Shown here: positions 1-40,713 of the stretch, piece by piece
Numbering within the stretch: position 1 is the first letter of the stretch
Layout of the letters: every line of letters begins with the position of its first letter
Source: Clostridia bacterium
GTDB lineage: Bacteria; Bacillota; Clostridia; Oscillospirales; CAG-272
DNA: 40,713 bases
NCBI GenBank assembly: GCA_017411605.1
Contig: JAFQPR010000084.1
Span: forward strand, 1-40,713
Reading direction: 5' to 3'
The notes under the pieces: generated by a model
The model's input: only the letters and a program-made list of their open reading frames with translations
Database searches by the model: none
Told to the model about the DNA's origin: nothing
Program-made: the position numbers and the translations under genes

Positions 1-20
1 ACGACTATTTTCGTTTCGAC

Positions 21-172
21 AAGCCGATTTTATCGGCTTTTGCATAATTAAATTTCAAAAAATTTAATTATGCTCTACATTCATTGCAATGGGTTAGTCC
101 AAATTTTTATAAAAAATTTGGCACAATATCAAAGATATTGTTTCGAAATAGCGTGAAATCATGCTATTTCGA
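21..172. repeat. Chain of six end-to-end hairpins
   Basis: Six inverted repeats follow one another with only 1-2 bases between them: 21-39 (8-bp arms), 42-73 (14-bp perfect arms, loop 56-59), 75-97 (9 pairs, one bulge, two G.T), 99-121 (10-bp arms), 123-141 (8-bp arms) and 143-172 (10-bp arms, continuing inward through one G.T pair). The arms differ from one another, so this is a row of independent palindromes and not one duplicated unit. Four-fifths of the 152 bases are paired. No coding frame is evident. A weaker stem follows at 178-190. It lies downstream of the minus-strand regulator gene and could also end its transcript. Function unknown. Confidence 0.85.
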
Positions 173-261
173 CTTACTATAACCATTATAATTTTATCTT
201 TTATTGTTCTATCTTATAAGAATAGTTTATTCTCCGATTATTTCCAAGGCAAGCTTTTATC

Positions 262-924
262 CTATATCAAAAGCTCAAAATGGTTTTTACGGCAATAGAT
301 GATCCCCTCTTTTTTCATTTTGCCTATCTCTGCGGAAAGACCGCTTCTGTCAACCTCAAGATAGTCGGCAAGCTCCTGCCTGTCAAACGGGATATCGAAG
401 CTTGCGCTGTTCGCTATTCTGGCGCGGCTCATAAGATAGGCGAGAAGCTTCTCTCTCGTTGAACGCTTTGACGTTATCTCTATCCTATCGTGAAACATTA
501 TATTCTTTTTCGCCAGGTCCTTCATCAGATTGAATATCATCTGCGCGTGAAAGCCGCAGGCATTCGAGCAGGAATGAAGTATCCTTTTGCATTCGATAAA
601 CATCACCTCGCAGGGCTCGTTCGCTATAACAGATACGGGTATCGCGTTTACGTCGGCGCAGGCAAATGCCTCTCCTATCAGATCGGACGGGTCGACACTT
701 TGCAGTATGCTTCTGTTTCCGTAATAATCATTCGATATTACCTGAGCCGAGCCCGAGAGAACGATGCCTATATATTTTGCGGGTTTTCCTTCCGCAAATA
801 TAGTGTATTTTTTGTCAAAGCTCTCCACCCTCGCGCCAAGGCAGCCGAGCATTACCGAAATATCCTTCATATCAATGCCCGAGAAAAGCGGGCATTTTTC
901 TAAAATTTCAAAATATTTTTTCAT
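262..924 (-). CDS. Crp/Fnr family transcriptional regulator
   Basis: A 220-residue DNA-binding regulator. Residues 5-120 form the cyclic-nucleotide-type beta-barrel sensor domain, a long dimer helix follows at about 125-150, and a winged helix-turn-helix lies at about 180-205 (DRQELADYLEVDRSGLSAEI). The start at 924 is preferred over an upstream ATG at 954 because GGAG sits just before it and the extra codons overlap a palindromic operator. Cysteines are numerous (C11, C28, C89, C105, C112, C119, C123) but not in the classic N-terminal FNR cluster pattern, so the signal (haem, redox, nitrosative stress) cannot be read. It is divergent from ldhA and the ferredoxin gene, its likely targets. In Clostridia, similar regulators of the HcpR type control redox and nitrosative-stress genes; that assignment is inference. 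Confidence 0.9.
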   Translation of the reverse strand: MKKYFEILEKCPLFSGIDMKDISVMLGCLGARVESFDKKYTIFAEGKPAKYIGIVLSGSAQVISNDYYGNRSILQSVDPSDLIGEAFACADVNAIPVSVIANEPCEVMFIECKRILHSCSNACGFHAQMIFNLMKDLAKKNIMFHDRIEITSKRSTREKLLAYLMSRARIANSASFDIPFDRQELADYLEVDRSGLSAEIGKMKKEGIIYCRKNHFELLI

Positions 925-937
925 TTTTTCTCCGTTT

Positions 938-953
938 TGTTGAAATTTCAACA
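938..953. promoter_or_regulatory. Perfect 16-bp palindromic operator
   Basis: TGTTGAAATTTCAACA is a perfect palindrome with the 5-6-5 geometry of Crp/Fnr sites (TGTTG-N6-CAACA). It lies between the divergent regulator gene and ldhA. Its centre (945.5) falls about 41.5 bases before the start point predicted from the ldhA -10 box, the usual position for activation by this family. It also sits just upstream of the regulator's ribosome binding site, which would suit autoregulation. Confidence 0.7.
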
Positions 954-974
954 TACTTTACGTTTGTATTATAC

Positions 975-980
975 TATAAT
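975..980 (+). promoter_or_regulatory. ldhA -10 box
   Basis: TATAAT at 975-980 has no good -35 hexamer 17 bases upstream. This fits a promoter that depends on an activator bound at the palindrome 938-953. An overlapping TATACT at 970-975 is an alternative. Confidence 0.5.
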
Positions 981-1013
981 GTTCTCAGAAAAGCAAGGAG
1001 AAAAACGAAAAAA

Positions 1014-2048
1014 ATGAAAATTGCATTCTTTGATACGAAGCCATACGACAAGCCGTCCTTTGAAAAATTCGGCGGCGAGCGCGGCGTAACGTTTAAATAT
1101 TATGAAACGAAGCTCAACGAGGATACGGTAGAGCTTGCGGCAGGCTTTGACGGTGTTTGCGTATTCGTCAACGATACGGTCAACGCTGCGGTTATAGACA
1201 GACTCGCAGAGCTCGGCGTCAAGGTCGTGGCTCTCAGATGCGCGGGCTTTAATAACGTTGATATGAAATACGCTCACGGCAAGATACACGTGCTGAGAGT
1301 TCCCGCTTACTCGCCATACGCGGTAGCGGAGCATACGATGGCGCTCTTACTTACCTCAATAAGAAGAATACACAAGGCGTATATCAGAACGCGCGACTTC
1401 AACTTCAGTCTTTCGGGTATGACGGGCTTCGACCTTCACGGAAAAACCGTGGGCGTTGTCGGTACGGGCAGAATAGGAAGAGCGTTTATAGATATCTGTC
1501 GCGGCTTTGGAATGAAGGTTCTGGCTTACGATAAGTTTGAAGCTCCGAATCTTGCCGACGGTGACAAAATAAGATACGTCGGGCTCGACGAGCTTTTTGA
1601 AAAAAGCGACATCATTTCTCTCCACTGCCCTCTCACGGATGATACCTATCACCTCATAGACGAAAACTCACTTGGAAAGTGCAAAAAGGGCGTAGTTATC
1701 CTTAATACCTCGCGAGGCGCTCTCGTAGATGCGGAGGCTCTGCTAGCGGGAATCAAATCACGTAAGGTCGGCGCGGCTTGCCTTGACGTTTACGAGGAGG
1801 AGTCAGACTTCTTCTTCGAGGACAAATCGGGACACATACTTGAGGATGACATACTGGCAAGACTTATCTCGATGCCAAACGTTATAGTTACCTCTCACCA
1901 GGCGTTTCTCACGGAAGAGGCTCTTTCAAATATAGCGGAAACGACGGTCGGAAATATAGTGGAATTCTTCGAGTTGGGCGAGTGTCCCAACGAGCTTTGC
2001 TACCGATTCGGCAACACTGAGGACTGCAAAAGCGGAAAATGCTTTTAA
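1014..2048 (+). CDS. ldhA: D-lactate dehydrogenase (2-hydroxyacid dehydrogenase family)
   Basis: A 344-residue NAD-dependent enzyme that reduces pyruvate to D-lactate, regenerating NAD+ in fermentation. The Rossmann motif GTGRIG is at 150-155. The catalytic triad of the family is at R234 (NTSRGALVD), E263 and H295 (TSHQAFLT), within one residue of E. coli LdhA numbering, and the C-terminal ECPNEL stretch also resembles LdhA. The protein ends in an extra cysteine-containing tail (DCKSGKCF). It is followed after 13 bases by the ferredoxin gene, so the two are probably one transcript. A related 2-hydroxyacid dehydrogenase with another substrate cannot be excluded. Confidence 0.88.
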   Translation: MKIAFFDTKPYDKPSFEKFGGERGVTFKYYETKLNEDTVELAAGFDGVCVFVNDTVNAAVIDRLAELGVKVVALRCAGFNNVDMKYAHGKIHVLRVPAYSPYAVAEHTMALLLTSIRRIHKAYIRTRDFNFSLSGMTGFDLHGKTVGVVGTGRIGRAFIDICRGFGMKVLAYDKFEAPNLADGDKIRYVGLDELFEKSDIISLHCPLTDDTYHLIDENSLGKCKKGVVILNTSRGALVDAEALLAGIKSRKVGAACLDVYEEESDFFFEDKSGHILEDDILARLISMPNVIVTSHQAFLTEEALSNIAETTVGNIVEFFELGECPNELCYRFGNTEDCKSGKCF

Positions 2049-2061
2049 ACAGGAGAGCAAT

Positions 2062-2757
2062 ATGAAAAGAAAGATAATAAAGATAGACGAAGATAAATGC
2101 AACGGCTGCGGCGCGTGCGCTGCGGCATGCCACGAGGGCGCGATTGAAATGATAAGGGGAAAAGCAAGGCTCACCCGCGAAGACTATTGCGACGGTCTCG
2201 GTGACTGCCTCCCAGCCTGCCCGACGAACGCGATAAGCTTTGAGGTGCGAGAAGCTCCCGCATACGAAAAGACAGCCGTTAAGCAAGCCAAGATAAAAAA
2301 AGAAGAAACGGAACTTTCCTGCAAGTGTCAAGGTACTCAATCAAAGGCGTTAAAAAGAGAGAGCAGCTCACCCGCCGCAAAGGTCAATATTCCAAGTCAG
2401 CTTATGCAATGGCCATGCCAGATAAAGCTCGTTCCCGTCAATGCGCCTTATTTCGACGGAGCTAATCTGCTTATCGCGGCAGACTGCACCGCTTATACGT
2501 ACGGAAGCTTTCACAACGACTTTATGAGAAACCATATTACTCTCATAGGCTGCCCGAAACTCGACGAGGGTGATTACGCGGAAAAGCTCGCGGCAATAAT
2601 AAGGAATAATAATATAAAAAGCGTTAAGGTGGCGCGCATGGAAGTCCCCTGCTGCGGCGGAATAGAAAACGCGGTTAAAAGAGCCTTAATGCAGAGCGGA
2701 AAGTTTATTCCTTGGCAGGTGATCACGATCTCCACCGACGGAAAAATACTTGAGTAA
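2062..2757 (+). CDS. 4Fe-4S ferredoxin-type protein with cysteine-rich C-terminal domain
   Basis: A 231-residue iron-sulfur protein. The first cluster motif is canonical (C13, C16, C19, C23). In the second (C43, C49, C53-P) the second cysteine position holds L46, so it has three cysteines and may hold a [3Fe-4S] or otherwise ligated cluster. After a Lys/Glu/Ser-rich linker (about 70-110), a C-terminal domain carries further cysteines in AADC, IGCP and VPCCGG settings. This arrangement resembles the ferredoxins that accompany Crp-type redox regulators in anaerobes, but the electron partner is unknown. The ribosome binding site is AGGAGA. It probably shares the ldhA promoter. Confidence 0.8.
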   Translation: MKRKIIKIDEDKCNGCGACAAACHEGAIEMIRGKARLTREDYCDGLGDCLPACPTNAISFEVREAPAYEKTAVKQAKIKKEETELSCKCQGTQSKALKRESSSPAAKVNIPSQLMQWPCQIKLVPVNAPYFDGANLLIAADCTAYTYGSFHNDFMRNHITLIGCPKLDEGDYAEKLAAIIRNNNIKSVKVARMEVPCCGGIENAVKRALMQSGKFIPWQVITISTDGKILE

Positions 2758-2782
2758 TTTTCCGATTATTTGTTTTACCATC

Positions 2783-2811
2783 TTGAATTTCAGAAATCAA
2801 AGTGCTAAAAT
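2783..2811 (+). promoter_or_regulatory. Sigma-A promoter of the flavodiiron gene
   Basis: TTGAAT (2783-2788), a 17-base spacer and TAAAAT (2806-2811), 33 bases before the start codon. A small imperfect inverted repeat overlaps the -35 box. Confidence 0.7.
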
Positions 2812-2843
2812 ATCTTTAGATAACTAAAAAAAGAGGTTAGTCA

Positions 2844-4634
2844 ATGTTTATTACCAATGATATAAAATACGTCGGTGTTAACGACAGAAAAATCGACCTT
2901 TTCGAGGGTCAGTATAAGGTGCCGAACGGTATGGCGTATAACTCGTACGTTATAATGGATGAAAAAATCGCAGTTATGGACAGCGTTGATGCGGCATTCA
3001 CGCACGAGTGGCTCGACAATCTTCAGAACACGCTCGGAAAGAGATCTCCCGATTATCTCGTAGTTCAGCATATGGAGCCCGATCACTCGGCAAATATAAC
3101 GAGCTTCATAAAGACATTCCCCGACGCGAAAATAGTATCCTCAGCAAAAGCATTCGGTATGATGAAAAACTTCTTCGGCACAGACTTTGAGGACAAGCAG
3201 ATAATTGTCGGTGAGGGCTCGACTCTCTCGCTCGGTAAGCACACTCTTACATTCTTTACGGCGCCCATGGTGCACTGGCCCGAGGTTATAGTTACCTACG
3301 ATAGCTACGATAAGGTTCTCTTCTCTGCTGACGGATTCGGAAAGTTCGGCGCTATCGATACTGACGAGCCCTGGGCGGACGAAGCCAGAAGATATTACAT
3401 CGGAATCGTCGGAAAATACGGCGCGCAGGTTCAAAATCTTTTAAAGAAAGCATCGGCTCTCGATATTGAGAGGATATGCCCTCTCCACGGTCCCGTGCTC
3501 ACAGAAAACCTCGGCTACTACCTAGACCTTTATAACACCTGGTCAAGCTATCAGCCCGAGAGCGAGGGTATAGTGATTGCTTACACCTCGATTTACGGAA
3601 ATACGAAAAAGGCGGTTACCTCTCTTATAGAAAAGCTTGAAAAGAAAGGTTGCCCCAAGATAGCAGTTCACGATCTTGCAAGATGCGATATAGCCGAAGC
3701 GGTAGCGGATGCGTTCAGATATTCGAAGCTCGTTCTCGCTACCACCACATACAATGCGGATATTTTCCCTCCTATGAGAAGCTTTATCGAGCATCTCACA
3801 GAGCGCGGATTCAAAAGCAGGACAGTCGCTCTTATAGAGAACGGAAGCTGGGCGCCTATGGCGGCAAAGGTAATGCGAGGTATGCTTGAAGGCTCGGCAA
3901 ATATAACCTTCACCGATACGACGGTAAGAATTCTTTCCGCGCTCAACGAAACAGGCGCCGCGCAGCTCGAGCAGCTCTCCGATGAGCTTTGCAGAGAGTA
4001 TATCGCATCGAACGCCAGCCTTGCTGACAAAAACGATATGTCAGCTCTCTTCAATATCGGATACGGACTCTACGTAGTTACCTCAAACGACGGTAAGAAG
4101 GATAACGGGCTTATCCTCAACAGCGTTTCCCAGGTTACAAATTCTCCGAACAGAATCGCCGTTACGATTAATAAGGAAAACTACTCGCACCACGTAATAA
4201 AGCAGACCGGTATTATGAACCTCAACTGCCTCACGACAGAAGCGCCTTTCAAGGTATTCGAGGCATTCGGCTTCGTTTCCGGACGTAACGTGGATAAATT
4301 CAAAAACTGCGAGCCTAACCGCTCGGATAACGGACTCGTTTTCCTTCCGAGATATATAAATTCCTTCATATCTCTCAAGGTCGAGCAATATATTGATCTT
4401 GACACACACGGTATGTTCATCTGCTCGATAACCGAGGCGAGAGTTCTTTCCGATAAGGAAACGATGACCTACACTTACTATCAAAACAACGTTAAGCCGA
4501 AGCCCAAAACCGATGGCAAGAAGGGCTACGTCTGCAAGATATGCGGATACGTTTACGAGGGAGATGAGCTCCCCGAGGACTTCATCTGCCCCCTCTGCAA
4601 GCACGGCGCTTCGGATTTTGAAGAAATTAAATAA
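2844..4634 (+). CDS. Four-domain flavodiiron protein (diiron, flavodoxin, flavin reductase, rubredoxin)
   Basis: A 596-residue cytoplasmic oxygen or nitric oxide reductase. The metallo-beta-lactamase-like domain (1-235) has the full diiron ligand set: H76, E78, D80, H81 (HMEPDH), H144, D163 and H215. A flavodoxin domain with the FMN loop TSIYGNT follows at about 243-395, then a flavin-reductase-like split-barrel domain (about 405-550) and a C-terminal rubredoxin with two CxxC pairs (about 557-596). The fusion would let one polypeptide pass electrons from a reduced nicotinamide or flavin to the diiron site. It has its own promoter and heads the oxygen-defence genes that follow. Whether O2 or NO is the main substrate cannot be told from sequence. 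Confidence 0.93.
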   Translation: MFITNDIKYVGVNDRKIDLFEGQYKVPNGMAYNSYVIMDEKIAVMDSVDAAFTHEWLDNLQNTLGKRSPDYLVVQHMEPDHSANITSFIKTFPDAKIVSSAKAFGMMKNFFGTDFEDKQIIVGEGSTLSLGKHTLTFFTAPMVHWPEVIVTYDSYDKVLFSADGFGKFGAIDTDEPWADEARRYYIGIVGKYGAQVQNLLKKASALDIERICPLHGPVLTENLGYYLDLYNTWSSYQPESEGIVIAYTSIYGNTKKAVTSLIEKLEKKGCPKIAVHDLARCDIAEAVADAFRYSKLVLATTTYNADIFPPMRSFIEHLTERGFKSRTVALIENGSWAPMAAKVMRGMLEGSANITFTDTTVRILSALNETGAAQLEQLSDELCREYIASNASLADKNDMSALFNIGYGLYVVTSNDGKKDNGLILNSVSQVTNSPNRIAVTINKENYSHHVIKQTGIMNLNCLTTEAPFKVFEAFGFVSGRNVDKFKNCEPNRSDNGLVFLPRYINSFISLKVEQYIDLDTHGMFICSITEARVLSDKETMTYTYYQNNVKPKPKTDGKKGYVCKICGYVYEGDELPEDFICPLCKHGASDFEEIK

Positions 4635-4673
4635 TAAAAAATAAATAAAACACCACAAAAGGAGAAAAATGAA

Positions 4674-5057
4674 ATGAAAGACACAAGATTTTATATTTGC
4701 GAAAAATGCGGAAACATTGTAGGAATGATACACGCATCGGGTGTTCCGCTCGTTTGCTGCGGTCAGAAAATGACTGCTCTTGAGGCAGGCACTGTTGAGG
4801 CAAGCCGTGAAAAGCACATCCCCGTTGTAGAGGTAAACGGCAACACCGTTAAAGTAGTCGTGGGCTCCGTTCTTCACCCCATGACGGAAGAGCATAGCAT
4901 CACCTGGGTATACCTTGAAACCAACCTTGGCGGTCAGCGCAAGGCTCTCACCCCAGGCAGCGCACCCGAGGTAACCTTCGCTCTCGCGGACGGCGAAGAG
5001 GCAAAGGCTGTTTACGCATACTGCAATCTTCACGGACTCTGGAAGGCAGACGTTTAA
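4674..5057 (+). CDS. dfx: Desulfoferrodoxin (2Fe superoxide reductase)
   Basis: A 127-residue enzyme that reduces superoxide to hydrogen peroxide without making oxygen. The N-terminal desulforedoxin-type centre I is complete (C9, C12, C28, C29), so it is the two-iron class. Centre II ligands are H48, H68, H74, C117 and H120, and the catalytic E46-K47 pair before H48 is present. The start at 4674 follows GGAGAAAAATGAA; a three-codon out-of-frame ATG lies just ahead of it. The 39-base gap to the flavodiiron gene suggests co-transcription. Rubredoxin (5658) is its expected electron donor. Confidence 0.96.
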   Translation: MKDTRFYICEKCGNIVGMIHASGVPLVCCGQKMTALEAGTVEASREKHIPVVEVNGNTVKVVVGSVLHPMTEEHSITWVYLETNLGGQRKALTPGSAPEVTFALADGEEAKAVYAYCNLHGLWKADV

Positions 5058-5101
5058 TTCAAAGAGCGTCGAAAATAAGTATAATAACAAGGAGAAAAAG
5101 A

Positions 5102-5614
5102 ATGTTAAACGCTAAGGTACACGAGCTTCTTAATCAGCAGATCAATAAAGAATTATATTCGGCTTATCTTTATCTCGATTTTTCAAACTACTTCAAGGCA
5201 AAGGGACTTGACGGCTTTGCTAACTGGTATATGATCCAGGCGCAGGAGGAGAGAGATCACGCAATGCTCTTCTATACCTACCTTCAGAACGAAAATATGC
5301 CTGTAACACTTGAGGCTATCGCAAAGCCCGATAAGATCTTTACCTCTCATATGGACGTTCTCCTCGCAGGTCTTGAGCACGAGCAGTACGTAACCTCTCT
5401 TATCAACGATATCTACAGTGCGGCATACGACGTCAGGGATTTCAGAACTATGCAGTTCCTCGATTGGTTCGTTAAGGAGCAGGGCGAAGAGGAAACAAAT
5501 GCCAACGATATGATATCCAAAATGGAGCTTTTCGGCTCTGATCCCAAGAGCCTTTATATGCTCAATCAGGAGCTTGCAGGAAGAGTTTATACCGCTCCTT
5601 CGCTGGTTCTTTAA
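5102..5614 (+). CDS. ftnA: Non-haem ferritin
   Basis: A 170-residue iron-storage protein of the bacterial FtnA type, forming a 24-mer cage that oxidises Fe2+ and stores it as mineral. Ferroxidase residues match FtnA numbering: E17, E50, H53, E94, Q127 and E130. The ribosome binding site AAGGAG is well placed. Lying next to superoxide reductase and the flavodiiron protein, it would keep free iron low while oxygen species are cleared, limiting Fenton chemistry. Confidence 0.95.
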   Translation: MLNAKVHELLNQQINKELYSAYLYLDFSNYFKAKGLDGFANWYMIQAQEERDHAMLFYTYLQNENMPVTLEAIAKPDKIFTSHMDVLLAGLEHEQYVTSLINDIYSAAYDVRDFRTMQFLDWFVKEQGEEETNANDMISKMELFGSDPKSLYMLNQELAGRVYTAPSLVL

Positions 5615-5657
5615 TCACAAATTGTAAATAATTATTATAAATAAAGGAGATTTTGAT

Positions 5658-5816
5658 ATGAAAAAATATGTTTGCGACGTTTGCGGATGGACTTATGACG
5701 AAGAGCTCGGAGATGCCGAAAATGGGATAGCACCCGGCACTAAGTTCGAGGACCTCCCCGAGGATTTCGTATGCCCTCTTTGCGGAGTAGGCAAGGAAAA
5801 CTTCAGCGAGGAATAA
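5658..5816 (+). CDS. Rubredoxin
   Basis: A 52-residue one-iron electron carrier. The two knuckles are C6-x2-C9 (VCDVCGW) and C39-x2-C42 (VCPLCGVG), with the usual acidic PEDF stretch between them. It starts after AAAGGAGATTTTGAT. It ends the oxygen-defence cluster and is followed by a strong terminator. It probably donates electrons to the desulfoferrodoxin and perhaps to the flavodiiron protein, although that protein has its own rubredoxin domain. Confidence 0.96.
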
Positions 5817-5844
5817 TCAGTAATATTTATACAGCTTTTATCAC

Positions 5845-5875
5845 GGACTGCGCAGTTCTCTGCGCGGTCCTTTTT
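5845..5875 (+). terminator. Rho-independent terminator after rubredoxin
   Basis: An 11-pair GC-rich stem (one G.T) with a TTCT loop (5856-5859), followed by five T. It ends the oxygen-defence transcript. Confidence 0.9.
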
Positions 5876-5943
5876 ATATAAGACCCCACGTTTTCCTTTT
5901 ATGGCTTATCCCTTTATTTTTCAAAATTACGTTTTTATTCATC

Positions 5944-5972
5944 TTGACATACAGTAAAAAAAGTGATAAAAT
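5944..5972 (+). promoter_or_regulatory. Sigma-A promoter of mscS
   Basis: A consensus TTGACA (5944-5949), a 17-base spacer and TAAAAT (5967-5972) with an extended TGA before the -10 box. Confidence 0.85.
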
Positions 5973-6000
5973 TATTCCATCAAAAAAAGGAGGTACAAAA

Positions 6001-6858
6001 ATGAATTTTTTACTTAACACAGAATCAACGACACCTGAGTCCGAAAACATTGTCAGTAAAATCATAGACACCGTAGTTTCATGGTGTCTTAATACGGGAA
6101 TCAAGGTTCTTATTGCCATAGTTATTCTTCTTGTGAGCTTCCGTATAGTTACGCTCATATCGAGAAAAATCGCAAAAAAAGGCGATAGTGACAAGCTTGA
6201 TAAAACCGTAATGAAAACTCTCGCTTATATCTTCAACATAGGTATGAAGGTCGTTATCGCAATTTGCCTTATCGGTTATCTCGGTATTGACACGAGCGGT
6301 CTTACCGCACTCGTTGCGTCCTTCGGCGTTTGCGTAGGTCTTGCCGTAAACGGAGCTTTATCTAACGTTGCGGGCGGTGTGCTTATTATCGTAACTCGTC
6401 CCTTTAAGATCGACGACTTCATCGAGGCTCAAGGTATCAGCGGTACGGTTGAAGATATACATATGGTATGCACAAAGCTTCGTACTCCCGATAACAAGGT
6501 AGTGTACGTTCCAAACGGGGCTCTTGCAAACGGAAACATCACGAATTACTCGGAAAAAGATACCAGAAGAGTAGACTTCACCTTCTCTATCGGTTATACG
6601 AGCGATTTTGAAAAGGCTAAAGAAATTGTAACGAGCATCCTCACATCTCACGAGCTCACCCTTGACGATCCCGCTCCTATGATAAGAATGAGCGCGCACG
6701 GCGCGAGCAGCATTGATATCACAGCACGCGTTTGGGTTAAGAGCGCAGACTATTGGACAGTTAATTTCGATGTAATCGAAGCCGTTAAGGCAGAGTTTGA
6801 CAAGAACGGAATCGAAATTCCCTTCAATCAGCTCGACGTGCACGTTAAACAGGATTGA
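6001..6858 (+). CDS. mscS: Small-conductance mechanosensitive channel (MscS)
   Basis: A 285-residue membrane channel that opens on membrane tension to release solutes under osmotic downshock. Three transmembrane segments are visible at about 28-53, 72-95 and 100-132; the last is the Gly/Ala-rich pore helix (GLAVNGALSNVAGG). A beta-barrel domain (ITRPF-type, FKIDDFIE) and the cytoplasmic alpha/beta cage follow. The start at 6001 is set by AAAGGAGGTACAAAA; an in-frame ATG at 5944 coincides with the -35 box and is rejected. It is a single-gene unit with its own promoter and terminator. Confidence 0.94.
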   Translation: MNFLLNTESTTPESENIVSKIIDTVVSWCLNTGIKVLIAIVILLVSFRIVTLISRKIAKKGDSDKLDKTVMKTLAYIFNIGMKVVIAICLIGYLGIDTSGLTALVASFGVCVGLAVNGALSNVAGGVLIIVTRPFKIDDFIEAQGISGTVEDIHMVCTKLRTPDNKVVYVPNGALANGNITNYSEKDTRRVDFTFSIGYTSDFEKAKEIVTSILTSHELTLDDPAPMIRMSAHGASSIDITARVWVKSADYWTVNFDVIEAVKAEFDKNGIEIPFNQLDVHVKQD

Positions 6859-6902
6859 GCCTAAAGCAACAATCTTTGACCAAAATTCAATAATAGTATA
6901 TG

Positions 6903-6938
6903 CCGCCACGGGTTCTCGCAGCTCGCGGCGGATTTTTT
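6903..6938 (+). terminator. Terminator after mscS
   Basis: A CCGCC (6903-6907) / GGCGG (6927-6931) stem with further internal pairing, followed by a T6 run. Confidence 0.7.
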
Positions 6939-7023
6939 ATAAAAGCTCTTTTCTTTTTCTGTCTATTATATTTTTTATTTCTTTTGTACTTATTTTTTAT
7001 ACTTAATTTTTATTTTTTCGGTA

Positions 7024-7052
7024 TTGACTGAAAGATAGTATTGTGCTATAAT
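7024..7052 (+). promoter_or_regulatory. Sigma-A promoter of the ThrE pair
   Basis: TTGACT (7024-7029), a 17-base spacer and TATAAT (7047-7052) with an extended TGC. Confidence 0.85.
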
Positions 7053-7099
7053 ACAAAATTGCAAAAAGTAATATCATTCCAGATAAACAGGAGATATAA

Positions 7100-7888
7100 A
7101 TGGAGATAAAGCCACGAACCGCTGATACCGATATTTACGCCGAGTATCTGCTATGTCTCGCGCTTGACGTTGGCGAGGGTATGCTTAAAAACGGCGGCGA
7201 GATCAGCCGAGTTGAAGATACTATTGAGAGAATATGCAAAGCATACGGCGCCGCGCACATTGAGGTATTCTCAATAATATCGTTTATAAGCGCCGCTGTG
7301 AGAATGCCGGACGGCTCATACTCCTCGCAGCTCAGAAGGATAAAGAGCACGGGTACAAATCTAAACACGCTCGAGAGGTTAAACGCTCTATCGAGAGAAA
7401 TATGCAAAACAACTCCCTCGCTTGAAGAGTTCGACCGCAAAATACACGAGATGAAAAAAACGCCTCCCTATCCGATATACGTCAGGATTGCCGCATCATC
7501 TGCTGCCGTAGGCGGATTTGCGCTCTTCTTCGGCGGAAACGTTTTCGATGCTATAATCGCTATGCTTATCGGAGCCATCATCTGCTTTGTTGATATTTAT
7601 TCGCCGTCAAAGCTCAATTCTATGGCAAAGACGGTTATTTCATCATTTTTGGCGACAGTGATTGCAGGACTCTCCGTTCGGATAGGTATAAACAGTAATC
7701 CCGATTTTATAATAATCGGCTCGATTATGATACTCGTTCCGGGACTTGCGTTCGGTACCGCTCTGCGAGATCTTCTCTGCGGTGACCTTCTTGCGGGTTC
7801 GCTCAAAACACTGCAGGCGTGCCTCGGCGCTCTTATGATCGCGTTCGGTTATATGCTCGGCTCTGCCGTTCTCGGAGGTGCTGTATAA
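7100..7888 (+). CDS. Threonine/serine exporter ThrE family, large subunit
   Basis: A 262-residue membrane protein of the ThrE (DUF1212) family. A soluble N-terminal part of about 115 residues (LALDVGEGMLKNGGEISRVEDT is typical) is followed by about five hydrophobic segments. In Corynebacterium a single ThrE protein exports threonine and serine; in many Bacillota the function is split over two polypeptides, as here. It starts after CAGGAGATATAA. The stop codon overlaps the next start (TAATG), so the two subunits should be translated together. The substrate in this organism is not proven. Confidence 0.88.
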   Translation: MEIKPRTADTDIYAEYLLCLALDVGEGMLKNGGEISRVEDTIERICKAYGAAHIEVFSIISFISAAVRMPDGSYSSQLRRIKSTGTNLNTLERLNALSREICKTTPSLEEFDRKIHEMKKTPPYPIYVRIAASSAAVGGFALFFGGNVFDAIIAMLIGAIICFVDIYSPSKLNSMAKTVISSFLATVIAGLSVRIGINSNPDFIIIGSIMILVPGLAFGTALRDLLCGDLLAGSLKTLQACLGALMIAFGYMLGSAVLGGAV

Positions 7889-8355
7889 TGTTCTTTACCT
7901 GGGATCTTCTTGTTCAGCTCGTGACGTCGTTTATAACGTCGATTGCGTTCGCTATTATGTTCAGAACAAACAGACGCCACCTCGTCAGCATCGGTATATG
8001 CGGTACTCTTACCTTCGCGGTTTATTACACTGTTCTTTTCTTCTCTTCTTCCCTCTTTGCCGCAGGATTTATCTCGTCTATGGTAACGGCTCTTTACGCA
8101 GAGCTTTTCGCAAGACTGAAGCGCGCGCCGACTATAGTTTTCGTTCTTACCGGAATAGTACCGACAGTTCCCGGCGGAAGCCTTTACCGAGGTATGCGCG
8201 ACCTGCTCCTCAAAAACGTTAACGGAGCTATTGATAATTTCACTGCAACCCTCGAGGTTGGAAGCGGTATCGCGGGCGGTATAGTTACCGTTTCTATTAT
8301 TTTCAGTATTATCGTTGACCGTCTCAAAACCAAAAATCAAAGCATCTCAAAGTGA
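7888..8355 (+). CDS. Threonine/serine exporter ThrE_2 family, small subunit
   Basis: A 155-residue membrane protein with about four or five hydrophobic helices, matching the C-terminal half of single-chain ThrE exporters (the PTVPGGSLYRGMRDLL stretch is typical). The start at 7888 overlaps the upstream stop by one base and is preceded by GGAGGTG; an in-frame earlier start inside the upstream gene is not used. It should form a complex with the preceding subunit. Confidence 0.88.
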   Translation: MFFTWDLLVQLVTSFITSIAFAIMFRTNRRHLVSIGICGTLTFAVYYTVLFFSSSLFAAGFISSMVTALYAELFARLKRAPTIVFVLTGIVPTVPGGSLYRGMRDLLLKNVNGAIDNFTATLEVGSGIAGGIVTVSIIFSIIVDRLKTKNQSISK

Positions 8356-8367
8356 CAACTAAATATG

Positions 8368-8442
8368 AAGGTTGAGTCAAAAGACAAAAAAGCCGCATAG
8401 CGCGATATTTTTCCCGATTGCTTCGGTAGACTCAACCTTTTT
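8368..8442 (+). terminator. Branched structured terminator after the ThrE pair
   Basis: An 11-bp perfect outer stem (8368-8378 with 8429-8439) is followed by T5ATTTT. The 50-base interior folds again into two small hairpins: A-run with T-run around CGC-ATA-GCG at about 8386-8412, and CCGA/TCGG at 8414-8426. The result is a three-way junction. The stem plus T tract supports termination; the large branched loop is unusual. Confidence 0.65.
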
Positions 8443-8532
8443 ATTTTAGACATTTTAATATACAAAGAGGACAATATATAATAGTTCAGTATTAAAAATG
8501 TTATCAAATTTTATCAAAATTATGAACAAACC

Positions 8533-8561
8533 TTGATTTTCGTTGTCATTTATGCTATAAT
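8533..8561 (+). promoter_or_regulatory. Sigma-A promoter of the acyltransferase gene
   Basis: TTGATT (8533-8538), a 17-base spacer and TATAAT (8556-8561) with an extended TGC. Confidence 0.85.
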
Positions 8562-8600
8562 GTTAACAATACATAATTTTCTTTTATTTGGAGAAAGCGT

Positions 8601-9935
8601 ATGACTCAAGAAAATAAAGAACCGAATATGAATACAAAATGCGCTGAACAGAATAAAAGCAAGCAGCGCATATTCCGTCGCCACGACCCGAAAGAATACA
8701 GGGTAAAGCAAAACAAGCTCGTTTATTACTTTATCCGTTTTCTTGCTATAGTTGTTTCCTTCTTCACGTTCAAGAGAAAGCTTCTCAGAAACGAGATAAA
8801 AAATAAAAAAGGTCCTTTTGTTATAATCGCGAATCATGAGGCGGCGCTCGACTTCGTTAATCTTATCGGAGCAACAAGACGCCCTCTCACCTTCGTTATC
8901 AGCAATTCATTCTATAATACTCTCCCCTGTAAGCCTATCGTTTCGAGGCTCGGTATGATTCCAAAGCAACAGTTTCAGACCTCGCTTAAGGATATCCATA
9001 AAATGAAGACTGCGATAGACGACGGCAGAATTCTCGTTATCTACCCTGCGGGACTTATGTCCGATGCGGGAACTCCAACTCCCACTCCCGTTGCTACATA
9101 TAGCTTCCTTAAGTGGCTGAAGACCGACGTTTACGTTGCTAAGACCACGGGAACATATTTCTCTATGCCGAAATGGAGACACGGCGGTATTAGATCCGGC
9201 AGAACTTATATGGATATTTATAAGCTCTTCGACAAGGACGAGCTTCTCGAGCTGCCGGTAGAAGAGGTACACGAAATAACCGATAAAGCGCTCTTCTTCG
9301 ATGCTTACGAGGATCAGGAAAATCTGCTTATCAAGTATAAGAACAATAATAATATCGAAGGGCTTGAAAACATCCTCTACGTCTGCCCTCACTGCAAGGA
9401 AGAATTCACTATGAAGGTGAAGGACGAGAGTATCATTTACTGCGAGAAGTGCGGTTTCGAAGAAAAGGCGGACGAGTACGGATTTTTGCATAAGAACAGT
9501 GAGTTCGGCGAAGAAATACGCCATCCCTCGAAGTGGTATGGATTAATTCACGACAACGTTCGTGAAAAAATCGAGAGCGGCGAGCTTTCCGAGCTTGAGT
9601 GCAACGTTGAGGTTCAAAAAATTCCCGACGGCAAGAGCAAGTTCGAGAAGATAGGTGACGCGAAAATGAAGCTTACCTTCGATAACTTTACTTTGACCGG
9701 CAGAATCTGTGGCGAGGATACTGAGATCGTAACTCCCATCGCAAGCTTCGCTTCCCTTCCTTATAAGCCCGGAAAGTATCTTGAGATACAGCACGGCGAT
9801 ATTATTTACCGCTGCCTTCCCGATGACGGAAGATTAGCTACAAAATTTATCAATATGGTAAAAGTGTTTTACGAAATACATACCGAAAAGTGCGAGCGAG
9901 CGCACGATTGCGAGCATCACAATGCTTGCGTTTAA
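8601..9935 (+). CDS. PlsC-like acyltransferase with zinc-ribbon C-terminal extension
   Basis: A 444-residue protein. The acyltransferase HX4D motif is at H79-D84 (NHEAALD), after a hydrophobic segment at about 41-57, placing it at the membrane. The usual acceptor-binding FPEG motif appears as YPAG (148-151), lacking the glutamate, so the acceptor may not be lysophosphatidate. A zinc ribbon follows (C262, C265, C281, C284) and then about 150 residues of unrecognised C-terminal domain, making it nearly twice the length of PlsC. It has its own promoter, GGAG ribosome binding site and terminator. A role in phospholipid or other lipid acylation is likely; the exact substrate is unknown. Confidence 0.75.
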   Translation: MTQENKEPNMNTKCAEQNKSKQRIFRRHDPKEYRVKQNKLVYYFIRFLAIVVSFFTFKRKLLRNEIKNKKGPFVIIANHEAALDFVNLIGATRRPLTFVISNSFYNTLPCKPIVSRLGMIPKQQFQTSLKDIHKMKTAIDDGRILVIYPAGLMSDAGTPTPTPVATYSFLKWLKTDVYVAKTTGTYFSMPKWRHGGIRSGRTYMDIYKLFDKDELLELPVEEVHEITDKALFFDAYEDQENLLIKYKNNNNIEGLENILYVCPHCKEEFTMKVKDESIIYCEKCGFEEKADEYGFLHKNSEFGEEIRHPSKWYGLIHDNVREKIESGELSELECNVEVQKIPDGKSKFEKIGDAKMKLTFDNFTLTGRICGEDTEIVTPIASFASLPYKPGKYLEIQHGDIIYRCLPDDGRLATKFINMVKVFYEIHTEKCERAHDCEHHNACV

Positions 9936-9974
9936 TAAAATTCGCGCGACTTCATAATGATTATCACAACAATA

Positions 9975-10019
9975 AAGCGAGACTTACAGCAAATTTAAGC
10001 CGTAAGCCTCGCTTTTTTT
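9975..10019 (+). terminator. Terminator after the acyltransferase gene
   Basis: A 7-bp stem, one mismatch, then 5 further pairs (9975-9987 with 10002-10014), followed by a run of T. It lies between convergent genes. Confidence 0.85.
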
Positions 10020-10137
10020 CGGATTGCTTAATGAAACGGGAGCAAGCTCTCACTCTAACGCAAAAGCTTACACAGCACCGTTAAATTTGACACTTCGTAA
10101 ATGCCCGATACACAAAAGAATCCTATTTGATACAGTA

Positions 10138-11121
10138 TTAAAAAATTCCTATTACACGCAAAACGTAGATAAAGGTAAACAAGGTGAATGCGGATATCAC
10201 AGTAGACCATATCACTATCTGCCCCGTCAGCTCATAGTCCGAGTCCATCTCCTGCGCCATAGGAACGGACGATACCGCCATAGGCGTACCGAATACGGCG
10301 ACGAATGCCGCAAACTGCGCATTCTCAAATATACCGAGGATGAGCGCAAGTCCGACTCCTATCACGGGAGTTATAACGCATCTTGCAAGCACGCCCGATA
10401 TTATCTCCTTCTTCATGCCCAAAACAGCAGAAAACTCAAAATTCGCGCCGAGAACAATAAGCGCTACGGGCGTTGCCACGGAGGAAAGCTGAGTCAGTAC
10501 CTTATATACGGGAGTTATGTCCGCAAGTCTGAATTCAATGCCGCACTCGACAAATATCGCTCTGATACATAGAGCAACAGCGCCTGCCGCTATTGATAAT
10601 ATCAGAGGATTTTTCACGATGCCGAGGATTATCTTTTTTATGCTTACCTTGCCCGTATTCTCCCCTGCGTTTATACCGAGAGCTATTACCGCAAGAATAT
10701 TAAAAAGCGGTATTGAAAATGCAGAAAGCAGAGTTGCGTAAATACCGCCCTCGTTACCAAAGATAGAAATCGCAAGAGGTATGCCCACCAGGGCGTAATT
10801 AGATCTGAACGCTGACTGCATAAGAGCTCCGCGCCTTTTTTTATCCTTAGTTATAAAGCGGAATACGACAAGAGCCGCAAAGAATATGAAAAGAACTACA
10901 ATACAAACGTAGAGAACGTATCCGAGATTTACCGTACTTAAGCTTTCAATGCCGTAAACGTTTAAGAAAAGCATCGCGGGCAGGAATACGCGGAACACAA
11001 GCTTATTCATCTCTTTTGCGCCCGCAGGTGTAACGAGCTTGATTTTCTTCAAGCAGTATCCGAGAGCTACAAGAAGTATTATCGGCAACACCGCATTAAG
11101 CGTAAACAGTAAGTCCGACAT
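10138..11121 (-). CDS. AEC family (auxin efflux carrier-like) permease
   Basis: A 327-residue integral membrane protein with about ten hydrophobic helices in two halves, matching the AEC transporter family; bacterial members carry malate, malonate or other small organic anions. The start at 11121 is preferred over GTG at 11133 because the GAGG preceding it sits inside the longer version. It is divergent from the GH78 gene and the two promoters almost touch, suggesting joint control. Substrate unknown. A second AEC protein lies at 35482. Confidence 0.88.
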   Translation of the reverse strand: MSDLLFTLNAVLPIILLVALGYCLKKIKLVTPAGAKEMNKLVFRVFLPAMLFLNVYGIESLSTVNLGYVLYVCIVVLFIFFAALVVFRFITKDKKRRGALMQSAFRSNYALVGIPLAISIFGNEGGIYATLLSAFSIPLFNILAVIALGINAGENTGKVSIKKIILGIVKNPLILSIAAGAVALCIRAIFVECGIEFRLADITPVYKVLTQLSSVATPVALIVLGANFEFSAVLGMKKEIISGVLARCVITPVIGVGLALILGIFENAQFAAFVAVFGTPMAVSSVPMAQEMDSDYELTGQIVIWSTVISAFTLFTFIYVLRVIGIF

Positions 11122-11169
11122 AAAAGACCTCACTTTTATTGTTTTATTCTTTGTTAAAATACGCTTTAA

Positions 11170-11198
11170 ATAATATCACAAATCATCAAGAAGTGCAA
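11170..11198 (-). promoter_or_regulatory. Sigma-A promoter of the AEC permease
   Basis: On the minus strand: TTGCAC (11198-11193), a 17-base spacer and TATTAT (11175-11170) with an extended TGA. Confidence 0.7.
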
Positions 11199-11206
11199 TA
11201 CCTTTA

Positions 11207-11235
11207 TTGACTTTCACTTTGCTTTATGCTAAAAT
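11207..11235 (+). promoter_or_regulatory. Sigma-A promoter of the rhamnosidase gene
   Basis: TTGACT (11207-11212), a 17-base spacer and TAAAAT (11230-11235) with an extended TGC. Its -35 box is only 8 bases from that of the divergent AEC promoter. Confidence 0.85.
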
Positions 11236-11282
11236 TAACAGGAAAAATAGGACAATATTTTTAAAATTAAGGGAGAAAAAAT

Positions 11283-13973
11283 ATGATTACCGAACGGAAC
11301 GAGCATAAATTTTCTGCATCATTTATAACCGCGCCCGATAAGTACCTTTCGGTACTTGCGGATAAAGAGTTTCATTATAAGACCGCTTATTCCGACAGTC
11401 TTTGGATATGGCCCGACGCAAACGTGAGAGGTCACCTGACGCGCGCCTTCTCACTTGACTTTGAGCCGACGGACGCGTACCTTGAGTTTATTTATAATAA
11501 TAAATTCGATATCTACATTAACGGTCACGAGCTGCTTGCGCAAAAATACGGAAATATGTACAGAATATTTTCCGATCATATTTCATCTCATCTTAAGGTG
11601 GGAGCAAATATACTCGCGGTAAGACTCTACCAAACGAACGACCCGCTCTCCTTCAGCTCTGCTCTTAAGGGCGGTATTATGATACGCGGCGCGGAAAAAG
11701 AGCTTCGCATAATAACAGATGCCGATTTTCACTCCTGGCTCGTATGCAACTTCTACGAGGAAAACGAGCCGGATGGTTGGTATTTAACCGACTCGGGACG
11801 GCAGAGAGTCGGCACTTGCGCAAAAAGCATTCACCCGAAGTATCTGCGACGCTCTTGCGTTTTCAAAAAGCGCTTTGTTTGCAAGAAAGAGATAAAAAAA
11901 GCTACGCTTTATGCAACTGCAATGGGTTTATATGAGCCTGTGATGAACGGCACTCATTTTACTACAGCAAGATTTATTCCCGGCTCGAAGGACAAGGTAC
12001 GGGAGTATCAGGTCTTTGACGTGACCGAAAATATACGTCACGGTGAAAACGAGCTTTCCTTCACTCTCGGTAACGGCTGGCTCAACAGTCAGTCCTGGGG
12101 ATGGCTCTTTGATAAAAAGCCCTCGCTTCTTTTCGAGCTCGTAATTGAATGCCGCGACGGAAAAGTTAACACTGTTTGCAGTGACGAAAGCACCGAGGTA
12201 TTTGCTTCTCCGCTCACCGAAAACGATCTTCAGTTCGGCGAGCGGTACGATGCGCGACTTGAAGAGCTTAGTATGGACACAAATTCACACGCATATGCCG
12301 TACCGTGCGCGATAGACGCGAAGCTCATACAGCAGATTTACCCTCCGATAAGAATAACCGAAATCGATAAGTGCGAGTCCTTTGGGGCACTCGGAGGCGG
12401 AGTATATCTATATGATTTTGGCACAAACGGTGCGGGACGTGCTAAAATAAACCTCAAAGATACAAAGCGCGGAGAGGTCATAAAAATAAGATACGCCGAG
12501 TTTATAAAATCGGACGGTATGCCTCACCTAGGTCCGTATCAAGAGGTATACTTCCCCGGTGATAACAAGGCGGGCGGCGTTGCCGAATACGCCGCAAGAA
12601 ATCTCGACGTATATATCTGCCGCGGCGACAAAGAAGAAAGCTATCTTCCGCGCTTTACGTACACAGGCTTCAGATACGTTTATATCGAGGGGTATTCGGG
12701 TGAGTATACCGCCGATACTGTCGAGCGCTGCATTATGCATACCGACCTTAAAGAGGTTGGGGACATTGAAACGGACAACCGCGATATCGCACAGATTTGG
12801 GACGTAATAAAAAGAACCTACCGCAGCAATATTTTCACAGGGCCTATCGACTGCCCGACGCGTGAAAAGAATTTCTGGAACGGAGATATTCAGGCGTTCG
12901 CCCATACTGCCTGCTGGTATATGGACAACTACGACTTTCTCTCATCCTGGAGCCATACGGGGCGAAAGCTTCAATACGGAATTTACGGTTGGGAGGACGA
13001 GGAATATATTCTTCCCCTCGTTCTTTATAAGTTCTACGGCAGAAGAGAGGTTATTGAAACAAAATATCCAATAGTCAAGGCGCTTATAGAAAAGCGGATT
13101 GCTACTATTGAGGAAGGTGAGGTATTCCCAAGCGGAAAATACTCGCCGTACAGGGATTGGAAATCCACCGAAAACGTTTCACCCGAGTTTCATTCTGCGC
13201 TGTATTTCACACATATGTTTGCATCCGCTGCAAAAATGGCGGATATTCTCGGCAAAACCGAAGAGAAAAATGCGTATCTTGAGAAGTGGAAGGCTCTTCG
13301 CGATGAGTTTAACAAGCGTTTTTACGACAGGGACTCCTTCGATTACGGGCAAGATTGCCAGAGCGGTATAGTTTTACCGATAGCTCTCGGAGTTGCTCCC
13401 GAAGAGGATATACCAAACCTCGTCAAAACCTTGCACGGGTACGTAGTAAAGTCGGATTACCATATGACTACGGGCTTTATGGCAAGCGAGCATATCCTCT
13501 CTATCCTTTGTGACTTTGGTTTTGCCGATGATGCCATAAAGCTTATTATGCAAAAAACCTATCCATCGCTCCTTAATATGATAGCAACAGGTGCTACTAC
13601 GACAACGGAAAACTGGGAAGGCGTCGTTGAGTATGATGATAACAGAGCCTACGACAGTATGAATCACTTTGCCCTCGGCGTTGTGGGAAGATGGTTCTTT
13701 GAGTATCTCGGCGGCATAAAAATTCTTGAGCCGGGATTTTCGAGGATTTTACTTGAACCTCTGCCGACAAAGATAATCGGAAGATTTCGGGCAACTCACA
13801 ATTCCCCGAGAGGACTTATCAAGAGCGAAATCAGCTACGATGCATCTAAAGATGAGTTTACTTACTCATACTCTATCCCCGAAGGAGTCACCGCTTACGT
13901 GAAGCTGCCTGACTCGGAGCAAATTTTTGTTAATGAAAGAATCGGAAAATTTACGTTCCCCGCAAAACGGTGA
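11283..13973 (+). CDS. GH78 alpha-L-rhamnosidase
   Basis: An 896-residue glycosidase that releases L-rhamnose from plant glycosides or pectin fragments. N-terminal beta-sandwich domains (to about 470) precede the (alpha/alpha)6 barrel. The active-site region is DCPTREKNFWNGD with D523, E528 and D535, the same spacing (5 and 7) as the catalytic residues of Bacillus RhaB. The ATTTTENWEG motif carries E776, the presumed base. A short beta-sandwich ends the protein. No signal peptide is seen, so it acts in the cytoplasm on imported oligosaccharides. GH127 follows with its own promoter, 133 bases on. Confidence 0.93.
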   Translation: MITERNEHKFSASFITAPDKYLSVLADKEFHYKTAYSDSLWIWPDANVRGHLTRAFSLDFEPTDAYLEFIYNNKFDIYINGHELLAQKYGNMYRIFSDHISSHLKVGANILAVRLYQTNDPLSFSSALKGGIMIRGAEKELRIITDADFHSWLVCNFYEENEPDGWYLTDSGRQRVGTCAKSIHPKYLRRSCVFKKRFVCKKEIKKATLYATAMGLYEPVMNGTHFTTARFIPGSKDKVREYQVFDVTENIRHGENELSFTLGNGWLNSQSWGWLFDKKPSLLFELVIECRDGKVNTVCSDESTEVFASPLTENDLQFGERYDARLEELSMDTNSHAYAVPCAIDAKLIQQIYPPIRITEIDKCESFGALGGGVYLYDFGTNGAGRAKINLKDTKRGEVIKIRYAEFIKSDGMPHLGPYQEVYFPGDNKAGGVAEYAARNLDVYICRGDKEESYLPRFTYTGFRYVYIEGYSGEYTADTVERCIMHTDLKEVGDIETDNRDIAQIWDVIKRTYRSNIFTGPIDCPTREKNFWNGDIQAFAHTACWYMDNYDFLSSWSHTGRKLQYGIYGWEDEEYILPLVLYKFYGRREVIETKYPIVKALIEKRIATIEEGEVFPSGKYSPYRDWKSTENVSPEFHSALYFTHMFASAAKMADILGKTEEKNAYLEKWKALRDEFNKRFYDRDSFDYGQDCQSGIVLPIALGVAPEEDIPNLVKTLHGYVVKSDYHMTTGFMASEHILSILCDFGFADDAIKLIMQKTYPSLLNMIATGATTTTENWEGVVEYDDNRAYDSMNHFALGVVGRWFFEYLGGIKILEPGFSRILLEPLPTKIIGRFRATHNSPRGLIKSEISYDASKDEFTYSYSIPEGVTAYVKLPDSEQIFVNERIGKFTFPAKR

Positions 13974-14049
13974 TAAGAAAAAAATTGAATGTTAATTGGC
14001 GTTCAGATGAATGAGTCTAATTTGAACACGCCTAAATAAGCTTACGCAC

Positions 14050-14078
14050 TTGAAAATCATCTTAGTTCGTGTTATTAT
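14050..14078 (+). promoter_or_regulatory. Sigma-A promoter of the GH127 gene
   Basis: TTGAAA (14050-14055), a 17-base spacer and TATTAT (14073-14078). A weak imperfect inverted repeat (about 13996-14034) lies just upstream without a T run. Confidence 0.7.
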
Positions 14079-14106
14079 ATAATAAAAGAACGTTTGGAGA
14101 AGTATT

Positions 14107-16071
14107 ATGAAACAGCTTTATGAAAACAATCCTATGAATGCGCCGAGAGTTAATACCGACGTTTTCTTCGTTGACTACGATACCGAATATAAGCTTCGCG
14201 GATTTATCGACGAGGCGTTTGACTTTATCGAGGATTTTCAGCTCCTTAACCCCACTATGTGGGAGAGATTTGTCAGACAGTTCCGAGAGGAGGATGCCGA
14301 CTACGAGGGCGGCTGGCGCGGAGAGTATTGGGGCAAATGTATGAGAGGCGCGGCGTTCGTTTACTCTTATACAAAGAATCCGAAGCTTTACGCAACCCTT
14401 GAAAAAACAGTCCGCGATATGATTGCCTCGGGTAGAGAAAACGAGGGCGGAAGAATAAGCTCCTACGGCATCTCGCACGAGTTCTGCCACTGGGATATCT
14501 GGTCGAGAAAATACGTCCTTCTCGGTATGCAGTACTTCTATGAGGTATGCCCCGACGCAAAGCTCCGCGAGGAAATAATTGCTTCGATGCGCACTCAGGC
14601 AGACTGCATAATTGAAAAAATAGGTAGGAAAGAGGAAGGCAAAAAGCCTATCGCAAAGGCATCGCACCATTGGCGCGGACTCAACTCCTCTTCTCTGCTC
14701 GAGCCTATCGTGAGACTCTATTCGCTCACGGGCGAGGAGAAATATTTCAACTTCGCAAAATACATAGTTGACGCGGGCGGTACGGATATCGTCAATATAT
14801 TCGACCTCGCTTATAACAACGATTTCTCACCCTATCAGTATCCCGTAACAAAGGCGTACGAGATGACATCTTGCTTCGAGGGACTTCTCGAGTTTTACAG
14901 AATTACGGGTATAGAAAAATACAAGACCGCGATAGTCAACTTCGCGGATAAGATACTCGAAACAGACTTCACCGTTATCGGCTGCTGCGGATGCACGCAC
15001 GAGCTCTTCGACCACTCTACCGTCCGCCAGGCGAACACCACTAACGGAAGCGTTATGCAGGAAACCTGCGTTACCGTAACGCTTATGAAGTTCTTCTATC
15101 AGCTCCACGTGCTTACGGGCGACCCGAAGTACGTTGACGCGTTTGAAACCTCGCTCTATAACGCATATCTCGGCTCGATAAACACAGAAAAGGTAATAGA
15201 GCCCTCGCTCCCTGCCGAGCATCCCGATTGGAAGTTCGAGCCTCTTCCCTTTGATAGCTACAGTCCCCTCACCGCAGGCACAAGAGGTAACAAAATAGGC
15301 GGACTTAAGGTTATGTCCGATATGCACTACTATGGCTGCTGCGCTTGCATCGGCGCTGCGGGTATCGGTCTTGTCGCAAAGCTCGGCACGCTTCTTTCTG
15401 CCGACGGCATCGTTATCAATCTCTACACTGACGGTGAGATAAAAGCAAGTCTCCCCTCGGGCGCACCGATAAGTATTAAAATTGACACGGAGTACCCCAA
15501 GAGCGGCGACGTTAAGATCACACTCGGGCTTGAGAAGAGCGAGAGCTTCAAGCTTCTGCTCAGAAATCCCGCTTGGAGCAAAACCACTTCGGTATCGGTA
15601 AACGGCACCGCGTGCGAAGCTTGCGACGGTTATACCGTAATCGAAAGAGAGTTCTCAGACGGTGATACGGTTGAGCTTTCACTCGATATGAGAGTTCAGG
15701 CGATACTCCCGATCCCCTACGGCGAGCAGATACTTATCAACGAAGTTATATGGGGAGCAAACTATATGATACCAACCTTCGACAAAGAGGATCCCATAGC
15801 ATACAGACACGTTTCCTTAAGGCGCGGTCCCGTTATGCTCGCTCAGGAGAACAGACTCGGTTACTCGGTTGACGATCCCGTTGATGTGGCTATCGATCCC
15901 GACGGATACGTTGACGTGAAGCTCACAAAGGGAGAGGCTCCTTACAAGTGCATTCTTGAAGCAAAGGTTCCGCTTGAGGACGGAAGTGAGATGCTCGTTA
16001 CCGACTACGCCTCCGCAGGAAAGCTCTGGAACGAAGAAAGCAAAATGGCGGTTTGGATGCTCACAAAGTAA
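14107..16071 (+). CDS. GH127 (DUF1680) beta-L-arabinofuranosidase
   Basis: A 654-residue enzyme of the GH127 family, which releases L-arabinofuranose by a cysteine nucleophile held at a zinc-thiolate site. The zinc set is visible: E319 and C321 (QETC) with C411 and C412 (YGCC), one of these last being the nucleophile; E299 (CTHELF) is the likely acid/base. An (alpha/alpha)6 barrel is followed by beta-sandwich domains from about 430. There is no signal peptide, so it is cytoplasmic. Start after TTTGGAGAAGTATT. Together with the rhamnosidase it points to pectin (rhamnogalacturonan I side chain) or glycoside use; the related DUF1680 families GH137, GH142 and GH146 are alternatives. Confidence 0.9.
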   Translation: MKQLYENNPMNAPRVNTDVFFVDYDTEYKLRGFIDEAFDFIEDFQLLNPTMWERFVRQFREEDADYEGGWRGEYWGKCMRGAAFVYSYTKNPKLYATLEKTVRDMIASGRENEGGRISSYGISHEFCHWDIWSRKYVLLGMQYFYEVCPDAKLREEIIASMRTQADCIIEKIGRKEEGKKPIAKASHHWRGLNSSSLLEPIVRLYSLTGEEKYFNFAKYIVDAGGTDIVNIFDLAYNNDFSPYQYPVTKAYEMTSCFEGLLEFYRITGIEKYKTAIVNFADKILETDFTVIGCCGCTHELFDHSTVRQANTTNGSVMQETCVTVTLMKFFYQLHVLTGDPKYVDAFETSLYNAYLGSINTEKVIEPSLPAEHPDWKFEPLPFDSYSPLTAGTRGNKIGGLKVMSDMHYYGCCACIGAAGIGLVAKLGTLLSADGIVINLYTDGEIKASLPSGAPISIKIDTEYPKSGDVKITLGLEKSESFKLLLRNPAWSKTTSVSVNGTACEACDGYTVIEREFSDGDTVELSLDMRVQAILPIPYGEQILINEVIWGANYMIPTFDKEDPIAYRHVSLRRGPVMLAQENRLGYSVDDPVDVAIDPDGYVDVKLTKGEAPYKCILEAKVPLEDGSEMLVTDYASAGKLWNEESKMAVWMLTK

Positions 16072-16112
16072 ACTATAATTAGCATTTTCTGAAGTTTTCT
16101 GATATAAATACA

Positions 16113-16168
16113 AAAAACTGTTGCTTGGACAGTACCGTATCTAGGTATTGCTCCTCGCAACAGTTTTT
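16113..16168. terminator. Bidirectional terminator between convergent units
   Basis: A 12-bp outer stem (16113-16124 with 16157-16168) with A-run and T-run ends, plus an inner helix (about 16127-16155), forms a long near-continuous hairpin. T runs on both strands suit both the GH127 gene and the minus-strand ABC operon. Confidence 0.88.
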
Positions 16169-16183
16169 TATTATTTTTCAGTT

Positions 16184-17002
16184 TTATTCAATATTGAATT
16201 TTTTATCGAGTATATGCAAGTTTATGAAATACATCGCACAGGATATAAGTATATGAAGTATTATCGAGAATACCGCCACCGTAAGGTCTGCGGCTTCTGC
16301 ATAATTCTCACCGTAGATCGCGCCCGAAAGCACTGCGGCAAGTCCGATAACGCCCTCTGCCAAAAGGTTGATCACAAAGTAAAACAGTATGCAGCCGATA
16401 ACTCTCTGCTTTCTTAAGATAACGGAGCCGAGCGTTACCGCGGTTATTATGATAAATACGGTTGAGATGAACGAGAATACGTTTCCGATAAGCTTGAGTA
16501 TCAAGGCGGCTCTTGCTATGCCGCTTATCGGCTGACCGAATCCTAACATCCATTTGATATCCACGACTGCCTCGCCTATCAGGTCGGGGTTATACAGAAC
16601 GGTAGGCAAATAAAGCGCTACAATTGCACACGCCCCCGTGACAAGCATTGCAAAAGCTATCCATATAAAGGTGGATAGAAGCTTTGCCGAGAAGAGAGTC
16701 ACGGTCTTTACGGGCAACACCATAGTTAGGTATCCTTCGTCGGTAAAAAGCGATTTATAATATCTTGATATGCTGATAAACGCAGTTACAACTCCGAGCA
16801 CCATTATAGCAACCATACCGAGAAGATAAAATCCGCTCGTTACTATTACGGCAGTAAATACGCTGTTGACATCTTCGGAAAATCCGTAGGTGAAATAGAG
16901 CATAGCGCAGCATACGATACTCACAATGCCCGACACGATGAACATGGGAACTGCAGACTTTGATATTGAGCGCATATCGTGCTTGATAAGCTTCTTTAAC
17001 AT
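16184..17002 (-). CDS. ABC transporter permease
   Basis: A 272-residue membrane protein with six hydrophobic helices and a short cytoplasmic N-terminus (MLKKLIKHDMRSI), the pattern of ABC-2-type permeases of Gram-positive exporters. It is the second gene of the pair: its start overlaps the ATPase stop by 7 bases, and GGGAGGTG precedes it. The cargo (peptide, lipid or antimicrobial) is not evident. No histidine kinase or sensor accompanies the pair. Confidence 0.85.
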   Translation of the reverse strand: MLKKLIKHDMRSISKSAVPMFIVSGIVSIVCCAMLYFTYGFSEDVNSVFTAVIVTSGFYLLGMVAIMVLGVVTAFISISRYYKSLFTDEGYLTMVLPVKTVTLFSAKLLSTFIWIAFAMLVTGACAIVALYLPTVLYNPDLIGEAVVDIKWMLGFGQPISGIARAALILKLIGNVFSFISTVFIIITAVTLGSVILRKQRVIGCILFYFVINLLAEGVIGLAAVLSGAIYGENYAEAADLTVAVFSIILHILISCAMYFINLHILDKKFNIE

Positions 17003-17865
17003 CTGAACACCTCCCTGAAATATTCGTCAACGGTCTTTCCAAGGCTCTTTGAAAGTCCCTCGGGCGTGCCGATGCAAGCTATTTTTCCGTATTTCAGGAA
17101 TATAAATCCGTCCATGACCTTCTCGATATCCGAGATTAGATGAGTTGATATAATGACCGACGAGGTCGGTGCAAAGTTCTTTATTATCGTATCGATGATA
17201 TAATCTCTCGCGGCGGGGTCAACTCCGCTTATCGGCTCGTCAAGAAGATAGAGCTTCGCTCTTCTCGACATAACCATAACGAGCTGCACCTTTTCCTTAG
17301 TTCCCTTGGATAGCGTTTTTATCTTATAACGCTTCTCTACTCTCAGGGCAGAGAGCATCTCCTCGGCTCTTTCTCTGTCAAAATCCGCGAAGAAATCAGC
17401 ATAAAAATCAATAGCCTCGCCGACGGTGAGGTGCTCGGGAATACTGTTTCTCTCGGGAAGATACGCGACGAGAGATTTGCTCTCGACACCTATCCCGTGA
17501 CCGCAGACGGAAACGCTGCCGAAGTCGCTCGTGAGCAATCCCGCAACTATCTTTATAAACGTCGTCTTGCCCGAGCCGTTAGGACCGAGAAGTCCTATTA
17601 TTTTTCCCTCGGGAATTGTAAACGATATACCGTCGAGCGCGCGAAGCTCGCCATACGCCTTCCTCAAATTCTTGACCTCGAGCACGGACATTACTCCGCC
17701 CGCAGGCTCGTTTTGAGCGCTCGCTTGCTCGCTTTCGACTTCGGAAACTATAGCTTCGGTCACGCTCGCGGCAGACGAGGCGTCCGCATCGACGTTGCCT
17801 AAATCTATATCTCCGATCTTCGTTATTTTTTCTTCATTAACATCGGAAAACTCGGTGTTATTCAT
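16996..17865 (-). CDS. ABC transporter ATP-binding protein with acidic N-terminal extension
   Basis: A 289-residue ATPase powering the adjacent permease. Walker A GPNGSGKT is at 94-101, the signature LSKGTKE at 185-191, Walker B LYLLDEP at 205-211, and the H-loop lies in IISTHL. About 58 residues of acidic, Ala/Ser-rich sequence precede the normal family start. The annotated start at 17865 has a strong AAAGGAG. An internal ATG at 17691 (MSVLEVKN, with GGAG close by) is where most relatives would begin, so a shorter form is possible. Confidence 0.88.
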   Translation of the reverse strand: MNNTEFSDVNEEKITKIGDIDLGNVDADASSAASVTEAIVSEVESEQASAQNEPAGGVMSVLEVKNLRKAYGELRALDGISFTIPEGKIIGLLGPNGSGKTTFIKIVAGLLTSDFGSVSVCGHGIGVESKSLVAYLPERNSIPEHLTVGEAIDFYADFFADFDRERAEEMLSALRVEKRYKIKTLSKGTKEKVQLVMVMSRRAKLYLLDEPISGVDPAARDYIIDTIIKNFAPTSSVIISTHLISDIEKVMDGFIFLKYGKIACIGTPEGLSKSLGKTVDEYFREVFRC

Positions 17866-17904
17866 AAAAATCTCCTTTCTGCACATTCAGTCTAGAGCAC
17901 TTTT

Positions 17905-17933
17905 ATATTAACACCGAGCTCGCCCTTTGTCAA
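17905..17933 (-). promoter_or_regulatory. Sigma-A promoter of the ABC operon
   Basis: On the minus strand: TTGACA (17933-17928), a 17-base spacer and TAATAT (17910-17905). Confidence 0.8.
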
Positions 17934-17989
17934 GCACTACGCTTCGCATTTAATAAATATTTACAATTTGGACAGCCATTTAAAATCGC

Positions 17990-18460
17990 CTATACTTCTA
18001 CGAGAGGACGGACAAATCCGTTCGGGTCTCCCGACGAAATATCGCATCCCACCACTCTGTTTCTGTAAACCAAGAGATTGACGAATACCGCTCCGTCATA
18101 ACCCTCGTAGCCTTCTATTTCATACGTATATCTTTTTACCTTCTTTTTCGCGTACTTGGATAAATCCAGTCCCTGCTGCTTCTGTATTTCGTTATAGCCC
18201 ATTACCACTCTGTCAAAATTCTCGGGCATAACGAAGTCGCTGACGTCGGTTGCCGCGCTCTTCACACGAAGTCCGAATTGCTCGATAAACGCAACTCTGT
18301 CATCCTCCGTTTTTATATCCGAGAAATCCACCTCACCTATCGACGCGCCGGAAGCGGGTACGGTATTTCCCGACAGCATAAGGCCGAGAAGGATTGCAAA
18401 GGTCAGGGCGAGGATCGCGAAAAATTTTATACTCGATGCTCTGATTGAAAATATAAACAT
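17990..18460 (-). CDS. DUF4830 domain membrane-anchored protein
   Basis: A 156-residue protein with an N-terminal hydrophobic anchor (about 12-30) and an outward-facing domain. The pattern FIEQFGLRV, MPENFDRVVMGYNEIQKQQG, LDLSKY and KVKRYTYEI matches my memory of the DUF4830 family, common in Clostridia and of unknown function. The start at 18460 follows AAGGAG; a longer frame upstream runs through the terminator at 18552 and is not used. It stands alone between the ABC operon and the small peptide gene. Confidence 0.75.
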   Translation of the reverse strand: MFIFSIRASSIKFFAILALTFAILLGLMLSGNTVPASGASIGEVDFSDIKTEDDRVAFIEQFGLRVKSAATDVSDFVMPENFDRVVMGYNEIQKQQGLDLSKYAKKKVKRYTYEIEGYEGYDGAVFVNLLVYRNRVVGCDISSGDPNGFVRPLVEV

Positions 18461-18551
18461 AACAAAACTCCTTTTTATACCTTTGTTAAAGTATATTTCC
18501 TTCGCCCCGATTATATGACGGATGTAGGGATTTTTAAGAAAGAAGACAAAA

Positions 18552-18572
18552 ACAGAGCCGCCTCGGCTCTGT
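18552..18572 (-). terminator. Terminator after the 31-residue peptide gene
   Basis: On the minus strand, a 9-bp stem ACAGAGCCG / CGGCTCTGT with a 3-base loop is followed by TTTTGTCTTC. It lies 37 bases past the stop of the small peptide gene. Confidence 0.8.
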
Positions 18573-18608
18573 GGCTTCGGCGGCACTATTGCGTTTTAAG
18601 CTTTCAGA

Positions 18609-18704
18609 TTAATTGCAGCAGCAGCAAAAAACGAGAACTATAGCAAGAATTATGATCCATGTACAGTTATCATCGAAAAGATGGCATAAGCAATTGTTAT
18701 TCAT
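18609..18704 (-). CDS. 31-residue cysteine-tailed single-span membrane peptide
   Basis: A short open frame with a strong TTGGAGGAACATAT ribosome binding site and its own downstream terminator. The peptide begins MNNNCLCHLFDDNC, has one hydrophobic span (TWIIILAIVLVF, 15-26) and ends CCCCN. Seven of 31 residues are cysteine. Similar tiny Asn/Cys-rich membrane peptides are, as I recall, annotated as hypothetical in many Clostridia. The cysteines could bind metal or be lipidated, but no function is established. Confidence 0.7.
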   Translation of the reverse strand: MNNNCLCHLFDDNCTWIIILAIVLVFCCCCN

Positions 18705-18781
18705 ATATGTTCCTCCAAGGTGTCTTTTGAGCAGTGCTCATTAGCATAATATGCCTCGGGGGATTTTTTGCTACCAAAATA

Positions 18782-19783
18782 TTATAACGTAATTCCGTAT
18801 GCGAAATTCACTTCCGATACGGTGACCTTCGGCACTCCGTCGCTGCCGATCACAATCAGCGCATACGCGGGCTTCTCATAGAATAAAGACTGCGCGCCCA
18901 TTGAGAGCTTAAAGTACGGCATAGGATACGTACCGAGAAGAGTTCCCTCCCCGTCGTAATCCTCATATTCGAAGGTATACTTCGGCTTGCCCTCATCAGC
19001 CTCGGCGTATGGGTAGAACTTTTCAGGCTTCCAGATACCGTTCAGCGCCGCGGGACAGTCAAAGTAGACAACTCCGTCAACCGTAGCCTCGTTACAGGTA
19101 TGGTAGTGACCGTTTATCGCCATAATAACCGTGCCGGGCTTCGCTTCATTTACTGTTCTGAATATATCTCTTACCGCATCCGCATCGGGTGAGGACTTCC
19201 ACATACCCGAAAATGATGCGTGAGATACGGTTATGCAGGACAAACCGAGCGAGGCGGCATCGAGAAGAACCTTTTTCAGCCATTCGAGCTGCACGTCGCC
19301 GAGAGAGTCGGCGCGAACGTTCTCCTTCGGCTTTCCCCAGCTCGCGGTTCGGTTATGCTCGTATTCCCCATCAGGCGTGACGGAATAGTTTGTATCGAGA
19401 AAAACAAATCTGTATCCAAAGATATCGGTGTAGTAATATCCTATACTTCCGTCACCTATCCTGCCGTCGGGAGTTCCGTATACTAAATCGCTCTGTCTGT
19501 TTGACAAAAGAGGGGTAACGGTCTGCATTGAGTTATCCTTGCTCTCAAGCTCGTGATTTCCGTAGCAGCCAAAAACCGCAAAGCCGTCTGCGTTATCAAG
19601 ATATGCTTTGACAAGCTCGGGTGAGCCTCCGTAATTGTTACAAAAATCGCCGGCGTGGATAACGAACTGCGCTCCAAGCTCACGCGCGGCGCCGAAAACA
19701 TAATTAAGATCGCTGACAGTTGCGGGATACATTTTTTTCTTATAATGAAAATCCGCAAAAAGCAAAAATCTGAGCTCCTGCAT
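18782..19783 (-). CDS. Calcineurin-like metallophosphoesterase
   Basis: A 333-residue cytoplasmic phosphoesterase with a complete two-metal motif set: D11-x-H13, GD46, GN76-H77-E, H188 and GH226-x-H228. The substrate is unknown. It lies 15 bases after topB and probably shares its transcript, which may hint at nucleic-acid metabolism, but this is only context. The ribosome binding site is AAGGCGG. Confidence 0.85.
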   Translation of the reverse strand: MQELRFLLFADFHYKKKMYPATVSDLNYVFGAARELGAQFVIHAGDFCNNYGGSPELVKAYLDNADGFAVFGCYGNHELESKDNSMQTVTPLLSNRQSDLVYGTPDGRIGDGSIGYYYTDIFGYRFVFLDTNYSVTPDGEYEHNRTASWGKPKENVRADSLGDVQLEWLKKVLLDAASLGLSCITVSHASFSGMWKSSPDADAVRDIFRTVNEAKPGTVIMAINGHYHTCNEATVDGVVYFDCPAALNGIWKPEKFYPYAEADEGKPKYTFEYEDYDGEGTLLGTYPMPYFKLSMGAQSLFYEKPAYALIVIGSDGVPKVTVSEVNFAYGITL

Positions 19784-19798
19784 AAAAAGTCCGCCTTA

Positions 19799-21925
19799 TC
19801 AGTTAAAATCAAATACCGCAGCTCCGTCGCGAAGTACGAGCCTTGCCTCGAAGGACTTGCCCGCCTTTGAAATAAATCCGCGCATTTTGGTGGTAGCGCC
19901 CGATGAAAGAAGCCGCATAACCTCAGTCTTCGGTATGGTCTTTTTACATATATTTATTCCTACGCGGAACTCGCAGCCGTTGCCATAGCCCATACAGCCG
20001 TAGCTCTGCTTACCGCGAACAACGTTCTTTCCGCAGACGGGACACTTACCGAGTATCTCGCCGTACTCGCCCGTATCAACGGCGCGGGATTTCGGTAAGG
20101 AATCAACTCCGCCTCGCTTGAATATCTCCGATATCTCGCTCTCGCAGAGCTTTACGCTATCGTCAACGGTCATCTCTCCGCGGTAAACGCGCTTCAAAGC
20201 ACGGCCGAGCTCACTGGTCTTATACTTATCCATAGTAATAGAGAGGTTTTCAAGAGATTCTATCAGATACTCACCGTCGGGCAGTATCGTATATACGTCT
20301 TTCTTAAGATCTATATATCCCGAGCGCTTGGCGTTATCTATAATACCCGTTCTCGTTGCCTCTGTTCCAAGCTCAAGTCCCTCGAAGATAGCGCGGTATT
20401 CCTCGGCATCGTCTACCTCACCGCTCTCAGCCAGCTCCTTTGCCTTCGCTTTATCGTCCTTGAAGGGATTTTTGAGATATTTATTCAAGGTTTCAATAGT
20501 GTAATGCTTCGGGGGTGTGGTCTGCTTTTCCACGGGGGCGAAATCTATATTTACGCTCTCTCCCAGCTCAAGCTTCGGCAGAACCTTATCCTTCGTATTA
20601 TAATCGTCATACTTCGTCCAACCGGGAGTAATGATAACCGTTCCCTTAAGGCTGAACTCCTCAAGCTCACCGACCTTTATGCGTATCTCACTCTTCTCGG
20701 CAAGGCATTCCTCGGCGCAAAACACCGCAACAAAGCGGCGAAGCACGGTCGAGTATACCTGCTTTTCCTTTTCGGAAAGCTTATCCACCTGGGGGATCTT
20801 ATACGTGGGCGTGAGCGCCGAGTGAGATTCTATCTTTGAGTCGTCAAATATAAATTTCGAATCCTTGAAGCGCACGGGGTAACCAAGCTTGCCGACACCC
20901 GCTAATATTTTGCGCATCTTATCCTTCTCTGCCGTGGCAAGATACTCGGAGTTCGTTCGCGGATAGGTTAAGTATCCTTCCTCGTATAGCTTCTGGATTA
21001 TTTTAAGGCTCTCCGCCATACTCATCTTGTACTTTTTACCGAGAACGTTCTGCAAAGTTGATAACGAATAGAGCTTTCCCGGAAGAATGGTATCCTTTTT
21101 GCTTTCAACGTGCGAAACGTACGCACCCGTGTCATTATAAAGCTTTGCAAGAGCTTCTGCAGATGCAAGATCGTCCTTTGCAAACTTCGTTTTGCCGGTC
21201 AGCTCTATCTTCTCACCCTTTGTTTTCTTATCCGAATGAATAACGTAATAGGTTTCCGGCTTGAAGTTTCTTATCTCAAGGTCACGCTCGTAAATGGCGC
21301 GGACTATCGGAACGATAACTCTGCCGACTCGCAAAAGCTTTCCCGATCGGATAGTTGCATAACGTGTTAAGTTTACACCGTAAAGCCAATCTATAAACGT
21401 ACGGGCAAAGCCCTCGTTTGCAAGACTGTCATAATCCACCTCATCCTTCATTTCGGTAAGCGCTCTCGCCACCGTTTCGGGAGTCTGGTCCGGGAGCCAA
21501 AGACGAAGAAGCGTCTTTTTCGTCTTAAGCGCGTTCATAACGCAAAGGCGAACTATTATCTCACCCTCGCGGTCAGCATCTCCCGCGTTTACTATCGCGT
21601 CAACGTCGGGACGGTTACATAGCTTTTCAAGCACCTTATACTGACGGAGAACGCCCGAATCCACGTCGTGCTTTCCGTCTGCCTTTTTCAGTTCGAATTT
21701 AAATTCCTTCGGGAAGCACGGAAGGTTATCAAGAGTCCAGCCTCTCGACTCCGCGGGCTTCTCGGAATAGGATTCTATATCAACGAGCGAAAATAAATGG
21801 CCAAACGCCCAGCTTACAATATAATCTTTTCCTATAAAGTAGCCGCTTTCCTTTTTCATCTCACCGTCAATTCCCGCGACTATATTTCTCGCAAGACTCG
21901 GCTTTTCGGCTATGATCAGCTTCAT
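19799..21925 (-). CDS. topB: DNA topoisomerase III
   Basis: A 708-residue type IA topoisomerase that decatenates DNA. The N-terminal Toprim domain carries AEKPS and NAGDADREGE. The catalytic tyrosine is Y321 (YPRTNSEYL), near Y328 of E. coli TopB. A C-terminal zinc finger (CPVCGKNV ... YGCMGYGNGC) follows. Being standalone and chromosomal among housekeeping genes, it does not look like a plasmid or conjugative-element copy. The start follows AAAGGAGAGCGGAAT. Confidence 0.95.
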   Translation of the reverse strand: MKLIIAEKPSLARNIVAGIDGEMKKESGYFIGKDYIVSWAFGHLFSLVDIESYSEKPAESRGWTLDNLPCFPKEFKFELKKADGKHDVDSGVLRQYKVLEKLCNRPDVDAIVNAGDADREGEIIVRLCVMNALKTKKTLLRLWLPDQTPETVARALTEMKDEVDYDSLANEGFARTFIDWLYGVNLTRYATIRSGKLLRVGRVIVPIVRAIYERDLEIRNFKPETYYVIHSDKKTKGEKIELTGKTKFAKDDLASAEALAKLYNDTGAYVSHVESKKDTILPGKLYSLSTLQNVLGKKYKMSMAESLKIIQKLYEEGYLTYPRTNSEYLATAEKDKMRKILAGVGKLGYPVRFKDSKFIFDDSKIESHSALTPTYKIPQVDKLSEKEKQVYSTVLRRFVAVFCAEECLAEKSEIRIKVGELEEFSLKGTVIITPGWTKYDDYNTKDKVLPKLELGESVNIDFAPVEKQTTPPKHYTIETLNKYLKNPFKDDKAKAKELAESGEVDDAEEYRAIFEGLELGTEATRTGIIDNAKRSGYIDLKKDVYTILPDGEYLIESLENLSITMDKYKTSELGRALKRVYRGEMTVDDSVKLCESEISEIFKRGGVDSLPKSRAVDTGEYGEILGKCPVCGKNVVRGKQSYGCMGYGNGCEFRVGINICKKTIPKTEVMRLLSSGATTKMRGFISKAGKSFEARLVLRDGAAVFDFN

Positions 21926-21992
21926 ATTCCGCTCTCCTTTCTTCTGCGTTTTGCGTTTTTCAAAAACGCCGAAATCAAAAATTCACTTTTAC

Positions 21993-22021
21993 ATTGTAAC
22001 ATATTATTTCGAAAATTTCCA
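21993..22021 (-). promoter_or_regulatory. Promoter of topB
   Basis: On the minus strand: TGGAAA (22021-22016), a 17-base spacer and TACAAT (21998-21993) with an extended TGT. The rest of the 285-base divergent gap to tdk is AT-rich; a small perfect inverted repeat at 21953-21969 lies in the topB leader. Confidence 0.6.
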
Positions 22022-22132
22022 CCCTTAATTCCATTTTTAACAATTTTTTCAAATTAGAGCAAAAATTTGCCTCATCTCAAATGTAAATATACACAAAGTT
22101 TTTTGGCAATATGCTAAATTTATAAAATTCGC

Positions 22133-22161
22133 TTTTATTTGCGCGTTTTTTATGATATAAT
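22133..22161 (+). promoter_or_regulatory. Promoter of the nucleoside operon
   Basis: A weak TTTTAT (22133-22138), a 17-base spacer and a strong extended TATAAT (22156-22161, preceded by TGA), 49 bases before tdk. Confidence 0.65.
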
Positions 22162-22210
22162 TTATGTGGCGTAATATTTTAATAATATAATTAATATTTT
22201 GAGGTAGGTT

Positions 22211-22798
22211 ATGGCAAAGCTTTATTTCAAGTACGGAGCTATGGGCTCATCCAAAACAGCGCAGGCTCTCATCACTAAATTCAATTACGAGGAGCGCGGA
22301 ATGAAGGTCTGGCTCATCAAGCCCGCTATTGATGACAGGGACGGAAAATCAACGATAAAATCCCGAGTCGGTCTTTCCGAGGAATGCACCGTTATAGACA
22401 AAGCGGATAACGTTTTCGATATATTCACCGAAGAGCAGGTCGAAGCAAACGTTATAATTGCCGACGAGTGCCAATTCTTTACCGCGGAGCAGATAGACGC
22501 TCTCAGAAAAATAGTTGACGAGTATGACGTTCCCGTTCTCTGCTTCGGACTGCGCACCGACTTTCTCTCTCATCTCTTTGAGGGCAGCAGAAGGCTCTTC
22601 GAGGTTGCCGATTCCATCGCGGAAATAAAAACCATCTGCGAGTGCGGCTCTAAGGCTACGATAAACGCAAGACTCGACGGCGAGGGACGCGTTGTTACCG
22701 AGGGAAGTCAGGTTATGATAGGCGGTAACGAAAGCTACGTAGCAATGTGTCACAGATGCTGGAAAAAGAGAATCAAAAAGCAAAGCATCGTTAATTGA
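22211..22798 (+). CDS. tdk: Thymidine kinase (type II)
   Basis: A 195-residue salvage enzyme phosphorylating (deoxy)thymidine with ATP. The P-loop is GAMGSSKT (9-16), the magnesium motif is DECQFF (85-90), and a four-cysteine zinc site is formed by CECG and CHRC. The ribosome binding site is TGAGGTAGG. It heads the nucleoside operon, so salvage and breakdown are expressed together. Confidence 0.95.
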   Translation: MAKLYFKYGAMGSSKTAQALITKFNYEERGMKVWLIKPAIDDRDGKSTIKSRVGLSEECTVIDKADNVFDIFTEEQVEANVIIADECQFFTAEQIDALRKIVDEYDVPVLCFGLRTDFLSHLFEGSRRLFEVADSIAEIKTICECGSKATINARLDGEGRVVTEGSQVMIGGNESYVAMCHRCWKKRIKKQSIVN

Positions 22799-22852
22799 TA
22801 ACAACTGTTTACAAATTCATATATTGATATAATTTGAAAGGATAAAAATAAG

Positions 22853-23518
22853 ATGGAACTAAAAGAAATACTTTCCAAGTGTGACCACACACTTCTCACG
22901 CAAAGCGCAACCTGGAGCGATATAAAGGCTATCTGCGACGACGGTATAAAATATGCGACCGCATCCGTTTGTATTCCCCCCTCGTTTGTTAAAGAGGCAA
23001 AGGAGTACGTAGGCGATAAGCTTGCCATATGCACGGTTATCGGATTCCCGAACGGATATAATACCACAGCAGTAAAGGTTTTTGAAACCGAGGATGCCGT
23101 AAAGGGCGGTGCTGATGAAATTGATATGGTAATAAATATCGGTGACCTCAAGGCAAAGAAGTATGATGCTATTACCGAAGAGATAAAAGCTATCAAGGCT
23201 GCTTGCGGCACTAAGATACTCAAGGTAATTATCGAGACCTGTCTTCTTACCGACGACGAAAAGATAAAGATGTGTGAGATAGTTACCGCGGCGGGCGCAG
23301 ATTATATCAAGACCTCTACGGGCTTCTCTACCGCAGGCGCAACGAAGGATGACGTTGCTCTCTTCGCGAAACACGTTGGAGAGGGTGTTCTCATCAAGGC
23401 GGCAGGCGGTATCGCGTCCCTAGCCGATGCAGAGGACTTTATCGCGCTCGGCGCATCAAGACTCGGAACAAGCCGTATCGTTAAAATTGCTAAAAACGAG
23501 CAGGGCTCGGGATATTGA
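22853..23518 (+). CDS. deoC: Deoxyribose-phosphate aldolase
   Basis: A 221-residue class I aldolase that splits 2-deoxyribose 5-phosphate into glyceraldehyde 3-phosphate and acetaldehyde. The Schiff-base lysine is K153 (YIKTSTGF), with partners D91 (EIDMVIN) and K182 (IKAAGGI), matching K167, D102 and K201 of E. coli DeoC. It is the final step of deoxynucleoside breakdown carried out by the neighbouring deoD, pdp and deoB. Confidence 0.96.
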
Positions 23519-23548
23519 TTTAAATACGTTTGAAAGGAAATTAAAATT

Positions 23549-24274
23549 ATGTCAGAACAGTATACACCTCATATAAAGGCGACAAGCGCCGATTTTGCAA
23601 AAACAGTACTTATGCCGGGTGACCCTCTCCGCTCGAAGTTCGTTGCGGAGACCTTCCTTGAAAATCCCCGTCTCGTTAATAACGTTCGCGGAATTCAGGG
23701 CTACACGGGAACTTATAAGGGCGTACCCGTGTCGGTTATGGCGAGCGGAATGGGAATGCCATCTATCGGCATTTATTCCTACGAGCTTTTCAACTTCTTC
23801 GGAGTTGATAATATTATCAGAATAGGCTCTGCGGGAGGACTTGCAGATGACGTTCAGTTAAGGGACGTTATTATCGGTATGGGCGCTTGCACGAATTCGA
23901 GCTACCAGGAGCAGTATGGACTCGGCGGTAACTTCGCGCCTATCGCAAGCTATAAGATGCTTGAGCTTGCCGTTGCCGAGGCAAAGGCTCTCGGCGTTCG
24001 CTATCAGGTAGGTAACCTTCTCTCCTCCGACGTTTTCTATAACGCTAACCCCAAGTTCAACGACGGTTGGTACAAAATGGGCGTTCTCGGCGTTGAGATG
24101 GAGGCTGCGGCTCTCTATATGAATGCTGCAGCAGCGGGCAAGAACGCGCTCGCTATCTGCACGGTTTCAGACCATATTATGCGCGGAGAGGCTCTCGATG
24201 CGGATGCAAGACAGACTACGTTTACGGATATGATGAAGATAGCGCTTGAGGTTGCTATCAAAATGCAGAAATAA
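23549..24274 (+). CDS. deoD: Purine-nucleoside phosphorylase, DeoD type
   Basis: A 241-residue hexameric-type phosphorylase that splits purine (deoxy)nucleosides with phosphate. The phosphate loop MPGDPLR is at 22-28, the ribose-binding GVEMEAAALY stretch is present, and the catalytic aspartate is D208 (CTVSDHI), close to D204 of E. coli. The 30-base gap after deoC contains AAAGGAAA as ribosome binding site. Confidence 0.96.
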   Translation: MSEQYTPHIKATSADFAKTVLMPGDPLRSKFVAETFLENPRLVNNVRGIQGYTGTYKGVPVSVMASGMGMPSIGIYSYELFNFFGVDNIIRIGSAGGLADDVQLRDVIIGMGACTNSSYQEQYGLGGNFAPIASYKMLELAVAEAKALGVRYQVGNLLSSDVFYNANPKFNDGWYKMGVLGVEMEAAALYMNAAAAGKNALAICTVSDHIMRGEALDADARQTTFTDMMKIALEVAIKMQK

Positions 24275-24335
24275 CGGTCATTCCCTTTTATTCAGAAAAC
24301 GATACGAAGGGAGCCGTTTACGGAAAGGATCATTT

Positions 24336-25454
24336 ATGAAAAGAGTATTTTTAATAGTTCTCGATTCCTTCGGTATAGGCGCAGCTCCCGATGCCGCAGA
24401 TTTCGGTGATGCGGGTGCAAACACCCTGAGGAGCGCATATGAATCGGGAAAGCTTAACATTCCCAACCTAAAGAAAATGGGTCTTGGAAACATAGATGGC
24501 GTTACCTGCCTCGGGAAAGAAGCTTCGCCTATTGCAGATTATGGAAGAGTTATGGAGCTGAGCCGCGGTAAGGACACTACTACGGGTCACTGGGAGATAG
24601 CGGGAATAGTTTCTCATTCTCCTATGCCCACCTATCCCGAAGGATTTCCGCCCGAGGTAATTTCAGCTTTTGAAGAGACGGTAGGCCGCGGAGTGCTTTG
24701 CAATCTTCCCTACTCGGGTACAGACGTAATCCGCGACTACGGCGAAGAGCACCTAAAAACGGGCAAGCTTATAGTTTACACCTCGGCGGACAGCGTTTTT
24801 CAGATTGCGGCGCACGAGGATCTCGTTCCCGTAGAGGAGCTTTACGAAATTTGCAGAAAGGCGAGAGCGCTTCTCGTCGGTGAGCACGGAGTCGGCAGAG
24901 TTATCGCGCGTCCGTTTACGGGTACACCCGGCAGCTTCAAGAGGACCGCAAACCGCCGTGACTTTTCGCTTCTACCCCCTGAGTCTACCGTGCTCGATAA
25001 GCTGAAGGAGTCAGGCTATGACGTCATCGGTGTTGGAAAGATAGGCGATATCTTTGCTATGGCGGGTATCACGGAAACCTATCCTACGCACAGTAATGCA
25101 GAAGGAATGCAGGTGACGGACGGCATCGCCGAGCGTGATTTTTCGGGACTCTGCTTCATTAATCTCGTTGACTTCGATATGCTATTCGGTCACAGGCAGG
25201 ATGCCGACGGCTATGCTACGGCGCTCACGCAGTTTGACACCTGGCTCGGGAAATTTATACCTAAGATGAAAAAGGACGATCTTCTTATTATCACGGCGGA
25301 TCACGGCTGCGATCCATCGGACGACAGCACCGATCACACGAGAGAATATATTCCCTTCCTCGTTTACGGTAACGGACGCGGCGGTAATAATCTCGGCACG
25401 ATTGAGGGCTTTGCAAACGTAGGCGAGACCGCATTCGACTATATCGGAGGTTAA
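24336..25454 (+). CDS. deoB: Phosphopentomutase
   Basis: A 372-residue metal-dependent enzyme of the alkaline phosphatase superfamily. It converts (deoxy)ribose 1-phosphate to the 5-phosphate, linking the phosphorylases to deoC. Motifs: VLDSFGIGAAPDA near the N-terminus, the phospho-acceptor threonine in KDTTTGHWE, and TADHGCDP and DHTREYIPFLVYG at the metal site. The start at 24336 is chosen for its GGAAAGGA and homology start (MKRVFLIVLD); an upstream in-frame ATG inside the deoD end is rejected. The stop is one base before cdd. Confidence 0.95.
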   Translation: MKRVFLIVLDSFGIGAAPDAADFGDAGANTLRSAYESGKLNIPNLKKMGLGNIDGVTCLGKEASPIADYGRVMELSRGKDTTTGHWEIAGIVSHSPMPTYPEGFPPEVISAFEETVGRGVLCNLPYSGTDVIRDYGEEHLKTGKLIVYTSADSVFQIAAHEDLVPVEELYEICRKARALLVGEHGVGRVIARPFTGTPGSFKRTANRRDFSLLPPESTVLDKLKESGYDVIGVGKIGDIFAMAGITETYPTHSNAEGMQVTDGIAERDFSGLCFINLVDFDMLFGHRQDADGYATALTQFDTWLGKFIPKMKKDDLLIITADHGCDPSDDSTDHTREYIPFLVYGNGRGGNNLGTIEGFANVGETAFDYIGG

Positions 25455-25455
25455 A

Positions 25456-25875
25456 ATGAACAAGGAAAACGCTATCGCGCTTGCAAAACGCGCCGAAGCG
25501 GCACGCGAGGCTAGCTACTCTCCCTACTCGGACTTTGCGGTAGGGGCGGCTCTTCTCACCGCTGACGGAAAGATATATACCGGCGCAAACATTGAGTCAT
25601 CGTCATATACCCCAACAATATGCGCGGAAAGAGTTGCGTTCTTTACCGCAGTTCACGCGGGTGAGAGAAGCTTCGCCGCTATCGCTATCGTAGGTGGCAG
25701 ACGAGGCGAGCCGCTCTCTGCATTCTGCCCTCCTTGCGGAGTATGCCGCCAGGTAATGACTGAGTTTGCCGAGGGTGACTTTGAAATAATCCTCTACGAC
25801 GGTGACGACGTAAAAATACACACTCTCTCCGAGCTTTTGCCTCTGGGCTTTGGCAAGGACAATCTTAAGACATAA
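25456..25875 (+). CDS. cdd: Cytidine deaminase
   Basis: A 139-residue zinc enzyme converting cytidine and deoxycytidine to uridine and deoxyuridine. The zinc and proton-shuttle residues are C56-A-E58 and P-C94-x2-C97 (PPCGVCRQ), and the substrate-binding YSPYSDFAVGAAL is present. It follows deoB with a single base between stop and start, so translation is coupled. Its product feeds pdp directly. Confidence 0.96.
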   Translation: MNKENAIALAKRAEAAREASYSPYSDFAVGAALLTADGKIYTGANIESSSYTPTICAERVAFFTAVHAGERSFAAIAIVGGRRGEPLSAFCPPCGVCRQVMTEFAEGDFEIILYDGDDVKIHTLSELLPLGFGKDNLKT

Positions 25876-25881
25876 ATCAAA

Positions 25882-25909
25882 GGCATAATAAGCTTAACTT
25901 ATAGATGCC
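25882..25909 (+). other. Intergenic hairpin between cdd and pdp
   Basis: GGCAT/ATGCC outer pairs, a small internal bulge, then ATAAG/CTTAT inner pairs around CTTAA. There is no T run, so this is not a classical terminator. It may be an RNA stabiliser or processing point inside the operon. Confidence 0.4.
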
Positions 25910-25935
25910 AATTCAATCGGTACGAGGTACTTCTT

Positions 25936-27237
25936 ATGAGAATGTACGATATAATTGAAAAGAAAAAACAAGGTCTTGAGCTTGAAAAGGACGAAATATA
26001 CGAGCTCATAAGACTTTATACGGACGGTAATATCCCCGACTATCAGATGTCCGCTCTCCTTATGGCTATATACTTTAACGGTATGACGAAGACGGAAACC
26101 TCAAATCTCACCGACGCTATGGCAACCTCGGGAGATACGGTTGACCTCAGTATGTTCGGCGACCTCAGTGTTGATAAGCATTCGACGGGCGGTGTTGGCG
26201 ACAAGACAACTCTTATAGTTACGCCTATAGTTGCCGCGGCTGGGGGAATCGTCGCTAAGATGAGCGGCAGAGGTCTGGGTCATACGGGCGGTACTGTGGA
26301 TAAGCTCGAGTCCTTCCCGGGCTTCCGTACCTCCCTCTCACCCGAGGAATTTGTTTCTCAAGTGAAAAAATGCCACCTCGCGGTCATAGGTCAGAGCGCG
26401 AATCTCGCTCCCGCTGATAAAAAGCTTTACGCGCTCCGCGACGTTACCGCAACGGTCAACAGTATTCCGCTTATCGCGTCGTCGATAATGAGCAAGAAGC
26501 TCGCCGCGGGTACTCACTCCATAGTTCTCGACGTAAAAGCGGGAAGCGGAGCCTTTATGTCCACCCCGGAAAAAGCAAGCGAGCTTGCCGAGGCTATGGT
26601 CGATATTGGAAAATCAAGAGGCAGACGCACGGCTGCCCTCATAACGAATATGGATATCCCTCTCGGATGCGCTATCGGAAACGCGCTCGAGGTTATTGAA
26701 GCTATCGAGGTGCTTAAGGGCAAGGGCCCCGACGACCTGCGTGAAGTGTGCCTCGCTCTTGCATCTGTTATGATAGAGCTTTCTCTCGGTCTTTCATCCG
26801 TTGATGCCAAGGCAAAGGCAAAGGAAATGCTTGAGTCGGGCAAGGCGTACGAGCAGTTCAAGACCTGGATCGCTCTTCAGGGCGGAGATCCCTCTTACGC
26901 TGAGGATACTTCTAAATTCGGAAGCTCAAAGCACGAACATGACGTACTCTCCGACCGCGAAGGATATATACGCTCCTGCGATGCCGAGGCGATAGGTATT
27001 GCCGCAATGAAGCTCGGCGCGGGCAGAGCGACCAAGGATGACGTGATAGACCACAAGGCAGGTATACTTCTCTTCAAAAAGCCCGGTGATAGGATTACTG
27101 CAGGTGACGTTATCGCAAAGTTATATACCGACAGAGAGTATGCGATAGACGAGGCTCGGGATATGGTTCTAGGCTCTCTCGAGTTCACCGATGAGCCTTT
27201 GCCCGAGGCAAAAATGATATATAAGACCATAAGATAA
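25936..27237 (+). CDS. pdp: Pyrimidine-nucleoside phosphorylase
   Basis: A 433-residue phosphorylase for uridine, thymidine and deoxyuridine. The glycosyltransferase family 3 phosphate motif KHSTGGVGDKT is at 81-91, and the GAGSGAFM-type loop (KAGSGAFMSTPEKA) is present. The length and C-terminal domain fit Bacillus Pdp. It could act as thymidine phosphorylase (deoA); the two names cover close relatives. The start is preceded by GAGGT. Confidence 0.95.
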   Translation: MRMYDIIEKKKQGLELEKDEIYELIRLYTDGNIPDYQMSALLMAIYFNGMTKTETSNLTDAMATSGDTVDLSMFGDLSVDKHSTGGVGDKTTLIVTPIVAAAGGIVAKMSGRGLGHTGGTVDKLESFPGFRTSLSPEEFVSQVKKCHLAVIGQSANLAPADKKLYALRDVTATVNSIPLIASSIMSKKLAAGTHSIVLDVKAGSGAFMSTPEKASELAEAMVDIGKSRGRRTAALITNMDIPLGCAIGNALEVIEAIEVLKGKGPDDLREVCLALASVMIELSLGLSSVDAKAKAKEMLESGKAYEQFKTWIALQGGDPSYAEDTSKFGSSKHEHDVLSDREGYIRSCDAEAIGIAAMKLGAGRATKDDVIDHKAGILLFKKPGDRITAGDVIAKLYTDREYAIDEARDMVLGSLEFTDEPLPEAKMIYKTIR

Positions 27238-27301
27238 AGCGAGAGTTTTTCAAGCCTTTATCGATAAAATCATCTTAAGGAAGTATAAAACGGAGACTCT
27301 T

Positions 27302-27919
27302 ATGAAAAAAATAATGGTTATCGGTATTGCGGGCGGCTCGGGCAGCGGAAAAACCACGCTTGCTAAGAATATTGCCGCCCACTTCGGTGAAAAAATAGCC
27401 GTTCTGAGGCACGACGATTATTATAAGGCGCAGGCTGATATAAGCCTCGAGGAAAAGCAGCGTATGAATTACGACCACCCCGACGCCTTTGACACTAAGC
27501 TTCTTATCAAGCATCTTCGCGCTCTGAAGAACGGTAATGCGGTTGACTCCCCCGTTTACGACTATACGGTACACGACAGAAGCAGAGATATAAGACACGT
27601 TGAGGCTTCAAGCGTTATTATCCTCGAGGGTATTCTCATCTTCGAGAACAAGGAGCTGCTCGACCTATTTGATATGAAGATATTCGTCGATACCGATCCC
27701 GACGTCAGAATAATACGCAGAATCGCGCGCGACGTAAAACAGAGAGGAAGGACTCTTGAATCGGTCATCGAGCAGTACCTCTCCACCGTCAAGCCTATGC
27801 ACGAGGCATTCGTTGAGCCCAGCAAAAAGAATGCGGATATCATTATCCCCGAGGGCGGAAACAATCCCGTTGCTTACGGTATGATAATCGACAAGATAGA
27901 AAAACACCTTGTCAATTAA
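27302..27919 (+). CDS. udk: Uridine kinase
   Basis: A 205-residue P-loop kinase phosphorylating uridine and cytidine. Walker A GGSGSGKT is at 11-18, and the RHDDYYKAQ and YDHPDAFD motifs of the substrate site and the VKPMHEAFVEPSKK C-terminal motif are typical. It is the last gene of the nucleoside operon, returning part of the nucleoside pool to UMP and CMP. No clear terminator separates it from the ATP synthase genes. Confidence 0.94.
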   Translation: MKKIMVIGIAGGSGSGKTTLAKNIAAHFGEKIAVLRHDDYYKAQADISLEEKQRMNYDHPDAFDTKLLIKHLRALKNGNAVDSPVYDYTVHDRSRDIRHVEASSVIILEGILIFENKELLDLFDMKIFVDTDPDVRIIRRIARDVKQRGRTLESVIEQYLSTVKPMHEAFVEPSKKNADIIIPEGGNNPVAYGMIIDKIEKHLVN

Positions 27920-27965
27920 TTAACTATTTTAAAGATTAATTTACACTTAAAATGCGGCATAAGAC

Positions 27966-27994
27966 TTGCGTTTGCCACTTTAAAGTAGTAAAAT
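27966..27994 (+). promoter_or_regulatory. Probable promoter of the ATP synthase operon
   Basis: TTGCGT (27966-27971), a 17-base spacer and TAAAAT (27989-27994), 37 bases before the first start codon. Moderate match. Confidence 0.5.
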
Positions 27995-28030
27995 AAATGT
28001 GAACGTTTTTTAAACAAAAACGGAGGAATT

Positions 28031-28321
28031 ATGAAAAACAGCTACAGAAAGTTCATATCTCCTCTCTACGTTATCAATATGGTCTTTCAGTCCATTATCA
28101 GTCTTATCTCCCCTATTGCCGTTATGTTCTTAATCGCTTATCTGATAACGAAGTATACAGAGGCGGGAGGTTGGATATACGTAGTATTTATTATGCTTGG
28201 AGTCTTTTCGGGATTCTACTCGATGATAGTGTTTATCATACGGTCATCAAGAGCTCTCGAGGCTATCGAGCGGCAAAACAAAAGGAAGGAGGAAGATATA
28301 AACAAAAATGGAATCAAATAA
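28031..28321 (+). CDS. AtpZ/AtpI-like small membrane protein
   Basis: A 96-residue protein with two hydrophobic helices (about 12-40 and 48-70) and a basic C-terminal tail, at the head of the atp operon where AtpZ-type proteins occur. AtpZ with AtpI has been linked to Mg2+/Ca2+ transport or c-ring assembly in alkaliphilic Bacillus. The assignment rests on size, topology and position. Its 3' end overlaps atpI by 14 bases. Confidence 0.7.
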   Translation: MKNSYRKFISPLYVINMVFQSIISLISPIAVMFLIAYLITKYTEAGGWIYVVFIMLGVFSGFYSMIVFIIRSSRALEAIERQNKRKEEDINKNGIK

Positions 28322-28838
28322 GATACCTATGCGCGAGGTTATAACAATAGTGATAGGCGAATTCATTGTAGGAGCTATCATATGTCTTGTTTTCCTGCTT
28401 TGCGGAAAATTCGATTACAAGGTATTGCTCGGCTCCTTGCTGGGAATTTTTGTTACCGTTGCAAACTTTATCTTCCTTTGCGTTACTGTAAATAGGGCGC
28501 TGGATAAATGCCTTGCGGGCTTTGCTCCGACTCAGGTGGAAAAGACCGAAGAGCCCATCATAGAAGACAGTGCCGAGATATCCGCTCACTCGAGTGATAC
28601 GGAAAACGAGGACGAGCTCTATGACGACGAAGCGGCAAAATTTGCAAAAGAAAATCAAGGTAAGCTTCAGAATGCTATAAAGCTTTCCTATATCATAAGG
28701 CTCGGGACCGTTGCTCTTGCCTTGGTTCTCGCATTATTGACAAAGCAATTCAACGTGATCGCAACCGTAATTCCGCTTTTCTGCTTGCGCCCGATACTCA
28801 GCGCTGCAGAACTATTAAAGAGAAAGGAGACTAAATGA
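28308..28838 (+). CDS. atpI: ATP synthase subunit I (AtpI-like) with acidic insertion
   Basis: A 176-residue protein with four hydrophobic helices (about 11-32, 39-62, 128-145 and 148-165), in the AtpI position. AtpI aids assembly of the c-ring. A long acidic hydrophilic insertion (about 77-112, rich in Asp, Glu and Ser) lies between the second and third helices, making it longer than typical AtpI of about 120-130 residues. AAGGAGG precedes its start within the upstream gene. Confidence 0.75.
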   Translation: MESNKIPMREVITIVIGEFIVGAIICLVFLLCGKFDYKVLLGSLLGIFVTVANFIFLCVTVNRALDKCLAGFAPTQVEKTEEPIIEDSAEISAHSSDTENEDELYDDEAAKFAKENQGKLQNAIKLSYIIRLGTVALALVLALLTKQFNVIATVIPLFCLRPILSAAELLKRKETK

Positions 28839-28841
28839 TTT

Positions 28842-29612
28842 ATGGATATAAACGTCAGCGGCGCGAAAATATTCTTTGAGATAGATATTTTCGGTCTAAC
28901 TATCAAGATTACCCAAACGGCAGTCTCTCTTCTCGCGGTTACAATACTTCTTATAACGGCGGCATATTTCCTCGGAAAAAATCTTAAAAAACGCCCCGGT
29001 AAGCTTCAGGTAATAACAGAAAAGCTTGTTACAATGCTCTACAATATGGTAGAGGATACGATGGGTAAGCATAACGCAAAATTCGCTCCGTACATTGGAA
29101 CTCTTTTCCTATCCTCTATTATCGGAACTCTTCTCGGAATGACTCAGATATTCCGATCGACCACCGCAGACCTTTCGGTTACGCTCGCCTGGGCGCTTGT
29201 AACCTCTGTTATGGTTTGGTATTCAAATATCAAAAATTTCGGCTTTAAGGCGTGGCTCAAGGGCTTTACAGAGCCGATAGTGGTTATGACTCCTATGAAT
29301 ATCGTTTCGGAAATAGCTCAGCCCATATCCCTTGCGTTCCGTCATTTCGGTAACGTTGCGGGCGGCGGCGTGCTTACGTCACTCGTTTATGCGGCTCTCT
29401 CTATGATATCCAGCATCGTATTCGGATGGCTGCCCGGTCTTCTCGGCGAGATACCGTTCTTTACGGCAGGTATTCCCGCATTCCTTTCGATATACTTCGA
29501 TCTTTTTTCGGGCTTCGTTCAGGCGCTCGTATTCTCCCTTCTGACTATGGTTTACGTCGGAAGCGCGAATCCGCCTCCCGAGGATATCGCTCCCGAAAGC
29601 AATAACGCATAA
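28842..29612 (+). CDS. atpB: ATP synthase Fo subunit a
   Basis: A 256-residue membrane stator subunit forming the ion half-channels next to the c-ring. Five to six hydrophobic helices are visible. The essential arginine is R167 (AFRHFGNVAGG). The start at 28842 follows AAAGGAG by about 13 bases, a rather long spacing. It sits in canonical order between atpI and atpE. Confidence 0.94.
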   Translation: MDINVSGAKIFFEIDIFGLTIKITQTAVSLLAVTILLITAAYFLGKNLKKRPGKLQVITEKLVTMLYNMVEDTMGKHNAKFAPYIGTLFLSSIIGTLLGMTQIFRSTTADLSVTLAWALVTSVMVWYSNIKNFGFKAWLKGFTEPIVVMTPMNIVSEIAQPISLAFRHFGNVAGGGVLTSLVYAALSMISSIVFGWLPGLLGEIPFFTAGIPAFLSIYFDLFSGFVQALVFSLLTMVYVGSANPPPEDIAPESNNA

Positions 29613-29620
29613 TATTTTAA

Positions 29621-29926
<306 letters not shown>

Positions 29927-29964
29927 TAAATACCTCACTCAAAAAATTTATTAAGGAGAAACAC

Positions 29965-30483
29965 ATGAGGGTTGTACTTGACCAGTTCGAAGCCTTTGTA
30001 GGCGTGAACTTTTTTACCATGATATTTGCATGGATAAACCTTGTCATACTTTATGTTTTTCTGAAAAAGCTTTTGTTCAAGCCCGTGAAAAAGATGATAG
30101 ACTCAAGGCAGCAGGAAATCGACGATATGTATTCCGAAGCAGAGTCCTCGCGCGAGTCCGCGAATGAAATGAAAGCGGAATATGAAGAAAAAATAGCTAA
30201 AGCAAACGAAGAGAGCGAAGACATACTTCGCCGCGCGCAAAGACGCGCCGAGCTCCGCGAGGAAGAGATCCTCAAGGAAGCAAACGTTAAAGCGGCGAGA
30301 GTTCTCGAACGCGCCGAGGAGCAGATCGAGCTTGAGAAAAAGCAGGCTATCAACGACGTGAAGGACGAGGTTTCGTCTATCGCTATCGATATCGCCGAGG
30401 CTGTTATCGAGCGTGATATAAACAAGGCTGACCACGATGCGCTTATCGATGAATTTATTGATAAGCTCGGTGAGAGCGTATGA
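29965..30483 (+). CDS. atpF: ATP synthase Fo subunit b
   Basis: A 172-residue stator protein with one N-terminal membrane helix (about 10-32) followed by a long charged coiled coil (about 45-150, many Glu, Lys, Arg and Ala) that reaches up to subunit delta. The start at 29965 follows TTAAGGAGAAACAC. The stop overlaps the atpH start (ATGA). Confidence 0.94.
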   Translation: MRVVLDQFEAFVGVNFFTMIFAWINLVILYVFLKKLLFKPVKKMIDSRQQEIDDMYSEAESSRESANEMKAEYEEKIAKANEESEDILRRAQRRAELREEEILKEANVKAARVLERAEEQIELEKKQAINDVKDEVSSIAIDIAEAVIERDINKADHDALIDEFIDKLGESV

Positions 30484-31013
30484 CGGGCGCGGCAAATTAC
30501 GCTGAGGCTCTCTTCTCCCTTTCGGAGGAGCTTCGCACGACCGAAGCCGTTCTCGCCGACGTAAAGGCGGCAAGAGATGCGCTTGTATCAAACCCCGATT
30601 ACTTCAAGCTGACCGACACTCCCGCGATAGGAGTTCCCGAAAAGCTGAAGCTTATCGGCGACGCCTTTGCCTCGCTTGACAAAACGGTAGTTAATCTTAT
30701 CTCTATTCTCTGCGAAAAGCACACGGTGCATATCTTCCCCGAGATCGCAAAGGAATTTACGGCTCTTTATAACGAGAGCCGAGGAATACAGCAAGCCGAG
30801 GTAACGAGCGCTGTCGCTCTTTCGTCAAAGCAGCTTCAAAAAATCAGAATCAAACTCGAACGAATGACAGGTAAGACCGTTATAATCAACAATAAGGTAG
30901 ATAAGTCCCTGCTCGGCGGTATAAGGATCGCCGTTATGGGTAAGCAGCTCGACGGATCACTGAGGTCCAGACTTACTGCTATCGAAAACGGTCTTAAAAA
31001 TACTATAGTTTAA
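30480..31013 (+). CDS. atpH: ATP synthase F1 subunit delta
   Basis: A 177-residue peripheral stalk protein joining the b dimer to the alpha3beta3 head. It has the helical N-terminal domain and the typical C-terminal [19 protein letters not shown] stretch. It is translationally coupled to atpF through a 4-base ATGA overlap. Confidence 0.94.
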
Positions 31014-31032
31014 ACTAAAAGTTGGTGATACT

Positions 31033-32541
31033 ATGCAATCAAAAATTGAAGATATCAGCAAAATCATAAAAGAGCAGATCAGAAACTACTCGAAAAAGAT
31101 CGAGCAAGACGAGATCGGCTACGTAATATCCGTCGGTGACGGTATCGCTAAGGTCCACGGTATTGACAAGTGCCGCGCGAACGAGCTTCTTGAGTTCACT
31201 AACGGAACCTACGGTATGGCGCTAAACCTCGAGGAAAGCTTTATTTCCGCCGTTCTTCTCGGCAACGACGTAGGAATCGTTGAAGGAAGCGTTGTAAAAA
31301 GAACGGGACGAGTCGTTTCCGTTCCCGTCGGTGAGAACCTTATCGGCAGAGTAGTTAACGCTCTCGGCGAGCCTATCGACGGAAAGGGTCCCATTACCTC
31401 GTCGGAATACAGACCTATAGAGCGCCGCGCTTACGGTATTATCGAGAGAAAATCGGTATCCGTTCCCCTTGAGACGGGTATTAAAGCCATCGACGCTATG
31501 ATACCTATCGGAAGAGGTCAGCGTGAGCTTATCATAGGTGACAGACAGACGGGTAAGACGGTTATCGCCACCGATACCATTATCAACCAGAAGGGCAAGG
31601 ACGTTATCTGCATTTACGTTGCGATAGGACAGAAGCATTCAACCGTTACGAACGTTGTTGATACGCTTTATCAGAACGGAGCTATGGATTATACCATAGT
31701 CGTTTCAGCTACCGCGGCAGAATCCGCTCCCCTTCAGTATATAGCTCCCTACTCGGGATGCTCTATGGGCGAGTATTTTATGGATAAGGGACGTGACGTG
31801 CTTATTATTTACGATGATTTATCAAAGCACGCCGTTGCGTACAGAGCGCTCTCGCTCCTTATCAGAAGACCTCCCGGCAGAGAGGCTTATCCCGGAGACG
31901 TATTCTATCTTCACTCGCGTCTTCTCGAGCGCGCGGCAAGACTTGCTCCCGAATACGGCGGAGGCTCGCTCACCGCTCTTCCCATTATCGAAACGCAGGC
32001 GGGTGACGTATCTGCCTACATTCCAACTAACGTTATTTCTATCACGGACGGGCAGATATTCCTTGAATCCGAGCTCTTCCATGCAGGTATACGCCCTGCG
32101 GTAAACCCCGGTATCTCGGTTTCACGAGTCGGCGGTAACGCTCAGATCAAGGCAATGAAAAAGGTTGCGGGCTCGCTCAAGCTCCTCTACTCTCAGTACA
32201 GAGAGCTTCAGGGCTTTGCGCAGTTCGGCTCCGACCTTGACAAGGACACTATGGCAAGACTCGAGCAGGGTAAGCGCATAGTTGAGGTTCTCAAGCAGAA
32301 GAGAAATTCGCCCATCGACGTTTCTCTTCAGATTGCAATTATCTATGCCGTAGTAAACAATCTTCTCGCAGATGTTCCAACAGAAAAAATATCGGCATTT
32401 GAAACCGAGCTTTTCGAACATCTCACTGCAACGAAGTCAGATTTACTTGATGCTATCAAGTCAAGCGGCGTACTTTCTCCCGAAAGCGAAGCAGAGCTGA
32501 AAGAAACAATTCTCGCTTGCAAAGCGAAATTTCTTGCATAA
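31033..32541 (+). CDS. atpA: ATP synthase F1 subunit alpha
   Basis: A 502-residue non-catalytic nucleotide-binding subunit. The P-loop GDRQTGKT is at 169-176, and the arginine finger R365 (ISVSRVGG) reaches into the neighbouring beta site. Length and domain order are normal. The ribosome binding site is weak (GTTGGTGAT). Confidence 0.97.
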
Positions 32542-32605
32542 TTTGTAAATTATTATTTGCAATATGCGTAGCTATGCAAAATTTATAAGGAGGAGGTAAC
32601 GTTCA

Positions 32606-34874
<2,269 letters not shown>

Positions 34875-34878
34875 TGTT

Positions 34879-35283
34879 ATGAATGCTTTACATTTGGACA
34901 TTGTTTGCCCCGACGGAGAGCTTTTCGCGGGAGAGGCAAAAAGTATTCTCGTCACAACGGATTGTGGCGAGATACAGATAATGAGAGGTCACGCAGACCT
35001 CGTTGCCACGCTCAAAGCAGGCAGGGCGAAGCTTGTGACACTTAGTGGCGAGGAGCGCTGTGCCGCGGTATCGGGCGGATTCGTCACCGTTGCCGACGGA
35101 TGCGTTAAGGTTGTTGCAACCACATTTGAGTTCAGCGATGAAATAGACCTTGAGCGCGCAAAACGCGCAAAAGAGGCAGCTGAGGAAAAGCTCCGCGCGG
35201 CAAAGGACGAAAGAGAGTTTGCCATAGCTAAAGCAAAGCTCGAACGCGCTCTCAGCAGAATCAGCGTTGCAAGCGGAAAGTAA
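34879..35283 (+). CDS. atpC: ATP synthase F1 subunit epsilon
   Basis: A 134-residue rotor and inhibitory subunit: an N-terminal beta-sandwich (LHLDIVCPDGELFAGEA... GEIQIMRGH) and a C-terminal helical hairpin rich in Ala, Lys and Glu. The start at 34879 is preferred to the in-frame ATG at 34864, which overlaps atpD. It is the last gene of the atp operon. Confidence 0.93.
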   Translation: MNALHLDIVCPDGELFAGEAKSILVTTDCGEIQIMRGHADLVATLKAGRAKLVTLSGEERCAAVSGGFVTVADGCVKVVATTFEFSDEIDLERAKRAKEAAEEKLRAAKDEREFAIAKAKLERALSRISVASGK

Positions 35284-35295
35284 AAGAATATAAAT

Positions 35296-35330
35296 GGGTA
35301 GCAAGGTATTTTTCTTTAGCTACCCTTTAT
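35296..35330 (+). terminator. Terminator of the atp operon
   Basis: GGGTAGC (35296-35302) pairs with GCTACCC (35319-35325), with partial inner pairing, followed by TTTATTATT. Confidence 0.75.
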
Positions 35331-35376
35331 TATTACGAGTTTTATATTATTTATAAAACAAACCTGCGACGTAATA

Positions 35377-35405
35377 TTGACTTTTTCTCTTTTTAATGAT
35401 AGAAT
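35377..35405 (+). promoter_or_regulatory. Sigma-A promoter of the second AEC gene
   Basis: TTGACT (35377-35382), a 17-base spacer and TAGAAT (35400-35405) with an extended TGA. Confidence 0.8.
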
Positions 35406-35481
35406 ATACTTCGCGCAAAATCAGTCAATAATCTATTTTTCGGCATTTAAATGCTTGTACGTTCAAAAAACAGGAGAAAAA

Positions 35482-36507
35482 ATGATAGTTAACGCGATAA
35501 TCTACAACGTCGGCATCTTCTTTATGATGATGATACCCGGCATAATTTTAAAAAAATGCAATATGATCTCGGACGGCTTTGGCAAGGGGCTCTCAAATCT
35601 CGTGCTTTACATAGCGCAGCCCGCGCTCATATTTCTCGCATACGTCAGAGATTTTGACAAAGAGATTCTTATCAACTCTCTTTACGTGTTCATTTTCTCG
35701 ATAATTTCACACACGCTGTTTTCCGTGGTTGCGATCTTTGTATTCAAAAAGGCACCCGACAGCCACGCACGTATGCTCAAGTTTGCGACGATATTTTCAA
35801 ACGCGGCATTCCTCGGTATTCCTCTTATAAACGCTGTGCTCGAGGAAACCTATCCCGGCTCAACGCTTTACGCATCAATATACAATATCACCTTCAACCT
35901 ATTCCTCTGGTCGCTCGGCGTTAAGATATGCACAGAGGGACGCGATGAAAATGAAAACGGCGTTTGCGATCACAAGGACGCAGCGCTTGAGATCGCGCGT
36001 GAGGTCGGCGCTAAGACTAAGAGCGGAGGCTCGATTCTCAAAGCTCTTCTCCACCCTGTTACTATCGCGGCGGGTATCGGTCTTATCTTCTTTATCCTTC
36101 CTATAAACAATTATATCCCCGCTATCATCACGGACGCGCTCACTATGCTCAAAAATCTCGTAGCCCCTCTCTCGATGGTGGTTATCGGTATCAGACTTGC
36201 AGATATGGACTTCCGCGGCGTGCATAAGGACAAATTTATGTATATCTTTATCGCGCTTCGTCATATAATTCTCCCCCTCATTATGGTAGGCGCTATAAAG
36301 CTTATAGAGCTCACGGGACTCGATATTCATCCCGCGGTATCGACAGTTATCGTCATTATGGCGGCAACTCCCGCGGCATCCTCCGCGACGATGTTTGCGG
36401 AAAAGTATAATTGCGATGCATCCTACGTTTCAAGGCTCGTCGCCCTCTCGACAATACTTTCGATAGGCACGATGCCTCTTGTAATCTACTTGTTTAATTT
36501 ACTCTGA
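35482..36507 (+). CDS. AEC family (auxin efflux carrier-like) permease
   Basis: A 341-residue membrane protein with about ten hydrophobic helices and a hydrophilic loop near the middle (about 150-180), of the same AEC family as the protein at 10138 but clearly divergent in sequence. The start at 35482 follows CAGGAGAAAAA; the frame is open back to 35377, but that region holds the promoter. Likely a small organic anion or related carrier; substrate unknown. A GH2 gene follows with its own promoter. Confidence 0.88.
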   Translation: MIVNAIIYNVGIFFMMMIPGIILKKCNMISDGFGKGLSNLVLYIAQPALIFLAYVRDFDKEILINSLYVFIFSIISHTLFSVVAIFVFKKAPDSHARMLKFATIFSNAAFLGIPLINAVLEETYPGSTLYASIYNITFNLFLWSLGVKICTEGRDENENGVCDHKDAALEIAREVGAKTKSGGSILKALLHPVTIAAGIGLIFFILPINNYIPAIITDALTMLKNLVAPLSMVVIGIRLADMDFRGVHKDKFMYIFIALRHIILPLIMVGAIKLIELTGLDIHPAVSTVIVIMAATPAASSATMFAEKYNCDASYVSRLVALSTILSIGTMPLVIYLFNLL

Positions 36508-36520
36508 TACATTGCTTAAT

Positions 36521-36540
36521 ATGCCGTACGACTACGGTAT
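36521..36540 (+). other. Small hairpin after the AEC gene
   Basis: ATGCCGTA / TACGGTAT with a CGAC loop (one G.T pair) and no T run. It precedes the true terminator at 36557 and may be a 3'-end stabiliser. Confidence 0.35.
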
Positions 36541-36556
36541 ACAAAACGTTTTATAT

Positions 36557-36603
36557 AAAAGGTCAGCTACGATTTATCTTCAGCCGACCTTTTTCTTTTT
36601 TTT
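36557..36603 (+). terminator. Terminator after the second AEC gene
   Basis: AAAAGGTC (36557-36564) pairs with GACCTTTT (36586-36593), with a GCT/AGC inner stem, and continues into TTTTTCTTTTTTTT. Confidence 0.85.
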
Positions 36604-36637
36604 GCATAAAAAATCATATTTTTTGGTGAAAAATCAA

Positions 36638-36666
36638 TAGAAATACAAATTTCTATGTGCTATAAT
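36638..36666 (+). promoter_or_regulatory. Promoter of the GH2 gene
   Basis: A weak TAGAAA (36638-36643), a 17-base spacer and TATAAT (36661-36666) with an extended TGC. Confidence 0.65.
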
Positions 36667-36715
36667 TAAAAAGGATAATAACGATTATAGAATGTCGTTA
36701 TGAGGAGGCTATACA

Positions 36716-39580
36716 ATGAAAAACTTATTACTTGAAAATAAATGGTTTATAGCAAAGGATTTCCATAACGTTGGCAAGGCGCAGGGCTGGGAGAGAGATG
36801 TCAGAGCCGATGCGGTTGACGCTTTCGTTCCTTCTATAATACAGCAATTCTTCCCCGAGTATCACGGTGTTGCGTATTACTGGTGCAAGTTCACGCCCGA
36901 GCTTGAAGTCGATGACTCCGAGCAGGTAGTTCTACGCTTTGGCGGCGCGGATTATCTTGCCGAGGTCTGGCTCAACTCTGTATATATCGGCTCTTACGAG
37001 GGTGGCGAAACGCCCTTCTCGTTTGACGTTACCGATGCTCTTCGTCAGGGAGAGGAAAACCTTCTTGCCGTAAGAATCGTCAATCCTTGTGACCGAGATA
37101 TTGACGGGCTGAACCTTATGAACACTCCGCACAGGAACAAGGTCACGGAAAAAAAGGCGGGTTCTTGCTTCAATCACGGCGGTATCTGGTACGGCGTTAG
37201 TCTTGCGGTGCTTCCTAAAATATATATCGAGGATAAATTCCTTATCGGTAATATCCATACGGGAGAGCTTGAAGTAAACGTTACCCTTCTCTCTAAGGTT
37301 GAAGCTCTCACCGACGCAAGGATAACCGTGAGCGTTTACGAAAACAAATTCTCGGATAAGCTTCTTTCGGTATCCGATACCGTCAAAGCATCGCTCGGCG
37401 CGTCCGAGTCCTGCCGTAAGCTCACCGTAAAAAATCCGCTTCTCTGGTCGATAGAATCCCCAAATCTCTACCGAGTTGAGATAACTGTTGACTCCGAATA
37501 CGGCACGCATACGGTAACAGTTAAATTCGGATTCAGAGAATTTTTAGTAAAGAAAGGATTCTTCTATCTCAACGGAAAGAAGATATTCCTCCGCTCATCT
37601 CACTCGGGAAATGCCTTCCCCATAGGTCAGATGATGCCTGTTCATCCCGATCAGACAACGCGTGATTTTATATACGCGAAGGCGGCGGGCTTCAATATGA
37701 TACGCTGCATTTCGGGACTATTCCGCCCCGAGCAGCTCGATCTTGCCGATGAAATGGGACTTCTCATCTACGATGAATGCTTCGCATCCTGGTGCCTAGG
37801 CTTCTCTCAGTGGGAGGTCTGGAAGAACAAGGATGAATTTGAGGCTGTCAGCAAAAAGTACCCCACCTTCCCCCTTGGCGACGAACAAGCTATGCTTGAC
37901 CGCTGGATAGGCGCTACCGAAAAGATGATACGAAGAGATAGAAATCATCCGTCAGTCGTTATATGGGGACTGCTCAATGAAACAAAGAAAAACAGCGTTT
38001 TCAGAACCGCTGTGGATTTTCTCCCCCGAGCAAGAGAGCTTGATCCCACGAGATTAATTATTCTCAACAGCGGAAGATTTGACTTCGACGTGACGATAGG
38101 CTCGGCTGCGAATCCCTATTCTTCCGTTTGGGAAGAAACCTGGGGCACTGACGGTCATCCCGAGCTTTACGATACGAGCAACTGCTACAAATACGCGCCC
38201 GACAATCACCATTACGCGCGCGTGCCTCTTATGGACGAGGATATACGATTCTTCCGCACTTTCGGTAAAGATTCACCTCTCCCCTACTTCCTCTCAGAAT
38301 TCGGTATCGGAGCATCATTCCACGTTATCGAGGAGTGGAAGCACTTTCTTCAGCACGGTGAAAGAGATGATCTTGAGGACGCATCATGGCTCAAAGCGCA
38401 GAGCGACGCCTTCTCGCGTGACTTCTACCGCTTCGGTCTTGAGAAGCTCTTCGCCTTTCCCGAATCGCTCTTAAAAGAAAATCAGAGAATCAACGCGGAC
38501 GAGAGAAAGCGCGTTTATGATATTCTCCGCTCTAACCCAAATCTCCCCGGCTACTCGCTCACAGGTCTTTTTGACCACGGAATGTGCGGCGAGGGACTCT
38601 GGAGCTATTGGAGAAGATGGAAGCCCGAGATGTTTGATACGGTTTCCGATGGCTATGAGCCGCTTCGCTTCTCCCTCTTTGTAACACCTACGGTAAGGCG
38701 CGGTGAGCGCTTCACGGTCGAGGCAGTTCTCGCAAACGAGGGAGTGCTGAAATCGGGCACGTATACCGCAGATTTTGCGATAATTTCCGACACGGGTGTG
38801 CATTTAACGTTCAGCGACAGCTTCGAGCTTGACGGTGACTCCTTCGCCGCTCCAATAATGAAGCGCGAGCTCTCGCTTGATCTGCCCGAGGGCACGTACG
38901 AGCTTACCGCATCCTTGCGCGAAGGCTCACCCGCAGGTACTTCGACAAAGTTCTTCGTTTACGATAACGCATCGCTTGAGGCTATTGACACTAAAATAGC
39001 CTATCTCGGTCTTTCCGATGATGTTAAGGAGCGAATAGCAAGATTTGCTCCGAATATAGAGAAATACGACGATGGCAATGCAGATATTATTCTTATTGGC
39101 AGAGTGAATAAAGAGGCTATTCCTTACGTTCTTGGTGCCGCAACGAGAGGCGCTGCGGTATTCTTCCTCGAGAGAGATATATTCTTCGATAACGGTAATA
39201 TTTCCGAGCTTAGTGCTGTGATACCCGATATCTCAATTATGGTTCAGCGCTACGACTGGCTTTATCACAAGGAGTACGTGCTCAAATCGCGTGAAATATT
39301 CGGATTCACGGGTGATAAGCTCGCACCACTCACAAAATTCGGCCCCGTCTTTGCAAGTCAAGCATTCTCGACGGATACTACCCCTGACTACGTTCTTTGC
39401 CCCGGCTTTGTTACAGGCTTCTACAACGTAGAAGGAGCATACGCATCATTCCACGCTATGATGGGATATAAGCACGGCGAAGGTGAGGTATATCTGAACA
39501 GCTTCAAGCTTATCGATAACCCCTCGCACCCGATATCCGAAAGAATAATTTATAACATTATCAAATACCTTTCCAAATAA
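36716..39580 (+). CDS. GH2 family glycoside hydrolase
   Basis: A 954-residue retaining glycosidase with the GH2 order: jelly-roll sugar-binding domain (about 1-170), immunoglobulin-like domain (about 180-280), TIM barrel (about 285-600), then an extra C-terminal part (about 640-950) not typical of LacZ or UidA. The acid/base is E422 (WGLLNET) and the nucleophile E528 (LSEFG). No signal peptide is present. The specificity (beta-galactosidase, glucuronidase, mannosidase or another) cannot be decided. Start after GAGGAGGCTATACA. It may form a functional unit with the AEC gene upstream, though each has its own promoter. Confidence 0.88.
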   Translation: MKNLLLENKWFIAKDFHNVGKAQGWERDVRADAVDAFVPSIIQQFFPEYHGVAYYWCKFTPELEVDDSEQVVLRFGGADYLAEVWLNSVYIGSYEGGETPFSFDVTDALRQGEENLLAVRIVNPCDRDIDGLNLMNTPHRNKVTEKKAGSCFNHGGIWYGVSLAVLPKIYIEDKFLIGNIHTGELEVNVTLLSKVEALTDARITVSVYENKFSDKLLSVSDTVKASLGASESCRKLTVKNPLLWSIESPNLYRVEITVDSEYGTHTVTVKFGFREFLVKKGFFYLNGKKIFLRSSHSGNAFPIGQMMPVHPDQTTRDFIYAKAAGFNMIRCISGLFRPEQLDLADEMGLLIYDECFASWCLGFSQWEVWKNKDEFEAVSKKYPTFPLGDEQAMLDRWIGATEKMIRRDRNHPSVVIWGLLNETKKNSVFRTAVDFLPRARELDPTRLIILNSGRFDFDVTIGSAANPYSSVWEETWGTDGHPELYDTSNCYKYAPDNHHYARVPLMDEDIRFFRTFGKDSPLPYFLSEFGIGASFHVIEEWKHFLQHGERDDLEDASWLKAQSDAFSRDFYRFGLEKLFAFPESLLKENQRINADERKRVYDILRSNPNLPGYSLTGLFDHGMCGEGLWSYWRRWKPEMFDTVSDGYEPLRFSLFVTPTVRRGERFTVEAVLANEGVLKSGTYTADFAIISDTGVHLTFSDSFELDGDSFAAPIMKRELSLDLPEGTYELTASLREGSPAGTSTKFFVYDNASLEAIDTKIAYLGLSDDVKERIARFAPNIEKYDDGNADIILIGRVNKEAIPYVLGAATRGAAVFFLERDIFFDNGNISELSAVIPDISIMVQRYDWLYHKEYVLKSREIFGFTGDKLAPLTKFGPVFASQAFSTDTTPDYVLCPGFVTGFYNVEGAYASFHAMMGYKHGEGEVYLNSFKLIDNPSHPISERIIYNIIKYLSK

Positions 39581-39597
39581 TCACCCAAATGCAAATA

Positions 39598-39646
39598 AAA
39601 AGCAAGAGCAAAAAGAGATAAATTCTCTTTCTACTCTTGCTTTTTG
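39598..39646. terminator. Bidirectional terminator between GH2 and nuclease genes
   Basis: A 12-bp outer stem (39598-39609 with 39635-39646) with A and T run ends encloses a second AAAGAGA/TCTCTTT hairpin (39613-39631). It serves the convergent GH2 and nuclease genes. Confidence 0.88.
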
Positions 39647-39678
39647 CTATTAATTATAACTATTATTTACATTTAAAC

Positions 39679-40713
39679 CTATTGTGGATTGCAAACCTTG
39701 CAGGTTTCATATCCTTGATCAAGCAGGTCCTGCAGATCTCCGCTATACTCTTCTCTGTTTCCTTCAGCTATTTTATCCGCATATCTGCAATCGGGATCGT
39801 GCACCTTCATACTATTCGTATTAAGAACGTAATCGCTTGTGGTAGGCGTTTCAATCTCGTCTTTATCCTCAGGCTCAATAGCAGTTGATTTGCCCGTTGC
39901 ATAGTCTATATCAACCTTAGGCTGAACGTTATAGATAAAGAGATTGAAGGAAATACCGTCGCCCTCGTCCTCAACCGAGTACGCTTCAAGAATTATTCCG
40001 TCAGCGAGAAGATTATCACCCGTGAATACAGGCGTTATACGGTACATTACGTGATTCTTTGTTTCCTTGATATAGTCGGCGATCTGGTTTTCGAACGGGA
40101 TCATCGTTTTGTTGAAATAGGCGGTACCCGTGATAAGATTTTCACGGTTTGCGTTCTCGCCCGTCAGCTGGAATGCTATCATATGGCATCTGTTATAAAG
40201 ATATCCGCCGCTGATAACCGAATAGCTTGCCTGATTCCAACCCGTCGGCTTTACTTCGCTGATATCGCCTCTGGGTTCGGTCGGCATAAGATCCAAGCCG
40301 AGACAACTCATAGCAAGCGTTACTCTTCCGAGCGAGTCAAGCGCATCGTATCTTTCGTAAGATGATGTCGTTATATCGTTCGGAGTAAAGAATGTCTGAT
40401 TATTATTGATAACGTAATACGCATTTCCCGAATACGCGGGAACAGTAAATCCGCCGTATGCGTTTACGTGAACGTCGTGATATGTAACGCTGTCTTTACC
40501 GGTAGTTTCAGTGCCGGTATTACCGCCCTGGTTTTCGTTACCCGTGTTATCTGCGCCGGGTGTTTCCGTATCGGTATTGCCACCCTGGTTTTCGTTACCA
40601 CTGTTATCTGTGCCGGGTGTTTCCGTATCGGTATTGCCACCCTGGTTTTCGTTACCACTGTTATCTGTGCCGGGTGTTTCCGTATCGGTATTGCCACCCT
40701 GGTTTTCGTTACC
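39679..40713 (-). CDS. DNA/RNA non-specific endonuclease with repeat linker (5' end outside window)
   Basis: 344 residues are visible; the frame stays open to the right edge, so the N-terminus is missing. From the edge inward come a 19-residue repeat (Asn/Gly/Thr/Asp/Glu/Pro-rich), a region ending GRVTLAMSCLGLDLMPTEPRG, and the nuclease core with GGYLYNRCHMIAFQLTGENANRENLITGT. The NRCH histidine and the following asparagine would be the base and metal ligand of this Endonuclease_NS_2-type fold. The C-terminal tail has HDPDCRYADKI ... CKVC, a probable metal-binding knuckle seen in relatives. The low-complexity linker suggests a secreted or surface nuclease, but no signal peptide is in view. 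An ATG at 40311 is internal, not the start. Confidence 0.88.
   Translation of the reverse strand, partial: GNENQGGNTDTETPGTDNSGNENQGGNTDTETPGTDNSGNENQGGNTDTETPGADNTGNENQGGNTGTETTGKDSVTYHDVHVNAYGGFTVPAYSGNAYYVINNNQTFFTPNDITTSSYERYDALDSLGRVTLAMSCLGLDLMPTEPRGDISEVKPTGWNQASYSVISGGYLYNRCHMIAFQLTGENANRENLITGTAYFNKTMIPFENQIADYIKETKNHVMYRITPVFTGDNLLADGIILEAYSVEDEGDGISFNLFIYNVQPKVDIDYATGKSTAIEPEDKDEIETPTTSDYVLNTNSMKVHDPDCRYADKIAEGNREEYSGDLQDLLDQGYETCKVCNPQ
40510..40713. repeat. 57-bp tandem repeats coding a 19-residue linker
   Basis: Units at 40510-40566 (diverged), 40567-40623, 40624-40680 and a partial unit at 40681-40713. The second and third units are identical and the partial unit matches them base for base. 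Each codes ENQGGNTDTETPGTDNSGN on the minus strand. The array continues beyond the window. Confidence 0.95.

Follow-up and report, generated by a model that had tools for sequence, protein, structure and literature searches.

The window, by which we mean the whole 40,713-nucleotide stretch analyzed here (G000:C78:1–40713 in our genome set, where G000 is the organism's own genome of 104 contigs), opens inside one copy of a 211-bp mobile element of type A, recognized from the other copies in the same genome and from a hairpin detector. This copy occupies positions 1–189 of the forward strand and retains 189 of the 211 bases; the contig begins within the element, so that the first 22, with the left end, are lost. 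It begins with the 3′ part of a first hairpin, H1 (1–20), which is intact in other copies and has here lost its 5′ arm at the contig start. There follow H2 (21–39, 8 pairs) and H3 (42–73, 14 pairs), a central spacer, and then H4 (99–121, 10 pairs), H5 (123–141, 8 pairs) and H6 (143–172, 14 positions with one mismatch, the arms being 93% complementary), with H2 to H6 found by both an inverted-repeat search and the hairpin detector. The left side of the spacer (75–85) is the partner of the element's left end, absent in this copy, and would close a left cloverleaf, while its right side (88–98) is the partner of 177–187 and would close a right one; between them lies a GC (86–87) that separates the two cloverleaves, at the place equivalent to the AT at the outer ends. 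In the sub-type seen in the window this right closing stem is weak, with 6 of 11 positions pairing in register, and a shift in the fold improves the pairing. The copy ends with the right terminal inverted repeat (168–189, reverse strand, reading inward ATAATGGTTATAGTAAGTCGAA), which includes the right copy of the target duplication, AT, at 188–189. Its neighbor is a gene for a Crp-type regulator (cNMP_binding and HTH_Crp_2 domains) on the opposite strand, whose 3′ end lies 72 bases from the element. Elsewhere in the window, upstream of a gene, a left end fused with a right end forms a 24-base scar, ATAACGATTATAGAATGTCGTTAT (36678–36701). G000:C96:9277 and C98:50342 carry scars like it, and the form looks like a deletion between the TGTCG repeats of both element ends.

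The row of hairpins at 21–172, which an earlier note on this DNA had described, is real and far beyond chance. Positions 1–190 fold as RNA to −59.8 kcal mol–1, compared to a mean of −26.3 (sd 3.46, z = −9.68), with none of 200 shuffles equaling this value, and the other strand gives z = −8.86, again with no shuffle as good. Further, a strand-symmetric detector finds five strong hairpins in this interval, a number reached by 1 of 500 dinucleotide shuffles. The note had counted six hairpins, and six is indeed the number of the element (the cut H1 plus H2 to H6), but only five strong hairpins lie within bases 21–172, together with a palindrome in the spacer: the 9-pair palindrome noted at about 75–97 is the central spacer, the sides of which pair better with the two element ends than with each other. 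The suggestion that the structure may continue to the left was borne out by the 22 further bases found there in uncut copies, and the statement that the arms share no sequence holds in general, with the exception of a TCGAAA common to H1 and H6.

Searching the organism's own genome with window positions 1–260 returned 20 places, matching over 57–260 bases at 97–100% identity. The flanks of these copies are unrelated, and the repeat therefore has sharp borders: ATAATGATTATAGAATGTCGAA on the left and, reading inward, the terminal repeat given above on the right. Both ends carry ATAATGRTTRTAG, and the terminal inverted repeats, which begin ATAATGRTTATAG and which were a motif required by our search, are inverted and imperfect. 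The end pattern, allowing up to 3 mismatches, occurs at 37 places in this genome, compared to none for a reversed control pattern. Complete copies are mostly 190–215 bp in length with no gene inside, such that many similar gene-less copies at unrelated sites are found, as expected of a MITE. Fourteen contig ends, in 13 of the 104 contigs and including the start of the window, fall inside element copies, which break the assembly at these points. Lone left ends from which the rest has been deleted occur at L173:4689, L148:5418, L164:228 and elsewhere, often before a gene, and a TATAAT within the left end may act as a −10 box reading inward.

To describe insertion, we collected all inverted ends lying 40–330 bp apart in the fetched sequence, obtaining 97 spans, of which 96 differ in sequence, about three are spurious (as indicated by four overlaps among them), and 74 are 185–215 bp long. 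The preferred target is TT-AT-AA: next to spans 150 bp or longer, T stands at −2 and −1 in 62 and 61 of 81 cases, and A at +1 and +2 in 58 and 52 of 80. Insertion duplicates the 2-bp AT, since in two interrupted genes only a join that leaves a single AT restores the frame. At the first of these, the copy in C84 (which escaped the span search because its end carries one inserted base), only this one of three joins gives a continuous 311 codons, with an Abhydrolase_3 domain (E = 4.2e-55) spanning the junction. A scripted test of 88 spans gave L233:3693–3889 as the second clear interrupted gene, where again only the single-AT join is continuous, giving 236 codons with an ICMT domain (E = 1.6e-10) across the junction. 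The copy in C58, read by eye, lies at a stop codon that stays intact, and neighboring elements have just AT in common at no fewer than five places (G000:C24, G012:C22, L161, L164 and L193). Terminal inverted repeats and a target site duplication (AT), two further hallmarks of a MITE, are both found here.

The hairpin layout is a property of the family. Six or seven hairpins were detected in 70 of 74 full-length copies and five in the other four, with at most five in 370 shuffles using the same strand-symmetric detector. The spacer reads CATT-GC-AATG in most copies, and across 22 nonredundant copies each of its sides is complementary to the element end on that side, with 9.45 (right) and 9.23 (left) of 11 pairs formed; when partners were permuted among copies, a control that ignores relatedness, this was matched in 0 and 3 of 20000 permutations. 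Each end thus pairs with one side of the spacer, and so each half consists of a closing stem and three hairpins, such that the element is predicted to fold as two adjacent four-way junctions, or a “double cloverleaf”. RNAalifold recovers both closing stems unaided. When 150 strands (the two strands of 75 copies, one of them the spurious span L177:6632–6847) were folded with DNA parameters, both closing stems of at least 5 pairs formed in 134, one in 10 and neither in 6, and six hairpins in 141, while both closing stems appeared in 3 of 225 shuffles. With the same parameters, types B and C fold to the same double cloverleaf with other sequences. A 250-bp variant at L157:2887–3136 carries a long imperfect hairpin in place of one of the six, in a layout that is still three plus three, and reduced forms of 54–68 bp with one hairpin, both ends and differing loops were seen at 10 places (L145, L156, L206, L221, L229, L176, L236, L238, L022 and L020).

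We note that the two halves resemble one another in inverse orientation. A covariance model of the right half matches left halves on the opposite strand, mostly at 40–64 bits in A/G-type copies, compared to a baseline of about 35 bits or less when the right half itself is reversed; left halves of type B, at 26–34 bits, do not exceed this baseline. Because the right-half model finds left halves in this way, the element probably represents a single cloverleaf unit of about 100 bp present as an inverted dimer, in which the inner AT would have changed to GC. Single-cloverleaf insertions were sought with the same model, and only truncated copies were seen.

The own genome also holds a sub-type B, the arm sequences of which differ from those of type A, and chimeras with a left half of type B and a right half of type A that meet at the spacer. 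Relatives occur in 5 of 59 near genomes, the own included: in G012 and G016 of the same genus, and in G045 and G055 of other families, these four showing 70–81% identity; G045 additionally carries a sub-type C, whose arms are unrelated. Scanning named genomes returned at least 100 stretches, of which the 80 matches listed fall in 36 assemblies; among the matches listed, all 36 are titled Clostridia bacterium or Oscillospiraceae bacterium, and 24 of the 36 titles name an animal, which is a ruminant in all 24 cases, while 12 name none. When 394 genomes were drawn evenly from the order, the exact end was present in 6, which is a lower bound given the exact pattern, with 29, 13 and then, in four genomes, 1 end each. 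Such a patchy distribution is what a mobile element would show. The exact end pattern had no matches in a viral contig set, and plasmids gave no match to the element; a phage match of 35 nt at 88.6% was taken as chance. The proposal that this could be a lineage-specific, spreading intergenic repeat is thus upheld by copies elsewhere in the own and related genomes.

Compensating changes preserve the fold, and the layout is retained among sub-types whose arms are unrelated. In an alignment of 22 copies with mutual identity below 88%, 84.0% of cells pair, compared to 78.8% when shuffled and at most 48.8% in slid versions, and changes on both sides are seen in 42 of 87 pairs, compared to 20.9 expected, with none of 500 shuffles, in which relatedness is ignored, reaching any of these measures. 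The overall pairing figure is lowered because H3 aligns badly (49.7% paired). In the right half alone, 96.2% of cells pair (slid versions at most 49.3%), with both-side changes in 20 of 35 pairs, compared to 6.0. The outcome that the earlier note had named as counting against its interpretation, namely no copies elsewhere and noncompensating changes in the arms, therefore did not occur, and taken as a whole that interpretation is partly supported.

A helix selected as RNA tolerates G·U and loses A·C. Among the hairpins of 58 copies oriented by rule, we counted 3392 Watson–Crick pairs, 28 G·T and 25 A·C, although this test is modest, because the rule left 17 of 75 copies without an orientation and misassigned at least one; the 22 aligned copies give 1370 Watson–Crick pairs, 31 G·T, 29 A·C and 115 others. 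G·T and A·C each make up about 1% or less of hairpin pairs, or about 2% in the aligned set. Their similar rarity favors constraint on DNA, or correction of the arms during replication, over RNA, and suggests that the constraint on the fold acts on DNA, while fitting also a neutral mechanism that corrects palindrome arms.

An autonomous copy or helper was sought among the IS30, IS630, IS110, Y1 and resolvase-domain families in 14 carrier genomes, all of them incomplete MAGs, and none was found. Inverted end pairs more than 400 bp apart number four in 100 loci, each being two separate short elements and none autonomous, and in G000, an incomplete genome, a list of ends read by eye shows no inverted pair of 13-base ends 0.7–4 kb apart. 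RUP repeats are derivatives of the IS630/Tc1 type; such an origin was rejected for our element, as a DDE_3 transposase occurs in 0 of the 14 genomes and the duplication is AT, not TA. Likewise rejected were derivation from IS110/IS1111, with a DEDD transposase above the cutoff in one genome (three at E ≤ 0.001), and from IS30, which is present in 4 of 14, its seven loci lacking the element end motif at up to 5 mismatches. Nor do the data support the suggested link with a transposase of RAYT or IS200 type: Y1 genes are present in 10 of the 14 carrier genomes and were not seen in the other four (incomplete) ones, the three IS200-like genes read have other ends, and the AT duplication argues against both REP/RAYT and IS200/IS605. 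Two IS200-like genes, at L301:237 (G000) and L303:1406 (G055), are preceded by a lone end-like stretch, with 3 and 2 mismatches, respectively, which we judge to be part of the IS itself. In G045, an AAA_14/DUF4143 gene (C17:35502–36995, or L235:2503–3996) has half-elements on both sides, at a locus that adjoins an intact type C element with AT in common; three of the 16 DUF4143 genes in the 14 genomes have ends (up to 3 mismatches, in fetched flanks), and because only this one is flanked on both sides, we read the locus as probably two decayed elements and not as an autonomous copy.

Taking these observations together, we consider it likely that the element is a non-autonomous, MITE-like DNA transposon of about 190–215 bp, gene-less, with a two-cloverleaf fold that is kept by compensation. 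A transposase supplied in trans would make cuts staggered by the 2-bp AT outside AATG...CATT, and folded DNA, besides the end sequence, would be needed by the machinery or by the host, in the form of extruded cruciforms or of single strands during replication. We infer this need because the arms vary freely while the pairs do not, and because mismatches are equally rare on both strands. A more tentative and, in our view, unlikely version is that the transposon is recognized by its shape, with a structure-specific or junction-processing enzyme, which the host may encode, acting on the two Holliday-like four-way junctions; this would account both for the lack of a transposase family common to the carriers and for free arms with fixed pairing. 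Integron attC sites and IS200/IS605 ends are cases in which an enzyme recognizes folded DNA, although these act on a single strand and create no duplication of 2 bp, whereas the constraint on our element is alike on both strands.

It is also conceivable, if doubtful, that the hairpins have no function, and that this is an ordinary MITE whose arms are kept perfect by template switching in replication. This would explain perfect arms and symmetric mismatches, and the one-hairpin forms described above imply that the full fold may be dispensable, but it predicts neither the joint change of closing-stem strands that lie some 80–100 bases apart nor the recurrence of three plus three hairpins with closing stems in three sub-types. 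We give similarly little weight to the idea that a serine or tyrosine recombinase, using AT as its 2-bp core, excises and inserts the element in place of a DDE transposase. The target TT-AT-AA does resemble the CATT-AT-AATG junction of abutting elements, which share just AT, and resolvase-domain genes are present in 9 of the 14 carrier genomes; however, the other 5, which are incomplete, have none, and none of the 20 resolvase loci fetched shows element ends at up to 3 mismatches.

That the element is a structured RNA, regulatory or acting in trans, which is mobile by chance and whose fold is selected in the transcript, appears improbable. Both strands give very stable RNA folds, the multibranch layout is conserved, and copies lie near genes, with 44 of 66 between codirectional genes, but G·T and A·C are equal although RNA helices tolerate G·U, which weakens the multi-stem RNA of the earlier note; moreover, an Rfam search to E = 1 gave no match within the element, and the arms of the sub-types have no common sequence. 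A terminator, insulator or mRNA 3′-end protector of the adjacent regulator gene, for which the position of the window copy just past the end of that gene speaks, is very improbable, since the neighbors differ among copies (16 divergent, 44 codirectional and only 6 convergent pairs among the 66, from a crude ORF caller with no background control) and copies interrupt genes.

Among known systems, the BOX and RUP repeats of Streptococcus pneumoniae (PMC3049150) are likewise short, noncoding and highly base-paired, with terminal inverted repeats and a target duplication; BOX is modular, and these repeats insert into each other, as does our element. However, their terminal repeats are described as hybridized to each other, whereas in our element the partner of each end is the central spacer, and the six hairpins in two cloverleaves, the AT duplication and the hosts also differ (PMC3049150). 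Prokaryotic MITEs such as QMITE2 and Chunjie are similar in being below 500 bp, gene-less and rich in stem-loops, with terminal inverted repeats and an AT-rich target, and are distinguished by our finding no related autonomous IS for the present element and by its double cloverleaf with compensating changes (PMC10969869). REP/BIME sequences with RAYT are also palindromic, intergenic and repeated, but REPs are 20–40 bp in length (PMC3733652), unlike an element of 190–215 bp with terminal inverted repeats, an AT duplication and no RAYT link found. A literature search of a limited collection gave no description of such an element. Our best reading is of a new family of MITE-like element, ordinary in kind, with an unusual, structure-conserving architecture.

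Mobile elements are usually recognized through their end sequence. Across several families of one order, the present element can exchange most of its sequence, but not its DNA fold of two cloverleaves. Should movement require this fold, the mobility of a duplex element would depend on the shape of its DNA, which would be easily testable. In gut Clostridia, the element also breaks assemblies and supplies movable ends near gene starts.
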